Shown here: positions 1-54,298 of the stretch, in pieces
Layout: the number at the start of each line of letters is the position of its first letter
Position numbering within the stretch: position 1 is the first letter of the stretch
Origin: Clostridium sp.
Lineage (GTDB): Bacteria; Bacillota; Clostridia; Lachnospirales; Lachnospiraceae
Assembly (NCBI GenBank): GCA_023664775.1
Contig: JAMPEW010000018.1
Span: 1-54,298, forward strand
Length of the DNA: 54,298 bases
Reading direction: 5' to 3'
Position numbers and translations under genes: made by a program
The notes under the pieces: generated by a model
Database searches by the model: none
Seen by the model: only the letters and a program-made list of their open reading frames with translations
What the model was told of the DNA's origin: nothing

Positions 1-203
1 CGGAGGTTGTGACAATTATGATGAGTTTATTTGATGAAGAAGAAATTATGAAAACCTTTTTGATAAGCGAAAGGCGTGAAGCTGATAGGGAAACCGCAGC
101 AAGAATGATAAAAAAAGGAAGGATGAAACTTGAAGAAATTGCGGATTATGTTCCTGCATTATCGCTTGATGAATTGAAAGAAATTGAAGCCGAGTTAGCA
201 TAA
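1..203 (+). CDS. C-terminal tail of an Rpn-type nuclease/transposase (partial)
   Basis: The reading frame is open from the first base and stops at the TAA ending at 203, so the gene begins outside the window. The visible residues, including MMSLFDEEE and the tail LSLDELKEIEAEL, resemble the variable C-terminal tail of Rpn / PD-(D/E)XK family transposase proteins, where a short helical segment follows the nuclease core. None of the nuclease core is visible. An internal GTG (position 9) and ATGs could act as starts, and a GGAGG lies just upstream, so a short independent protein is possible. A terminator follows about 30 bp downstream. Confidence 0.45.
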   Translation, partial: EVVTIMMSLFDEEEIMKTFLISERREADRETAARMIKKGRMKLEEIADYVPALSLDELKEIEAELA

Positions 204-233
204 CCAACAATTTAATACCAAAATAACAGTGTT

Positions 234-272
234 AGGACACATAGAAAATGAAAACTCTATGTGTCCTTTTTG
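234..272 (+). terminator. Rho-independent terminator
   Basis: A perfect 12-bp inverted repeat (234-245 with 256-267), with a 10-base loop and a run of T directly after the right arm. It closes the partial Rpn-like gene. Confidence 0.85.
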
Positions 273-328
273 TATGTAAAGGAGCAGAGAATGAAGAAAG
301 CAGACACCACCAAAAGGACGCAGGAAAA

Positions 329-662
329 GCGCAAAGGCTTTATCGTTCTGAAGGGGACAGTGCTTTATTTGGAGGGCATACTATACAGGAGATGAAGGAA
401 CGGTTAGGAGTAAAAAACAACAGACCCTTGGCTGATTTCTGCCTACATTGACGATAGCAGCAAAGAACCTTGCTACGGAGATGACAAATTATAATGTGGA
501 GGAAAAAGATTTACAGGGGGAAATGGCAATTACTTCAGAGCATATTCAAAATAATAGTTCTGTGCGTGATATGTTGGGAGAGCGTGGAATAAAGCCAGAG
601 GAATTGCCACCGTTGGAGGATATTAAAAAACTAGAGCGTCGTGTTAGGTCTAATGTAGAAAC
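329..662 (+). pseudogene. dinD: Frameshifted remnant of DNA-damage-inducible protein D
   Basis: Two reading frames together spell the C-terminal part of a DinD-like protein. The first frame gives AQRLYRSEGDSALFGG and then KERLGVKNNRPLADF. The second continues with TLTIAAKNLATEMTNYN, the HIQNNSSVRDML segment and GIKPEELPPLEDIKKLERR. The frames join at about 436-441, where loss of a single T in GATTTCTGCC breaks the gene. The N-terminal half is absent; a short ORF (291-395) with its own ribosome site overlaps the 5' end in another frame and looks like a junction product. DinD is a LexA-controlled protein that interferes with RecA-dependent processes in Escherichia coli; this copy should not be functional. 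Recognition is from memory of the family, not from a search. Confidence 0.7.
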
Positions 663-764
663 AATTTCTTGTTGTGGACTTTTAAATATAATACGTTATG
701 TAGTATATAATAAAATTGTACAATAATAAAATACTATAAATACAGAAAATGAGGAGTGGGTGAT

Positions 765-932
765 ATGGATATGATAGTAGATAATAAAAATATTTTACAG
801 CAAGATGATGATTTGTTACAAATGTTGGATAGGGGAATTGATGACATGGAGGCGGGCAGAGAGCTTCCGATTGACGAAGCATTCCAAAAAATTACAGAAT
901 TGAGGGATATAAGGAGAAATGCAAGAGCATAA
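765..932 (+). CDS. Small antitoxin-like protein
   Basis: A 55-residue acidic protein with ATG at 765 after GAGGAGTGGGTGAT. The C-terminal part (GIDDMEAGRELPIDEAF, then ITELRDIRRNARA) resembles the toxin-binding tail of RelB/Phd-type antitoxins found next to RelE/ParE toxins in Clostridia. The usual DNA-binding N-terminal half is short or missing. The stop codon overlaps the start of the next gene by 14 bases, the tight coupling typical of type II toxin-antitoxin pairs. The partner toxin is truncated, so this may be a surviving solitary antitoxin. Confidence 0.6.
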   Translation: MDMIVDNKNILQQDDDLLQMLDRGIDDMEAGRELPIDEAFQKITELRDIRRNARA

Positions 933-1080
933 AGTTATTTTGACGTGGGAGGCAATATACGATTTGACGGACATTGCCGATTATATTGAACGGGATTTTG
1001 GGAAAAACCGTGCCGACAGATTGGAAAAATATACTGAAAGAACAGCAAAATTATACATATCCCAAATAAAAAGCATTTAG
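919..1080 (+). pseudogene. Truncated RelE/ParE-family toxin
   Basis: A 53-residue frame that begins like a RelE/ParE toxin: VILTWEAIYDLTDIADYIE, then FGKNRADRLEKY. These toxins cleave ribosome-bound mRNA (RelE) or poison gyrase (ParE) and normally run to about 95-110 residues. The C-terminal half, which carries most of the active-site residues, is missing. The last dozen codons run into the terminator stem and do not look like the family. The most likely reading is a deletion that left an inactive toxin beside an intact antitoxin. Confidence 0.6.
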
Positions 1081-1104
1081 GGCAATAGCTTAAATGCTTT
1101 TTTA
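1071..1104 (+). terminator. Rho-independent terminator
   Basis: A nine-base stem AAGCATTTA (1071-1079) pairs with TAAATGCTT (1091-1099) and is followed by a T run. It overlaps the stop codon of the truncated toxin. Confidence 0.75.
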
Positions 1105-1160
1105 CTTTACAGGAAAGCAACTTATATCGGCAATAATAGTTTTATTCTTTGCGTAAAGTA

Positions 1161-1169
1161 TGATATAAT
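1161..1169 (+). promoter_or_regulatory. Extended -10 promoter of the SMC/vWA operon
   Basis: TGATATAAT matches an extended -10 (TGn plus TATAAT); no convincing -35 is seen 17 bp upstream. Transcription would begin near 1176, inside the first arm of the repeat-hairpin region, so the repeats form the start of the 5' untranslated leader. Confidence 0.55.
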
Positions 1170-1171
1170 AT

Positions 1172-1321
1172 GTCCTAAGGAGGGACCCAGCGAAGCTGGG
1201 AGGATTCCTTAGGACAAAAGACCATAGAGTCAAAGGGACCCGGCGAAGCTGGGAGGATTCCTTAGGACAAAAGACCATAGAGTCAAAGGGACCCGGCGAA
1301 GCTGGGAGGATTCCTTAGGAC
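1172..1321 (+). repeat. 53-bp tandem repeat forming GAA-capped hairpins in the operon leader
   Basis: Three copies, at 1182-1234, 1235-1287 and a partial 1288-1321, with an exact 53-base period. Each copy holds a six-pair hairpin with a GAA loop (CCCAGC / GCTGGG). In copies two and three the left arm is CCCGGC, so one pair becomes G-U, which still pairs in RNA. Each copy ends with TCCTTAGGAC, which can pair perfectly with GTCCTAAGGA; that partner arm occurs only once (1172-1181). One left arm therefore competes among three right arms. The inter-hairpin spacer is identical between copies, so this is not a CRISPR array. It lies between the promoter and the ribosome site of the next gene. Confidence 0.85.
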
Positions 1322-1358
1322 GTATTACATCATATTGTGTAAGGAGAATATACTACAT

Positions 1359-1973
1359 ATGAATTTTTTAGCAGTTAATGCAATCAGCGTTATTATGTTT
1401 ATCATTATATTGCTTATGCTGTCTGTATTCAAAAACACCATCGGCGTGGGCGTCAGCATTGCTTTTACGGCTGTGTGGCTTATTTATACAATTGGAGCAA
1501 ATCTTATGCTTTTAAAGGGACAGAAAGCAAAGGAAAAGCTTAAGGACAGCGATAGAAAGGGAGTTTTTAAAAGACAGGTTGATGCCATCAGCAGACAATA
1601 CGAGAGCATAAAATCAAGAGAGGATTTTTTTGCAGATAATACGGAAGACAGCATGAAGGACATGTATTATAAAATTCTTGAGCAGATGCATTCTAACATG
1701 GACAGTGCTGCGGCATACATAGAAACCTATGATTATTACACAAGACCCAATCCGGTATATTTAGATAACTTGTGCAGGCAGGGAGATATTCTCGTAGGGA
1801 AATTCAACAGGCTTGTGGAGCAGATTGTTGACATAGATACGAATTTAACAACGCTTGACATGGCATATGTGGATGACCTGCTAAATTGCCTTGAGGAGGT
1901 AAAAAAGCAGGAGCTGGGACAATCCGATTATTCGGTCCAAGCTTCTGATACAAAGGAAAAAACAAGTATATAA
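1359..1973 (+). CDS. Small membrane protein with two N-terminal helices
   Basis: A 204-residue protein. ATG 1359 is preferred over an upstream in-frame TTG because AAGGAG lies 12 bases before it. Two hydrophobic segments (about residues 3-23 and 28-50) form a membrane hairpin. The remainder is a charged, helical cytoplasmic region, with likely coiled coil from about residue 55 onward. First gene of the five-gene set ending with the SMC ATPase; 19 bp separate it from the next gene. The hairpin-plus-helical-tail layout is loosely like XpaC-type proteins encoded near TelA and vWA genes, but the resemblance is too weak for a family name. A membrane scaffold or anchor for its neighbours is the simplest guess. 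Confidence 0.7.
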   Translation: MNFLAVNAISVIMFIIILLMLSVFKNTIGVGVSIAFTAVWLIYTIGANLMLLKGQKAKEKLKDSDRKGVFKRQVDAISRQYESIKSREDFFADNTEDSMKDMYYKILEQMHSNMDSAAAYIETYDYYTRPNPVYLDNLCRQGDILVGKFNRLVEQIVDIDTNLTTLDMAYVDDLLNCLEEVKKQELGQSDYSVQASDTKEKTSI

Positions 1974-1992
1974 TAAAAGGGAGGATACATAA

Positions 1993-3651
1993 ATGAACAA
2001 CGACGGAAAGAAAATGGTATTCTGTGGTGTTATCGTAGTAATGTTAATGGCAGGCATTATTATGGCACTGCTGACAAAAAATATTTCTGACAAAAAAGAA
2101 CGGGACGACAGACCTGTTGACGAGCTGCTTGAGGATATAAGCGTTACAGAGGCAACCCCGAAAAAGGGTACCATATCACTTGAGGACGATACGCTGTATG
2201 ACGAGCTTCCAAGTATTGATAAATATCCCCTTGCAGTACAGGGCTATGGCGACATTGACATTGAGATATTTACTTCCGGAGAAAAAGCAGGTCAGGATAC
2301 GGACAATTTTCTGATAGAAGCTGCGGAAAAATTTAATGCAGGGGGCTATACGCTTGAAAGTGGAGAAACCATAAGTATCTCCGTGCGTTCGGTAAGCTCA
2401 GGACTTGCTGCGGACTATATCCGTTCAGGAAGATATTATCCTGATTTGTATACGCCGTCCAATGAATTGTTTGGAGATTTTGCGAAGGCGGGCGGAGCAA
2501 AGCTTGACATGCTTGCAGACCGTCTTGTAGGAAATACGGCAGGAATACTGGTGAAAAAGGATTCGGGCTACACAGATGTAAATAGCGTAATCAATGATGT
2601 AAAAACGGGAAAGCTTAATTTGGGATATACAAATCCACAGACAAGTGCAACAGGACTTAATCTTCTCATTGAGATTTTAAAAACCTCAGACGAAAGCAAT
2701 ATGTTCAGCGATACGGCAATAGAAGCATTTTCGACCTTTAACGGCAACATTCCTTACATTGCATATACAACCCAGCAGATGCGTGACAGTGCAGGAAAGG
2801 GAAATTTTGATGCGATTGTTTCAGAGTATCAGGCATATATAAATGACAAAAATCTTGTAAGCCAATATGATTTTATACCATTTGGAGCAAGACATGACAA
2901 CCCGCTTTATATTGTTAATAAAAGCAACAAGTCGCCACAGGAGATTGCGGCAATGGATATCATTAAGGATTATCTGCTCAGCAGTGATGTACAGGCGATA
3001 GCCACAAGAAATGGATTTAATGCAAATGACGACTATCAGGATGACTATACGACAAGCGGCTCCGAGATTGTTCAGGCATTGGAGGTATACAAAAGACACA
3101 AGGATAGTGGAAATGACATTATAGCAGTATTCGTTGCCGACTGCTCAGGCAGCATGGACGGCGAACCGATGCAGCAGCTTAAGTACAGTCTGTCCAACGG
3201 TGCCAAATATATCAATGATAACAATTACATTGGCATGGTAAGCTATTCATCCGATGTGACAATCGAGCTTCCGATTGCACCGTTTGACTTTAATCAGAGA
3301 AGTTATTTTCAGGGTGCCATTGATGGACTTCGGGCATCGGGAAGCACGTATACCTATGAGGCTTTAGTTGTGGCGATAGATATGGTGCAGAAAAAGCATG
3401 AGGAAAATCCTGATGCGAAATGCATGATTATTCTTCTGTCTGACGGCTATGCAAACGGCGAGCTGCATTTAGATAATATACAGGGTACGATTGCAAATGC
3501 GAAGATACCGATTTACACAATCGGATATGGCAATGATGCAGATATCAATGAGCTGCAGAACGTGTCAGGAATTAATGAAGCTGCCAGCATTAATGCAGAC
3601 AGCGAGGATATTATTTACAAGATAAAGAGCTTATTCAACAGTCAGTTGTAG
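1993..3651 (+). CDS. Membrane-anchored substrate-binding plus vWA domain protein
   Basis: A 552-residue protein after GGGAGGATACATAA. One N-terminal hydrophobic segment (about residues 8-27) with no lipobox Cys suggests a membrane-anchored extracellular protein. After an acidic linker, residues ~75-360 resemble an extracellular solute-binding domain. Residues ~375-550 are a von Willebrand A domain with an intact metal-ion-dependent adhesion site: DCSGS beginning at Asp383, a GSTYTYEAL threonine and LLSDGYANG. vWA domains bind protein ligands through a Mg2+ or Mn2+. The fusion could bind a small ligand or surface peptide and pass this to a partner. It sits between the small membrane protein and the SMC subunit genes, 19 bp from each, implying cotranscription. 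Confidence 0.82.
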   Translation: MNNDGKKMVFCGVIVVMLMAGIIMALLTKNISDKKERDDRPVDELLEDISVTEATPKKGTISLEDDTLYDELPSIDKYPLAVQGYGDIDIEIFTSGEKAGQDTDNFLIEAAEKFNAGGYTLESGETISISVRSVSSGLAADYIRSGRYYPDLYTPSNELFGDFAKAGGAKLDMLADRLVGNTAGILVKKDSGYTDVNSVINDVKTGKLNLGYTNPQTSATGLNLLIEILKTSDESNMFSDTAIEAFSTFNGNIPYIAYTTQQMRDSAGKGNFDAIVSEYQAYINDKNLVSQYDFIPFGARHDNPLYIVNKSNKSPQEIAAMDIIKDYLLSSDVQAIATRNGFNANDDYQDDYTTSGSEIVQALEVYKRHKDSGNDIIAVFVADCSGSMDGEPMQQLKYSLSNGAKYINDNNYIGMVSYSSDVTIELPIAPFDFNQRSYFQGAIDGLRASGSTYTYEALVVAIDMVQKKHEENPDAKCMIILLSDGYANGELHLDNIQGTIANAKIPIYTIGYGNDADINELQNVSGINEAASINADSEDIIYKIKSLFNSQL

Positions 3652-3670
3652 GAAAGATACCGGTGCGATA

Positions 3671-5245
3671 ATGGCATTAAAACACGTGATGATAAATGAA
3701 ATAATATCAGAGCACAGTACAAGAATGCAGAATCTGAAAAAATATTATCCGTTCTTTGTGCTAAGTGAGACTACGTTTTCCCAATATAAGGAGGGAAAAT
3801 ATAGTCTCCTTGACATGGGCTATATTACTATGGCGTCGTTAAGATTTTTCATCAACGAAAATAATTTCCATGAAAAAGATATTACCTACGAGGAGTACGA
3901 GACATTTCTCACAGAGCTGCTGCGAAGGGATTTTGACATTGAGGAGGAGCCTGAGGAGGAAAAACAGCTTGTGCTTTATATATTTGACAAGCTGAAAAAT
4001 GACGGAAGGGCATTTGAGTTTAAATTTTATGACCCTGAAACAAAGACAGACAAAATAGCGAGAGTGAAGCTTATCGACAGCAGGGTGGAAAACGGAGCAG
4101 TCTACTATTACATAACCTCCGAGGGTATCGAGTTTTATCTTGATACAAAGGAGATAAAGGACGAGAGCAGGATTAACATTTCCCAGCTTCTTTTGGAGAA
4201 GCTTATAAGCTCAAATAATTTTAAGGGCGGCATCGATGTTGTAAAGCGGATTAACAGTCAGGTAAAGCAGCTTTCCCTTGAAAAAGAAAATGTTTTGAAG
4301 CTTCTTGGCGTGGATATTTTTGAAGGGACAAGAGCATATGAGCAGTACATGGAAACGACTGCAAAATGGTTTAGTGACGAGCAGAAGCTTTTTGCAAAAA
4401 ATAAGGCGTTGGTTGATAAGGCGATAGAGCGTGCAGGCTATGAGAACGATGGGGAAGGAACGCAGGGGCTAAGGTCGAAAACATTGGAGGACATAAGCAG
4501 TCTTGAGACGGAGCTTAAAAAAACCATATATAATCACAGTCAGCTTATTGCTGAAACCGTGGAGCTTACAAAGCTTGCAGATTCCATAATCAGCAGGGCA
4601 AAGCTTAGGAAGCTTCGACCCGTATTTGATTTCAGGCAGATGATGTCCAAGCTGATGGAACGGGATAAGCCCGCAGATATGGCACATGTGCTGATGCCTT
4701 TTTTTGCGCCGAAGCTTAACAAGTCATTTTCCATAAAAAGCATTGACAATATGCTTTCATTGAAAAATGATGATAAGGATAAGGGAGAAAAACTGGAAAA
4801 AAATGCCCTTGACCCTGATTTTAAATACGATGACGAGATATTGGACGCAAAGATTGGAAAAAATTTCTATATGTTATTTATGGAGCTGTCAGACCAGATT
4901 AAAAAGTGGGAAAAAATAGATTTGAAGCAGTTTAACGGTATTCTTGAAATAAAGTTTGGAAATGAAATATATTCGAACAGGGATTATTACTCCTTCTTGG
5001 CACATTTGGCGGGGAAGAACAGCTACGACATTGAAAAAATGCTAGAAAAGCAGGACACCATGCTTGAGGAAATGGTCGCTGCGCATATGTCGGAGGAGGA
5101 CATAATAAGGTTTCGGGATCTGTCGTTTTCCATAGAGCCCCGCAGTGATGAGATTATAAATCTCGTGCCCACAGATGCTTCAGGGGGAAATGTGGAGGAT
5201 AATGCATTTGTAACGGATATGGTTTTTGAGAGGAGGAACGGGTAG
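3671..5245 (+). CDS. JetA/kleisin-like subunit of a Wadjet/MksBEF-type SMC complex
   Basis: A 524-residue, mostly helical, charged protein without membrane segments. The N-terminal ~170 residues look like a winged-helix region (YYPFFVLSETTFSQY, the EEPEEEKQLVLYIFDKL helix), followed by long helices with coiled-coil character. Position and size match JetA-like subunits (DUF5716/JetA families of Clostridia), the kleisin-like linker that bridges the two ATPase heads. It lies directly before a KITE-like gene and an SMC ATPase gene, and only two bases separate its stop from the next ATG. The assignment rests on gene order and general appearance, not on diagnostic residues. Confidence 0.65.
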   Translation: MALKHVMINEIISEHSTRMQNLKKYYPFFVLSETTFSQYKEGKYSLLDMGYITMASLRFFINENNFHEKDITYEEYETFLTELLRRDFDIEEEPEEEKQLVLYIFDKLKNDGRAFEFKFYDPETKTDKIARVKLIDSRVENGAVYYYITSEGIEFYLDTKEIKDESRINISQLLLEKLISSNNFKGGIDVVKRINSQVKQLSLEKENVLKLLGVDIFEGTRAYEQYMETTAKWFSDEQKLFAKNKALVDKAIERAGYENDGEGTQGLRSKTLEDISSLETELKKTIYNHSQLIAETVELTKLADSIISRAKLRKLRPVFDFRQMMSKLMERDKPADMAHVLMPFFAPKLNKSFSIKSIDNMLSLKNDDKDKGEKLEKNALDPDFKYDDEILDAKIGKNFYMLFMELSDQIKKWEKIDLKQFNGILEIKFGNEIYSNRDYYSFLAHLAGKNSYDIEKMLEKQDTMLEEMVAAHMSEEDIIRFRDLSFSIEPRSDEIINLVPTDASGGNVEDNAFVTDMVFERRNG

Positions 5246-5247
5246 AC

Positions 5248-5961
5248 ATGGAAGAAAAAAGTCTTGAAAAGGCACTGGATATATATTCCACACTGATAAC
5301 AGGGCAGGAGGTGTCCCGTTCCAATGCAGATACAAGGGAGCTTTATGAGGAATATTACGGCAATCAGGCAGTTTACGACATTACAAACCGATTGATGAAA
5401 AAGCTGAACCTGAATGTTTATGAGTATGAGGATTCCATATACATAACGGCAGGGGACGGAAACCGTATATTCGGATACACGAATGACGATATGAAAAGAT
5501 TGTTGGGACTTCGGGTCAACAAGGAGCTTTACATGGTGTATTTTATTATGTACAATGCCCTGCTTTCCTTTTATCAGGACTCTGCCGCATATCAGGTAAA
5601 GGAGTATGTAAAGCTTTCCGATATGCTTGAGCAGGTCAGCTCCTATCTTTCAAGAATAACGTCCGATTTGTCGGTTTACTCCATGAATGAGCTTGAGGAG
5701 GACAGCTTTAAGACAATCGCTCTTTTGTGGGACGAGCTTCCCGCCGTGACCTCTGACGACAAGGATAAAAACAGGGCGTCAAGGGCATCACGCATAGGCT
5801 ACATTAAGCTTACCTTTAACTTCCTTGTGGCACAGAAGCTTTTTGTGGAGGTCGAGGACAGATATTATCCCACAAAACGGTTTAAGGCGATAGCAGAGAA
5901 TTATTTTGAGGAATATAAGGGCAGGATATATAAGGTGCTGGGAGGTGAAGCCGATGCCTAG
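5248..5961 (+). CDS. JetB/KITE-like winged-helix subunit (DUF6063-like)
   Basis: A 237-residue soluble protein resembling DUF6063/JetB proteins, the tandem winged-helix (KITE, MukE-like) subunits that bind the kleisin. Visible features are the N-terminal helical segment, LNLNVYEYEDSIYITAGDGN, and a C-terminal winged helix ending FVEVEDRYYPTKRFKAIAE, a classic wing-and-strand pattern. The start follows GAGGAGGAACGGGTAGAC, part of the preceding gene's end. Its stop overlaps the start of the SMC gene by eight bases, so the three subunits are translationally coupled. Confidence 0.7.
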   Translation: MEEKSLEKALDIYSTLITGQEVSRSNADTRELYEEYYGNQAVYDITNRLMKKLNLNVYEYEDSIYITAGDGNRIFGYTNDDMKRLLGLRVNKELYMVYFIMYNALLSFYQDSAAYQVKEYVKLSDMLEQVSSYLSRITSDLSVYSMNELEEDSFKTIALLWDELPAVTSDDKDKNRASRASRIGYIKLTFNFLVAQKLFVEVEDRYYPTKRFKAIAENYFEEYKGRIYKVLGGEADA

Positions 5962-8900
5962 TATAAACAGAATAAGGGTAAATAACGTAAAATATAATTT
6001 CGGCACCCAGTTTTATGACGATTTCACCATGAGAATGTACGGAAAAAACACGCTCTACGATTTGGCAAACGGTGGAGGAAAAAGCGTGCTTATGCTTCTC
6101 CTTATGCAGAACATGATACCAAATTGTACCTTGGATGAGAAGCAGCCCATAGAAAAATTATTCAGGACAGGAAACGGAAATACGACAATTCACTCTCTTG
6201 TGGAATGGAGGCTTGACAAGGAGGACAGCACAGAGGGCTACAGATATATGACGACAGGCTTTTGCGCCAGAAAGGCAAAGGAGGCAGGAGATGACACCGA
6301 GACGTCAAAGGACGTTGCATCGGTGGAATATTTTAATTACTGTATTTTTTACAGGGAGTACAATAAAAATGATATTATAAATCTTCCCCTCGTAAAAAAT
6401 GGCGAGCGGGTCAGCTTTCAGGGGCTTAGAACCTATTTAAAGGAGCTGGAGCATAAGGATATGTCCCTTATGGTAAGGGTATTTGACAGAAAGGGCGAAT
6501 ATCAGAGGTTTATCAGCAGCTATGGACTTCACGAAAGCCAGTGGGAGATTATAAGGGGCATCAATAAAACCGAGGGCCATGTAAGAACGTATTTTGAAAA
6601 TAATTACAAAACAACAAGGCGTGTTGTCGAGGATTTGCTCATAGAGGAAATCATTGAGAAGGCGTTTATGGTAAAAACCCAGCGTGAGGATGCGGGCGAT
6701 GATGCTATGGCAAGAATGCTTATGGACATACGTGAGCAGCTTACCATACTTGCCAAAAAGAAGAAGGACATGGCGGGCTATGACCGTCAGATGGAGCTTG
6801 TAGGCGTGCTTTCCGACAAGGTAGGCTCATTTATGGATTTGTATGAGGAACTCAGCCGACTTGAAAACCTTATGGCAGCCATATGTGTTACGGGCGAGGA
6901 GTTTGCAAAGGATGACGAGGAGAAAATGGCGGAGCTTGCAGGACTTCGGGACGAAAAACGGGCAAAGAAGGATGAGCAGAGAAAATATATGGAATGTCTC
7001 AAGGTGGCAAGGGATAAGAATAAGCTGTCCGAGCTGTACGATAATCTTGGACAGATAGAGGCTGCCATAGAGGAGACGGAGGATAAGCTTAAGGAGCTTA
7101 CCGATGATTTGAATTTTAAGGAGGGCATGAACGAATATATAGATTATATGTCCGACAGAAAAAAATATCACAGGCATGATGCCATGCTAAAGACGATAAC
7201 GGCACAGTCTCCTTTCGATCAGGATATGCTTCATACATATGCCTACAATATAAAAATGCGGATGGATGCATCCATGGCAATCGTGCAGGAAAAGATTGAC
7301 GTAATCAAAGCACAGATGAAGGAAAAACAGGAAAATGTTGAAAATAAACAGCGGCTGCTCCAGGAGGCAAGGGTGGAGCAGGCGGTTTCCGTAAATATAA
7401 AAAAAGCATGTGATGATGAAATTGTTTCCTTAAGCGAGCAGCTTGCAGGACTTAAAATGTCCATGAGCAATTTAAACTTTGCTACCTTTGGAGAACACAG
7501 GGAGCAGCTTGATGAGGATATAAAAGATTTGGCATGGAAAATTTCTGATAAGGCAGCGAAAATCAAGGAGAGCAATGAAAGGCTTAGTGAAGCTAGGCTT
7601 GAGCTTTCAAGGCTTGAGGCTGCCAAGGCTGAAAATGATAAGCTGATAGAAGCCCTTGAAGCAAAGGAAAAGCAGTATAATGAAGCAAGCCAAAAGCTTG
7701 ACAACATAAAGACGGTTTATGCCTCAGGCGGGGAGGAGCTGCTTACGGTAATTACTGAACGGATTACCTCCACCGTACTTGAAAATGCTGCCATTGCCGA
7801 TGAGATTAAGCGGCATAAAAAAAGAGTAAAAAATCTTTCGGAGGGCAGGATTATTCCTGTTTCTGCCGCTGCAAAGAAGCTTATGGATTATCTTGAGAGA
7901 AGACATGGCATACAGGCTATGTATGGCATGGATTACATTTCTGCGCTTCCACAGGATAAACAGAGGGAGCTTTTGGAAATTAACCCTGAGCTTCCATATG
8001 GCTTGCTTGTGCAGGAATATGATATTATAAGGGATGACCCTAATATTTCAGGCGTTGATACAGGCAGTGAAATGGTAAATATATTTGATATGGATGCCAT
8101 TTTGGAAAAGGCATTCATTGTGGGAGAAAATGTTTTGAGCATACGTGCAGATGCAGAATTTCTCACAAGCGAGGAAACAAGGGTAAAGCTGCTTGAGGAG
8201 GAGGAAGGCAATATTAAGGAGCTTGCCTTGAAGCTTGAATTTAAGGAGGAAATGCTTGCGACCTACAGGCAGGATCAGCAATTTATCATCCGTATGCAGG
8301 AGAGCGAGCTTATGGATGCGGCACGCAAGCTTCGAGATGCAAGACGTCTTATGTATGAGCAGGATGCGGATATTGCTGCCTGTCAGGAGAAAAATAAGGA
8401 CATCAAGCATGGGATAAAGGCTTTGGAGCAGGAGCGGGAGGAGCTTACGGCACGCTATGAGGAAAAGCTCGGAGATGTTGGAAGGCTTGACACCATAACG
8501 AGACTTTCTGCCATGGTGGAAGAAAAGGAAAAAACTGCCGATGCGTGTAAGAAAAATATAGACAGGCTTGAAGGAGAAATCAGAGGACTGACAGCCGCCA
8601 TTGAGGATGGCTCAAGGGCGGATGAGGAGGCTGTTGCTAATCTTGAGGCGCTTGAGAAAAAGCTTCAGGATTTGGTTACGGAATGGGAGGTACACTATAA
8701 GCCGTACTATAACATTGATAAGCCTTGCGATGTACTTACGTTAAGCGATGATGACATAAAGGCAAGATTTACGGCAATGCTTGACGAGGGCAGAGATGAG
8801 ATTAAGACCATTGAGGATAAAAAGCTTGTTATGGAAACCTTGAAGCATGCAATGGACAGAACGCTCAAGGCAATTGAAAAAAGAGGAATCAGCGTTGATG

Positions 8901-10354
8901 CCTTAAAGGAGCAGGAGAAAAACAACCAAATATATTCGTCAAATGATAAAATGCTGGCAGACTGCAAGGAGAACATTGAAAAACAAAAAGCGAGATTAAA
9001 AACATTTCAGGACAAGAAAAAGGAAGTGGAGGCTGCGGCAAGCAGGCTGGAGGGCAGCATAGAATATGCCATCAGCAATATTGAGGCGGCATTTGGAAGC
9101 TATGAGGAGCAGAGTGCAACTGCATCTGAAATCGTTACAAACCTGAAAAATGGTAAAGAGGTGCTTGAACGTCTTGAGGCGGAGGCAAAGCAGTGTGATG
9201 AGCAGTATCGGAATTATTCCAAGCAGCAGGGATATATGCTTGACTTGTATAAGGATGTGAAGCGTATTATTGTCACAAATGATATAAGCTTGGAGCATGC
9301 GAAGCCTGTTTCGGAAAATAAGGATAAGCTAAGAGGGATTTTTGAGGACAACCTTTTAGCCTACGACAGGAGCCGTAAGTCCTTGGAAAAGGCGAAAAGC
9401 GAGCTGATGAAATTTAAGGGTAATACTGCCGTTTCACTGGACGAGATGGAGGTTTACGAGCTTGCGGCAACCATAAGAAATGATGTTATCATACCTGATA
9501 CCTATGATGCAGCCAAGGAGCTTATGGACAACTTAAAATCCATAGTCGATTACATAAGGCTTGAGAGGGATAGGATTGAAAAAAGCCTTGTTGACATGGA
9601 GGCAATAAAGGCAAACTTTGAGGAGCAGTGCTTACAGCGGTGTATGGATGTACGTACAGAGCTGGACAAGCTGCCGAAGCTTTCACGGATTATGGTTGAT
9701 GATGAGGCGGTACAGATGGTAGGGCTTACAATACCATACATTAAGGATGAATTTTTAAAGCAGAGAATGTCCGATTACATTGACGGCATCGTATCGCAGG
9801 CTGATGATTATGAAAATGACAGGGAGCGGATTAAATTTATAAGGGGCAGCCTTGCACTGAAAAAGCTCTTTGGCGTTATCGTGACGGATATGAACAAAAT
9901 AAAGCTGAGCCTTTATAAGCGGGAACGCATCAAGGAGCAGAGCAGGTATTTAAAATACGAGGAGGCTGTTGGAAGCACGGGACAATCCCAGGGTATCTAC
10001 ATACAGTTCCTTGTGTCCATCATCAATTACATTTCAGGCATGTATCAGCTTGGAAATGAGGAGATACGGACAAAGACAATATTTATTGACAATCCCTTTG
10101 GCGCTGCAAAGGATGTATATATATGGGAGCCGATATTTGCGCTGCTTGCCGCAAACAACGTGCAGCTTATCGTTCCTGCAAGAGGGGCAACGCCTGCAAT
10201 TACGGGACGCTTCGATGTAAATTACATCCTCGGACAGCAGATGGCAGGCGGCAAACAGCTTACGGTTGTGTGTGATTATACGAGCAGGGCAGATCAGGAG
10301 GAGTTAGAATATAAGGATTTGGAATTTGAGCAGGTAAGCTTTGATTTTATTTAG
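5954..10354 (+). CDS. JetC-like SMC/MukB-type ATPase
   Basis: A 1466-residue protein; ATG 5954 after GGGAGGTGAAGCCG is chosen over an upstream in-frame ATG. The N-terminal head has a P-loop, NGGGKS, at residues 39-44. Two very long heptad-rich coiled coils (about 230-620 and 750-1290) flank a central globular hinge-like region (about 620-740). The C-terminal head carries an ABC signature, GSTGQSQG, and Walker B TIFIDNPFG with Asp1379. This is the SMC layout used to extrude DNA loops in Wadjet, MksB and MukB. Two oddities: the first P-loop Gly is replaced (LANGGGKS), and Asn1380 occupies the usual catalytic Glu position. No JetD topoisomerase-like nuclease gene lies nearby, so the locus is either a JetABC complex with a different effector or a housekeeping-type SMC variant. 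Confidence 0.88.
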   Translation: MPSINRIRVNNVKYNFGTQFYDDFTMRMYGKNTLYDLANGGGKSVLMLLLMQNMIPNCTLDEKQPIEKLFRTGNGNTTIHSLVEWRLDKEDSTEGYRYMTTGFCARKAKEAGDDTETSKDVASVEYFNYCIFYREYNKNDIINLPLVKNGERVSFQGLRTYLKELEHKDMSLMVRVFDRKGEYQRFISSYGLHESQWEIIRGINKTEGHVRTYFENNYKTTRRVVEDLLIEEIIEKAFMVKTQREDAGDDAMARMLMDIREQLTILAKKKKDMAGYDRQMELVGVLSDKVGSFMDLYEELSRLENLMAAICVTGEEFAKDDEEKMAELAGLRDEKRAKKDEQRKYMECLKVARDKNKLSELYDNLGQIEAAIEETEDKLKELTDDLNFKEGMNEYIDYMSDRKKYHRHDAMLKTITAQSPFDQDMLHTYAYNIKMRMDASMAIVQEKIDVIKAQMKEKQENVENKQRLLQEARVEQAVSVNIKKACDDEIVSLSEQLAGLKMSMSNLNFATFGEHREQLDEDIKDLAWKISDKAAKIKESNERLSEARLELSRLEAAKAENDKLIEALEAKEKQYNEASQKLDNIKTVYASGGEELLTVITERITSTVLENAAIADEIKRHKKRVKNLSEGRIIPVSAAAKKLMDYLERRHGIQAMYGMDYISALPQDKQRELLEINPELPYGLLVQEYDIIRDDPNISGVDTGSEMVNIFDMDAILEKAFIVGENVLSIRADAEFLTSEETRVKLLEEEEGNIKELALKLEFKEEMLATYRQDQQFIIRMQESELMDAARKLRDARRLMYEQDADIAACQEKNKDIKHGIKALEQEREELTARYEEKLGDVGRLDTITRLSAMVEEKEKTADACKKNIDRLEGEIRGLTAAIEDGSRADEEAVANLEALEKKLQDLVTEWEVHYKPYYNIDKPCDVLTLSDDDIKARFTAMLDEGRDEIKTIEDKKLVMETLKHAMDRTLKAIEKRGISVDALKEQEKNNQIYSSNDKMLADCKENIEKQKARLKTFQDKKKEVEAAASRLEGSIEYAISNIEAAFGSYEEQSATASEIVTNLKNGKEVLERLEAEAKQCDEQYRNYSKQQGYMLDLYKDVKRIIVTNDISLEHAKPVSENKDKLRGIFEDNLLAYDRSRKSLEKAKSELMKFKGNTAVSLDEMEVYELAATIRNDVIIPDTYDAAKELMDNLKSIVDYIRLERDRIEKSLVDMEAIKANFEEQCLQRCMDVRTELDKLPKLSRIMVDDEAVQMVGLTIPYIKDEFLKQRMSDYIDGIVSQADDYENDRERIKFIRGSLALKKLFGVIVTDMNKIKLSLYKRERIKEQSRYLKYEEAVGSTGQSQGIYIQFLVSIINYISGMYQLGNEEIRTKTIFIDNPFGAAKDVYIWEPIFALLAANNVQLIVPARGATPAITGRFDVNYILGQQMAGGKQLTVVCDYTSRADQEELEYKDLEFEQVSFDFI

Positions 10355-10381
10355 ATACGGAAAAGATAAGGGGACGGTGTT

Positions 10382-11269
10382 ATGCACTACAAGGAAGTGA
10401 AGGCGATTTTATCACCTCAAAACGGCATGAATTTGTACAGGGGCTGTACACATGGCTGTATTTACTGTGATTCAAGAAGCAAATGCTACAGAATGGATCA
10501 TGATTTTGAGGATATAGAGGTTAAGGCGAGAGCGGAGGAGCTTTTAGAGCATACCTTAAAGCGCAAGCGCAGAAAGGGAATGATTGCGACAGGCTCCATG
10601 ACTGACCCATATGTGCCGATTGAGAAAGAGCTGCTTGTGACGAGGAGATGCTTAAATCAGATAGAACGATTTGAATTTGGGCTTGTGATACAGACAAAAT
10701 CAACGCTTATATTAAGGGACATAGACATACTTGACAAAATCAACCGTAAGACAAAATGTATTGTAGCCATGACAATGACTACATATGATGAAACGCTCTG
10801 TAAAATCCTTGAGCCAAATGTGAGCACTACGAGGGAGCGCTTTGATGTTCTTATGGAGATGAAGAAAAGGGGCATACCGACCATTGTGTGGCTTACCCCC
10901 ATACTTCCCTTTATAAACGACACGGAGGAAAATATAAGAGGCATCATGGAATACTGTAAAGAGGCGGGCGTATATGGTATAATATATTTTGGCGCAGGAA
11001 TGACGCTTCGTGAGGGCAACAGGGAATATTTTTATGAGCAGCTAGATAAGCATTTTCCGGGCATGAAGGAGCAGTATATAGAAACCTTCGGTGATGCCTA
11101 TGAGGTGGTAAGCCCCCGTGATAAGGAGCTTACGGCACTGTTTAACAGCATTTGTGATGAAAATGATATTGTCAGGGATCAGGAAGAACTCAGGCGTTAT
11201 ATGCGTGAATACAAAAATAAAACAACCTGCGACCAGATAAGCATGTTTGACTTTGGAATGGAAGCGTAG
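10382..11269 (+). CDS. Radical SAM protein of the spore-photolyase-like group
   Basis: A 295-residue protein with the radical SAM cluster motif Cys22-x3-Cys26-x2-Cys29 (GCTHGCIYC), which binds a 4Fe-4S cluster and S-adenosylmethionine to make a deoxyadenosyl radical. The TGSMTDPY, QTKS and ITPILPF-like (LTPILPFIND) segments are typical of the SplB-related group widespread in Clostridia. True spore photoproduct lyase repairs UV lesions; these relatives mostly have unknown substrates. The gene begins 27 bp after the SMC gene on the same strand, so it may be cotranscribed. A DNA-repair link to the SMC complex is possible but not shown. Confidence 0.85.
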   Translation: MHYKEVKAILSPQNGMNLYRGCTHGCIYCDSRSKCYRMDHDFEDIEVKARAEELLEHTLKRKRRKGMIATGSMTDPYVPIEKELLVTRRCLNQIERFEFGLVIQTKSTLILRDIDILDKINRKTKCIVAMTMTTYDETLCKILEPNVSTTRERFDVLMEMKKRGIPTIVWLTPILPFINDTEENIRGIMEYCKEAGVYGIIYFGAGMTLREGNREYFYEQLDKHFPGMKEQYIETFGDAYEVVSPRDKELTALFNSICDENDIVRDQEELRRYMREYKNKTTCDQISMFDFGMEA

Positions 11270-11308
11270 GCTGAAAATAAAAAATATATGATGAAAGGAT
11301 GATGTAAC

Positions 11309-11569
11309 ATGGCATTTAAGGATTTTGTGCAGTCAGTAAAAAATGAGGCGGGAGACGCTGTAGGCGTTACAAAGCAGAAAGCGAGAATAAGCAAGGAAAA
11401 AACAAAGATTAAGGAAAACTATGAGCAAATAGGAAAATATTATTATGAAAAGTACGCGAAAACTGCACAGATAGATGATGCTGTTATGCAGTATGTAAAC
11501 GAAATTACACAGTCAAAAAAAGCGATAGACGAATGTAATGCGGAGATTGAAAAAATAAAGGAAGTTTAA
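11309..11569 (+). CDS. Small coiled-coil protein
   Basis: An 86-residue charged helical protein after GAAAGGATGATGTAAC. The N-terminal amphipathic part (MAFKDFVQSVKNEAGDAV) precedes a coiled coil ending in EIEKIKEV. It resembles the N-terminal region of small Clostridial proteins that usually end in a zinc ribbon, but the Cys pairs are absent here. No membrane segment. Function unknown. Confidence 0.7.
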   Translation: MAFKDFVQSVKNEAGDAVGVTKQKARISKEKTKIKENYEQIGKYYYEKYAKTAQIDDAVMQYVNEITQSKKAIDECNAEIEKIKEV

Positions 11570-11594
11570 TGAGTGATACAATTTGGAGGAACAT

Positions 11595-12764
11595 ATGGAT
11601 TATAATCAGCTTAGTTTAAAAATGCATGAGGAAAACGTAGGAAAGCTTGAGGTCGTGTCAAAGGTGGAGCTTAAGACGAGGGACGACCTCAGCACAGCAT
11701 ACACGCCGGGAGTTGCAGAGCCGTGTAGAAAAATAAGGGACAACAAAATGGACGTCTACAAATATACCTGCAAGTCAAATACCGTTGCAGTTGTTTCAGA
11801 TGGAACGGCTGTTTTGGGACTTGGGGACATCGGACCCGAAGCGGCAATTCCTGTCATGGAGGGAAAGTCAATTTTATTTAAGGAATTTGGAGGGGTGGAC
11901 GCATTTCCTATCTGTCTTGACACAAAGGACACAGAGGAAATTATTGAAACCGTAAAGAGAATTGCGCCTGTATTTGGCGGCATCAACCTTGAGGATATAG
12001 CGGCTCCAAGATGCTTTGAAATTGAGAGAAGGCTGAATGAGGCACTGGATATACCGGTATTCCATGACGACCAGCATGGAACGGCAATTGTCGTTGCGGC
12101 AGGACTGATGAATGCCCTTAAGCTTGTAGGCAAGAAAATGGGTGACATAAACGCCGTTATAAACGGAGCAGGCTCGGCAGGCATTTCAATATGCAGGCTT
12201 CTTATGAGGCTTGGAATAGGAAACGTGGTGCTTATGAACAGCAAGGGCGCATTGTGTCCGGGTGTGGCTGGCATGAACCCTGAGCAGGCTGCCATGGCAG
12301 AGATAACAAATAAGGACAGACAAACAGGAAATCTTGCAGAGATAATAAAGGGCAAGGACGTATTTATAGGCGTATCGGTGGCAAATGTTGTCACTGCTGA
12401 CATGGTTTCCTCCATGGCAAAAGACCCTATCGTTTTTGCAATGGCAAATCCGACCCCTGAAATTATGCCTGAGGAGGCAAAAAAGGGCGGCGTAAGGGTC
12501 ATGGCGACAGGACGCTCCGATTTTCCAAATCAGATAAACAATGTGCTTGTGTTCCCTGGAATTTTCCGTGGGGCGCTTGATGCAAGGGCTACGGCAATTA
12601 CGGAGGAGATGAAGGTAGCAGCGGTAAACGCCATTGCCTCCATTGTAAGCGACGAGGAATTAAATGAAGAATATGTCATACCGGACCCATTTGACGAAAG
12701 AGTTGCAAGGGCAGTTGCAAAGGCAGTTGCAGATTGTGCCGTAGAGCTGGGCATAACAAAGTAG
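11595..12764 (+). CDS. NAD(P)-dependent malic enzyme
   Basis: A 389-residue, cytoplasmic, short bacterial-type malic enzyme that decarboxylates malate to pyruvate with reduction of NAD(P). ATG 11595 after TTGGAGGAACAT is preferred to the TTG at 11583, which lies within the ribosome site. Motifs: TAYTPGVAEP near the N-terminus with its catalytic Tyr, VMEGKSILFKEFGGVDAFP with the catalytic Lys, metal-binding HDDQHGTA, and the Rossmann turn GAGSAGISI. Length is normal for the family, which lacks a phosphotransacetylase domain. Anaplerotic or NAD(P)H supply is the expected role; nothing nearby indicates which cofactor is used. Confidence 0.95.
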   Translation: MDYNQLSLKMHEENVGKLEVVSKVELKTRDDLSTAYTPGVAEPCRKIRDNKMDVYKYTCKSNTVAVVSDGTAVLGLGDIGPEAAIPVMEGKSILFKEFGGVDAFPICLDTKDTEEIIETVKRIAPVFGGINLEDIAAPRCFEIERRLNEALDIPVFHDDQHGTAIVVAAGLMNALKLVGKKMGDINAVINGAGSAGISICRLLMRLGIGNVVLMNSKGALCPGVAGMNPEQAAMAEITNKDRQTGNLAEIIKGKDVFIGVSVANVVTADMVSSMAKDPIVFAMANPTPEIMPEEAKKGGVRVMATGRSDFPNQINNVLVFPGIFRGALDARATAITEEMKVAAVNAIASIVSDEELNEEYVIPDPFDERVARAVAKAVADCAVELGITK

Positions 12765-12797
12765 ATTGCGGCAGATTTTCAAAGAAAGGTTGATTTT

Positions 12798-13724
12798 ATG
12801 AAAGAAAAATTAAACCGTATCAAGGACGAGGTTAATAAGGTTATAAAGGGAAAAAGTGATGTTGTGGAAAAGGTGCTTGCGGCAATTATTGCGGGCGGGC
12901 ACATTTTGATGGAGGACATACCGGGTGTTGGAAAAACAACGCTGGCAACAACCTTTGCAAAAACACTTTCCATGGAGTACAAGCGGGTGCAGTTTACGCC
13001 TGACGTTCTGCCAAGCGATATCCTTGGCTTTTCCATGTACAACTCTGCCACAAAGGAGTTTGAATATAAGCCGGGTGCAGTATTTTGTAATCTTTTTCTT
13101 GCAGATGAGATAAACAGAACGTCGCCTAAGACGCAGTCTGCACTTCTTGAGGTTATGGAGGAGGGGACTGCAACCGTTGACGGTGTTACAAGAAGGCTTC
13201 CTGAGCCATTTGTTGTAATCGCAACCGAAAATCCGTACGGCTCATCGGGTACGCAGATGCTTCCCGAATCTCAGCTTGACAGATTTATGGTATGCCTTTC
13301 CATGGGGTATCCTGAGCATGAGGATGCAGTTGCAATTTTAAAGGGCAACGCTTTAAGCCTGGTTGATAAGGTGGAGCAGGTTATATCGGTAGATGACCTT
13401 ACAGCACTGAGAAAAAGCGCAAATGACCTGCACGTGCATGACGAAATATATGAGTATATCGTCAATATCGTTGAAGCCACGAGGAAGCTTGCTGTCTTTT
13501 CAATGGGAGCAAGTCCGAGGGGAACCATTGCCCTGCTTCGCATGGCGAAGGCGATGGCAGTTATAAACGGCAGGGATTTTGTCACTGCGGAGGATGTCCA
13601 AAAATGTGCCAAGGACACCCTTGGACACAGAATAAAGCTTTCCTCAAGGGGAAAGGCACAGGGCATAACCGTAGCGCAGTCAATTGAAATGGTGCTTGCA
13701 AATGTGCCTGCACCGAGAATTTAA
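12798..13724 (+). CDS. MoxR-family AAA+ ATPase
   Basis: A 308-residue MoxR ATPase with Walker A (GVGKTT), Walker B (LFLADEINR), the sensor segment VIATENPYG and a C-terminal lid with SPRGTIALLRMAKA. MoxR proteins act as chaperone-like ATPases that mature or regulate partner vWA or DUF58 proteins. The start follows AAAGG at a normal distance. First gene of a MoxR / DUF58 / transglutaminase set, a very common trio. In this window an additional vWA protein is encoded about 10 kb upstream on the same strand, another possible client. Confidence 0.95.
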   Translation: MKEKLNRIKDEVNKVIKGKSDVVEKVLAAIIAGGHILMEDIPGVGKTTLATTFAKTLSMEYKRVQFTPDVLPSDILGFSMYNSATKEFEYKPGAVFCNLFLADEINRTSPKTQSALLEVMEEGTATVDGVTRRLPEPFVVIATENPYGSSGTQMLPESQLDRFMVCLSMGYPEHEDAVAILKGNALSLVDKVEQVISVDDLTALRKSANDLHVHDEIYEYIVNIVEATRKLAVFSMGASPRGTIALLRMAKAMAVINGRDFVTAEDVQKCAKDTLGHRIKLSSRGKAQGITVAQSIEMVLANVPAPRI

Positions 13725-13764
13725 AGGATGCACAGGGATTTAGATTGAAGGATTGGATGATTAG

Positions 13765-14847
13765 ATGAGAGTTGAAAATATAGTCCGTATAATTGGGTAT
13801 CTGATACTGTATGCCATTTGCGGCGTGCTCTATTATTTTCTTCACAGTCATTTTTACTTTATCGTTATGGTTATTATGACTGTAGCTCCCTTTTTGTCCA
13901 TTTTTATGGCATATACGCTTAAAAAAAAGCTTACGGCACAAATTGTTTCGGGCATTGCTTCTATGGAACGTGCAGAAACGTCCGCTGTAAACCGTGAGCC
14001 CTACGGAAGACAGGACGAGGAGCTTTTCTTTTGCCTTAAGCTTAATAATCCCACGCTTTTTGTGTCCCTTGACGTAAAGCTTGCATTAGAAATTGAAAAT
14101 ACATTTTTTGAAACGTCAGGTAAGCGCGTCATATCCGTTCCCCTGAGGGCAAAAAAAGGCTATGAGCTTTCCATTCCACTTATGCCGACCCTCCCGGGCA
14201 TCATTAAAATTTCCCTAAAAAAAGTATACATAAAGGATTTGATGGGCTTTTGCTTCTTTGGAAAGGCAATGGAGGAAAGTGCTGAGGCAACTGTCCTTCC
14301 GAAGACCCTAGAGACAGTGCAGTATGATAAGTCGGCAGCACAGGCGGGTATGCTGGAAAGCGAGGAAAGCAACAAGCGGGGCAATGATTTTTCAGATGTT
14401 CAGGAAATCAGGGAGTACATCCCCGGTGATAAGCTGATGAGCATACATTGGAAGCTTTCGGCAAAACGGGATATTCTCATGGTTAAGGACAGGGTAAGCA
14501 TGTCGGACAAGCAGCTTGTCATTGTGCCTGAGCTTTACGGCGCAGACACGCAGGGACTTAATATGGTTGTATCGGCAGCATACAGTATCATTTTGCAGAT
14601 GCTTGAGGAGCATACAACAATCAGGCTTCTTTACTGGAGCAAAAACAGATACGATTACGGTGACGAAAAAATTGAGTATAAACAGGACGCAGACGAAGCG
14701 TTTGCAAAAATGTTTTACGAAAAAAAATATGACGCTTCGGACGAGGCGGCAAGCCATATGGCAAGCGTCCACCCAGAGATGCGGGCATATTTATATATCA
14801 ATGTGGATAACGGAAAGGTTAATGTTCAGGTTAAGGAGAACGGATAG
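13765..14847 (+). CDS. DUF58 (vWA-like) membrane protein
   Basis: A 360-residue protein with two N-terminal membrane helices (about residues 7-27 and 31-52) and a conserved DUF58 core: the EYIPGDKLMSIHWK stretch, then SAKRDILMVKD. DUF58 proteins have a degenerate vWA-like fold and are partners of MoxR ATPases. The stop codon directly abuts the GTG start of the transglutaminase gene, so translation is probably coupled. Likely located at the membrane with its soluble domain inside the cell. Confidence 0.93.
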   Translation: MRVENIVRIIGYLILYAICGVLYYFLHSHFYFIVMVIMTVAPFLSIFMAYTLKKKLTAQIVSGIASMERAETSAVNREPYGRQDEELFFCLKLNNPTLFVSLDVKLALEIENTFFETSGKRVISVPLRAKKGYELSIPLMPTLPGIIKISLKKVYIKDLMGFCFFGKAMEESAEATVLPKTLETVQYDKSAAQAGMLESEESNKRGNDFSDVQEIREYIPGDKLMSIHWKLSAKRDILMVKDRVSMSDKQLVIVPELYGADTQGLNMVVSAAYSIILQMLEEHTTIRLLYWSKNRYDYGDEKIEYKQDADEAFAKMFYEKKYDASDEAASHMASVHPEMRAYLYINVDNGKVNVQVKENG

Positions 14848-17253
14848 GTGGCAAAGAGAAAACCGGAAAAACAAAATAAGGTGCTTTGCGAGGGCATAGA
14901 GCTTTCCCATGATTTTTTTGAGCAGAAGGAGAGCCGTTTAAAAACCCTTTTATTAAAGGGCTTTATTGTCTATCTTATTTCCATGGGAAGCATAGGCTTT
15001 TATTTGTCTGCCTTTCAAATAGAGTACAATGCGCAGCTATGCCATGTTGTTATTTTTGTGATGGCGATTATATGTGCCATGCTGTATTACCGCCTGTTAG
15101 TAGAAAATCTTGGTTATCTTGTGCTGCTTGCAGGCTTTACAGGACTTGTTATACTGTTCAGACGTTATATCAACAGTGGCTTTTATGCCATTGTAAATAT
15201 AACCGTTGAAAATGCGTCTGAATATTTTAATGTTGACATACAAAGGCTGTATCAGGAGCAGATAACAAACAGGTATGTGACGGTTACGTGTGTTGCCTTG
15301 TTTATCGGAATTGTGCTTGATATATTTATCAATGTGTATATTTCCCGTAGAATGCAGTATGTAACGGTTGCGTTTGTGGTTATGTTTTTTAATGTGGTGC
15401 CGCTTTATCTTGTGGAGGAGCCAAATCTTCTTTATGTGGGAATGTTAATGGTAGGAATTACGATGGCGTACATTTTTAAGTCAGGCAAGCATTACAGCCC
15501 TCAGGTAAATACAAAGCGAAATGATAATGCCTTTATAGAAAAGGGTAAGGATGCGAAAAAAAGGAAAAGTGAGCTGTTTTACGTTTCCGACATAAGGGCA
15601 ATGGTGCAGGCAGGCATAACTGCATTTGTCTTTGTGCTTCTTGCGGTTCTTGGTGTAAATGCATTCAGACCACAGGGCAGCTTCAATGCAGGATATGGAG
15701 GAAACAAATATAAAAATGTTACGATGGAGGCAATGACTACCATCCTGTTGGATGGCTGGCAGGGCTTTTTTGGACAGTCCTATGATGTAGGAGGCTTGCA
15801 CAGCGGTAAGCTTGGCGATGTATCGTCCGTAAGGCTGGATTATCAGTCTGATTTGATTGTAGAAATGACGCCGTACTGTTATGACAGGGTGTATATCAAA
15901 AATTTTGTAGGTGAGCTATACAATCCGTATCAAAATGAGTGGACGGAAATCCATGGGACAAATTATCAGCTTGATAATGTGGATTTAGAGCCCTTTACCC
16001 ATGGCTTGGGAGATAAGGAAAATCCTGCGGCGGATTATACGGCGGCAAATTATGGAGAGTATAAGGCATTAAAGGAGGCATATGATGAAGAACGGGAGTA
16101 TAGTGCAAGGGGCATAATGAATATACTTCTTGTTGATTATGGTGTGAGAACAACCTGTGCGCCGTACTATTCGGAAAAAATAGAAGATAACAATCCTTCG
16201 CCGTATGCTGTGGACAGCTTTATCTACTATCCGTATTTTGCGGCAAATAACATAACCATAAAGCCTGAAACCTATTTGTATCTGGATTTGGATGTACCTG
16301 AGGAAAATGTTGAGGCAATCAAGGAAACAATTGCGGCGGCAGGGGCGACAGGCACTGACGAGCAGGTAATACAGGCGGTTATAAAATATTATCAGGAAAA
16401 TATACCGTACACCATACGTCCGGGACGCACGCCTGACAGAAAGGATTTTGTAAACTACTTCCTGACGGAAAATAAAAAGGGCTACTGTGCCCACTATGCA
16501 ACTGCGGCAGTTTTGATGTTCCGGTATATGGGTATTCCTGCAAGATATGTGGAGGGCTATGCAATCGATTATATTCAGATGGCTGACGGCGAGCTTGTTA
16601 CCGGTGCCGAGTACGCTGATTATTACGACGGCTACTCGGAGCTCGGCGATACGGCGCTTATCAGGGTAAGCGTAACCGATGCGGACGCACATGCATGGGT
16701 AGAGGTATACACGGCAGGAAAGGGCTGGCATATTGTTGACGTTACCCCTTCAGGAGAAATGGAGGAGGTTGAGGATTTCTGGACGCTGTTTGAGCAGTAC
16801 ATGAGTGATGATGGGGACGATAATAATGGTCCTGACCTTGATTTGGCAAATGTGAAAATACCGGATGGGCTTGTGAGAGGATTTTTCTATGTTTTGCTCG
16901 GCGCGGCAGGTGCAGCAATGCTTTTCTTTGTCATACGAAGCGGCGGAAGAAGGCTTACAGCTTACATCAGGTACAGAAAATCAGGTATTAACGATAAGCT
17001 GATATATAAATATGCAGAGTTCCGAAGGGCATATACAAGAAAGCATAGGGAGTTTGGTGAAAAGCTTAACTACCATGAGCAGATAGAATTTATAGTAGAC
17101 GCAGAAAGAAAATCGGAAGCTCCATCAGAAACTATAATAGCTGATGGCAGCATAATCATTGACATATTGGAGCGTGCAGGATTTTCTGCAAGTGAAATAA
17201 CCGATGTGGAATATGATAAGGTGATACAGTGGCTTGGGCAGGTACAGTATTAG
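14848..17253 (+). CDS. Transglutaminase-like membrane protein
   Basis: An 801-residue protein starting with GTG immediately after the preceding stop, with AAGGAG 15 bases upstream. Several hydrophobic helices in the first ~270 residues, a large extracytoplasmic region, then a transglutaminase-core domain with an apparent catalytic triad Cys547 (KGYCAHYATA), His615 (DADAHAWVEVY) and Asp631 (HIVDVTP), and a further membrane helix near residues 672-692 with a cytoplasmic tail. This is the DUF3488/TgpA-type layout that completes MoxR / DUF58 operons. Such proteins probably crosslink or cleave peptides at the cell surface; substrate unknown. Confidence 0.92.
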   Translation: MAKRKPEKQNKVLCEGIELSHDFFEQKESRLKTLLLKGFIVYLISMGSIGFYLSAFQIEYNAQLCHVVIFVMAIICAMLYYRLLVENLGYLVLLAGFTGLVILFRRYINSGFYAIVNITVENASEYFNVDIQRLYQEQITNRYVTVTCVALFIGIVLDIFINVYISRRMQYVTVAFVVMFFNVVPLYLVEEPNLLYVGMLMVGITMAYIFKSGKHYSPQVNTKRNDNAFIEKGKDAKKRKSELFYVSDIRAMVQAGITAFVFVLLAVLGVNAFRPQGSFNAGYGGNKYKNVTMEAMTTILLDGWQGFFGQSYDVGGLHSGKLGDVSSVRLDYQSDLIVEMTPYCYDRVYIKNFVGELYNPYQNEWTEIHGTNYQLDNVDLEPFTHGLGDKENPAADYTAANYGEYKALKEAYDEEREYSARGIMNILLVDYGVRTTCAPYYSEKIEDNNPSPYAVDSFIYYPYFAANNITIKPETYLYLDLDVPEENVEAIKETIAAAGATGTDEQVIQAVIKYYQENIPYTIRPGRTPDRKDFVNYFLTENKKGYCAHYATAAVLMFRYMGIPARYVEGYAIDYIQMADGELVTGAEYADYYDGYSELGDTALIRVSVTDADAHAWVEVYTAGKGWHIVDVTPSGEMEEVEDFWTLFEQYMSDDGDDNNGPDLDLANVKIPDGLVRGFFYVLLGAAGAAMLFFVIRSGGRRLTAYIRYRKSGINDKLIYKYAEFRRAYTRKHREFGEKLNYHEQIEFIVDAERKSEAPSETIIADGSIIIDILERAGFSASEITDVEYDKVIQWLGQVQY

Positions 17254-18057
17254 TTATCGCACTGTGAAACAAAATCCGTATCCCTGAGGTTTTTTGTACT
17301 GGTAGATTGCAAGAGCGGCCTGTTGCGTGGACCGTGTGTCCAAATAAATATCGTAAGCATAGAGGATTGTGCTGGCGCTTAGATCTAACTGTGGGTACAT
17401 ATTGTCTGGCAGACTGCTTTTGGTTGCAGCAGAATCTAAGACAACCATGTAATTTAGTGTTTGTGTGCATATGTCTTGGTAGGCGCTTTCTCTAAGCCTG
17501 ATATCCACACAATTGTCAAAGTCCATATTTGTGTCTGCTGCAAGAATTACTCCGTTTTCTGACATAAGCAGGGTATGATAGGTGGAGGTATCAAATTTTG
17601 TAAATGTAATCTCCCAAAGATATGCCGTGTATGTCTGAAAGGTATTGTCCGTATATTTATATAAATTGCAGTCAAAGGAATACCAGTTGTTGTAATTGGA
17701 GTATAAGGATACAGGATATAGACCTGCCTGATAGTAAAGCTCCATTTGCTCCCTTGCAAGAGAAACGGCAGCATCCATAGTTAAGAAACCCTCTGTAATG
17801 TCGCACTGGGTCATTGCGCTGTCCCATGCCCCGCAGATTAACCGGATTTTATCAAGTGCGGAAAGCTTTGAAGACGCATTTCTTGCTGTTGCGGTCTGGG
17901 AGGTAAGATAATAGCTGTCAGGCGCTTCTATCACTTGGGAAAGTGCGTGCTCAGACTTTTTATCAAGCAAAAGCTCCGGAACAAAAATTGCAGAAAAAAT
18001 AGCAATCAGGGAAGCAGATACAATTAAAATTCTGAAAATGTAGTTTCCTTTTTTCAT
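17254..18057 (-). CDS. Secreted/anchored protein downstream of a histidine kinase
   Basis: A 267-residue protein with one N-terminal hydrophobic segment (about residues 8-28), predicted to be anchored outside the membrane. It follows the kinase gene on the minus strand across a hairpin-containing gap, with AGGAGATTGG before the ATG. The sequence is rich in Tyr, Thr and Ser; no domain was recognised. Its position as third gene of a regulator / kinase operon suggests an accessory of the sensor, in the manner of YycH-like proteins, but no sequence link is seen. Its stop codon abuts that of the convergent transglutaminase gene with no space between. Confidence 0.75.
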   Translation of the reverse strand: MKKGNYIFRILIVSASLIAIFSAIFVPELLLDKKSEHALSQVIEAPDSYYLTSQTATARNASSKLSALDKIRLICGAWDSAMTQCDITEGFLTMDAAVSLAREQMELYYQAGLYPVSLYSNYNNWYSFDCNLYKYTDNTFQTYTAYLWEITFTKFDTSTYHTLLMSENGVILAADTNMDFDNCVDIRLRESAYQDICTQTLNYMVVLDSAATKSSLPDNMYPQLDLSASTILYAYDIYLDTRSTQQAALAIYQYKKPQGYGFCFTVR

Positions 18058-18080
18058 AAAACCAATCTCCTATCTTGAAC

Positions 18081-18119
18081 GTCAGCCATTCCAAATTTGC
18101 TTTCAGCAAATGGGCTGAC
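18081..18119 (-). promoter_or_regulatory. Intra-operon hairpin between kinase and third gene
   Basis: GTCAGCC (18081-18087) pairs with GGCTGAC (18113-18119), enclosing a second pairing (ATTTGCT / AGCAAAT). No T run follows on the minus strand, so it is more likely an RNA-processing or partial attenuation hairpin than a terminator. Confidence 0.5.
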
Positions 18120-18123
18120 ACAA

Positions 18124-19545
18124 TTATTTTTGAATATCGCTGTCCGAAATCTGAAACAAAACGGACATGGTTGTGCCCTCGCCCAAGACACTTTCTATGT
18201 GAAAGGCGGCGCCGTGTTTTTCAAATATTGCTGCGGCAAGTGAAAGACCAAGCCCTGCACCTCCTTCACTTCGGGAACGGGATTTGTCAACCATATAAAA
18301 TTCATCACAGATTTTTGTCAGGTGTTCCTCGGAAATGCCAATGCCGAAATCCTGAACCGTAAAAACATAGCCGTCAGGGCTTCTTTGACCTGACAATAGT
18401 ACTTTACTGCCTAAAGCCGATGCTTTTCTTGCATTATCAAGAAGATTGATGAATGCTGAGCAGAGTAAGGCAAGGTCGCCCATAATAAGACATGGCGTTA
18501 TCGCCTGCTCAAGTGATATATTGCTTTTTTCATAGCTTGGCAAAACACTTTCCGTTGCCATTTTTGCAAGTAGCTGTGTGGATATGGGGGAAAGGTCAAT
18601 CAGGTCATGCTTTGTGTGTATAAAATCAAAAAGCTTGTGGGACATTGTTTCCAACCGCTTCCCCTCCTTAAAGATATAGGAGGCTGCCATAATTTGGGTT
18701 TCCCTGGAAAGCTCCTTTGAGCGTATCGTGTCGGCATAGCCGATAATCGTTGTCATAGGTGTTTTTATTTCGTGCGTAAAGTCTGCGACAAACTGCTCAT
18801 GCCGTTCCATCATATCCTGAAGCTCGTCAACATGCTCTGATACCGATTGTGCCATTTCGTTGTAGGTTTTTGCAAGCATTCCCACCTCATCCTTTGATAG
18901 AACCTTAGCCCGGGCATTATAATTTCCTTCACCAAAGCTTTTTGAAATGGCGTTTAAATGCTCAAGGGGCTTTGTGAGCAGCATACTGATAACAAACATA
19001 ATCACGGAGCAGATGACAAGTACAACAACAAGCAGGATTCTAAAATAATTTGCCTGCCTGTCAATCAGCATATATGTCTCTGTTATGTCACGTTTATTAA
19101 TAATGTTAAGGGTTTTGTCAAGAAAGGAGGTTGCTGACGTTGTAATGACATAGTGTTTGTCTTGTTCTTTTGTAAGGATATATCTTTTTTTTCCGATGCT
19201 CGTATTCTGCCATAGGGCGGATGGATAACCGGTGGTATCCACATCATTACAATACCTGATAACGTCATTATATACAATCATTACCGAAGAATTGTTTGCT
19301 GACATGTTTAATGTGGCTTCCCTGCCAACCTCCTCGAAATCAATTTGGCTTAAGTTTTGGTTTGACATGCTTAAAAGATTATATTCCACCAGGGATTGCA
19401 GTATATTGTTTTCCTCAATGGCAGTTTTAATTTGACTGTCAAGGGAAAGCGAAAAGCTCTTGTCAATCATTAGATAGCCGACAATTCCGATTGCGGTGGA
19501 CAGCAGTATTATGTTTGAAAGAAGTACCTTATATCTGAATTTCAT
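18124..19545 (-). CDS. Two-component sensor histidine kinase
   Basis: A 473-residue membrane kinase: N-terminal helix (about 8-28), an extracytoplasmic sensing domain of roughly 130 residues, a second helix (about 168-190), HAMP linker, H-box FTHEIKTPMTTIIGYAD with the phosphorylated His, N-box LINLLDNARKAS, G1 DFGIGIS and G2 GGAGLGLSL. It autophosphorylates and passes phosphate to the regulator encoded just upstream. The divergent lipoprotein / adaptor / ABC operon is the likely target, so the kinase may sense a peptide or antimicrobial at the surface. Confidence 0.95.
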   Translation of the reverse strand: MKFRYKVLLSNIILLSTAIGIVGYLMIDKSFSLSLDSQIKTAIEENNILQSLVEYNLLSMSNQNLSQIDFEEVGREATLNMSANNSSVMIVYNDVIRYCNDVDTTGYPSALWQNTSIGKKRYILTKEQDKHYVITTSATSFLDKTLNIINKRDITETYMLIDRQANYFRILLVVVLVICSVIMFVISMLLTKPLEHLNAISKSFGEGNYNARAKVLSKDEVGMLAKTYNEMAQSVSEHVDELQDMMERHEQFVADFTHEIKTPMTTIIGYADTIRSKELSRETQIMAASYIFKEGKRLETMSHKLFDFIHTKHDLIDLSPISTQLLAKMATESVLPSYEKSNISLEQAITPCLIMGDLALLCSAFINLLDNARKASALGSKVLLSGQRSPDGYVFTVQDFGIGISEEHLTKICDEFYMVDKSRSRSEGGAGLGLSLAAAIFEKHGAAFHIESVLGEGTTMSVLFQISDSDIQK

Positions 19546-19574
19546 AAAAACTCCAACTGTTATTTTTACTGTAG

Positions 19575-20237
19575 TCAGCTTTCAGCCGCATTTAATCTGT
19601 AGCCCACGCCGTATATTGTTACAAGCTGTTTGGACAGTCCTGCTTTTTTTCTGATACGTTGAATGTGAAGGTCAAGCGTTCTTGTATCAAAGGAGTAATC
19701 GGCCTCCCACACCGTTTCATATATTTTTTCCTTGAAAAGGGTAATGCCCACGTTTCTCATAAAAAGAACGAGAAGCTCAAATTCCTTTGGTGTAAGCTTA
19801 AGCGTTTCTCCGCCTTTTGTTGCCGTGTTGCTGTCTAAATCAATGACAATATCCTTGTAGGTAAGAACAGAGGTGGCTTTGTTGTAGCGGCGGAGCACGA
19901 CATTAACACGGGCTAAAAGCTCTACAATCTCAAAGGGCTTTACGATATAGTCCTCAGCGCCTAACATAAGCCCCTTTACCTTGTCCTCTAAGGCAGCCTT
20001 GGCAGTTATGAAAATAACAGGCATATTGCTTGGCTTAATATACTCCAAAAGCTCGTACCCGTCAATTTCAGGAAGCATAATATCCAACAAAACAAGGTCA
20101 AAGCTTTGTGCCTCAAGCATATCGGCAGCCGTTTTTCCGTCAAATGCAGTGTAGCATTTATAGCCTGCATCCGTAAGATTAAGCCTGATTAAATCTGATA
20201 TGGGATGCTCGTCCTCAACGATAAGAATTTTAATCAT
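19575..20237 (-). CDS. OmpR/PhoB-family response regulator
   Basis: A 220-residue regulator: receiver domain with acidic pocket (VEDE), phosphoacceptor Asp52 (LLDIMLPEIDG), switch Thr and Lys (FITAKA, IVKPFE), followed by a C-terminal winged-helix DNA-binding domain (LTPKEFELLVLFMRN, the RIRKKAGL segment and VYGVGYR-like IYGVGYRL). The start at 20237 is chosen because GGGAGG precedes it at normal spacing; an upstream ATG would begin upstream of that site. First gene of the minus-strand operon. Confidence 0.95.
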   Translation of the reverse strand: MIKILIVEDEHPISDLIRLNLTDAGYKCYTAFDGKTAADMLEAQSFDLVLLDIMLPEIDGYELLEYIKPSNMPVIFITAKAALEDKVKGLMLGAEDYIVKPFEIVELLARVNVVLRRYNKATSVLTYKDIVIDLDSNTATKGGETLKLTPKEFELLVLFMRNVGITLFKEKIYETVWEADYSFDTRTLDLHIQRIRKKAGLSKQLVTIYGVGYRLNAAES

Positions 20238-20266
20238 ATCAATGGTTCCTCCCGTAAAATAATTCA

Positions 20267-20295
20267 ATTATACTGAATACATAAAAATCTGTCAA
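20267..20295 (-). promoter_or_regulatory. Consensus sigma-A promoter of the regulator/kinase operon
   Basis: On the minus strand, TTGACA (20290-20295) and TATAAT (20267-20272) are separated by exactly 17 bases, a perfect match to the housekeeping consensus. Transcription should start near 20260, about 20 bases before the start codon. Confidence 0.85.
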
Positions 20296-20305
20296 AACTT
20301 TTTCC

Positions 20306-20365
20306 TTGATGCATTTTTGATACAATTTGGTTTTATAATGACAGTATGAACATCTGTTGTATAAT
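20306..20365 (+). promoter_or_regulatory. Promoter and possible regulator site of the lipoprotein/ABC operon
   Basis: ATGACA (20338-20343) and TATAAT (20360-20365) with a 16-base spacer form a good promoter, with transcription starting near 20372. Upstream, TTGAT occurs at 20306 and 20317, an 11-base spacing that suits an OmpR-type dimer. The divergent regulator is the obvious candidate to bind there, but this is inferred. Confidence 0.55.
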
Positions 20366-20428
20366 GTAGACATGGTAGTGTGGATTGATATGCCATATAA
20401 ATATTCATAGTGTGGGAGGTAAGACATA

Positions 20429-21844
20429 ATGAAACAAAGCTGTAAAAGAAGATATACATTTAAAAATACTGCCCTCATTTCCACTCTGATTATCCTGACA
20501 GGCATATTTACTGCATGTGGGAAACCAAGCGAGGAGGATATCGCGAAGGATTTAGGCGGGGACGTAACTGCTGCAACGATAAGCGATGCTGCGCCTATAG
20601 AGGAAGAGATACCTAAAAAATTAAATTATACAATAAATGGAGCGCAGGGCACGATAGAGGTTGATGCCGACGTATATGCCGATGGGTATGGAGCAGTGCC
20701 AACCTACAATCTAAAAAAGTATGAAAAAGATGACGAATGGCTTGCGCAGCATGCAGAGAATTTTTTTGACGATGGGGAATATGAAAATGTCAAGCCGTAT
20801 AGGGTTTGCAGCTTAGAGGAGCTGGAGCAGGAGAAAAGCTTTTGCGAGGAGCTTTTGTCACAGTATGGGACATCCGACCCTGCATATTCGATTATAGAGA
20901 AAGAAAAAACAGATATAGAAAGGGCAATTGATAACTATGTGGAAGCGGAGTATGTGAAATATCCTGACGATAAGCTGATATATGAGTTTGACAGCAGCAT
21001 TATATCACAGGATGGAAAGCCCCTTAATTATGAGAGGGCGCATCTGAAAGGACAGGCAGATGGCAAGCTGTGGTATATGAGCTATGAACGGGGGAATTAT
21101 ACCGGGATAGCGATAGATGACGAAATTTATGAGGACCCTATGGGCTGTCTGTATGGCGTCTGCCCTGAAAATACGCCAAATATTGAATATACAACAAAAA
21201 ATGATATAGGTGTTCCAAATAAATGTGACCGTGGGATGGCTGAAAAGGAAGCCGAAAAGCTGCTTGAAGCTTTTGGACTTGAAAATATGAAGCTGGTTAA
21301 TATAACATTCCTTCGTGTTGCCACAGATGAAAATGACGATGGGGAATATGTGCTGGATGGCTACAGTTTAACCTATGCGCTGTCAGTAAATGGAGTTGAC
21401 CTTTTGTACGGAGCGAGTGCCGCAACTGTAGGCGAGGAAACACACATGAATAACATGGCAGTACAGCCATTTATAAAAATAGAGGTTTCCAGCGACGGTA
21501 TATTTGGGTTTTGCATGTATGAGCAGTATGAAATTGGCGATGCATTGGCAAAAAGCTCATCAATGTTAAGCTTTGAGCAGGTAAACAACGAAGTGAAAAG
21601 CTATTACGAACAAGCTTTGGACTATAACAGGATAAATGTAAAAATAAGTGAGGTCCGGTTTGGGTATGTCTGCATAACCTATGATGGAATTTCCTATGCA
21701 ATGGTGCCTGCATGGAGATATTTTATGGTTGTCAATTCAAATATTGCAAACTATCCTCTTATTACCGTGAACGCACTTGATGGAAGCTTTTTGCTTACAG
21801 GTGACTATAGTTATACGGATTATGAATTTATGTGGCTGGACTAA
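20429..21844 (+). CDS. Lipoprotein, first of a tandem paralogous pair (DUF6034-like)
   Basis: A 471-residue surface lipoprotein: basic start, hydrophobic segment, lipobox with Cys30 (IFTAC), then a linker containing TISDAA and a large mixed domain with no recognised catalytic motif. The start follows GGGAGGTAAGACATA. A near neighbour encodes a paralogue of the same length. The pair resembles DUF6034-type Lachnospiraceae lipoproteins; the name is from memory and unsure. Placed ahead of two HlyD-like lipoproteins and an ABC transporter in one operon, it may act as a substrate-capture or accessory protein on the outer face of the membrane. Confidence 0.8.
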   Translation: MKQSCKRRYTFKNTALISTLIILTGIFTACGKPSEEDIAKDLGGDVTAATISDAAPIEEEIPKKLNYTINGAQGTIEVDADVYADGYGAVPTYNLKKYEKDDEWLAQHAENFFDDGEYENVKPYRVCSLEELEQEKSFCEELLSQYGTSDPAYSIIEKEKTDIERAIDNYVEAEYVKYPDDKLIYEFDSSIISQDGKPLNYERAHLKGQADGKLWYMSYERGNYTGIAIDDEIYEDPMGCLYGVCPENTPNIEYTTKNDIGVPNKCDRGMAEKEAEKLLEAFGLENMKLVNITFLRVATDENDDGEYVLDGYSLTYALSVNGVDLLYGASAATVGEETHMNNMAVQPFIKIEVSSDGIFGFCMYEQYEIGDALAKSSSMLSFEQVNNEVKSYYEQALDYNRINVKISEVRFGYVCITYDGISYAMVPAWRYFMVVNSNIANYPLITVNALDGSFLLTGDYSYTDYEFMWLD

Positions 21845-21885
21845 TCTGCTTTTGATAAAGGACTTACATTCAAAGGAGGTAAGAT

Positions 21886-23283
21886 ATGATGAAACAAAAT
21901 TGTGAGAGAAGATACACATTAAAAAACATGGCACTTATTTCCGCACTGATTATCCTGACAGGCATATTCACTGCATGCGGGAGGTCAAGCGAGGAGGATA
22001 TCGCAAAGGATTTAAGTGGGAATGTAACTGCTGCGACGAAAAGCGATGCTGCGCAGGAGGCAATTCCACAAAGCCTATCTTACACTGTGGAGTCACGCAG
22101 CGGCGGTAAAATAAAGGTTGAGGCGGAACTTTATGCAGACGGATATGGACAGGTTCCCACGTATAAGCTGAAAAGAAAGGATAAAGACGATGCGTGGGTG
22201 AAAGCCTACGCAGAAACGCTATTTGATAATGGGGACTATATCAATGTAAAGCCGTATGCTTTTTGCAGCAGGGAGGAGCTTGAGGCAGAAAAGCAATTTT
22301 GGGAGGAGCGGCTTGCAGATTTGGAGGACGATACCGATGCATATGAACACGTAGAGTCGAGAATTGCTCGTATTGAGTGGGAGATGGACAACTTAAAGGA
22401 TAATGCTGTTGAATATCCCGAAGACCAGCTTATATTTACGGAAGAATATTATTACCCCGAGGATAATTCAACAACCTTTTACAATAATGCACTGCTTAGG
22501 GGTGAGATTGATAAGGATGTATGGCTCTTGGAGTATGATTATGTTGTCTATGAAGCTGATAGACAAGTTGATCAGCCTGCTTTATATGGCTCCTGCCCTG
22601 AAAAACAAAATTATATTAACAATAGCTATGGCATGGATTTGGGAATATATAAAAATAAATGTGACAGGGCGGAGGCGGAGCGTGAAGCGGAACTGTTCCT
22701 TGATAAATTGGGATTTCACAACATGTCATGTGTTAAAATGAGTGAGATTCAGCCTGTTAGCGAAGGCAAGGTAAAGAACGGAGCAGACTATCTTGACGGG
22801 TATGGCATCGTTTATGCCCCGTACTTAAATGGCGTCAATATGTTTTCTGACGTGGGAGAAGGTGTAAGCGTAAATGATGGAATTACGGCTGTGCAGCCAT
22901 ATGTAATTATATGTGTAAACAGTAAGGGCGTTTACAGCTTTTGCATCATGGAGGATTATGAAATTGAGGAAACGCTTTCAGAAAAATCTCAAATGCTAAG
23001 CTTTCAGCAGATAGATGATATTGCCCATACACACTTTGATAAATTGCTGGAGGAGTATCCTTCGACACAGTATGATATTACAAAGGTAAACTTTGAATAT
23101 GTTTGCGTAGCATATGATGAAAATTCTTATGCAATGCTTCCGGTATGGGTCTATTGTTCGGAATTTATTATTGCGGGAGATACAATGCTTGATCCGGTAT
23201 TGATTATAAATGCACTTGATGGAGCGATTATATCCTCTGAGTATGTACATTGCTCTTGGGAGTATTACTCTATTATGCAATAG
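21886..23283 (+). CDS. Lipoprotein, second of the tandem pair
   Basis: A 465-residue paralogue of the preceding lipoprotein, with Cys31 in an IFTAC lipobox and the same SEEDIAKDL segment just after it. The start region is nearly identical in DNA to the first copy, while the mature domain is much more diverged (shared patterns: YADGYG, DDAWVKAYAETLFD-like, NKCDR, NALDG). GGAGG precedes a pair of ATG codons; either could start. A tandem duplication with divergent ligand-facing parts is the simplest reading. Confidence 0.8.
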   Translation: MMKQNCERRYTLKNMALISALIILTGIFTACGRSSEEDIAKDLSGNVTAATKSDAAQEAIPQSLSYTVESRSGGKIKVEAELYADGYGQVPTYKLKRKDKDDAWVKAYAETLFDNGDYINVKPYAFCSREELEAEKQFWEERLADLEDDTDAYEHVESRIARIEWEMDNLKDNAVEYPEDQLIFTEEYYYPEDNSTTFYNNALLRGEIDKDVWLLEYDYVVYEADRQVDQPALYGSCPEKQNYINNSYGMDLGIYKNKCDRAEAEREAELFLDKLGFHNMSCVKMSEIQPVSEGKVKNGADYLDGYGIVYAPYLNGVNMFSDVGEGVSVNDGITAVQPYVIICVNSKGVYSFCIMEDYEIEETLSEKSQMLSFQQIDDIAHTHFDKLLEEYPSTQYDITKVNFEYVCVAYDENSYAMLPVWVYCSEFIIAGDTMLDPVLIINALDGAIISSEYVHCSWEYYSIMQ

Positions 23284-23310
23284 CATCAAGATAAAAGGGT
23301 GGTAAAACGT

Positions 23311-24327
23311 ATGGTAAGAAAATCAAAAATAATTTGTCTTATGGCAGGCACAGCCCTTTTTTCCGTGGCGTTTACAGGGTGCAGGGGAAAGGAACACTAT
23401 GAGAAGCCCAAAACTGCCATAGAGGAATACCAGCCATGGACCTATGATGCGGTTGAGGTTGTACGTGGAGACATAGAGCCTTCCGTTGAACTGAAGCTGA
23501 AAGGAACGGAAAGTGAAACGAAGACGTATCATTCATTGTTAGATGAAATGGAGGTGGAATCCGTCAATGTTTCGGAGGGTGACACCGTATCTGAGGGGAC
23601 GGTTATGGTAACCTTCAAATCAGGTGATTTGGGAGATAAGATAGACCAATATAAAACGAGGCTTGAGGAGGACGAGCTTTTAATTGAACATTACACGAGG
23701 CTTGCTGAGATTGATAAAACGACCGATTATTCAGAGAATATCAGGCTTGTCAGGGACGATATGGGAGTTTGCAGCCTGTATATACAGGAGCTTGAAGCAA
23801 GACTTGAGGAATATAATATTGTTGCGGAGGGTGATGGTATTATTACGGGAGTTTCACAGATTCTTGATTATGGTGTGGTAGGCTCACAGGACGGACTTGT
23901 GACTGTGAAATATGGAACAGGAGAATTTGTTGCTTCCACAGAGGAGGATTTTGATTTTAAGGAGGGCGATGTATTTGAGGCAACCTATGCAAATACCATT
24001 ATAGATATTCAGCTTATAAAAACGGAAGCAGGCGGGGAAAGTGAAGATGGCAGTGTGGAGCATAAGCTTTACTTTAAGGCATTGGGGGATATAGGAAGCG
24101 TAGTTTCCTATGATACGCTTTATCTGAGCGTAAATAAAAAGGTAATTAAAGACGTTTTATACGTTCCTGAGGAGGCATTGTTTCAAGTTGATGAAAAATA
24201 CTATGTGTATGTGATGGATGACAGGAATATGAGGCATGGCGCAGAGGTAACGATAGGCGATACCGAAAACGGATACACGGTAATAAAATCAGGTCTTACA
24301 GAGGGTGATAAGGTGGTGATTAATTAA
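23311..24327 (+). CDS. HlyD/MFP-type adaptor lipoprotein
   Basis: A 338-residue lipoprotein (lipobox FTGC, Cys24). The ATG at 23311 is preferred over GTG 23299, which sits in the ribosome site. It has the adaptor order of a biotinyl-lipoyl half (VNVSEGDTVSEGTVMVTF), a coiled-coil hairpin (about 110-170), the second lipoyl half (IVAEGDGIITGV), a beta-barrel and a C-terminal VYVMDDRNMRHGAEVTIG segment. Such proteins link an inner-membrane transporter to its surroundings. In a monoderm they pair with MacB/FtsX exporters. The stop overlaps the next start by one base. Confidence 0.88.
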   Translation: MVRKSKIICLMAGTALFSVAFTGCRGKEHYEKPKTAIEEYQPWTYDAVEVVRGDIEPSVELKLKGTESETKTYHSLLDEMEVESVNVSEGDTVSEGTVMVTFKSGDLGDKIDQYKTRLEEDELLIEHYTRLAEIDKTTDYSENIRLVRDDMGVCSLYIQELEARLEEYNIVAEGDGIITGVSQILDYGVVGSQDGLVTVKYGTGEFVASTEEDFDFKEGDVFEATYANTIIDIQLIKTEAGGESEDGSVEHKLYFKALGDIGSVVSYDTLYLSVNKKVIKDVLYVPEEALFQVDEKYYVYVMDDRNMRHGAEVTIGDTENGYTVIKSGLTEGDKVVIN

Positions 24328-26609
24328 TGAAAAAGGTACATAAGAAATTGATTGCTAATGTTCTTTTGCTTGCCCTTGCTCTTACAGGGTGTGGGAGAGA
24401 TGTTCCTGAAGCGCCGCCTCTTATGGAGTCCCTTGTCGCGAACGAGTCCTTCAGACCGGTGGAATATGGCGATATAGGTTTAAATCAACGGCTGTCAGGC
24501 ATTGTCATGGGTACGGTTTCTCCTGCGGAGTATTGTCATTTCTTTCCTACGACCGTTCAGGTAAGCGAGGTGTGCGTAAGCATGGGTGATTATGTTTCAG
24601 CGGGTGATGTGATTGCCATTGCAGATGTTGATGCGTGCAAAAAAACGATTGATGACCTGAACGGACAGCTTTCAAATCTGACAAGCTGCCATGAGGCAGA
24701 CGAGGCGATATACAATCATACGAGAAAAATACGGGAATATGAAAAAGCGGCATATATGGAAAACGGCGACAGTACCCAGGCAGCAGCAAAAGAAACCGAG
24801 ATTGGTATTTTGGACGAAAACAGAAGATATGACAATATGTTATATGAACATAAGGTGAGTGACATAAAGGAGGATATAGCTAAAAATCAGGAGATTGTAA
24901 ACGATGGCGCACTGAAAGCGAGAGTAAGTGGAACGGTTGTTTACTGCAAGGATTTATCGGAGGGAAAAATGGCAGCCATAGATGAAAATATTGTGGTGGT
25001 TGCTGATTATGATGATTGCTATATTGAGGTGCTTGACCTTGGTGCAATAGAGGTGGAGACAGGCAGCTTTGACCCTTCAAAATATGAAACAATATATACC
25101 GTTAAGGACGGGGAGAAAAAACATCTTGAGGAATATTCTTACAGCAAGCTTGAGAAAATCGCCATAGAGAATAAAAGCGTCAATCCGCCCGTAAGGTTTT
25201 ATTACGCCGATGGCACGAAGCTTGATAATGTAGGAGAAATGATGCCTATCTTTTTCATCATGTATGGACGGGAAGGGGTACTGCGCATTGAAAAGGAGTC
25301 TCTTTATGAGGATGGCGAGGGGGATTATGTATATGTAAAAACAGAAAATGGAAAAGAGAAAAGATATGTGGAGTTAGGTACGGCGGATAAATGCTACAGG
25401 GAGGTTGTAAGCGGTTTGTCTGAGGGCGAGCTTGTATATTATAGTGCGGAGCAGGTTATGCCGGATAAATATGATACGTATACGGTGAGCAATGGAAGCT
25501 ATGAGGAAAGACAGAAGGCTACAAGCTACACCGTGGAAAACACCACAGCCATAGCATATTATTTAGAGTATGAGGGTGTGCTTTCCAGCATTTATTTTAA
25601 TCCGGGCGATTATGTAAATGCAGGCGATGTCGTTTGTCAGATAAAGACGGATAAGGGAAATGCCATGCTTACGGAAAAGAAAAATTCTATTGATAAGCTA
25701 AATGCACAGCACACAGACACAATGAAAGCATATGATGAGCAGCTTGCAGCGATAGAAGCACAGATATACGAACTGGATCATGCTGAAGCGCAGGAGATAG
25801 CGGAACCTGAAACAGCTACCGTAAGCGATGCGGCAACCCCTAGCGACGCAGTGGAGGAATTTGTAAATCCATATGCAAGGGATATGCTTGACTGCGAGCG
25901 GGAGATTATCCAGTGGCAAAAAAAGCTTGAAACAATAAACTATGAATATCAGCTTGCCGGTCTTAACGAGGAGTATGAAAGCTTAAGCAAGAACAATGAC
26001 GGCAGCGGCAATATTTCCATTTGTGCAAACGAAAGTGGAACAATATCGGACATTTCTGTCAGTGAGGGAAAAAACATACCGGCAGGAACAAAGCTGTTTT
26101 TCATAAATACACAGACAAGTCCGTGTGTCAGTATACATGCAGGCTCATTGGGACTGGGGCAGCAGCTTACATTTCAGGACGAGGAGGGCAAGGTATATTA
26201 CGGAGAGGTAGTAGGCTTAGGTTCAAATGGGAAAAGCTATATAACGACAATGAATGATACGGTTTATGTTACGAGAAACCTGGCGCAGGAGAATACGGGG
26301 AAATGCTATATCAGCATGGAGGACAAAAGCTTCTATGAGCTGGAGGGCAAAAAAGCAAAAATGAGTATAGAGTATTCGGTAAGCAGCATACCGGGGAGCA
26401 TTGTACTGCCGGGGAAGGGAATTGTTTATAAAGAAGTGGACAAGGAAAGCAGTCGGACAAGATATTATGTTTGGAAGATAGTGGACGATACGCTTGTAAA
26501 GAAGTATGTCACCTTAGCCAGTGATATCGACGGAGAAAGCATTTGCGTCATTGAGGGCTTATCGGAGGGTGACGTGCTTGCAACAGAACCAGTAACCAAG
26601 GAGGAATAA
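24327..26609 (+). CDS. Double HlyD/MFP-type adaptor lipoprotein
   Basis: A 760-residue lipoprotein (LTGC, Cys22) that appears to contain two adaptor modules in series. The first half has a lipoyl start (VCVSMGDYVSAGDVIAIADV), a coiled coil and a matching return (ARVSGTVVYC). The second half repeats this (IYFNPGDYVNAGDVVCQIKT, a hairpin, then ESGTISDISVSEGKNIPAGT), and ends with a barrel and LSEGDVL. A Thr/Ser-Asp-Ala-rich linker with ATVSDAATPSDA interrupts the second coil. At about twice the normal size it could supply two hairpins from one chain. It is translated with overlap to the previous adaptor and immediately precedes the permease. Confidence 0.85.
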   Translation: MKKVHKKLIANVLLLALALTGCGRDVPEAPPLMESLVANESFRPVEYGDIGLNQRLSGIVMGTVSPAEYCHFFPTTVQVSEVCVSMGDYVSAGDVIAIADVDACKKTIDDLNGQLSNLTSCHEADEAIYNHTRKIREYEKAAYMENGDSTQAAAKETEIGILDENRRYDNMLYEHKVSDIKEDIAKNQEIVNDGALKARVSGTVVYCKDLSEGKMAAIDENIVVVADYDDCYIEVLDLGAIEVETGSFDPSKYETIYTVKDGEKKHLEEYSYSKLEKIAIENKSVNPPVRFYYADGTKLDNVGEMMPIFFIMYGREGVLRIEKESLYEDGEGDYVYVKTENGKEKRYVELGTADKCYREVVSGLSEGELVYYSAEQVMPDKYDTYTVSNGSYEERQKATSYTVENTTAIAYYLEYEGVLSSIYFNPGDYVNAGDVVCQIKTDKGNAMLTEKKNSIDKLNAQHTDTMKAYDEQLAAIEAQIYELDHAEAQEIAEPETATVSDAATPSDAVEEFVNPYARDMLDCEREIIQWQKKLETINYEYQLAGLNEEYESLSKNNDGSGNISICANESGTISDISVSEGKNIPAGTKLFFINTQTSPCVSIHAGSLGLGQQLTFQDEEGKVYYGEVVGLGSNGKSYITTMNDTVYVTRNLAQENTGKCYISMEDKSFYELEGKKAKMSIEYSVSSIPGSIVLPGKGIVYKEVDKESSRTRYYVWKIVDDTLVKKYVTLASDIDGESICVIEGLSEGDVLATEPVTKEE

Positions 26610-26611
26610 TA

Positions 26612-29479
26612 ATGTTTAGAATGATAAGGCAAAAAATGAAAAATAAGCGTTGGCTTACCGCATGCCTTACACTTGGCATGACATTCCTTGTGGCGATTTT
26701 TGCGTGTCAGCCGATGTTTCGGCAGGGCGCATTAAATATGCTGCTGCGTTCCGGCTTTTATCAGCATACCATAAGTGAGAATAAATATCCTGCGGTGATA
26801 GGACGCGGGGGCACCCATGGAGGTGGGGCAGGAGAGCTTGAGGCTGTTTTAAATGAAATAGACGAATATGACAGGACGTGGTTTAAATATTTGAAGGACA
26901 TAGAGGCACTGGAAATTCAGACGAGAGTTACGCTTACTAAGATGTCGGCGTCAGGATATTACGGAAGCCATGCAAATTATCTGTCATTAAGCTATATACC
27001 TGAATTTTTACAGCACATAACAATGGTTGACGGACAATCCTATGCCACTGAATTCGATACGGAGGTGTCTGCCGAGGGAAATTATGAGCCTGCCATGGAG
27101 CAGATTACGGCTGCAATGGAAGACGGCTGCTATCCTTGTCTTATTTCCCAAAAGATAATGAATGACAGAGGCTTTGTGGTGGGCGAAACGCTTATTTTTG
27201 ATAAGTGGAAGAATAAAGACGGGGAAAGCCTTAGGCTTGTGGTTTCAGGTATCTATAAGCAAAAGGATAGCTATGACAGCTTTTGGTACATAGAGCCTGA
27301 TGAATTTAAAAATGAGGTGTTTATTTCAAGGGAGGCAATGAATGCCATTTTGGAAGAATATTCCTGCGAGAGTGTAAGCTACAGCCACTATGTCATGCTT
27401 GACTACGAGGATATAACGAGTAAAAATGTTGAAGACGTTATGTATTATATTGAACAATTTGCTTTGCAGGACACGGACTTTGTTGTTACATTTATGCCAC
27501 TTCTTGAAGATTACATGGCTGACAAGCAGACAATCGGAACCTTGCTTTGGGTATTGCAGCTCCCTATACTTGGCATGGTGCTTGCGTTTATATACATGGT
27601 TTCATCACAGATAGCGGAAAGTGAGAAAAATGAGATAGCCATGCAGAGAAGCAGGGGACTTAGCAGATTACAGATTATTGTTGAGTACATGGCGCAATGT
27701 GGGATTCTTGCATTGTACGGATTTGTATTTGGATTGCCCCTTGGCTACGGGCTTTGTAAGCTATGCGCAAGGACAACGGATTTCCTGACCTTTGACGGTG
27801 ACGGCGCTTATCTATATGGCTTTACGTTGAAGATGCTTGCCTATGGAGTACTTGCGGTTGTTTTGGGTACCATTGTCATCATTCTTCCACTTGTGTCATA
27901 CTCAAAAATAACGATAGTTGAGCATAAAAATATGAATGCTGTAAGGAAAAACCCATTGTGGGAGCGCTTTTTCATGGATCTTATTTTACTTGGTACGTCG
28001 CTGTATCTGTTACGGAATTTTAATATACAGAAGGATAAAATCAGGCTTGACGTTATGTCGGGAAATAAAATGGATCCGCTTATATTTCTGGATTCCACGC
28101 TTTTTATCATAGGATTTGGATTGCTTGCACTAAGGCTTTCCCATTATCTTGTAAGGCTTGTATACCGGATTGGGAAAAATAAATGGCGCCCTGCCATGTA
28201 CGCCTCCTTTTTGCAGATTACGAGAACCTTTGGAAGGCAGGGCTTTATATCAGTTTTTATGATACTGACTGTTGCTATGGGGCTGTTTAATGCAAACACG
28301 GCAAGAACGATAAACCAAAATAATGAGGACAGGCTTGTATATGGCGACGGAGCAGATGCGGTCGTGACGGAGCAGTGGGTTATGAAAACCTTTAAGGACG
28401 CAAATAATGATACAGATTATAAATATGAGGAGCCCGATTATGCAAGGTTTGAACGGCTGAAGGATAGTAGTATGGTGGCAAGTGAGACGAGGGTGCTTCG
28501 CCTTGAGGATACAGATATATCAAAGGATCGGGTAAGTAATAAAATTACGCTGATGGGAATTTACAGCAAGGAGTTTGGAGAAACGGCAAACTTTAAGGAG
28601 GAGCTTAATAAAGATGTACACTGGTATACATATCTGAATGCGCTTGCGGAAAATCCTGACGGCGTCATTATATCCTCCAATTTGGCTGAGGTATATGATT
28701 TTAAGCTTGGGGATAAGGTGTCAACTACGCGTATGGGAGATACGGATTTTTTTGCAGAGAAGCAAAGGGGCAGTATGACAGGCGTTATATGTGCCATTGT
28801 GGACGACTGGCCGGGATATGAGCGTTATTACTATGAGAACGGCGAGGAGAAGGAACGGTATTTGATGGTTGCAAACTATCCAAAGGTTGTAAATGCATAT
28901 CAGATTGCACCGTATGAGGTTTGGGTAAAGCTGAATGGTGATGCAGGTATGGAGGAATTTGAAGCGCTCCTCGACGAAAACGAAATTGTGCCTAAGAATG
29001 TAATGCTGCTGCAAAAGGATATTTCAGATATGAAGCAGCAGCCGATGATACAGATTACAAACGGAATGTTTACCCTTAGCTTTATTATAGCGCTTGTGCT
29101 TTGTGCAATTGGCTTTCTGATATACTGGATATCCTCCATAAGGCAGAGGGAGCTTTTGTTTGGTGTTTATCGTGCCATGGGACTTCCGGTAAAGGAATTA
29201 AATGCAATGCTTACAAATGAGCATATTTTTTCAACATTTTTATCCGTTGTAGCAGGCGGAGGTGTGGGTATGGCGGCAACACTGATGTTTGTAAGGATTT
29301 TTGGAATTGTGTATCTGCCGGAAAAACATAACCTTGATATATATATTTATTTCCAGGTGGGAGATATGCTGAAGCTGGCTGTTGTTATTGCGCTTATGAT
29401 TGTTTTATGTATGCTTATTTTAAGGAGATTGATTCGGTCATTAAATATTACGCAGGCGCTTAAGCTTGGAGAGGAGTAG
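26612..29479 (+). CDS. Large FtsX-type ABC transporter permease
   Basis: A 955-residue integral membrane protein: a helix near residues 15-35, a ~270-residue extracytoplasmic domain, a three-helix FtsX block (about 310-430), further helices near 450-510 and 535-555, another large outer domain, and a final FtsX block (about 820-950) ending RRLIRSLNITQALKLG. The layout is that of exporters or lipoprotein/peptide-handling ABC systems with extracellular domains. The start lies two bases after the preceding stop codon, behind AAGGAGG. Works with the two ATPases that follow. Confidence 0.92.
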   Translation: MFRMIRQKMKNKRWLTACLTLGMTFLVAIFACQPMFRQGALNMLLRSGFYQHTISENKYPAVIGRGGTHGGGAGELEAVLNEIDEYDRTWFKYLKDIEALEIQTRVTLTKMSASGYYGSHANYLSLSYIPEFLQHITMVDGQSYATEFDTEVSAEGNYEPAMEQITAAMEDGCYPCLISQKIMNDRGFVVGETLIFDKWKNKDGESLRLVVSGIYKQKDSYDSFWYIEPDEFKNEVFISREAMNAILEEYSCESVSYSHYVMLDYEDITSKNVEDVMYYIEQFALQDTDFVVTFMPLLEDYMADKQTIGTLLWVLQLPILGMVLAFIYMVSSQIAESEKNEIAMQRSRGLSRLQIIVEYMAQCGILALYGFVFGLPLGYGLCKLCARTTDFLTFDGDGAYLYGFTLKMLAYGVLAVVLGTIVIILPLVSYSKITIVEHKNMNAVRKNPLWERFFMDLILLGTSLYLLRNFNIQKDKIRLDVMSGNKMDPLIFLDSTLFIIGFGLLALRLSHYLVRLVYRIGKNKWRPAMYASFLQITRTFGRQGFISVFMILTVAMGLFNANTARTINQNNEDRLVYGDGADAVVTEQWVMKTFKDANNDTDYKYEEPDYARFERLKDSSMVASETRVLRLEDTDISKDRVSNKITLMGIYSKEFGETANFKEELNKDVHWYTYLNALAENPDGVIISSNLAEVYDFKLGDKVSTTRMGDTDFFAEKQRGSMTGVICAIVDDWPGYERYYYENGEEKERYLMVANYPKVVNAYQIAPYEVWVKLNGDAGMEEFEALLDENEIVPKNVMLLQKDISDMKQQPMIQITNGMFTLSFIIALVLCAIGFLIYWISSIRQRELLFGVYRAMGLPVKELNAMLTNEHIFSTFLSVVAGGGVGMAATLMFVRIFGIVYLPEKHNLDIYIYFQVGDMLKLAVVIALMIVLCMLILRRLIRSLNITQALKLGEE

Positions 29480-29488
29480 GAGGCACAT

Positions 29489-30178
29489 ATGGATAATATT
29501 ATAATTGCGGAAGATGTAAAAAAGTGCTTTCGGCTTGGAGACGGAGAAGATTTTTATGCCTTAAAGGGTGTTGACATTGATATACCGAGAGGGGCACTTA
29601 CCATACTGAAGGGTCGGTCAGGATCGGGAAAAACAACCCTGCTTAATGCATTAAGCACCCTTGATACGCCTACAGAGGGAAAAATCATTTTTGATGGAAT
29701 AGACTATGCAGAAATGTCGGAGGCTGATAAGGAGACGTTAAGGAGAAAGGATATCGGCTTTGTTTTTCAGTCTGTGGCGCTTATCCCAATTATGAACGCT
29801 TACGAAAATGTTGATTTTTCCCTACGACTTGCACAATGTGAGGAGGAACGGAGCAGCCGTATAAAAAGGGTGCTTTCCCTCGTGGGTTTGCAGGAGCGTA
29901 TGCTTCATATGCCCGGACAGATGTCAGGAGGCGAGCAGCAGAGAATTGCAATTGCACGTGCAGTTGCGCCAAAGCCAAAGGTGATATTTGCAGATGAGCC
30001 TACCGGAGCCCTTGACACGGATACGGGACTGAAATGCATGGCACTTTTTAAAAGCCTTATAGTAGATGAAGGGGTAACAATAGTCATGACAACCCACGAC
30101 CCGAACCTTATGGAGCTTGGGGATGTGATATATGAGATGGAGGATGGTGAGATTATTGACAGAAGAAGCAATATATAG
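29489..30178 (+). CDS. ABC transporter ATP-binding protein
   Basis: A 229-residue MacB/LolD-type ATPase: Walker A GRSGSGKTT, Q-loop VFQSVALIP, signature MSGGEQQR, Walker B VIFADEPTGALD and switch His (MTTHDPN). Start ATG after GGAGGCACAT, ten bases after the permease stop. It energises the FtsX permease upstream. Its 3' end overlaps the beginning of a second ATPase gene. Confidence 0.95.
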   Translation: MDNIIIAEDVKKCFRLGDGEDFYALKGVDIDIPRGALTILKGRSGSGKTTLLNALSTLDTPTEGKIIFDGIDYAEMSEADKETLRRKDIGFVFQSVALIPIMNAYENVDFSLRLAQCEEERSSRIKRVLSLVGLQERMLHMPGQMSGGEQQRIAIARAVAPKPKVIFADEPTGALDTDTGLKCMALFKSLIVDEGVTIVMTTHDPNLMELGDVIYEMEDGEIIDRRSNI

Positions 30179-31154
30179 GGAAAAGAAAGAAGCTCATAAA
30201 GAAGATGAATTTGACAAGGTGCACGAATTTGATGATGAGCAGGAAGAAAAAGATGCTTTTGAGGGCGCATTTATCAATTGTGACGGAGTTGTCAAGATAT
30301 ATAAGACTGATGACATAGAGGTTATGGCGCTTCAGGGGCTTGAGCTCACCATTAACCGCGGTGAAATTATGGCTGTAATCGGCAAAAGTGGAAGCGGAAA
30401 AAGCACACTGATGAATATAATAGGGGGACTTGAAAAGCCATCTGCGGGAAAGGTAACCGTGGGCGGGGTCAGCCTTTCGGATATGTCCAAAAAAGAGATG
30501 ATAAGATACCGCAAGAAAACCATCGGTTTTGTGTGGCAGAAAAGTGAGCGTAATCTTTTTCAGTATCTTACTGCCATTGAAAATGTGGAGGCACCCATGA
30601 ATTTTTCGGGCATGCATGCAAAGGAAAAAAGAAAAAGGGCAGAGGAGCTTTTGGAGATGGTAGGTATGTCCCACAAGGCGTCCTCCTATCCGACAGAGAT
30701 GTCAGGAGGAGAGCAACAGAGAATAGCCATTGCCACGGCACTGGCAAATGCACCAGATATACTGCTTGCAGATGAGCCTACAGGAGCAGTTGATACGAAA
30801 ACCTCAAACCAAATACAGGATTTGTTCAGACGGCTTAACAGGGAGCTTGGAATAACGATAATCATTGTTACCCACGACTTAAAGCTGGCAGGCAAGGTTG
30901 ACAGGGTTGTTATGATTTCTGATGGGAAAATAAGCACTGAAAAAATCATGAAGGATAAATACCGTGCCGAGATAGATAAATTAGGAGCGGATGGCTTTGG
31001 AGATGACAGCCATGAGGAATATTCCGTGCTTGACAAGGCGCATCGGGTACAGTTTTCTGAGGATATGCTTGAGGCAGCAGGCATAGACAGCAACAAGGTA
31101 AAAATAACGGTTGAGGACGGAAAAATTGTTGTTGTGGGAGAAAATGTAAAATAG
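30132..31154 (+). CDS. Second ABC transporter ATP-binding protein with extended ends
   Basis: A 340-residue ATPase frame: Walker A GKSGSGKST, Q-loop VWQKSERN, signature MSGGEQQR, Walker B ILLADEPTGAVD and His (VTHDLKL). Compared with the previous ATPase it has a charged N-terminal extension of about 55 residues and a ~70-residue C-terminal extension. The start is uncertain: the frame opens 47 bases inside the preceding gene, and a TTG at 30156 lies 12 bases after GGAGG. Two ATPases for one large permease suggests a heterodimeric nucleotide-binding pair, although the first could serve a different permease. Confidence 0.9.
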   Translation: MRWRMVRLLTEEAIYREKKEAHKEDEFDKVHEFDDEQEEKDAFEGAFINCDGVVKIYKTDDIEVMALQGLELTINRGEIMAVIGKSGSGKSTLMNIIGGLEKPSAGKVTVGGVSLSDMSKKEMIRYRKKTIGFVWQKSERNLFQYLTAIENVEAPMNFSGMHAKEKRKRAEELLEMVGMSHKASSYPTEMSGGEQQRIAIATALANAPDILLADEPTGAVDTKTSNQIQDLFRRLNRELGITIIIVTHDLKLAGKVDRVVMISDGKISTEKIMKDKYRAEIDKLGADGFGDDSHEEYSVLDKAHRVQFSEDMLEAAGIDSNKVKITVEDGKIVVVGENVK

Positions 31155-31260
31155 CAGACAGACAAATGGCTATGCGTTTCCACATAGCCATTTGTGTAGT
31201 AACTCCATTAGAGTTGCTAACGCTTTTAGCAGTCCACTTTTCGGTAGGACTCACCACTAA
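31155..31260 (-). ncRNA. Candidate structured small RNA (four hairpins)
   Basis: Read on the minus strand, a promoter (TTGACT at 31287-31292; TATAAT at 31262-31267 or TACTAT at 31265-31270, spacing 19 or 16) is followed by three abutting hairpins (31231-31251, 31216-31230, 31201-31215), each with a five-base stem, then the 13-bp hairpin at 31162-31195. No open frame of note covers it. The first three stems follow one another without gaps, which is unlike random sequence. It could instead be a degenerate mobile element. Confidence 0.4.
31162..31195. terminator. Strong hairpin after the ABC operon
   Basis: A perfect 13-bp inverted repeat, ACAAATGGCTATG against CATAGCCATTTGT, with an 8-base loop. 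It has no T run on either side, so it may block read-through only partly; it also forms the 3' stem of the candidate minus-strand RNA. Confidence 0.5.
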
Positions 31261-31333
31261 TATTATAGTACCATATTCTCAGATTTAGTCAATGAATTTC
31301 TTTAAATTACCATTATGTTCTGCTTTGAATATT

Positions 31334-31582
31334 TTATTTTTCTTTATGCGCCGTGATAATCGTGTGGCTATGCGCATTTACTGTTATAATATAGTTATCT
31401 GCATTTACATACCAATTTTTTCCATTTCGTGTAACCAAAGCATCAGCAGAACGTATTTTAGCTTTGCACCATTCAACTGCATCATCTGTGTCTAAAGATA
31501 GATTTCCTTTTATGCGTTCAATGCCTAGTTTGGTTGTGTGCAATTTATCCAAATTCTTTAGTAAATCATTGTCTGTATTCAT
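31334..31582 (-). CDS. DUF3781 family protein
   Basis: An 82-residue protein if translated from the ATG that gives MNTDNDLLKNLDK; the frame extends ten codons upstream to another ATG, but neither start has a strong ribosome site. The pattern KLHTTKLGIERIKGNLSLD, DAVEWCKAKI and GKNWYVNADNYIITVNA is that of DUF3781, small Firmicutes proteins of unknown function. Isolated gene with no obvious operon partner. Confidence 0.8.
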   Translation of the reverse strand: MNTDNDLLKNLDKLHTTKLGIERIKGNLSLDTDDAVEWCKAKIRSADALVTRNGKNWYVNADNYIITVNAHSHTIITAHKEK

Positions 31583-31630
31583 TTTATAACACTTTCTGCA
31601 AAATGCTTTCATACTTTTTTGTTGCTTCGT

Positions 31631-31678
31631 ATACGATTAATCAAAGAATAAGTGCTTCAATGCATTCTTTAATCGTAT
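31631..31678. repeat. Inverted repeat between DUF3781 and the sigma factor
   Basis: Arms ATACGATTA...AAAGAAT (31631-31649, with a three-base insertion) and ATTCTTTAATCGTAT (31664-31678). It lies upstream of the minus-strand DUF3781 gene within a 310-base non-coding stretch; no other feature is seen there apart from the sigma-factor ribosome site. Possible operator or terminator. Confidence 0.4.
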
Positions 31679-31925
31679 TATGTTGCGTATCGTAGATTTT
31701 ATCTTACCATAATTTCTGTCAGCGTTCCATAGTAGTTTTGATAAACCAAATATGGACAAGAATATTTTTTTATCAATGTTTGTAATGACGGAAGTAAAAG
31801 GATAAAATGAAAGTAATGAATGGCAAAAGTTATATTTTCTACAAATTTTTTTAAAAAGCCAACCAATTTGAAAAAATAAGCCTCTATATATATGGGACGA
31901 TATGATAGGGCTAAGGAGGAAAAAA

Positions 31926-33803
31926 ATGGATGAAAACCAAATCAGACAACTGGTCGAGGAAGTAAAACAGGGCAATCAGCAGTCATTTGAAGCATTGTAC
32001 ATGGTAAGCTGCAGAGCCGTGTATTTTATCTGTGTCAGCTTGCTCGGCAATGAGGAGGATGCAAAGGATGTTGTGCAGGAGGTATATGCAACTGCATATG
32101 AAAAACTCTGGCAACTGAATGATGGCGGGAAATTTGTTCCGTGGATTAACCATATTGCAGTGAATAAATGCAAGAAGATATTAATGAAAAAGACGCCATC
32201 CTTTGTAGACGTGGAGGACATGGATAGCCAGCTGGCAGAGGAAAACGAGAACTTTCTTCCAGAGGAATACATTACACAAAAGGAAAAAAGAAAGCTTGTT
32301 ATGGACATTATGAGAACGTCCCTCACGGATATCCAATACCAAACGGTAATCCTTTATTATTTTAACGGTCTTACTGTTGATGAGGTAGCAGATATTATGG
32401 AGTGTCCGCCAGGAACGGTAAAATACAGGCTGAGTGTTGCACGTGCAAAAATTAGGGACGGTGTACAGGCATACGAGAACAAAAACAACGATAAGCTTTA
32501 CTCTGTTGTAGGAGTGCCGCTGCTTATGCGTCTTTTGTACGAGGAAGTAAATTCCATGATAATACCTGATATGCTGCCACAGATTATGGGGCAAATCCTG
32601 ACAAGCTTTGCAGGAGGAACGATGTCGGCATATGCGACAGGTGATGTAATGGGAAATGTAACTGGAGCAGTTGCAGAAAATGGAGTGGGAAACGCCGTTG
32701 GAACAGTTGCAGAAAATGGAGTGGGAAATGCCGTTGGAGTAATTGCAGAAAATGGAGTGGGAAACGCCGTTGGAGCAATTGCAGAAAATGGAGCGGGAAA
32801 CGCAGTCGGAATGATTGCAGGAAATACAGGAAAAGGAGTTGCAGGAGGAATGATGAAGGCAGGAGTTGCATTAAAGGTTAAAATAGCCATTGGAGCTGTG
32901 GTTGCGGCTGTGGTGGGAGTTGGCATATTTGCGTTGGTGAAAAACAACAAATCAAATGAGACTGTGGACAGCGGGGTAACGGCGGAAATGGAAGAACAGC
33001 TTGTTGATACAAAAATAACAGATACAGAGGAGGAAAATGATACTACGCAGGCTGTGGCAGAATTTTCAGGAAACTGGGAAGAAGAGGAGGAATATGGCTA
33101 TCCGCCATTTTGGTTAAAGTATGCTGATTTAGGTTCATATGAGGAAAAGGATTTCGGAAGCTTAATGTTTTGGGATAAGTTTGTGTTTGGAGCAAGCTTA
33201 GAGGATATGATGAAGTCTTATAATTATTATAGCTGTAATACATTTTTAGGTCATTCAATAGATACAGATTCGTTTGATGAGCTGGTAAGTTATACAGACG
33301 AGCTGGTGTCGCCAAAACATTACTGGAGCATATGGCTGTACGAGGCTGAGGATGTCCATGACAAATGCATGCATATCTATGTATATAACATGACAGGTGA
33401 AGAACTTACATTAAAGGAGTGTATAGAAAATAATCAATTTGTCGATCAAACTATAGGTGGCGTAGGATATGGGGCATTTATGGAATATGATGAAGATAAC
33501 CTCAGGGAAGACCTGACACAGCTTATGGAACTATTAGGAAAGCCGACAAAAGTATATGCCATGATCAATGCAACAGGTTATACAGACAGAGAGGGTGAGG
33601 AGGAATTCGCCGATACAGTGCAAATGGGAGGCGGAAGCATATCGTACGGACTGTTTTATGATAGGGGAGATTATGTTTTGGAGCTTATTGTTATGGAAAT
33701 GAGGATGGGGTCATATAGCGGGCATGTACAGATACGGTATGGAACAAAGGAGGCATATGATTATAGTGAGAATACAGACTACCCTTTGTATGAATTTGAG
33801 TAA
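31926..33803 (+). CDS. ECF-type sigma factor fused to a membrane-anchored extracytoplasmic domain
   Basis: A 625-residue protein starting at ATG 31926 after AAGGAGGAAAAA. Residues ~1-85 are sigma region 2 (CVSLLGNEEDAKDVVQEVY, WQLNDGGKFVPWINHIAVN) and ~125-180 sigma region 4 (YQTVILYYFNGLTVDEVADI, GTVKYRLSVARAKI). After ~65 linker residues come four perfect-length 12-residue repeats (249-296), one hydrophobic helix (about 317-341), and a ~280-residue acidic outer domain. A sigma factor carrying its own membrane helix and outer domain may be held inactive at the membrane and released by proteolysis. No anti-sigma gene is adjacent. Confidence 0.88.
   Translation: MDENQIRQLVEEVKQGNQQSFEALYMVSCRAVYFICVSLLGNEEDAKDVVQEVYATAYEKLWQLNDGGKFVPWINHIAVNKCKKILMKKTPSFVDVEDMDSQLAEENENFLPEEYITQKEKRKLVMDIMRTSLTDIQYQTVILYYFNGLTVDEVADIMECPPGTVKYRLSVARAKIRDGVQAYENKNNDKLYSVVGVPLLMRLLYEEVNSMIIPDMLPQIMGQILTSFAGGTMSAYATGDVMGNVTGAVAENGVGNAVGTVAENGVGNAVGVIAENGVGNAVGAIAENGAGNAVGMIAGNTGKGVAGGMMKAGVALKVKIAIGAVVAAVVGVGIFALVKNNKSNETVDSGVTAEMEEQLVDTKITDTEEENDTTQAVAEFSGNWEEEEEYGYPPFWLKYADLGSYEEKDFGSLMFWDKFVFGASLEDMMKSYNYYSCNTFLGHSIDTDSFDELVSYTDELVSPKHYWSIWLYEAEDVHDKCMHIYVYNMTGEELTLKECIENNQFVDQTIGGVGYGAFMEYDEDNLREDLTQLMELLGKPTKVYAMINATGYTDREGEEEFADTVQMGGGSISYGLFYDRGDYVLELIVMEMRMGSYSGHVQIRYGTKEAYDYSENTDYPLYEFE
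32670..32813 (+). repeat. Four 36-bp tandem repeats inside the sigma-factor gene
   Basis: Copies at 32670, 32706, 32742 and 32778 encode V/I-A-E-N-G-V-G-N-A-V-G-x. DNA copies are nearly identical, suggesting recent expansion and likely copy-number variation between strains. The repeats lie in the linker just before the membrane helix. Confidence 0.9.
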
Positions 33804-33866
33804 AATAGGATATGCCCATCCTCGTTTGTTAAGGCTTGTCTGAGGTCTAGGGTTATGAAATTATAT

Positions 33867-33894
33867 GGGGCAATTGTGATTGGGCGATTGCCCC
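33867..33894. terminator. Hairpin after the sigma-factor gene
   Basis: GGGGCAAT (33867-33874) pairs perfectly with ATTGCCCC (33887-33894). No T run follows, so terminator function is uncertain. It precedes the toxin promoter. Confidence 0.4.
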
Positions 33895-33931
33895 ACTTAC
33901 ATATTATAAACGCAATTTGTATCATTAATGA

Positions 33932-33960
33932 TTGCTTTTACGCTTACCCTATGATAGAAT
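33932..33960 (+). promoter_or_regulatory. Promoter of the holin-like toxin mRNA
   Basis: TTGCTT (33932-33937) and TAGAAT (33955-33960) with a 17-base spacer. The mRNA should start near 33967 with a ~60-base leader that includes an ATTCTA/TAGAAT stem close to the ribosome site. Confidence 0.65.
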
Positions 33961-34028
33961 ACATCACAAGGGCAACCGTGTTGCAGGGTGGGCTGACCTC
34001 TATTCTACATAGAATGGGGGTGATGCTT

Positions 34029-34136
34029 ATGAACAGAAAAAAGAAGAATAAGAAATTATTTGACTTCAAAGACCTTATGGCTTTTGGTTCGTTCATATTA
34101 GCATTGCTGACATTCATTTACCTGATTTGTCAATAA
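34029..34136 (+). CDS. Holin-like toxin of a type I toxin-antitoxin system
   Basis: A 35-residue peptide, MNRKKKNKKLFDF, then one hydrophobic helix (MAFGSFILALLTFIYLI) ending in Cys-Gln. The last ATG is chosen because GGGGGTG lies six bases before it; the ORF in-frame upstream has no such site. The pattern matches the putative holin-like toxin family (TxpA/Hol_Tox-like), whose peptides insert in the membrane and are silenced by an antisense RNA reading from the other side. The antisense RNA and a shared terminator are visible just downstream. Confidence 0.82.
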   Translation: MNRKKKNKKLFDFKDLMAFGSFILALLTFIYLICQ

Positions 34137-34149
34137 TGCATTAAGGCAT

Positions 34150-34241
34150 AGAAATACCACCCCAAAACTTTGACCGGTAGCGGAGTGGTTTTCTATTCTA
34201 AAAAACTGGTCAACCCACCTTGTGGGCGATTGTTCCTTTAC
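34150..34241 (-). ncRNA. Antisense RNA antitoxin (predicted)
   Basis: Minus-strand promoter TTGTAA (34271-34276) and TATAGT (34248-34253) with a 17-base spacer gives a start near 34241. The RNA contains a CCCAC / GTGGG hairpin and ends at the shared terminator, overlapping the 3' end of the toxin mRNA by about 40 bases. Not shown experimentally. Confidence 0.6.
34156..34189. terminator. Shared bidirectional terminator of toxin mRNA and antisense RNA
   Basis: ACCAC (34156-34160) pairs with GTGGT (34185-34189), with two further pairs after one mismatch. T-rich sequence follows on the plus strand (TTTTCTATT) and a shorter one on the minus strand, so transcripts would overlap at their 3' ends, as in TxpA/RatA-type pairs. 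Confidence 0.6.
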
Positions 34242-34289
34242 GTTTTTACTATACCATATCTTTGCTGCTTTTACAAGAACAACTTATCG

Positions 34290-34403
34290 CTATTCTACAA
34301 ATATAAAAGCAAATAGCAAAACCTCTATTCTACAAATATAAAAGCAAATAGCAAATTCTCTGTGCAACAAATATCAAAAGCAAATAGTAAAACATCTATT
34401 ATA
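34290..34403 (-). repeat. 35-bp direct repeats carrying extra antisense promoters
   Basis: Two near-identical copies start at 34290 and 34325, and a third, degenerate copy follows at about 34358 with a fourth trace after it. On the minus strand each intact copy contains TTTGCT, 17 bases, TAGAAT (34315-34320 with 34292-34297; 34350-34355 with 34327-34332), that is a complete promoter pointing at the antitoxin RNA. The repeat therefore looks like a duplicated promoter unit rather than an iteron. Confidence 0.6.
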
Positions 34404-35622
34404 TAAATACAAAGGAGGAGTTATTCATATACTTGGCAAATTTAATCTTATTATAATCAATAAATGTGGAATTTCCAACTGCTCTTGTGTAATTAGGGAT
34501 GCCGTTATCTGTTGTGTCCCAAAAATCCATAAATTCCTCTGTATCAAGGGTGTCGCTTAAAAAATCTCTCCAAAAATTTTCATGGGAGGCAAATCGTAAG
34601 TTGTCGCCACGGTCAAAATTGTTTAAGAAATTCGTAACCTTTTCATATTGGCTGCGCTCAGAGTATTTTATGCTCCAAAGAAAGCCATCGGTCTGTCCCT
34701 GCTGTCTGCAAAAAATACCCTCCTCTGTATAACAGGTTATATATAAGGTCTGCTCTCCTTCATTGTCATGGTAGTGGCACATGGAGATTTCAGATATAAG
34801 GGATTTGAGGGTAGCAGTGGCATTATCATACAAAACAGTTTCCTTTTCGTCTAATGCATAGAGCTTTTGCTCGTCCTTTACCTTTTTTTCCTGTTCCTCC
34901 TTGGCAAGCTCCCTGACGTCCTCCTGTATGGCGTCAAATTTTGCAAGGAGCATATCCCATTCCTTTTCGGTCATGCTTTCCCCGCCGATTTGATAGGACA
35001 CCTCCGTATCTCCGTTTATAAGCTTTTGATATATTTCCTCAATTTTTTCCTGAATCTTTTTCATGTAATCGGCTTCAGAGGAATTTGATGCAGACAAATC
35101 TGTGTCGTAGTCATCTACCCTGTCATCGTTGGAGGTTTCCTTTGTATCGGAAGACGGGTTATCCGATACGCCGTTTGCACTGTCTGCAAGTCCACCTACG
35201 GTTTCGTCTATTTCCTCATCAATTTCATTTTGTACCTGCTTACTCTTTGCGTCCTCGGCGATTGCCCGCATAATTCTGCTTATGTCCTCAGGGCTGAACA
35301 TGCCTATCGCCTGTGAAATGGATCCGATATTATCTCTGTTAAAAATAAGATTTCCACCGCCGGAAAGTGGTACGTTTATGCAGTTTTTAGGATTGGAGCA
35401 GTCGCCAAGCAAAAGACGATTTTTTTCATAATCGCAAACAAATGTTACTCCCTGATATGTAATGACACCGTTGTTTGCTAAATATCCGTAGGGAACGTCA
35501 TTTTCCCTCTTTCCAAAAAGCTCCTCGGTATTGTCCGCAGACTGCCCCTTTTTTGCTCTGTCAGCCTTGCTTGTATAGTATTCATATCTGCTGGTTGCTG
35601 TGTTTACTGCTGTTATATTCAT
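34399..35622 (-). CDS. Unknown acidic protein with central coiled coil
   Basis: A 407-residue soluble protein starting MNITAVNTATSRYEYY behind AGGAGGTCTGAAAAT; the frame extends 17 codons further up but without a ribosome site. No signal peptide or membrane helix. Residues ~150-210 form an Asp/Glu/Ser-rich disordered linker; ~215-300 is charged helix (DYMKKIQEKIEEIYQKL, ELAKEEQEKK); the last ~100 residues are globular, with Trp and Tyr. No family was recognised with confidence. Its upstream region shares an exact 15-base box with that of the unknown gene at the right end of the window, suggesting common control. Confidence 0.78.
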   Translation of the reverse strand: MNITAVNTATSRYEYYTSKADRAKKGQSADNTEELFGKRENDVPYGYLANNGVITYQGVTFVCDYEKNRLLLGDCSNPKNCINVPLSGGGNLIFNRDNIGSISQAIGMFSPEDISRIMRAIAEDAKSKQVQNEIDEEIDETVGGLADSANGVSDNPSSDTKETSNDDRVDDYDTDLSASNSSEADYMKKIQEKIEEIYQKLINGDTEVSYQIGGESMTEKEWDMLLAKFDAIQEDVRELAKEEQEKKVKDEQKLYALDEKETVLYDNATATLKSLISEISMCHYHDNEGEQTLYITCYTEEGIFCRQQGQTDGFLWSIKYSERSQYEKVTNFLNNFDRGDNLRFASHENFWRDFLSDTLDTEEFMDFWDTTDNGIPNYTRAVGNSTFIDYNKIKFAKYMNNSSFVFI

Positions 35623-35765
35623 ATTTTCAGACCTCCTAATGTAAATAACGACAATATTTCCGTAAGCCTCCATCCGTGGAAATATGTCGCCATCCTTAGC
35701 TCGGTATTGTTATTGTCAATCAAACTATATATCGGAGCTTATTTTTGTTTTATTTATAAAAATGT

Positions 35766-35780
35766 GCGTCCTGTTACGAA
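35766..35780 (-). promoter_or_regulatory. Shared upstream box, copy A
   Basis: On the minus strand reads TTCGTAACAGGACGC, identical to 53203-53217. About 30 bases downstream is CCGATATA with TAAA tracts ahead of it, resembling a sigma-28 (flagellar-type) promoter, although spacing is off. It also lies 64 bases upstream of the divergent ktrB start. Confidence 0.5.
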
Positions 35781-35843
35781 TGCCTTAGAAAAAATAAAAA
35801 ACACGCTGGTATTGAATTAAGGAAATTTGCCGTATAATACCAT

Positions 35844-37187
35844 ATGGAAAAAATAAAGCTTAGGATTTCAACCTTTCAGATAATTTTATTGGGATTTATA
35901 CTTGTCATTACGGTGGGCGCAATTTTGTTGGTGCTTCCTGCCGCATCAAAAAAAGACGGAGGGACAGGGGTAATGGACGCAGTGTTTACCTCAACCTCGG
36001 CAGTATGTGTGACAGGACTTGTCGTTCGTGATACTGCTGCCTATTGGTCAGCCTTCGGGCAGGCAGTGATTGCCGTTTTGATACAAATAGGCGGCATGGG
36101 CGTGGTCACGACTGCCGTTGCAGTTGTCATGCTGACGGGAGGCAAAATAGGAATTATGCAGAGAAGCACATTGCAGGAATCCATAGCTGCGCCTAAGGTT
36201 GGGGGAATTGTCCGATTTATCGGTTTTATTTTAAGGACGATGGTTATAATTGAACTGACAGGGGCAGCAGTGATGGCTCCTGTTTTCATGGCACGGTTTG
36301 GAGGGAAGCGGGGACTTTTTTATGCGCTGTTTCACTCCGTTTCAGCATTTTGTAATGCAGGCTTTGACCTTATGGGTTCGGAGGGTGAATTTTCCTCCCT
36401 TACGGCTTTTACCTCCCAGCCGCTAATAAATATAACGGTTATGCTTCTTATAATAGCTGGAGGACTTGGATTTCTGACATGGGATGACATAAGGACAAAC
36501 AAAATACATTTTAAAAGCTACCGCATGCAGAGCAAGATTATCATTATATTTATGCTTGCTCTCATTGTACTGCCTGCGCTATATTTTTACTTTGTGGAAT
36601 TTGGCAGGGAGAGCTGGGGCGGGCTGTCTGATGAGGAAAGGGTATATGCATCGCTTTTTCAGGCGGCTGCACCGAGAACTGCTGGGTTTAATACGGTAGA
36701 TATGGCTAATTTAAGCGATAAAGGTCAGGCACTGACAATCATTTTAATGCTGATAGGCGGATCGCCCGGCTCTACGGCGGGAGGAATGAAAACAACCACA
36801 GTTGCAGTGCTTTTCGCCTCTGCCATATCGGTATTTCGTCATAGAGAGGATCCCCAGTGCTTTGGAAGAAGAATTGAGGGGTCTGCTGTAAGAAATGCAG
36901 CCGCAATCGTTACAATCTATCTTGTCCTTTTTTTGGCGGGAGGCTTTGTAATAAGTGAAATGGAGGGACTGCCCCTTGGGGTATGTCTTTTTGAAACTGC
37001 CTCGGCAATCGGTACGGTGGGTCTTACATTGGGAATAACGCCAAGGCTTGGAATAATATCGCAGGTTATACTGATTATGCTTATGATTTTAGGACGTGTA
37101 GGAGGGCTTACGTTTGTCTTTGCCGCCGTATCAGGCAGGGGGATGGGGTACGCAAGATACCCGCAGGAGAAAATAACCGTAGGCTGA
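35844..37187 (+). CDS. ktrB: Ktr/Trk-type potassium channel subunit
   Basis: A 447-residue membrane protein of the TrkH/KtrB family, an ion-translocating subunit made of four helix-loop-helix repeats. Typical N-terminus (ISTFQIILLGFILVI), first pore loop TSTSAVCVTGL, later pore segments HSVSAFCNAGFDLMG, AAPRTAGFNTVD and ETASAIGTVGLTLG with filter glycines. Partners with the cytoplasmic NAD/ATP-binding regulator encoded next. No clear ribosome site lies before the start; a TATAAT ends only five bases before the ATG, so the transcript may be leaderless. Confidence 0.93.
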   Translation: MEKIKLRISTFQIILLGFILVITVGAILLVLPAASKKDGGTGVMDAVFTSTSAVCVTGLVVRDTAAYWSAFGQAVIAVLIQIGGMGVVTTAVAVVMLTGGKIGIMQRSTLQESIAAPKVGGIVRFIGFILRTMVIIELTGAAVMAPVFMARFGGKRGLFYALFHSVSAFCNAGFDLMGSEGEFSSLTAFTSQPLINITVMLLIIAGGLGFLTWDDIRTNKIHFKSYRMQSKIIIIFMLALIVLPALYFYFVEFGRESWGGLSDEERVYASLFQAAAPRTAGFNTVDMANLSDKGQALTIILMLIGGSPGSTAGGMKTTTVAVLFASAISVFRHREDPQCFGRRIEGSAVRNAAAIVTIYLVLFLAGGFVISEMEGLPLGVCLFETASAIGTVGLTLGITPRLGIISQVILIMLMILGRVGGLTFVFAAVSGRGMGYARYPQEKITVG

Positions 37188-37217
37188 ATAGTATAAGAAA
37201 ATTTGACGGAGGGGTAT

Positions 37218-37865
37218 ATGAAAAGCATATTGTTAATAGGATTAGGGCGTTTTGGATATCACATAGCCAAAAAGCTTGATGAAAAAAGACATCACGTTAT
37301 GGCAATTGATAAAAATGATGAAAGGGTAAGCGCAGTGCTTCCCTACGTGACAAATGCACAGATTGGGGACAGTACAAGCAGTGAATTTATGGCATCCATA
37401 GGCGTGGGTAATTTTGACATCTGTATTGTAGCCATAGGAGATGATTTCCAAAGCTCCTTGGAAACAACACTGCTTTTAAAGGAGCTTGGAGCAGGCTTTG
37501 TTCTGTCAAGGGCATCCCGTGATATACATTCAAAATTTCTGCTCAGAAATGGAGCTGACGAGGTGGTTTATCCTGAACGGCAGCTTGCATCTTGGATTGC
37601 GATACGATATACTTCAAATCATATTATTGATTATATTCAGCTTGACGATGAGCATAGCATTTTTGAGATACCAATCCCTGACTCGTGGGTAGGAAAAACC
37701 GTGGGACAGCTTGACATAAGAAAAATGCACGGCATTAACATTATGGGAATAAAGAGGGCAGGGGTAATGGACTGCTCCATAAACCACAAAACCCTGCTTA
37801 CGGAAAATGCAACAATGCTTGTGCTTGGGAGAAATCAGGATATACACAAATGCTTTAGGATTTAA
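37218..37865 (+). CDS. ktrA: TrkA/KtrA-type potassium uptake regulator
   Basis: A 215-residue soluble protein: RCK_N Rossmann domain with GLGRFG at residues 7-12 and IAIGDD-like (VAIGDDF) turn, followed by an RCK_C domain (about 135-215). The ATG after GGAGGGGTAT is preferred to the in-frame TTG upstream. RCK rings gate the KtrB channel in response to ATP, ADP or c-di-AMP. The gene is 30 bp behind its channel partner. Confidence 0.93.
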   Translation: MKSILLIGLGRFGYHIAKKLDEKRHHVMAIDKNDERVSAVLPYVTNAQIGDSTSSEFMASIGVGNFDICIVAIGDDFQSSLETTLLLKELGAGFVLSRASRDIHSKFLLRNGADEVVYPERQLASWIAIRYTSNHIIDYIQLDDEHSIFEIPIPDSWVGKTVGQLDIRKMHGINIMGIKRAGVMDCSINHKTLLTENATMLVLGRNQDIHKCFRI

Positions 37866-37889
37866 ACGGAAGAAAGAAACGGTAAGAAA

Positions 37890-38459
37890 ATGAACAGGCA
37901 AAATACAAATACGGAAAACAAGGAAAAAGGACTTCGCCAGCTTATAAGCTTTGGACTGGTAGGACTGTTTAATACATTTCTATCAATGGCAATATACAAT
38001 CTGTTTTACCATTTGTTCGGGACGTCATATCACGTTGCAAATGTAATGCAGTTTATGATAAGCGTTTTTTCCGCATATATTTTGCAGAGCAATTTTGTGT
38101 TCAAAAAAGAGGAAACGGAACAACGTGTGTGGTGGAAGACGCTTATTAAGACATACATTTCATATGCTGTTACAGGACTTGTGCTTACGGAGCTTTTGCT
38201 TGCCTTATGGATAGATATTATAAAAATTGAAAACCATATCGGATTTTTTGTACAAGTAGCGGCTGACCTTGGCGTGAATATGACAGCGCATGATATGGCA
38301 GTAACAATGGCGCAGATAATTAACATTTTCTTTACCATTCCAATCAACTTTCTATTGAATAAAAAATGGACTTACGGCAAGGGTAAATCAAAACCAGATA
38401 ATGAAAATAGAAAGGATAAGAGTGCGAAGCGCGGCAATAAGGAAACCGATAATGAGTAA
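37890..38459 (+). CDS. GtrA-family membrane protein
   Basis: A 189-residue protein with four hydrophobic segments. The first follows LRQLISFGLVGLFNTFLSMAI, the GtrA hallmark; a conserved FLLNKKWTY-like motif ends the domain. GtrA proteins are linked to transfer of lipid-linked sugars or other cell-surface polysaccharide steps. A Lys/Glu/Asn-rich cytoplasmic tail is added. The stop overlaps the next start by eight bases. Confidence 0.9.
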   Translation: MNRQNTNTENKEKGLRQLISFGLVGLFNTFLSMAIYNLFYHLFGTSYHVANVMQFMISVFSAYILQSNFVFKKEETEQRVWWKTLIKTYISYAVTGLVLTELLLALWIDIIKIENHIGFFVQVAADLGVNMTAHDMAVTMAQIINIFFTIPINFLLNKKWTYGKGKSKPDNENRKDKSAKRGNKETDNE

Positions 38460-39324
38460 CGCAGTTAAAAAAATAGGAACTACAATAAAAAATAAGCTTA
38501 GAAAAAAGCATTGCTTCCCCACGGATTTGTGTGCCACAAAATATCCGTTGCTTTTGGTGCATGGGGTGTTTTTTCGTGATTACAGGTATCTGAATTATTG
38601 GGGCAGAATACCGGGGGAGCTTGCAAAAAATGGGGCGGCTGTATATTACGGAAAGCATCAGTCTGCGGCATCGGTTTGTGACAGTGCAAGGGAGCTTGCG
38701 GCAAGGATAAGGTATATTGCCATAAAAACAGGTGCGGGAAAGGTGAATGTTATCGCCCATTCAAAGGGCGGCATTGATGTAAGATATGCCATTTCAAGGT
38801 ATGGCATGGATCAGTATGTTGCATCGCTTACCACGATCAACACGCCTCATAGAGGCTGTGCGTTTGCAGATTATCTCATCAATAAAATTCCTGAAAGCGT
38901 ACAGATGAAAATAGCCCGCAGATATAATGCCGCATTCAGACGGCTTGGGGACTTGAACCCTGATTTTCTTGCGGCGGTATCTGACCTGACTGCTGCGGCA
39001 TGTAAGGAAAGAAATTTATACATAACCGATTCGGAAAACGTATACTATCAAAGTGTCGGCTCTGTATTAAACAGGGCATGGGAGGGAAGCTTTCCTGCAA
39101 GCATATCATATGGGTTTGTAAAAAAATTTGATGGAGCAAATGACGGGCTTGTAGGTGAGCGGTCATTTCCATGGGGGAAAAGCTATCGGCTGGTTACAAC
39201 CAAGTATAATAGGGGCATTTCACATTTTGACATGACGGACATTGCAAGAAAAAATATAAAAGGCTTTGACATAAGGGGCTTTTATGTAAGGCTTGTGAAC
39301 AGGCTCAAGCGGATGGGATTTTGA
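38452..39324 (+). CDS. Lipase-like alpha/beta hydrolase
   Basis: A 290-residue hydrolase. ATG 38452 is chosen over 38401 because AAGGAAACC precedes it and the overlap with the GtrA gene is small. The oxyanion-loop start (LLLVHGVFFRDY) and nucleophile elbow AHSKGG with the catalytic Ser, plus DGANDGLV (likely Asp) and a late His (SHFDMTD), outline a triad of the triacylglycerol-lipase/PGAP1-like type. There is no signal peptide, so it is likely to act inside the cell or at the membrane face. Substrate unknown. Confidence 0.88.
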   Translation: MSNAVKKIGTTIKNKLRKKHCFPTDLCATKYPLLLVHGVFFRDYRYLNYWGRIPGELAKNGAAVYYGKHQSAASVCDSARELAARIRYIAIKTGAGKVNVIAHSKGGIDVRYAISRYGMDQYVASLTTINTPHRGCAFADYLINKIPESVQMKIARRYNAAFRRLGDLNPDFLAAVSDLTAAACKERNLYITDSENVYYQSVGSVLNRAWEGSFPASISYGFVKKFDGANDGLVGERSFPWGKSYRLVTTKYNRGISHFDMTDIARKNIKGFDIRGFYVRLVNRLKRMGF

Positions 39325-39325
39325 G

Positions 39326-39437
39326 CAGGATTATCAAGCCATGCGGCATATTGGTGTAAAGCCCCGCTTCAGGAATGCAGGTTAGCCGTTGAAATATAGG
39401 GGAAATTAGGATATACTTAAAGCTTAAGTAGATTTTT
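39326..39437 (+). promoter_or_regulatory. Possible c-di-GMP riboswitch-like leader with terminator
   Basis: The leader of the GGDEF gene contains GTGTAAAGCC (39354-39363) and AGGTTAGCCG (39379-39388), reminiscent of the conserved halves of GEMM-I c-di-GMP aptamers, flanked by segments that can pair (ATTATCAA with TTGAAAT). A 17-base palindrome, TACTTAA-AGC-TTAAGTA (39414-39430), with a T-rich tail follows, like an expression-platform terminator. The aptamer lacks a clear GNRA loop, so this is tentative. Confidence 0.35.
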
Positions 39438-39458
39438 ATGATTTATGGAGGAATTTGC

Positions 39459-40937
39459 ATGCTGATAAAAACACCGATTGTTTGTCTTATGCTTACGATA
39501 TATATGCTTTGTTTTTATTACCGTAAGCCGCATATCCCGATTAAATCAACGAGGATATTCGAGCTGCTTACAGGTGCGGCGCTTTTGAATGTGTTATTTG
39601 ATATGATTACGATTTACACGGTTAATCATAGAGATACAGTTCCTGCTGCGCTGAATTTAATTGCCCATATTATTTATCTGATGTCCATATTGGGCTTTAT
39701 TTTCCTATTGTTTTTATATATGAGAAGCTATCTGGAGGTAACACTTAAATTTTCTGGGACAGTGAGATTTTTTCAAAGTCTGCCGTTTGTATTGTCTGCC
39801 TTTGGAATTTTGGTGCTGCCGATTACATATGTCCATGGCAATACGACAGATTATTCCTTGGGAGCCAAGGCATATGCACTCTATGGGAGCGTTGTTATTT
39901 ATTTGATTTTAATATTATATTACTGTCTTCGCTACTGGGAAAATTTGAACAAGGATAAAAGAATTGCAATCATCCTTGCTGTGCCGATTTTTGTGGTTAT
40001 TTCCCTGATTCAGATGCTTGTGCCGGAAACCCTGTTAGTAGTTGTGGCATCAACACTCATTTTGATGGGCTTGATTTTAAGTACTGAAAATGCAGAAAAA
40101 TATATGGATGAAAAAACGGCACTGTTTAATCAGTATGCATTTGAAACTATGCTGGATGAATTTGATTTTGAACGGCAAAGATTATATATTGCGGTTTTCT
40201 GTTTCAGTAAGCTGGAGAATAATTTTGACTGGAATCAGGATTATTTAATTTTGCAGGATATTCATAGGGAAATCAAAGCATATCGTTTGAAGGGCTATCA
40301 CATCTGTGAAAATGGCGTGGTGTTTATCGGCAGCTCGCAGGCGAAGTGTGAGATGGTATTGCAGGACATGAGAAAAGCAATTGAAAATAAGTATGGTAAA
40401 AACAGCATTGGAATTTCCGTCAAGCTGATTTCAGGAGAAGAAGCGGATGGTAAATATAAGTGTATGCAGAACATTATCGGTTTTTGTACGGAAATAGGAA
40501 TGAGATTTGCATATATAGATTATCTCACCCATGTGTATAATAGAAATGCGTTTGAACGGGATTTGGCAAATCTGAAACTAAATAGCAGTGGTTACTATAT
40601 CATGGCGGATTTGAACAATCTGAAGGTTGTAAATGATACAATCGGACATTCCGCAGGTGATGAGCTGCTGCAGGGCTTTGCAGATTTGCTGCGGCATGTG
40701 GTCGGCAATGATGGGAAGGTGTACCGTCAGGGCGGTGATGAATTTGCTGTTTTATATGAAAAAAATGCAGAAGAATTTGTACATACACTGGCAGAAAGGT
40801 GTATTGTTTACAATCAGTCCCGCAATGTAGCCATCAGCTATGCAATCGGGTACTGTAAGCTTAGCAACAGTGATTTTATTAACGTGGCGGACAGTATGAT
40901 GTATGAGGATAAAAGGAGAATTAAGGAACAAAGGTAG
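39459..40937 (+). CDS. Membrane-bound diguanylate cyclase (GGDEF)
   Basis: A 492-residue protein; ATG 39459 after GGAGGAATTTGC is preferred to the ATG at 39438, which precedes the ribosome site. Seven or so N-terminal membrane helices (about residues 8-215) form a sensor module, followed by a ~130-residue cytoplasmic linker domain and a C-terminal GGDEF domain with intact RQGGDEFAVL and DLNNLKVVND. It should synthesise c-di-GMP from two GTP. No EAL phosphodiesterase domain is attached, and no RxxD inhibitory site is evident ahead of GGDEF. Confidence 0.92.
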   Translation: MLIKTPIVCLMLTIYMLCFYYRKPHIPIKSTRIFELLTGAALLNVLFDMITIYTVNHRDTVPAALNLIAHIIYLMSILGFIFLLFLYMRSYLEVTLKFSGTVRFFQSLPFVLSAFGILVLPITYVHGNTTDYSLGAKAYALYGSVVIYLILILYYCLRYWENLNKDKRIAIILAVPIFVVISLIQMLVPETLLVVVASTLILMGLILSTENAEKYMDEKTALFNQYAFETMLDEFDFERQRLYIAVFCFSKLENNFDWNQDYLILQDIHREIKAYRLKGYHICENGVVFIGSSQAKCEMVLQDMRKAIENKYGKNSIGISVKLISGEEADGKYKCMQNIIGFCTEIGMRFAYIDYLTHVYNRNAFERDLANLKLNSSGYYIMADLNNLKVVNDTIGHSAGDELLQGFADLLRHVVGNDGKVYRQGGDEFAVLYEKNAEEFVHTLAERCIVYNQSRNVAISYAIGYCKLSNSDFINVADSMMYEDKRRIKEQR

Positions 40938-40986
40938 GCGGTACAGCAGGGAATACAAATCTTACGAAATTGTAATTTTTCTGTCA

Positions 40987-41032
40987 CGCCCATGTAATAT
41001 AAACGGTTTATACTGAGTATATTACATGGGCG
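40987..41032. terminator. 15-bp perfect inverted repeat after the GGDEF gene
   Basis: CGCCCATGTAATATA (40987-41001) and its exact complement (41018-41032), with a 16-base loop. No T run follows on the plus strand; it could be an operator for the downstream permease operon or a factor-assisted terminator. Confidence 0.55.
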
Positions 41033-41105
41033 TAGTTTGTTTATATACTAAAATATAGAATAAAAAAGAAAAAAGAATATAAAAAGAACAGGAGCAGGTA
41101 AATAT

Positions 41106-43433
41106 ATGGAAAAGTACGGAAGTCTCTCAAAGCTATATCTGAAATATCAGATGAAAAGAACAATTCTTACAATATGCGGCGTTGCATTTGCGGCATGCGT
41201 TTTGTTTGTGGTTTTAAATTTGTATTTCAGCAATTTTATAAATCAAAGGGACGCGCTTCGCAAGGAGGCGGATTACGAGATTGTCTTTTTCCCTGAAACA
41301 GATGAGCAGGCGGCAGATATTGTAAATGATGACAACATAAAAAGTGCATATGCGGGCGATTATTTTTCAGATGATGGGTATTCATCTTACCTTATTACAA
41401 ACGCAGTTTTTGTAGACACGAAAAATCCGTATCAAATAAATGCAATTTATGAAAAGCTTACAGACAAGTACGGCGTTGAGGGAAGGATAAACAACGACCT
41501 TGCCTCCTATTATTTACAGGGCGACAGAGGTGATTTGACATACATCGTTTTTATTATGTTCCTTTTTCTTACAGTAATCATTGCAATTATCGCCGTTGGC
41601 ATCATAAGAAACTCAATTCAGTTAAATACCCTTGAGCAGGTCAAGGACTATGGCATTTTAAGGTGCATAGGCGCCACAAGGGGACAGCTTAAATCGATTA
41701 TTTTCCTTATGGGCTTTTGGCAGGAGCTGGCAGGACTTATTTTAGGCTTAGTGCTTGGGCTTCCGATTTCCATGCTGATTGGTGCGTTTTTACATATAAA
41801 GGTCAGGCTTCATATTGTGCCTGTATTGTTTGTGCTTGTCGCATTCCTTGGCGACCTTTACTTTGTTATGAGTGAAAATAGTAAAATTGTGAAAAAGATA
41901 ACGCCTGTTGAGGCTGTAAGGGGAAATTTAACGACAACGGCGAAAAAGCTGAAGGCCAGAAAACGCAGTATTTTCGGGCTTTTGTTTGGAACCTATGGAG
42001 ATTATGCATATAAAAGCCTGATGAGCAATAAGGGAAGGTTTTATAAATCTGTTGCGGCATTCGGGCTTGGAACTGCGGCTTTTATCATACTTTCCGTGTT
42101 CTCCCATTCCGTAAAGGAGCTGTATGCCCATTCTATGGAAGCATTTGGAGATTATCAAATCTATTTTTACAATCCGCAATCGGAGGAGACAGATATAGAA
42201 ACCTTAAAAAGTGAGTTGCCTTCTTATGATTTACTTGAAAAAATTGCGGGGGATAGCTGCGTAAAGGATGTAAAGCAGATATATAATTCCAATATGTATG
42301 TGGTTGACAACGACGCTTATATTGCAAAATATAATGAGGAATTCTTAAATAATACTGTGGACGGAACATGGATTAAAAAAAGGACAAGTGAAATGGGGGC
42401 AGATAGCTTATCCTTTTTTGCCAGACTGGATGTGTATGGATATGGGGAGGAGGAGCTGAAGGACTATGAGAAGCTTTTGATTGAGGGAACGCTTGACGTA
42501 AGTGAAAACGGTATTGTAATAGCAAGAAAAATGCGCTCCCAACCTGAAACCGACGATGACGAGGAGATAGAAACCGCCGAGGATCTATACGGAAAAATGT
42601 ACGTAAGCAATGATTATGAGATTGGAGACAAAATAGATATTATTGTCAACATGAAAAGGATGCAGGAAATTTATGATGAGGAGTTTGAAAAAGGCTATAG
42701 CGACGTAAGAGTTTTTGACTTTGATGTACAAAATGAGCTTTATAAAAAATGCAAGAAAAGAATGATGGAGGAAGGCTGGTATAAAACCTATGTTGTTGAG
42801 GGAATTGTGGAGTATGAGAAGGACAAGCTGAATTATTCGGGTATTTCCGTGATACTTCCCCTTAAAAATTACTGTGATATGACAGGCTTTGACGAGGAGG
42901 AAAGCTCGGGCATTAAATACAAGGTTGATGATAAAATGACCGAGGACTTTATGAATCTTGTTGATATGGCACAAAGTCAATATTGGGGTTCCCAGTACGT
43001 AGACATATACCGTTTGGTTAATTCCATGAAAAACGTGAACAGGTACATTTTAATGTTTATCGTGTTTGTCGTTGTTATGAGCTCGGTCAATATTATAAAT
43101 ACAAGTGCAAGCACGCTTCATTTAAGAAGAAAGGAGCTTGCACAGCTCAGGGTCTTGGGTGTTTCCAAGAAAGGCATGTACCGTATGGTTTTGCTTGAGG
43201 GTATCATAACGGCGCTTACGGCAAATCTTGTGGGAGATGTGCTTGGATTTTGCAGTTTGAAGCCGGTAAGCATGGCATTTCTGACATTGTTCCAAGTCAA
43301 TTTCGCTTATCCGATTGGGGCGGCTGTAATTGGGTTTATTATCTCGACAATTATATTCTGTGGTTCCCTTTATGTGCAGATAAGGAGAATGGGAAGCAGC
43401 GTCCTTGAGGGATTGAACGCAGGCGGTGACTGA
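41106..43433 (+). CDS. FtsX-type ABC permease, copy 1 of 3
   Basis: A 775-residue permease: helix near residues 18-38, short outer region, a three-helix FtsX block (about 145-270) with EQVKDYGILRCIGATRGQ, a helix near 325, a ~290-residue outer domain, and a final FtsX block (about 640-770) with RRKELAQLRVLGVSK. The ILRCIGATR and LAQLRVLGVSK segments are the cytoplasmic coupling helices that meet the ATPase. First of three tandem paralogues; its own stop overlaps the frame of the second by few bases. Confidence 0.93.
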   Translation: MEKYGSLSKLYLKYQMKRTILTICGVAFAACVLFVVLNLYFSNFINQRDALRKEADYEIVFFPETDEQAADIVNDDNIKSAYAGDYFSDDGYSSYLITNAVFVDTKNPYQINAIYEKLTDKYGVEGRINNDLASYYLQGDRGDLTYIVFIMFLFLTVIIAIIAVGIIRNSIQLNTLEQVKDYGILRCIGATRGQLKSIIFLMGFWQELAGLILGLVLGLPISMLIGAFLHIKVRLHIVPVLFVLVAFLGDLYFVMSENSKIVKKITPVEAVRGNLTTTAKKLKARKRSIFGLLFGTYGDYAYKSLMSNKGRFYKSVAAFGLGTAAFIILSVFSHSVKELYAHSMEAFGDYQIYFYNPQSEETDIETLKSELPSYDLLEKIAGDSCVKDVKQIYNSNMYVVDNDAYIAKYNEEFLNNTVDGTWIKKRTSEMGADSLSFFARLDVYGYGEEELKDYEKLLIEGTLDVSENGIVIARKMRSQPETDDDEEIETAEDLYGKMYVSNDYEIGDKIDIIVNMKRMQEIYDEEFEKGYSDVRVFDFDVQNELYKKCKKRMMEEGWYKTYVVEGIVEYEKDKLNYSGISVILPLKNYCDMTGFDEEESSGIKYKVDDKMTEDFMNLVDMAQSQYWGSQYVDIYRLVNSMKNVNRYILMFIVFVVVMSSVNIINTSASTLHLRRKELAQLRVLGVSKKGMYRMVLLEGIITALTANLVGDVLGFCSLKPVSMAFLTLFQVNFAYPIGAAVIGFIISTIIFCGSLYVQIRRMGSSVLEGLNAGGD

Positions 43434-43452
43434 TGATAAGGGAGATGGCTTG

Positions 43453-45759
43453 ATGGAAAAATACAGTGGGCTTTCAAAATTGTATTTAAAATTTCAGAAA
43501 AAACGCACCATTGTTACCATATTTGGCGTGGCTGTTGCCGCCGGGCTTTTGTTTGCCATTCTTACCCTGTATTTCAGCAATTTTTTCAATGAGAGAGATG
43601 AGCTAAGAAAACAGGCAGACTATGAAATTGTATTTTTTCCTGAAAGCGCCGAGCAGGCGGCGGGGATTGTCAATGATGCATGCGTAAAAAGCGCTTATGA
43701 AGGCAGATATTTTTCAAAATATAATGCAAGCTACGTTGACGGTGCTTTGTTTATCAACACGAAAAATCCCTACAGGCTTGATAAATATTTTAAGCTGCTG
43801 AGCGATAAATACGGTGTAAGTGGTGAGCTAAACCAAGGGCTTGCCACCTACTATCTGCAAGGGGATGACGGCAACGGCGTATATTTGGGGCTTATTATAT
43901 TTCTCTTTATCGCATTTATATTTGCAATTGTTGCAGTGGGCATTATCAGAAACTCCATACAGCTTAACATGCAGGAGCAGATTAAGGATTACGGAATACT
44001 GCGGTGCATTGGCGCAACAAGAAAGCAGCTGAAAAGGATTATATATCTCATGGGATTTTTTCAGGAGCTTGCAGGTATTCTAATTGGAATGGTGCTTGGA
44101 TTTATAGGAGCAATTTTTATAGGAAAATCATTGGAAATAAAGGCGGGCTTTCATATTATCCCTGTTTTGTTCGTGCTTGCAGCGTTTCTTGGAGATCTTG
44201 CCGCAGCCATGGACGAAATGGGAAAGCTAGTGAAAAAGCTTACGCCTGTTGAGGCGGTAAGAGGAAATCTGAAGCTGAAAAAACGAAAGCTGAAAAGCAG
44301 AAAGCGAGGTTTATTTGGTCACATTTTCGGCGTGGAGGGAGAGTATGCATATAAAAACCTTATGGCAAATAAGGGAAGATTTTATAAATCAATCGCCTCC
44401 TTTGGACTTGGGATTGCAGCGTTTATTGCACTGTCAGTTGTTATATCTGCATTAAATTATAAGGTGAAGGAAATAGAAAGAAGATACGGAGATTACCAGC
44501 TTTATTATTATTCGCATGTTGGAAGCTATTATGATATAGACGCTGCAAAAAGCAGCCTGCCGCCGTATGATATGCTTGAGGCACTTGCAAAGGACAGCAC
44601 GGTTACAGCCGTTAAGCAGATGTATGTGGCATCCCTTTGTATTGCAGATTACGAAAATTATCTTATGAATTATTTTGACTATAAGGATGAATGGTATTGG
44701 CATACAAGGTCGGATGTGGAAAAGATTATAAGGGAAAAAACACCGGGATTTGTTGTATACAATATGGCAATGCTTGACCTGTTTGGCTATGACGAGGAGG
44801 AGATAAAGGAATATGAGGAGCTTTTGGTTGACGGAACCCTTGATGTAAGTGATAACGGGATTATTTTAACGGAATATGTAATGAATGACCAGTATTTTAG
44901 GTATGGAAACGACAAAGATGCATACCGCATACATCATTACAAGGTGGGAGACACGATTGATATTGTTGACTTCAAACGGCTGGCGGCGCTTTATAACGAG
45001 AAACGGAGTGATCCGGGATATGAGCCGTCGATACCTGCCTACGAAGAAGCTTTTGACGGACTTCTTTATCAGGCTTGTATTACTGAGCTGATTGAGCAGG
45101 GGGCATATACAACGTATACGGTTGAAGGCATTGTGAAGTATAACAAAGAGAAAATAGGCGAATTATCGGCAATTCTCCCCCTTGAAAACTATTGTGCAAT
45201 TACGGGACTAAATGAGGCAGACAGCAGTGGAATTAAGTTTCAGGTGAAAAAACGGCTGCCTGAAAAATTTTACGATAAGGTCAGTATGGCTGATATGTCA
45301 TGTAGTTCCTATTATTCATACTATATGGAGGATATGAGTCAGGTCAGGGACATAAAAAAGGTAATCCTGTATGTGGGGATTTTTACAATATTTATGCTTG
45401 TCATAAGCTCCGTAAATATAATAAATACAAATGCAGGCAATCTTTACATGAGAAGACAGGAGCTTGCCCAGCTTCGGGTGATTGGAATGTCAAAGAAAAG
45501 GCTTTGCCGCGTGGTTTTGCTGGAGGGAATGATTACTACAATTATTGCAAATATGATAGGCTGTTTTTTAGGATTTATATGTCTGTTTCCACTGCACATG
45601 GTATTTGAGATTTTGCTTGAGATGGAAATCGTGTTCCCGGCAGCCGGGGCTGTTTTGGGACTTGTCATTTCGGTAATTGTGCTTTGCGGCTCGGTGTATT
45701 TCCCAATTAAACGGATGAGCAACAGTGTGTTGGATAATCTGAATGCAGGAGGGGATTAA
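43453..45759 (+). CDS. FtsX-type ABC permease, copy 2 of 3
   Basis: A 768-residue paralogue of the preceding gene with the same layout (QIKDYGILRCIGATRKQ and RRQELAQLRVIGMSKKR). Its start, MEKYSGLSKLYLK, aligns with that of copy 1 and follows AAGGGAGATGGCTTG. The C-terminal ~27 codons are nearly identical in DNA to copy 3, while the outer domain is strongly diverged. Presumably a subunit of the same transporter or of an alternative one sharing the ATPase. Confidence 0.92.
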   Translation: MEKYSGLSKLYLKFQKKRTIVTIFGVAVAAGLLFAILTLYFSNFFNERDELRKQADYEIVFFPESAEQAAGIVNDACVKSAYEGRYFSKYNASYVDGALFINTKNPYRLDKYFKLLSDKYGVSGELNQGLATYYLQGDDGNGVYLGLIIFLFIAFIFAIVAVGIIRNSIQLNMQEQIKDYGILRCIGATRKQLKRIIYLMGFFQELAGILIGMVLGFIGAIFIGKSLEIKAGFHIIPVLFVLAAFLGDLAAAMDEMGKLVKKLTPVEAVRGNLKLKKRKLKSRKRGLFGHIFGVEGEYAYKNLMANKGRFYKSIASFGLGIAAFIALSVVISALNYKVKEIERRYGDYQLYYYSHVGSYYDIDAAKSSLPPYDMLEALAKDSTVTAVKQMYVASLCIADYENYLMNYFDYKDEWYWHTRSDVEKIIREKTPGFVVYNMAMLDLFGYDEEEIKEYEELLVDGTLDVSDNGIILTEYVMNDQYFRYGNDKDAYRIHHYKVGDTIDIVDFKRLAALYNEKRSDPGYEPSIPAYEEAFDGLLYQACITELIEQGAYTTYTVEGIVKYNKEKIGELSAILPLENYCAITGLNEADSSGIKFQVKKRLPEKFYDKVSMADMSCSSYYSYYMEDMSQVRDIKKVILYVGIFTIFMLVISSVNIINTNAGNLYMRRQELAQLRVIGMSKKRLCRVVLLEGMITTIIANMIGCFLGFICLFPLHMVFEILLEMEIVFPAAGAVLGLVISVIVLCGSVYFPIKRMSNSVLDNLNAGGD

Positions 45760-45802
45760 GCCGTTTACATCACGATATAATAGTTATGAAAGGACGTTTA
45801 CT

Positions 45803-48139
45803 ATGGAAGGCTATAAGGGGATTTCAAAATTATACTTAAAATTTCAAAAGCAGCGTACCATTCTTACGATTATGGGAGTTGCAGCAGCAGTTGCCATTTT
45901 ATTTACGATACTTACGCTGTATTTCAGTAATTTTATTAATGAGAGGGACGCAGTAAGGGAGCGGGCGGACTATGAGCTGGTATTTTTTCCTGAAACGGAT
46001 GAGCAGCTTGCAGGTATTGTCAACAGTGAGCTTGTAAAAAGTGCTTACAACGGAAGATACTATGATGTGGGAAGTGCAGGCTATGTTGACGGGGTGCTGT
46101 TCGTAAACACAAATAATCCGTTCAGAATGAATAAGTGCTATGAGAAGCTTACGGAAAAATATGGGATAAAAGGCAATATCAATCAGGAGCTTGCCGCCTA
46201 CTATTTACAGGGGGATAAAGGAAGTGACGTTTATATAACATTCATTTTGTTTTTCTTTGTTGCGGTTCTGTTTGCCGTTGTGACGGTTGGCATCATAAGA
46301 AATTCCATACAGCTGAATATGATTGAGCAGATTAAGGATTACGGAATATTGAGATGCATAGGTGCCACGAGGGGGCAGCTTCGGACAATTATATTTGTTA
46401 TGGGCTTCCTACAGGAAATTTCAGGACTTATTTTGGGAATGGCGATTGGCTTTGTGACATCGTTTATTATAGGAAAAATATCAGGCATAGAGGTTGGGCT
46501 GCATATCGTTCCTATATTGTTTGTGCTTGTGGCATTTCTTGGAGATTTGTATTTTGTCATGGATGAAAACAGTAAGACGGTCAGAAAAATATCTCCGGTT
46601 GATGCCGTAAGAGGAAACCTAAAGGCGGGACAGCGTAAGATTAAAAGAAGAAAAGCAGGTATATTTGGACATGTATTTGGCATAGATGGGGAGTATGCCT
46701 ACAAGAGCCTTATGGCAAACAAGGGAAGATTTTATAAGTCTGTTGCTGTCTTTAGCTTTGGAATTGCAGTCTGTATAACATTATCGGTTGTGATTGCATC
46801 TGCAAACAGGCTGGAAAAACAGCTTGAGAAAAATTATGGGGAGTATCAGCTGTATTTTTATCAACCGGTAGATGAACGTCTTGACGTTGAAGCTGCGAAA
46901 AGCTGGCTGCCGCCGTATGATTCATTGGATGAAATCGCAAGAGACGGCAGTGTATCGGCTGTCAAGCCAATCTATCTTGTATCGCTTTATGTGGCGGATT
47001 ATGAGAATTACATCAGTAAATATAATCAGAAATATGTTACATATGTTAATGAGGAGTTAGAGCTTCCGTTTCTGTCAGATAATTTGGAAACCGCTGAAGA
47101 CAGGCTGCGTTACAGTAAAATAAATGTATATGGCTGTGATGCGGAGGAGTTAAAGGGATATGAAGCTTTATTGACAGAGGGAACCTTGGATGTAAGCGAA
47201 AATGGTATTGTGATTGTGAAACAAAATCTTTTGCCGAAGGGAGAAGCTGACGGCTGGATAAACCTATGGGAGTCGGATTTTTATAATGTGACGGATTATA
47301 AGCTGGGAGATACAATAAACATTGTTGATTTTCAGATGGTAAGAAGCCTGCATGACGACTATGAAAAACGGCAGAAGGAGCTTGTGGAAAAGGACATTGT
47401 TAGTGACGAGCAGTTTGAAGAAATCGTTTTAGATTTAATTAATCAGGGAATGTACAAAACGTATGTGGTTGAGGGCATTGTGGAATATAATAAGGACAAG
47501 CTTGAGCTTTGGAGCAGCGGGAATGCCTCGCAGATGTATCTGACAGCCCTGTTGCCGCTTGACAGCTACCTTGATGCTACAGGACTTGGCAGGGAGGACA
47601 GCAACGGCGTAAAATATAAGCTTGGAAGTAAATTAAGCGATAAGCTTATGCATTTAATGGAAGATGGACCCGCAACCTATGCTTCCTGTAACAGCTCGAA
47701 CTATGTAACAGACAAAACCATAACAGAGGACACAAAGAAAAAAACGCTGTATATTCAAGTGTTCGCCATATTTATGGTTATTGTTACTACAATAAATATA
47801 ATCAATACAAGTGCAGGCAATCTATACATAAGAAGACAGGAGCTTGCCCAGCTTCGTGCAATCGGAGTGTCAAAGAAAAGGCTTTGCAGGATTGTTTGTC
47901 TGGAAGGAATCATTACCACAATTGCTGCAAATGTTATCGGCTGGATTTTAGGCTTTGGGTGTCTTGCCCCGATACGGAGTGCGTTGAGTGTGATATACGG
48001 AGCAAAGCTGTCTTACCCTGTAATTGCGGCAACTGCTGGACTTGCCGTTTCGGTGCTTGTGCTTTGCGGCTCAGTGTATTTCCCGATTAAACGGATGAGC
48101 AACAGCGTGTTGGATAATCTGAATGCAGGAGGGGATTAA
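45803..48139 (+). CDS. FtsX-type ABC permease, copy 3 of 3
   Basis: A 778-residue paralogue, starting MEGYKGISKLYLK after GAAAGGACGTTTACT; the frame opens 60 bases upstream inside the previous gene, but without alignment to the paralogues. Coupling segments QIKDYGILRCIGATRGQ and RRQELAQLRAIGVSKKR are conserved. Followed, after ~95 bp with two weak hairpins and no other feature, by the single ATPase gene that probably serves all three permeases. Confidence 0.92.
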   Translation: MEGYKGISKLYLKFQKQRTILTIMGVAAAVAILFTILTLYFSNFINERDAVRERADYELVFFPETDEQLAGIVNSELVKSAYNGRYYDVGSAGYVDGVLFVNTNNPFRMNKCYEKLTEKYGIKGNINQELAAYYLQGDKGSDVYITFILFFFVAVLFAVVTVGIIRNSIQLNMIEQIKDYGILRCIGATRGQLRTIIFVMGFLQEISGLILGMAIGFVTSFIIGKISGIEVGLHIVPILFVLVAFLGDLYFVMDENSKTVRKISPVDAVRGNLKAGQRKIKRRKAGIFGHVFGIDGEYAYKSLMANKGRFYKSVAVFSFGIAVCITLSVVIASANRLEKQLEKNYGEYQLYFYQPVDERLDVEAAKSWLPPYDSLDEIARDGSVSAVKPIYLVSLYVADYENYISKYNQKYVTYVNEELELPFLSDNLETAEDRLRYSKINVYGCDAEELKGYEALLTEGTLDVSENGIVIVKQNLLPKGEADGWINLWESDFYNVTDYKLGDTINIVDFQMVRSLHDDYEKRQKELVEKDIVSDEQFEEIVLDLINQGMYKTYVVEGIVEYNKDKLELWSSGNASQMYLTALLPLDSYLDATGLGREDSNGVKYKLGSKLSDKLMHLMEDGPATYASCNSSNYVTDKTITEDTKKKTLYIQVFAIFMVIVTTINIINTSAGNLYIRRQELAQLRAIGVSKKRLCRIVCLEGIITTIAANVIGWILGFGCLAPIRSALSVIYGAKLSYPVIAATAGLAVSVLVLCGSVYFPIKRMSNSVLDNLNAGGD

Positions 48140-48236
48140 ATATTAGAAGACTCCGTAAGGAGCGTGCCAATGGGAAATTCAAAGGGTTTTCCTATAAAGT
48201 TAAAGAGAAGATGCAGTGAATAAAAGGAGGAAGATT

Positions 48237-48902
48237 ATGGAAATCGTAAAAATGGAGCATGTAACAAAAATCTATGGAGCAGGTGATACAAGGGTATGGG
48301 CTTTGGATGATGTAAGTCTTACAATAGACAAGGGGGAAACCCTTGCAGTTGTAGGTGCATCAGGCTCAGGAAAATCCACGCTGCTTCATGTTATGGGCGG
48401 GGTAGACACTGCTGATAACGGAAACATCGTCGTTGACGGAAAGGATATAACGACATTAAGCGATGACGAAATGTCAGTGTTCAGAAGAAGAAAAATCGGC
48501 TTTGTATTTCAGGCATATCATCTGATCCCTGTGCTTACCGTGGAGGAAAATATTAGGATGCCTATTCTGCTTGACCATAAAAAGCCGGACAGGGAATATA
48601 TCGACCACATTATAGAAATGCTTGGGTTAAAGGACAGGAGAAAGCATTTGCCAAACCAATTATCAGGTGGACAACAGCAGCGTGCCGCTATTGCAAGGGC
48701 GCTTGCAAACAGACCGTCCCTTATACTTGCTGATGAGCCTACGGGTGCACTCGACTCTGCAAATGGAAGCGAGGTTATGACATTGCTGCACGACTCTGTT
48801 AAAAAGCTGAATCAGACCCTTGTGCTTATTACCCATAACATTGACCTTGCAAGGGAGTCTGACCGGATTATAAAGCTTGCAGACGGAAAGATTATAGAAT
48901 AA
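48237..48902 (+). CDS. ABC transporter ATP-binding protein
   Basis: A 221-residue MacB/LolD-like ATPase: Walker A GASGSGKST, Q-loop VFQAYHLIP, signature LSGGQQQR, Walker B LILADEPTGALD, switch His (LITHNID). ATG 48237 after GGAGGAAGATT is chosen. It lies between the three FtsX permeases and the CARDB / MacB-permease genes, so it may drive all of these permeases. Confidence 0.95.
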   Translation: MEIVKMEHVTKIYGAGDTRVWALDDVSLTIDKGETLAVVGASGSGKSTLLHVMGGVDTADNGNIVVDGKDITTLSDDEMSVFRRRKIGFVFQAYHLIPVLTVEENIRMPILLDHKKPDREYIDHIIEMLGLKDRRKHLPNQLSGGQQQRAAIARALANRPSLILADEPTGALDSANGSEVMTLLHDSVKKLNQTLVLITHNIDLARESDRIIKLADGKIIE

Positions 48903-49110
48903 CTAGCAATTGCGAAACTTAGCGGTTTCAAAAAGTGAGTTGTGCAAAATGTATAATTCATACGCAAAGCACTTTGGAGCCGTCGGTACTTAGCGAGGTA
49001 TTTTCGAGCTTAGTACCGTTACGTGCGACAAGCAGCGCAAGCGTGCCATGCATTGAATTATACATTTTGAACAACGTATTATCTAAAAAAACATAATTTT
49101 GCAATTGCCT
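48903..49110. repeat. Nested palindromic intergenic element (MITE-like)
   Basis: A 237-base non-coding gap holds nested inverted repeats: outer TAGCAATTGC / GCAATTGCCTA, a 22-base arm (48939-48960) pairing with 49054-49075 with one mismatch, and an inner GGTACT / AGTACC hairpin (48985-49017). The centre contains CGAGG/TTTTCGAGCTT-type short repeats. No transposase is present. Could be a miniature inverted-repeat element or a structured RNA at the end of the ATPase transcript. Confidence 0.6.
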
Positions 49111-49139
49111 ATTTAATAATTTTTAAAAAGGAGAAAAGT

Positions 49140-50066
49140 ATGAAATTAAAAAAGACAAGATATATCCTAAGTATTATGTTATGCATTTTCATGTGCTTTC
49201 TCGGCTGCTTTAATGCAGTTGTCAGTAAGGCGGCAGAGCCGAAGGTCATGGTTGTTGGTTACAAGTTAAATCCTGCGGCGGTAGTGTCGGGAGAGGATTT
49301 TAAGCTTACGGTTACGCTTAAAAACACGGCATCAAGAAAGGTTAGAAACCTAAAGCTTACGGTTGCGTCAGCAGAAGGGGAGTTCATTCCCGTAAATGGA
49401 GCGGGCACTGAATATATAAGCGAAATGGCAGCGGAGGAGGAGCTTGACATAGCCTTTGACATGACGGCAATCAGTGGACTTCAGGAAAAATCCTATAAGC
49501 TCACGATTAAATCTGAATATGAGGATACGAACGGCTATTCCTATACAGTTGAGGATAATCTCTACATTCCAATAACACTTGAACAGAGGCTTTCAGTAAC
49601 GGATATTATGTCGGACCCTTCTGTTAAGCTTGGCGATGACATTGAGATAACGGGAAGAATTAATAATATCGGAGCAGGCACCCTTTACAATGTAACCGTG
49701 AAAATTGAGGGTGAAAATGTAAATACACAGACAAGCTATGTTGGAAATATCGAATCAGGAAAAAGCGGCAATATTGACGTCCTGACGCACACAATCCATC
49801 CTGTGGAGGAGGGTGTATACAGCAAAAATTATATGATTGTCACTTACGAGGATAAGAGTAAGAATAAACATGAGGAAAAGTATGAATTACAGCTTAGTAT
49901 TGAGGCAACAAATTACAGTAATCTTGAAATACTCAAGGAGCCTGAGGAAAAAGAGATATCCTCGGAAACAATTATCATTATTGCAGTTGTTGTAGTCGTT
50001 TTTGTTGTGATAATTCTTTCTGTTATGAAATGGAGAAAGAAGAAAAAAATATTGGAGGAATTTTAA
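49140..50066 (+). CDS. Membrane-anchored CARDB-like surface protein
   Basis: A 308-residue protein with signal peptide (about residues 1-31, cut near KAAEP), two immunoglobulin-like beta domains (about 35-145 and 150-260), and a C-terminal helix (about 275-297) with basic tail. The domain edges (VVSGEDFKLTVTLKNT, VKLGDDIEITGRINNIG) are typical of CARDB/NEW3-type beta-sandwiches that link to transporters. Start follows AAAAAGGAGAAAAGT. Its stop overlaps the permease start by one base (TAATG), so both are probably made together. Confidence 0.85.
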   Translation: MKLKKTRYILSIMLCIFMCFLGCFNAVVSKAAEPKVMVVGYKLNPAAVVSGEDFKLTVTLKNTASRKVRNLKLTVASAEGEFIPVNGAGTEYISEMAAEEELDIAFDMTAISGLQEKSYKLTIKSEYEDTNGYSYTVEDNLYIPITLEQRLSVTDIMSDPSVKLGDDIEITGRINNIGAGTLYNVTVKIEGENVNTQTSYVGNIESGKSGNIDVLTHTIHPVEEGVYSKNYMIVTYEDKSKNKHEEKYELQLSIEATNYSNLEILKEPEEKEISSETIIIIAVVVVVFVVIILSVMKWRKKKKILEEF

Positions 50067-51346
50067 TGGGATGGATGTTCCGGTTAAGTCTGCTTAATAT
50101 GAAAAGAAGAAGGGCAAGGACCATTCTCACGATACTTGGAGTCACAATAGGCGTCATCTCAATTGTTTCACTTCTCGCACTTGGACTTGGGGTAAAGAAA
50201 GAGCTGTTATCGCAGTTTGAGGACGAAAACACCGTAAAAAACATTACGGTCTACGGCTCTCAGAGTTATAAGGAAAAAAGCAGGCTGATTACTGATAAAA
50301 CACTTGAAAAATTTGAACAAATTGATAAGGTTGCATCTGTTTATCCTGAGTATGAGATTTTTGTGGTGCTTTCAATGGGAAAATATACGGCATACACAAA
50401 CATAGTTGGAATACCGAGAGAGCAGCTTGAGAAGCTAAAGCTGGCTGACGGTTCTTCCTTGGGAGAAGGCGGACAAAAGCCGCAGCTTATTTTGGGAAAT
50501 TCCATGGGACTTATGTTTTATAATTACAATACCGGACTAAGCTTTTCGGAGGGGGAGGGCAAGGAGCTTGTATCTGTTGTCAATACCTCCATTCCTGCTG
50601 AGTTTAGCTTTAGTGACGGTGCATTTACAACAAAGCTCAAGGTGGCAGGCGTGCTATATGGCAGTGAGGAGGATTATTCCATGCAGTCACAGAGCGTTTT
50701 CTGTGATTTGGAGGTTTTGAAACGGTATTTGAAATACAATGCAAACGGAACCCCTGTATATGGACAGCCTACGGATGAAAATGGAAATAGCTACAGTGAA
50801 TGGGTGTATACAAGTGCAGTTGTCACAGTAAATGACATAGAGGACGTGGATTTCGTTGTAAAAAAATTACAGGACATGGGGTTTCAGGTGTCAAACGATA
50901 AGGAGTACCTGGAAAGTGCAAAAAAGGAAATAAAGATTATACAGGTATTGCTTGGAGGCATTGGAACCATAGCCCTTGTGGTAGCCGTTATAGGCATAAG
51001 CAACACCATGACAACCTCGGTGTATGACAGGGTAAATGAGATAGGCGTGCTCAAGGTTATCGGCTGTGATTTGGATGAGCTTCTTATGATGTTTCTTTTT
51101 GAGGCGGGTGTCCTTGGCTTTGTTGGAGGCGTGCTTGGCGTAGGACTATCCTTCGGCATAAAAGGAATTATAAATAAAGCTGCTATCAGTATTCTTGGCT
51201 TTGCAAAGGGGACAAGTCTTGCAGTAATACCGATATGGCTTATATTTGTCTCAATAGGAATTTCAACGCTTTTAGGAATACTGGCGGGCTACTTCCCTGC
51301 AAAATGGGCGTCAAGGTTAAACCCGCTTACAGCAGTGAGAAAATAG
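50066..51346 (+). CDS. MacB-type ABC permease
   Basis: A 426-residue permease; ATG 50066 after GGAGGAATTTTA is chosen over an upstream in-frame ATG. N-terminal helix (about 19-43) after a basic stretch, a ~230-residue outer MacB_PCD domain, and a three-helix FtsX block (about 300-420) with NEIGVLKVIGCD and PAKWASRLNPLTAV. MacB permeases export peptides or lipids or transmit energy to extracellular partners. It is coupled to the CARDB protein and followed by a two-component system. Confidence 0.94.
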   Translation: MGWMFRLSLLNMKRRRARTILTILGVTIGVISIVSLLALGLGVKKELLSQFEDENTVKNITVYGSQSYKEKSRLITDKTLEKFEQIDKVASVYPEYEIFVVLSMGKYTAYTNIVGIPREQLEKLKLADGSSLGEGGQKPQLILGNSMGLMFYNYNTGLSFSEGEGKELVSVVNTSIPAEFSFSDGAFTTKLKVAGVLYGSEEDYSMQSQSVFCDLEVLKRYLKYNANGTPVYGQPTDENGNSYSEWVYTSAVVTVNDIEDVDFVVKKLQDMGFQVSNDKEYLESAKKEIKIIQVLLGGIGTIALVVAVIGISNTMTTSVYDRVNEIGVLKVIGCDLDELLMMFLFEAGVLGFVGGVLGVGLSFGIKGIINKAAISILGFAKGTSLAVIPIWLIFVSIGISTLLGILAGYFPAKWASRLNPLTAVRK

Positions 51347-51419
51347 AAAAAGAGGACAAAATCCCTAAAAAAGATTGAAAAAAAAGACGGTAAGGCTCAT
51401 AATTAGCTTGGAGGAAATT

Positions 51420-52097
51420 ATGGCATACAAAATTTTAATGGTGGAGGATGACTTCGCCCTTGCGATGGGAACTGAATATGCACTTTTGTCCGAGGGCTAC
51501 GAGGTTGTAAAAGCAGCAAATCTTGAAGCTGCAAGAGAGCTTTATGACCAGTCGGTAGATTTAATTCTTTTGGACGTTATGCTGCCTGACGGAACAGGCT
51601 TTTCCTTCTGCGAGGAGATAAGGGGCAAGGACAGCCGCGTACCCATTATTTTTCTTACTGCCGTTTCTGAGGAGGCAAATATTGTTCAGGGGCTTGAGCT
51701 TGGAGCTGACGATTATGTCACAAAGCCTTATCGTGTTAAGGAGCTTTTATCCCGTATCGCTGCAAACATACGAAGAAGCGCTTATCATAATGGCTCGTAT
51801 GGGAATGCATATACATTTGGACAGCATTGCTTTTACCCTGCGGAATTTAAGCTTGTAAAGGATGGAAAAACGGTTGACTGTACCACAAGCGAGCTTAAGC
51901 TTTTGCGGATGCTTCTTGTAAATAAGGGAACGGTTTTGGAAAGAAGAATTTTGCTTGAACGGCTTTATGACATAGACGGAGAGTTTATAGATGACAATAC
52001 GTTATCAGTATATATGAAACGCCTCCGTGACAGATTGGGGGAGGACGGCAGCCTGATTGAAACCGTAAGAGGCGTAGGTTACAGATTTAAGGGATGA
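51420..52097 (+). CDS. OmpR/PhoB-family response regulator
   Basis: A 225-residue regulator: acidic VEDD, phosphoacceptor Asp52 (LLDVMLPDG), FLTAV and VTKPY switch residues, then winged helix (TTSELKLLRMLLVNKG, YMKRLRDRLGED, GVGYRF). ATG 51420 follows GGAGGAAATT; the 15 upstream codons lack a site. Stop overlaps the kinase start (ATGA). Likely regulates the upstream ABC genes. Confidence 0.95.
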   Translation: MAYKILMVEDDFALAMGTEYALLSEGYEVVKAANLEAARELYDQSVDLILLDVMLPDGTGFSFCEEIRGKDSRVPIIFLTAVSEEANIVQGLELGADDYVTKPYRVKELLSRIAANIRRSAYHNGSYGNAYTFGQHCFYPAEFKLVKDGKTVDCTTSELKLLRMLLVNKGTVLERRILLERLYDIDGEFIDDNTLSVYMKRLRDRLGEDGSLIETVRGVGYRFKG

Positions 52098-53128
52098 ATA
52101 AACACAGCTATGAAATAGGAAAATTTAATAAATGGTATGCAATTTGCGCAAGTGTTCTTTTGCTTGCGTTTTTTTGCTGTGCTTATGCCGTGCTTCAGGA
52201 ATTTGGGAAGACGCTTTGGATTTTAACGGGCTTGTGCCTGCTGATAGAGGCTGTAATATACATTGTAGTCAGATGCGAGCTTGGCGCATTATGCAATGAA
52301 ATCTCTTATGCGTCAGACATCATGGTTAAACTGGTGGAGGAGGAGGCTATCCCCCCTGAGCCTTATAAGCAGGGCGAGATGGGCGAGCTTTACACAAACC
52401 TTTACAAGCTTGTGGGAACACTTACTGAAAGCAAGCAGAAGGAGCATGAGGAAAAAATATTCCTGCGGGATATTATGTCGGACATTTCCCACCAGTTGAA
52501 AACGCCGCTTGCATCACTGAATGTTTTTATTGATTTGCTTTATGATGATAAGGTTATGGAGCCTGAAAAGAGAAAGCAGATGCTTGAGGAGTCCAAAAAC
52601 CAGCTTGGCAGAATGGAGTGGATGGTGCTTTCCATGTTGAAGCTGGCGAGAATAGAGGCGGGAGCCATACAGTTTGAACAGGAGGCAAATAATCTGAATA
52701 CGCTTTTGCTTCAGGCAGTGGAGGTTGTAACGTACCTCACTGATGGCAGAGGACAGACGATAGCTGTTGACTGCAGGGACGATATAACGCTTGTGTGCGA
52801 TTCCGGCTGGCTTGTGGAGGGCATAATTAATCTTTTAAAAAATGCCTCCGACTATTCTCCTGAAAATTCAGAAATAAGAATAGAAGCGGAACAGACGCCT
52901 GTATTTACAAGAATTTCTGTAAAGGACAAGGGCATGGGCATACCTGAGACGGACTTGCCTAATATATTTAAACGCTTTTACCGTGTAAACAAAGAGGTGA
53001 ATCCAAACAGCGTGGGAATAGGACTTTCCCTTACAAAATCAATTGTGGAGGGCATGGGTGGAAAAATATCTGTGCAAAGTGAGCTTGGGAAATATACCCA
53101 TTTTATCATTACGTTTGTGCAGCTATAA
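52094..53128 (+). CDS. Short-loop (intramembrane-sensing type) histidine kinase
   Basis: A 344-residue kinase with two closely spaced N-terminal helices (about 14-34 and 40-59) and only a few residues outside the membrane, so it cannot bind a ligand itself. H-box SDISHQLKTPLASL with His133, N-box EGIINLLKNASDYS, G-box DKGMGIP and SVGIGLSLTKSI. Such BceS-like kinases are activated by an associated ABC transporter, which fits the adjacent permeases and ATPase. Start overlaps the regulator stop by four bases. Confidence 0.93.
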   Translation: MNKHSYEIGKFNKWYAICASVLLLAFFCCAYAVLQEFGKTLWILTGLCLLIEAVIYIVVRCELGALCNEISYASDIMVKLVEEEAIPPEPYKQGEMGELYTNLYKLVGTLTESKQKEHEEKIFLRDIMSDISHQLKTPLASLNVFIDLLYDDKVMEPEKRKQMLEESKNQLGRMEWMVLSMLKLARIEAGAIQFEQEANNLNTLLLQAVEVVTYLTDGRGQTIAVDCRDDITLVCDSGWLVEGIINLLKNASDYSPENSEIRIEAEQTPVFTRISVKDKGMGIPETDLPNIFKRFYRVNKEVNPNSVGIGLSLTKSIVEGMGGKISVQSELGKYTHFIITFVQL

Positions 53129-53202
53129 ATATATGGCTTGCATGAAGCCGTAATAGGATGAATGCGTGGCTTATATATGATAAGATTTAAGTAGGGTATA
53201 GT

Positions 53203-53217
53203 TTCGTAACAGGACGC
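53203..53217 (+). promoter_or_regulatory. Shared upstream box, copy B
   Basis: TTCGTAACAGGACGC, identical to the minus-strand 35766-35780 sequence. A TCGATAAA lies 31 bases downstream, close to the CCGATATA found 30 bases downstream in copy A. The gap 53129-53202 contains only a weak GGCTT/AAGCC hairpin. Confidence 0.5.
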
Positions 53218-53340
53218 TAAAATAATATAATACAAACCATTCAGGCTTTCGATAAATATTATGTGGGAAAGCAAGGGTCAGTTCATTTGCGTAAGGCAGA
53301 CATAGAATGGCTGGCATTCAATTTCAATCGGAGGGAGAGA

Positions 53341-54024
53341 ATGGTTATGAATTATTTAGATACCGCTATGTATACCGTGAGCATGTATCAGGCTGTGCCA
53401 AATGGAACGGAACATATAAAAAATGCAGCAGACGGGCAAAAAACTAAAACTGCATCAGCGAAAAATGAGACATTTTCCGAAGCAATACAAAGAAAACGTG
53501 AACAAGAGGAAAGTGCAGTAGACAAATATAAAAAGAAGCATCCGAAGGAAGCATTACGTGTTGAAAGCCAAGTCCGGGCAGGACAGCGGGTTCTTGCAAA
53601 AAACAATGCAGAGAATGTTTCAAGGGACGATATGACAATGGAGGAATACAAGCAGTTTTTTACAGGACTTATGAACAGTATTCCGTATGATTCATCCCAA
53701 AGAAATGATATGAATGTATGGACCATATCCGAGAAGGGCTGGGAGCAGATGAAGCATGACCCTCAGTATGAGGCATGGGTACTTGGCTATACGGCAGAGG
53801 ATCGGTCAGTACATAATCCTTGGGCGGCTATGCCGGGTTATTCTCCAAATTATCATACAGAAAGCTTTGGCGCATCAATAGAGGAGCATTTAGGTCAGTC
53901 ATCCCCAATGGGTAACATGGGAAGTAGAAAAACGCAGCATGAAGATGAAGAAGAATCATGGTGGGTAAGACGAAATAAAATAATGACGGCTTATATCAGG
54001 GCAAGAAATAAACGCCTGCTGTAA
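53341..54024 (+). CDS. Unknown soluble protein with C-terminal basic tail
   Basis: A 227-residue protein starting MVMNYLDTAMYTVSMYQ after GGAGGGAGAGA; the frame extends 26 codons upstream, with no ribosome site. No signal peptide or membrane helix. Residues ~30-85 are charged helix, followed by a globular stretch (FTGLMNSIPYDSSQRNDMNVWTIS, then WEQMKHDPQYEAWVLGY) and a Trp/Arg-rich tail (WWVRRNKIMTAYIRARNK). The short N-terminus before a charged helix is like the gene at 34.4-35.6 kb; both share an upstream box. Function not recognised. Confidence 0.8.
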   Translation: MVMNYLDTAMYTVSMYQAVPNGTEHIKNAADGQKTKTASAKNETFSEAIQRKREQEESAVDKYKKKHPKEALRVESQVRAGQRVLAKNNAENVSRDDMTMEEYKQFFTGLMNSIPYDSSQRNDMNVWTISEKGWEQMKHDPQYEAWVLGYTAEDRSVHNPWAAMPGYSPNYHTESFGASIEEHLGQSSPMGNMGSRKTQHEDEEESWWVRRNKIMTAYIRARNKRLL

Positions 54025-54051
54025 GTTGGCTGCCACGGGTGTAATTAAAAA

Positions 54052-54069
54052 GGGGCTGTCGCAGTAGGG
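54052..54069. mobile_element. Possible insertion-sequence end
   Basis: GGGGCTGTCGCAGTAGGG resembles terminal repeats seen in IS1182-like elements of Clostridia. No transposase frame follows in the remaining ~230 bases, which hold no gene, so this is either a remnant or chance similarity. Confidence 0.25.
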
Positions 54070-54298
54070 ATTTAAGGCACACATAAAATTACACAGACAA
54101 GCCTCTTATATTTTGTATTTTTATAGTTACCGGCTATCTTTAGCATATTGATATTTTGTCTTTTCTATTATGTGGGGCACGGACTGTTGTCTGAGTGCAC
54201 AGCCTTATGCTGCCAAACGGTATGTGTATTTTGAATTGCAACTTTTTAAGACCGCAAGAATACCTCACATTTGAAATTTGCGATGTTTGATTACATGC

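What the first reader, a model, noticed from the sequence alone, without database searches (positions are those of the whole stretch)
1172..10354. Operon joining a Wadjet/Mks-like SMC complex to a membrane protein and a surface SBP-vWA protein, without JetD
Directly seen: five co-directional genes with gaps of 2-19 bp or overlap, in the order small two-helix membrane protein, membrane-anchored substrate-binding plus vWA fusion, JetA-like, JetB-like, SMC ATPase. Known: Wadjet defence systems are JetABCD, where JetD is the topoisomerase-VI-like nuclease that cuts plasmid DNA once loop extrusion stalls. No JetD-like gene is in this window upstream or downstream. Inference: the complex may couple an extracellular signal to DNA loop extrusion or plasmid/phage control, with an unrecognised effector, or act as an endogenous chromosome-organising SMC. 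The combination with an SBP-vWA fusion is, to my knowledge, not a described defence architecture.
Basis: partly seen in the sequence, partly recalled or inferred. Interest (0 to 1): 0.82.

Follow-up and report, generated by a model that had tools for sequence, protein, structure and literature searches.

The report
Wadjet-type SMC operon without its nuclease
A gut-type bacterium and its relatives carry the DNA-looping part of the plasmid-defence machine Wadjet as a steady chromosomal gene set without the DNA-cutting subunit, which suggests a defence machine turned housekeeper; the two envelope genes beside it in this genome are recent, separate neighbours.

Summary
In detail: five co-directional, tightly packed genes (g1 membrane protein, g2 SBP+vWA, jetA, jetB, jetC) and no JetD-like gene found. 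JetABC is a JetD-less branch of type III Wadjet: JetA models like MukF, JetB like Wadjet JetB, and JetC keeps its ATPase motifs. It is present in 36 of 37 genomes of the genus, beside canonical Smc, diverges in step with Smc, and forms one clade apart from the JetD-linked type III relatives tested. In the genus its fixed partner is a downstream radical-SAM gene (31 of 31 loci where the contig continues), not g1-g2. g1-g2 stand before jetA in 3 of 106 loci; elsewhere they form their own two-gene module (20 of 20 g2 loci). In the window lineage they displaced jetA's usual upstream region, leaving a 19-bp gap, so co-transcription is likely but evolutionarily young. Best reading: a vertically inherited, non-cleaving, MksBEF-like SMC complex derived from Wadjet by loss of JetD, working on the chromosome; the chromosomal role is inferred. 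The signal-coupled architecture is not supported as a conserved unit. Novelty: new variant of a known kind.

The parts
1159..1339 (.). three 53-bp direct repeats (1181-1339) with a 23-bp inverted-repeat pair (1159-1181 / 1312-1334); lies just before g1
   Evidence: exact 24-base core not in any other fetched locus
1359..1973 (+). g1: two-helix membrane protein with helical tail, 204 aa (open frame from TTG 1335); not part of the conserved jet unit
   Evidence: no Pfam or NCBIfam family above cut-off
1993..3651 (+). g2: membrane-anchored substrate-binding (107-342) + von Willebrand A (379-538) protein; not part of the conserved jet unit
3652..3670 (+). 19-bp gap that keeps jetA's ribosome-binding stretch (GGAAAGATA); the upstream region seen in G253, G283, G284 and G270 is missing
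3671..5245 (+). jetA, kleisin subunit (MukF-like), 524 aa
5248..5961 (+). jetB, KITE subunit (DUF6063), 237 aa
5954..10354 (+). jetC, SMC ATPase, 1466 aa; Walker A, signature and Walker B motifs intact
   Evidence: PADLOC JetC3 E=0; motif conservation
10382..11269 (+). radical-SAM protein (PA0069/Rv2578c-like, below the curated cut-offs), the gene that does stay with jetC in this genus
   Evidence: 31 of 31 genus loci where the contig continues

Best explanation
JetABC here is a vertically inherited, chromosomal SMC complex of the MukBEF/MksBEF/Wadjet superfamily that arose from a type III Wadjet by losing the JetD nuclease. Shown: kleisin (JetA), KITE (JetB) and SMC ATPase (JetC) are present with intact motifs; there is no JetD beside them; the JetD-less proteins form one clade; the genus keeps the set nearly universally and it diverges together with canonical Smc. 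Inferred: JetC dimers bridged by JetA and JetB use ATP to enlarge DNA loops, as their relatives do, but cut nothing; the complex works on the chromosome as a second condensin next to Smc (compaction, segregation or repair-linked looping). The g1-g2 pair is a separate two-gene module, probably of the envelope, that came to lie before jetA in the window's group of close relatives and took the place of jetA's upstream region, so jetABC there is probably read from the g1-g2 promoter. That is a young change of expression, not a conserved machine part.
For: Distribution: strong JetA orthologue (E<1e-82) in 33 of 250 family genomes, 36 of 37 genus genomes and 18 of 18 good-quality ones. JetD: none by my JetD3 HMM in 106 unique loci, 93 with at least 1.5 kb upstream of jetA, whereas 4 of 4 weak-JetA loci of the family (used for training) and 7 of 8 loci in other families (not used for training) have JetD directly upstream of jetA. 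Genome-wide JetD_C hits in only 14 of 67 genomes with the strong JetA, none on the contig of the JetABC locus. Tree: JetD-less JetA rows one side of a branch, 100/99, with JetD-linked rows on both sides of it in the midpoint-drawn tree (and JetC). Vertical: JetC-Smc distance rho 0.70, JetA-Smc 0.77, 0 of 2000 permutations as high, 27 genomes. Smc present in 35 of 37. ATPase motifs: NGGGKS and the signature stretch invariant in 126 rows, which include duplicate records. Folds. Split loci: in 6 of 6 genomes where jetA stands alone, jetC is kept elsewhere. g1-g2 displacement.
Against: No experiment shows any chromosome role; none of the tools can. The set is not universal in the family (33 of 250) and outside the genus its neighbourhood varies. 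The defence library PADLOC files these proteins as Wadjet III. A JetD of unusual sequence elsewhere in the genome cannot be excluded: PF09983 missed 1 of 4 control type III JetDs, my JetD3 HMM was run on loci only, and the genome is 96% complete in 60 contigs. One class-level locus (L329, G608) has no JetD3 hit either, yet falls among the JetD-linked rows. Treekit warns that long branches meet in the trees, among them the join of the clade's side with L326/L327. The root is not inferred, so loss of JetD (rather than its gain elsewhere) rests on parsimony. Absence from plasmids and phages says little, because JetD-linked type III and type I JetA queries found no or one plasmid record too. The vertical signal is a correlation of distances, not a reconciled gene/species tree.
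Confidence: 0.68

Rival explanations
1. Nuclease-less anti-plasmid system: JetABC still acts against small circular DNA, by topologically trapping or silencing it, or with a host nuclease or an unrecognised effector instead of JetD.
For: Kinship with Wadjet III; canonical Wadjets are also present in some of the same genomes, so the lineage does meet plasmids; the conserved radical-SAM neighbour is of unknown role.
Against: Near-universal in the genus, diverging with Smc, rather than patchy; no constant extra gene over the whole clade that could be the effector: radical-SAM gene in 41, TPR-AAA in 23 of 106 loci, and the TPR-AAA gene is present in 36 of 40 JetABC-negative genomes.
Confidence: 0.17
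2. One reading: g1-g2-jetABC is one machine that couples an extracellular signal to loop extrusion.
For: Same strand, 19-bp gaps, jetA's upstream region displaced, so co-expression is likely in three genomes; no + strand terminator-like site between g2 and jetA.
Against: 3 of 106 loci, one group of close relatives only; G253, with 93%-identical JetA, has no g2 match in its genome at E<=1e-20; g1-g2 are a pair elsewhere in 20 of 20 loci.
Confidence: 0.05
3. JetD acts in trans: JetABC borrows JetD from other Wadjet operons or from a divergent unlinked JetD.
For: 14 of 67 genomes with the strong JetA have a JetD_C hit elsewhere, one of them (G227) below the family cut-off.
Against: 53 of 67, among them the window genome, have no hit. 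Of the 14, ten sit beside genes of Wadjet size or match; four (G253, G261, G014, G115) were not assigned to an operon.
Confidence: 0.05
4. Decaying remnant: JetABC without JetD is a dead Wadjet drifting towards loss.
For: Not found at the strong level in 217 of 250 family genomes; one jetA in two pieces (G197, L060).
Against: Intact ATPase motifs, deep clade, 36 of 37 presence, subunits kept even after the locus split.
Confidence: 0.05

Closest known systems
Wadjet type III (JetABCD / PADLOC JetA3-JetB3-JetC3-JetD3)
   Same: All three SMC subunits by sequence; gene order jetA-jetB-jetC; JetD-linked type III rows are the nearest relatives in the trees made
   Different: No JetD; in 11 of 12 type III relatives mapped at jetA loci JetD stands directly before jetA (4 of 4, 7 of 8). 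The four JetD-less JetAs scanned (window; L041, L061, L246) score best on PDLC00560, the three JetD-linked ones on other models
MksBEF (e.g. Pseudomonas aeruginosa), SMC trio without MksG/JetD
   Same: Kleisin, KITE and SMC, no nuclease, coexists with Smc; a review says that P. [quoted passage not shown]
   Different: A separate JetD-less branch close to type III, in Lachnospiraceae; no tree with P. aeruginosa MksBEF was made
MukBEF
   Different: No sequence match in phmmer; here Smc is present as well, whereas MukBEF replaces it (recalled)
g1-g2 pair, next to TelA or PspA in some genomes (possible envelope-stress module)
   Same: g1-like gene directly upstream of g2 in 20 of 20 loci; TelA follows in 6 of 20 (two confirmed by Pfam); PspA in one (L160)
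   Different: No TelA in 6 of 6 genus genomes that have g2; the window's g1 and two g1-like relatives match no Pfam family above cut-off

Membership tests
Wadjet (JetABCD) defence system | JetA kleisin, JetB KITE, JetC SMC ATPase | tested here: met
Wadjet (JetABCD) defence system | JetD Toprim nuclease in the operon | tested here: not met
   (0 of 106 loci) against positive controls (7 of 8); whole genome by PF09983 none
Wadjet (JetABCD) defence system | restricts plasmids by cleavage of small circular DNA | not testable with these tools
   needs transformation or conjugation assays
Wadjet (JetABCD) defence system | patchy, accessory distribution | tested here: inconclusive
   core within the genus, 36 of 37, but 33 of 250 in the family
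MksBEF-like SMC complex without MksG | three-subunit SMC operon lacking the nuclease | tested here: met
MksBEF-like SMC complex without MksG | coexists with Smc-ScpAB | tested here: met
   Smc in 35 of 37 genus genomes, own included; ScpA and ScpB not searched
MksBEF-like SMC complex without MksG | organises or segregates the chromosome | not testable with these tools
   needs deletion, Hi-C, microscopy
MksBEF-like SMC complex without MksG | closer to MksBEF than to JetD-bearing Wadjet III in a tree | not tested
   no MksBEF sequences in the trees
Five-gene signal-coupled SMC architecture (reader) | g1-g2 conserved with jetABC | tested here: not met
   3 of 106 unique loci
TelA-type envelope module (g1-g2) | TelA encoded with the pair | tested here: not met
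   no PF05816 match in the window genome; 6 of 20 other g2 loci have it next door

The most novel reading that the evidence does not exclude
Lachnospiraceae hold a natural case of an SMC defence complex turned housekeeper: a single loss of JetD in a type III Wadjet gave a second condensin that became core in at least one genus and lives beside fully armed Wadjet III paralogues in some of the same cells; in the window species its expression was then captured by an envelope-sensing two-gene module, so envelope state may tune chromosome looping.
Probability: 0.2. Interest if true: 0.75.

Novelty: new variant of a known kind. Interest (0 to 1): 0.5.

Why it matters
A review suggests that chromosome-organising MksBEF, and perhaps MukBEF, descend from Wadjet, MksBEF by loss of the nuclease (PMC10586767). 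Here the JetD-less clade and JetD-bearing type III relatives sit in one bacterial family, even in the same genomes (G273, G151, G174), and some JetD-less members are in isolates (Eubacterium ruminantium ATCC 17233, Eubacterium sp. MSJ-21). That makes the step testable by gene deletion and by adding JetD3 in vitro. It also warns that defence models (PADLOC PDLC00560, PDLC00571 and PDLC00581 are the best hits) can label a nuclease-less complex as Wadjet.

Tried and rejected
Signal-coupled five-gene machine: rejected as a conserved unit. TPR-AAA protein as replacement effector: it follows jetC in many non-genus loci, but 36 of 40 JetABC-negative genomes have it too at E<=1e-30 (36 of the 37 that are of the family), three of the 30 loci shown with recR directly before it, so it looks like an ordinary neighbour; of 22 genomes searched, those of the window clade show only weak, split matches. 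TelA as obligatory g2 partner: rejected for this genus. Plasmid/phage absence as evidence for a chromosomal role: given up, because the JetD-linked plasmid controls behave alike; no such control was run for phages. Sequence search of solved structures with JetC and JetA: no hits. JetB N-terminus as a lost JetD contact: no clear motif lost or kept between the two sets by eye, not pursued. Promoter and terminator scan: near shuffle level, used only for the lack of a + strand terminator-like site between g2 and jetA. NCBIfam gave nothing for a JetD-less JetA or the type III JetD. The fold lists also hold unrelated entries (CorA and helical bundles for JetA; ORC and other winged-helix proteins for JetB); for JetA, a largely helical model of middling confidence (pLDDT 73, pTM 0.38), only the run of eight Muk chains at the top was used; that these chains are MukF is taken from entry titles and recall.

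Rows dropped before counts: one search removed 8 duplicate loci, by identical JetA ends, from 114 (the named loci L203-L234, taken from their contig lengths and maps as copies of loci already fetched, were not entered; G279's short locus L084 was not mapped). One search left out L060 (jetA in two pieces). One search left out four long rows (L324, L330, L064, L329) and 14 JetD-less rows for speed. One search used 27 of 36 genomes (those with full JetC and a fetched Smc). L329 (G608) has no JetD3 hit before jetA: not followed up.

Papers: PMC10586767 passages and section 7; PMC10197239, PMC12287153 and PMC10123090 passages; all others only as search listings. That a JetD-less type III clade in Lachnospiraceae is not in print is only what these searches of open-access papers show.

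Full report
Observation. The five genes are there, on one strand, with gaps of 19, 19 and 2 bp and an 8-bp overlap. g2 carries an SBP_bac_11 and a VWA domain; the last three match PADLOC's JetA3, JetB3 and JetC3 over nearly their full lengths. There is no JetD-like gene in the region, and PF09983 (JetD_C) finds none in the 2.65-Mb genome. The gene after jetC, 27 bp on, is a radical-SAM protein.

How it is distributed. JetA searched in 250 genomes drawn evenly from the family: 37 hits, 33 strong (E<1e-82) and 4 weak. In the genus: 36 of 37 genomes, the missing one 64% complete; 18 of 18 good-quality ones. Across the class: 11 of 341, of which 3 strong and all three in the family. Named carriers are mostly uncultured Lachnospiraceae plus isolates such as Eubacterium ruminantium (80 of 207 relatives kept).

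No JetD, and a clean contrast. With an HMM built from seven type III JetDs, none of 106 unique strong loci shows one; 93 have at least 1.5 kb before jetA. The 4 weak-JetA loci all have it directly before jetA (they were used for training), and 7 of 8 JetA loci from other families of the class have it there too (not used for training). Genome-wide, PF09983 hits 17 of 72 genomes: three are canonical loci, 14 are among the 67 genomes with the JetD-less set, none on the contig of that set. Ten of those 14 lie beside genes of Wadjet size or match: five of type I layout and two of type II layout by gene sizes, three type III by HMM; PADLOC confirmed one type I and one type II set. Four were not assigned: G253 (a type I JetD cut by the contig start), G261 (a type I JetD without an SMC-sized neighbour; its 480-aa neighbour was not scanned), G014 and G115 (short frames). 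G273 (same genus), G151 and G174 hold both the JetD-less set and an armed type III Wadjet. PF09983 missed G233's type III JetD, so absence from the window genome is likely, not certain.

One clade. In trees of JetA the JetD-less rows are one side of a branch: 46 rows, SH-aLRT 99; 32 rows after taking out long branches, 100/99. JetC says the same, 28 rows, 100. JetD-linked rows lie on both sides of the clade's stem under the midpoint root, so one loss of JetD is the simplest history; the root itself is not inferred, and the program warns of long branches that meet. PADLOC's model PDLC00560 is the best match of the four JetD-less JetAs scanned (window, L041, L061, L246), other models of the three JetD-linked ones: the defence library already holds this clade under the Wadjet name.

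Vertical and chromosomal. Canonical Smc is found in 35 of 37 genus genomes, the window's included (the two misses are 71% and 64% complete). Over 27 genus genomes JetC and JetA distances follow Smc distances (rho 0.70 and 0.77, 0 of 2000 permutations as high). In the genus the radical-SAM gene follows jetC in 31 of 31 loci where the contig goes on, with gaps of 9-143 bp. In other genera jetABC often lies between dnaX-ybaB-recR (names confirmed by Pfam on L056) and a TPR-AAA gene: 12 loci with recR upstream, 23 with TPR-AAA downstream, of 106. Three JetABC-negative genomes have recR directly followed by that TPR-AAA gene, an empty version of the site, and the TPR-AAA gene is common without JetABC (36 of 40), so it is no specific partner. 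In six named loci jetA stands alone with no match to jetB or jetC beside it, yet all six genomes keep jetC elsewhere: the subunits stay together in the genome even when the operon is split.

What g1-g2 are. g2 is found in 6 of 37 genus genomes, next to jetA in three (window, G269, G252), elsewhere in three. In the family 21 of 250 genomes have a g2 matched over most of its length; the other ten genomes with a hit match the VWA part only. In all 20 apart from the window a g1-like gene precedes it, in 6 TelA follows, in one PspA. G253, with JetA 93% identical, has no g2 and carries a GntR regulator and ABC-transporter genes in the slot, after the same MMPL transporter and a 718-729-aa exported protein that stand before g1-g2 in G252. 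The region before jetA in G253 is shared with G283, G284 and G270, and a short core of it with six more of the 41 upstream regions compared; in the window and G252 it is gone, and g2 ends 19 bp before jetA with the ribosome-binding stretch kept. Read-through from g1-g2 is therefore likely in this group, and it is a recent state.

Mechanism. Most likely JetABC extrudes chromosomal DNA loops, as its structural relatives do, without cleavage, as a second condensin beside Smc. Shown here: parts list, intact ATPase motifs, no JetD found, inheritance. Inferred: loop extrusion, target, cellular role. The main rival is a nuclease-less anti-plasmid function; the tools cannot decide between them.

Verdict. 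Observation confirmed; interpretation partly supported (SMC trio, no JetD, endogenous role), its central claim (SBP-vWA coupling) not supported as a conserved architecture. New variant of a known kind. Interest 0.5: the concept that Wadjet can lose JetD is in print (PMC10586767, passages and section 7), but this family gives a close, testable case.

Noticed in passing
window 1159-1339: Three 53-bp direct repeats with a 23-bp inverted repeat around them, MITE-like, just before g1; the exact 24-base core is in only one of 375 fetched loci, L096, which is the window's own region.
   Followed up: partly
window about 918-1079; L126:12331-12669:-: A ParE-like toxin frame of a toxin-antitoxin pair is cut short in the window, while a 112-aa version (Pfam ParE_toxin 5e-10) stands before g1 in relative L126.
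   Followed up: partly
L248, L250, L251, L257, L263, L265: jetA alone, without jetB and jetC beside it, in six named genomes; jetC is kept elsewhere in each. Two of these genomes (of L257 and L265) also carry a second, 25%-identical jetC.
   Followed up: partly
L202 (G273), L199 (G151), L197 (G174): Genomes with both the JetD-less JetABC and a type III Wadjet in the order D-A-B-C: natural pairs for comparing armed and unarmed versions.
   Followed up: partly
L361, L363, L366: dnaX/ybaB/recR genes (ybaB not called in L366) followed directly by the TPR-AAA gene in JetABC-negative genomes: the empty version of the site that holds jetABC in other genera.
   Followed up: partly
L041:1224-3689:- and relatives (cluster of 21): A common Lachnospiraceae protein with N-terminal TPR repeats, a long acidic middle and a C-terminal AAA-like ATPase, of unknown function; two neighbouring genes with weak matches to it stand elsewhere in the window genome (L332).
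   Followed up: partly
L190:8345-9670:- (G261): A type I JetD (PADLOC 2e-95) without an SMC-sized neighbour: perhaps the reverse case, a JetD on its own.
   Followed up: no
L329 (G608): A type III-like JetABC in another family without a JetD3 hit before jetA; it falls among the JetD-linked rows, so perhaps a second, separate JetD loss or a divergent JetD.
   Followed up: no
L060 (G197): jetA in two adjacent frames (409 and 126 aa), either a broken copy or an assembly error.
   Followed up: no
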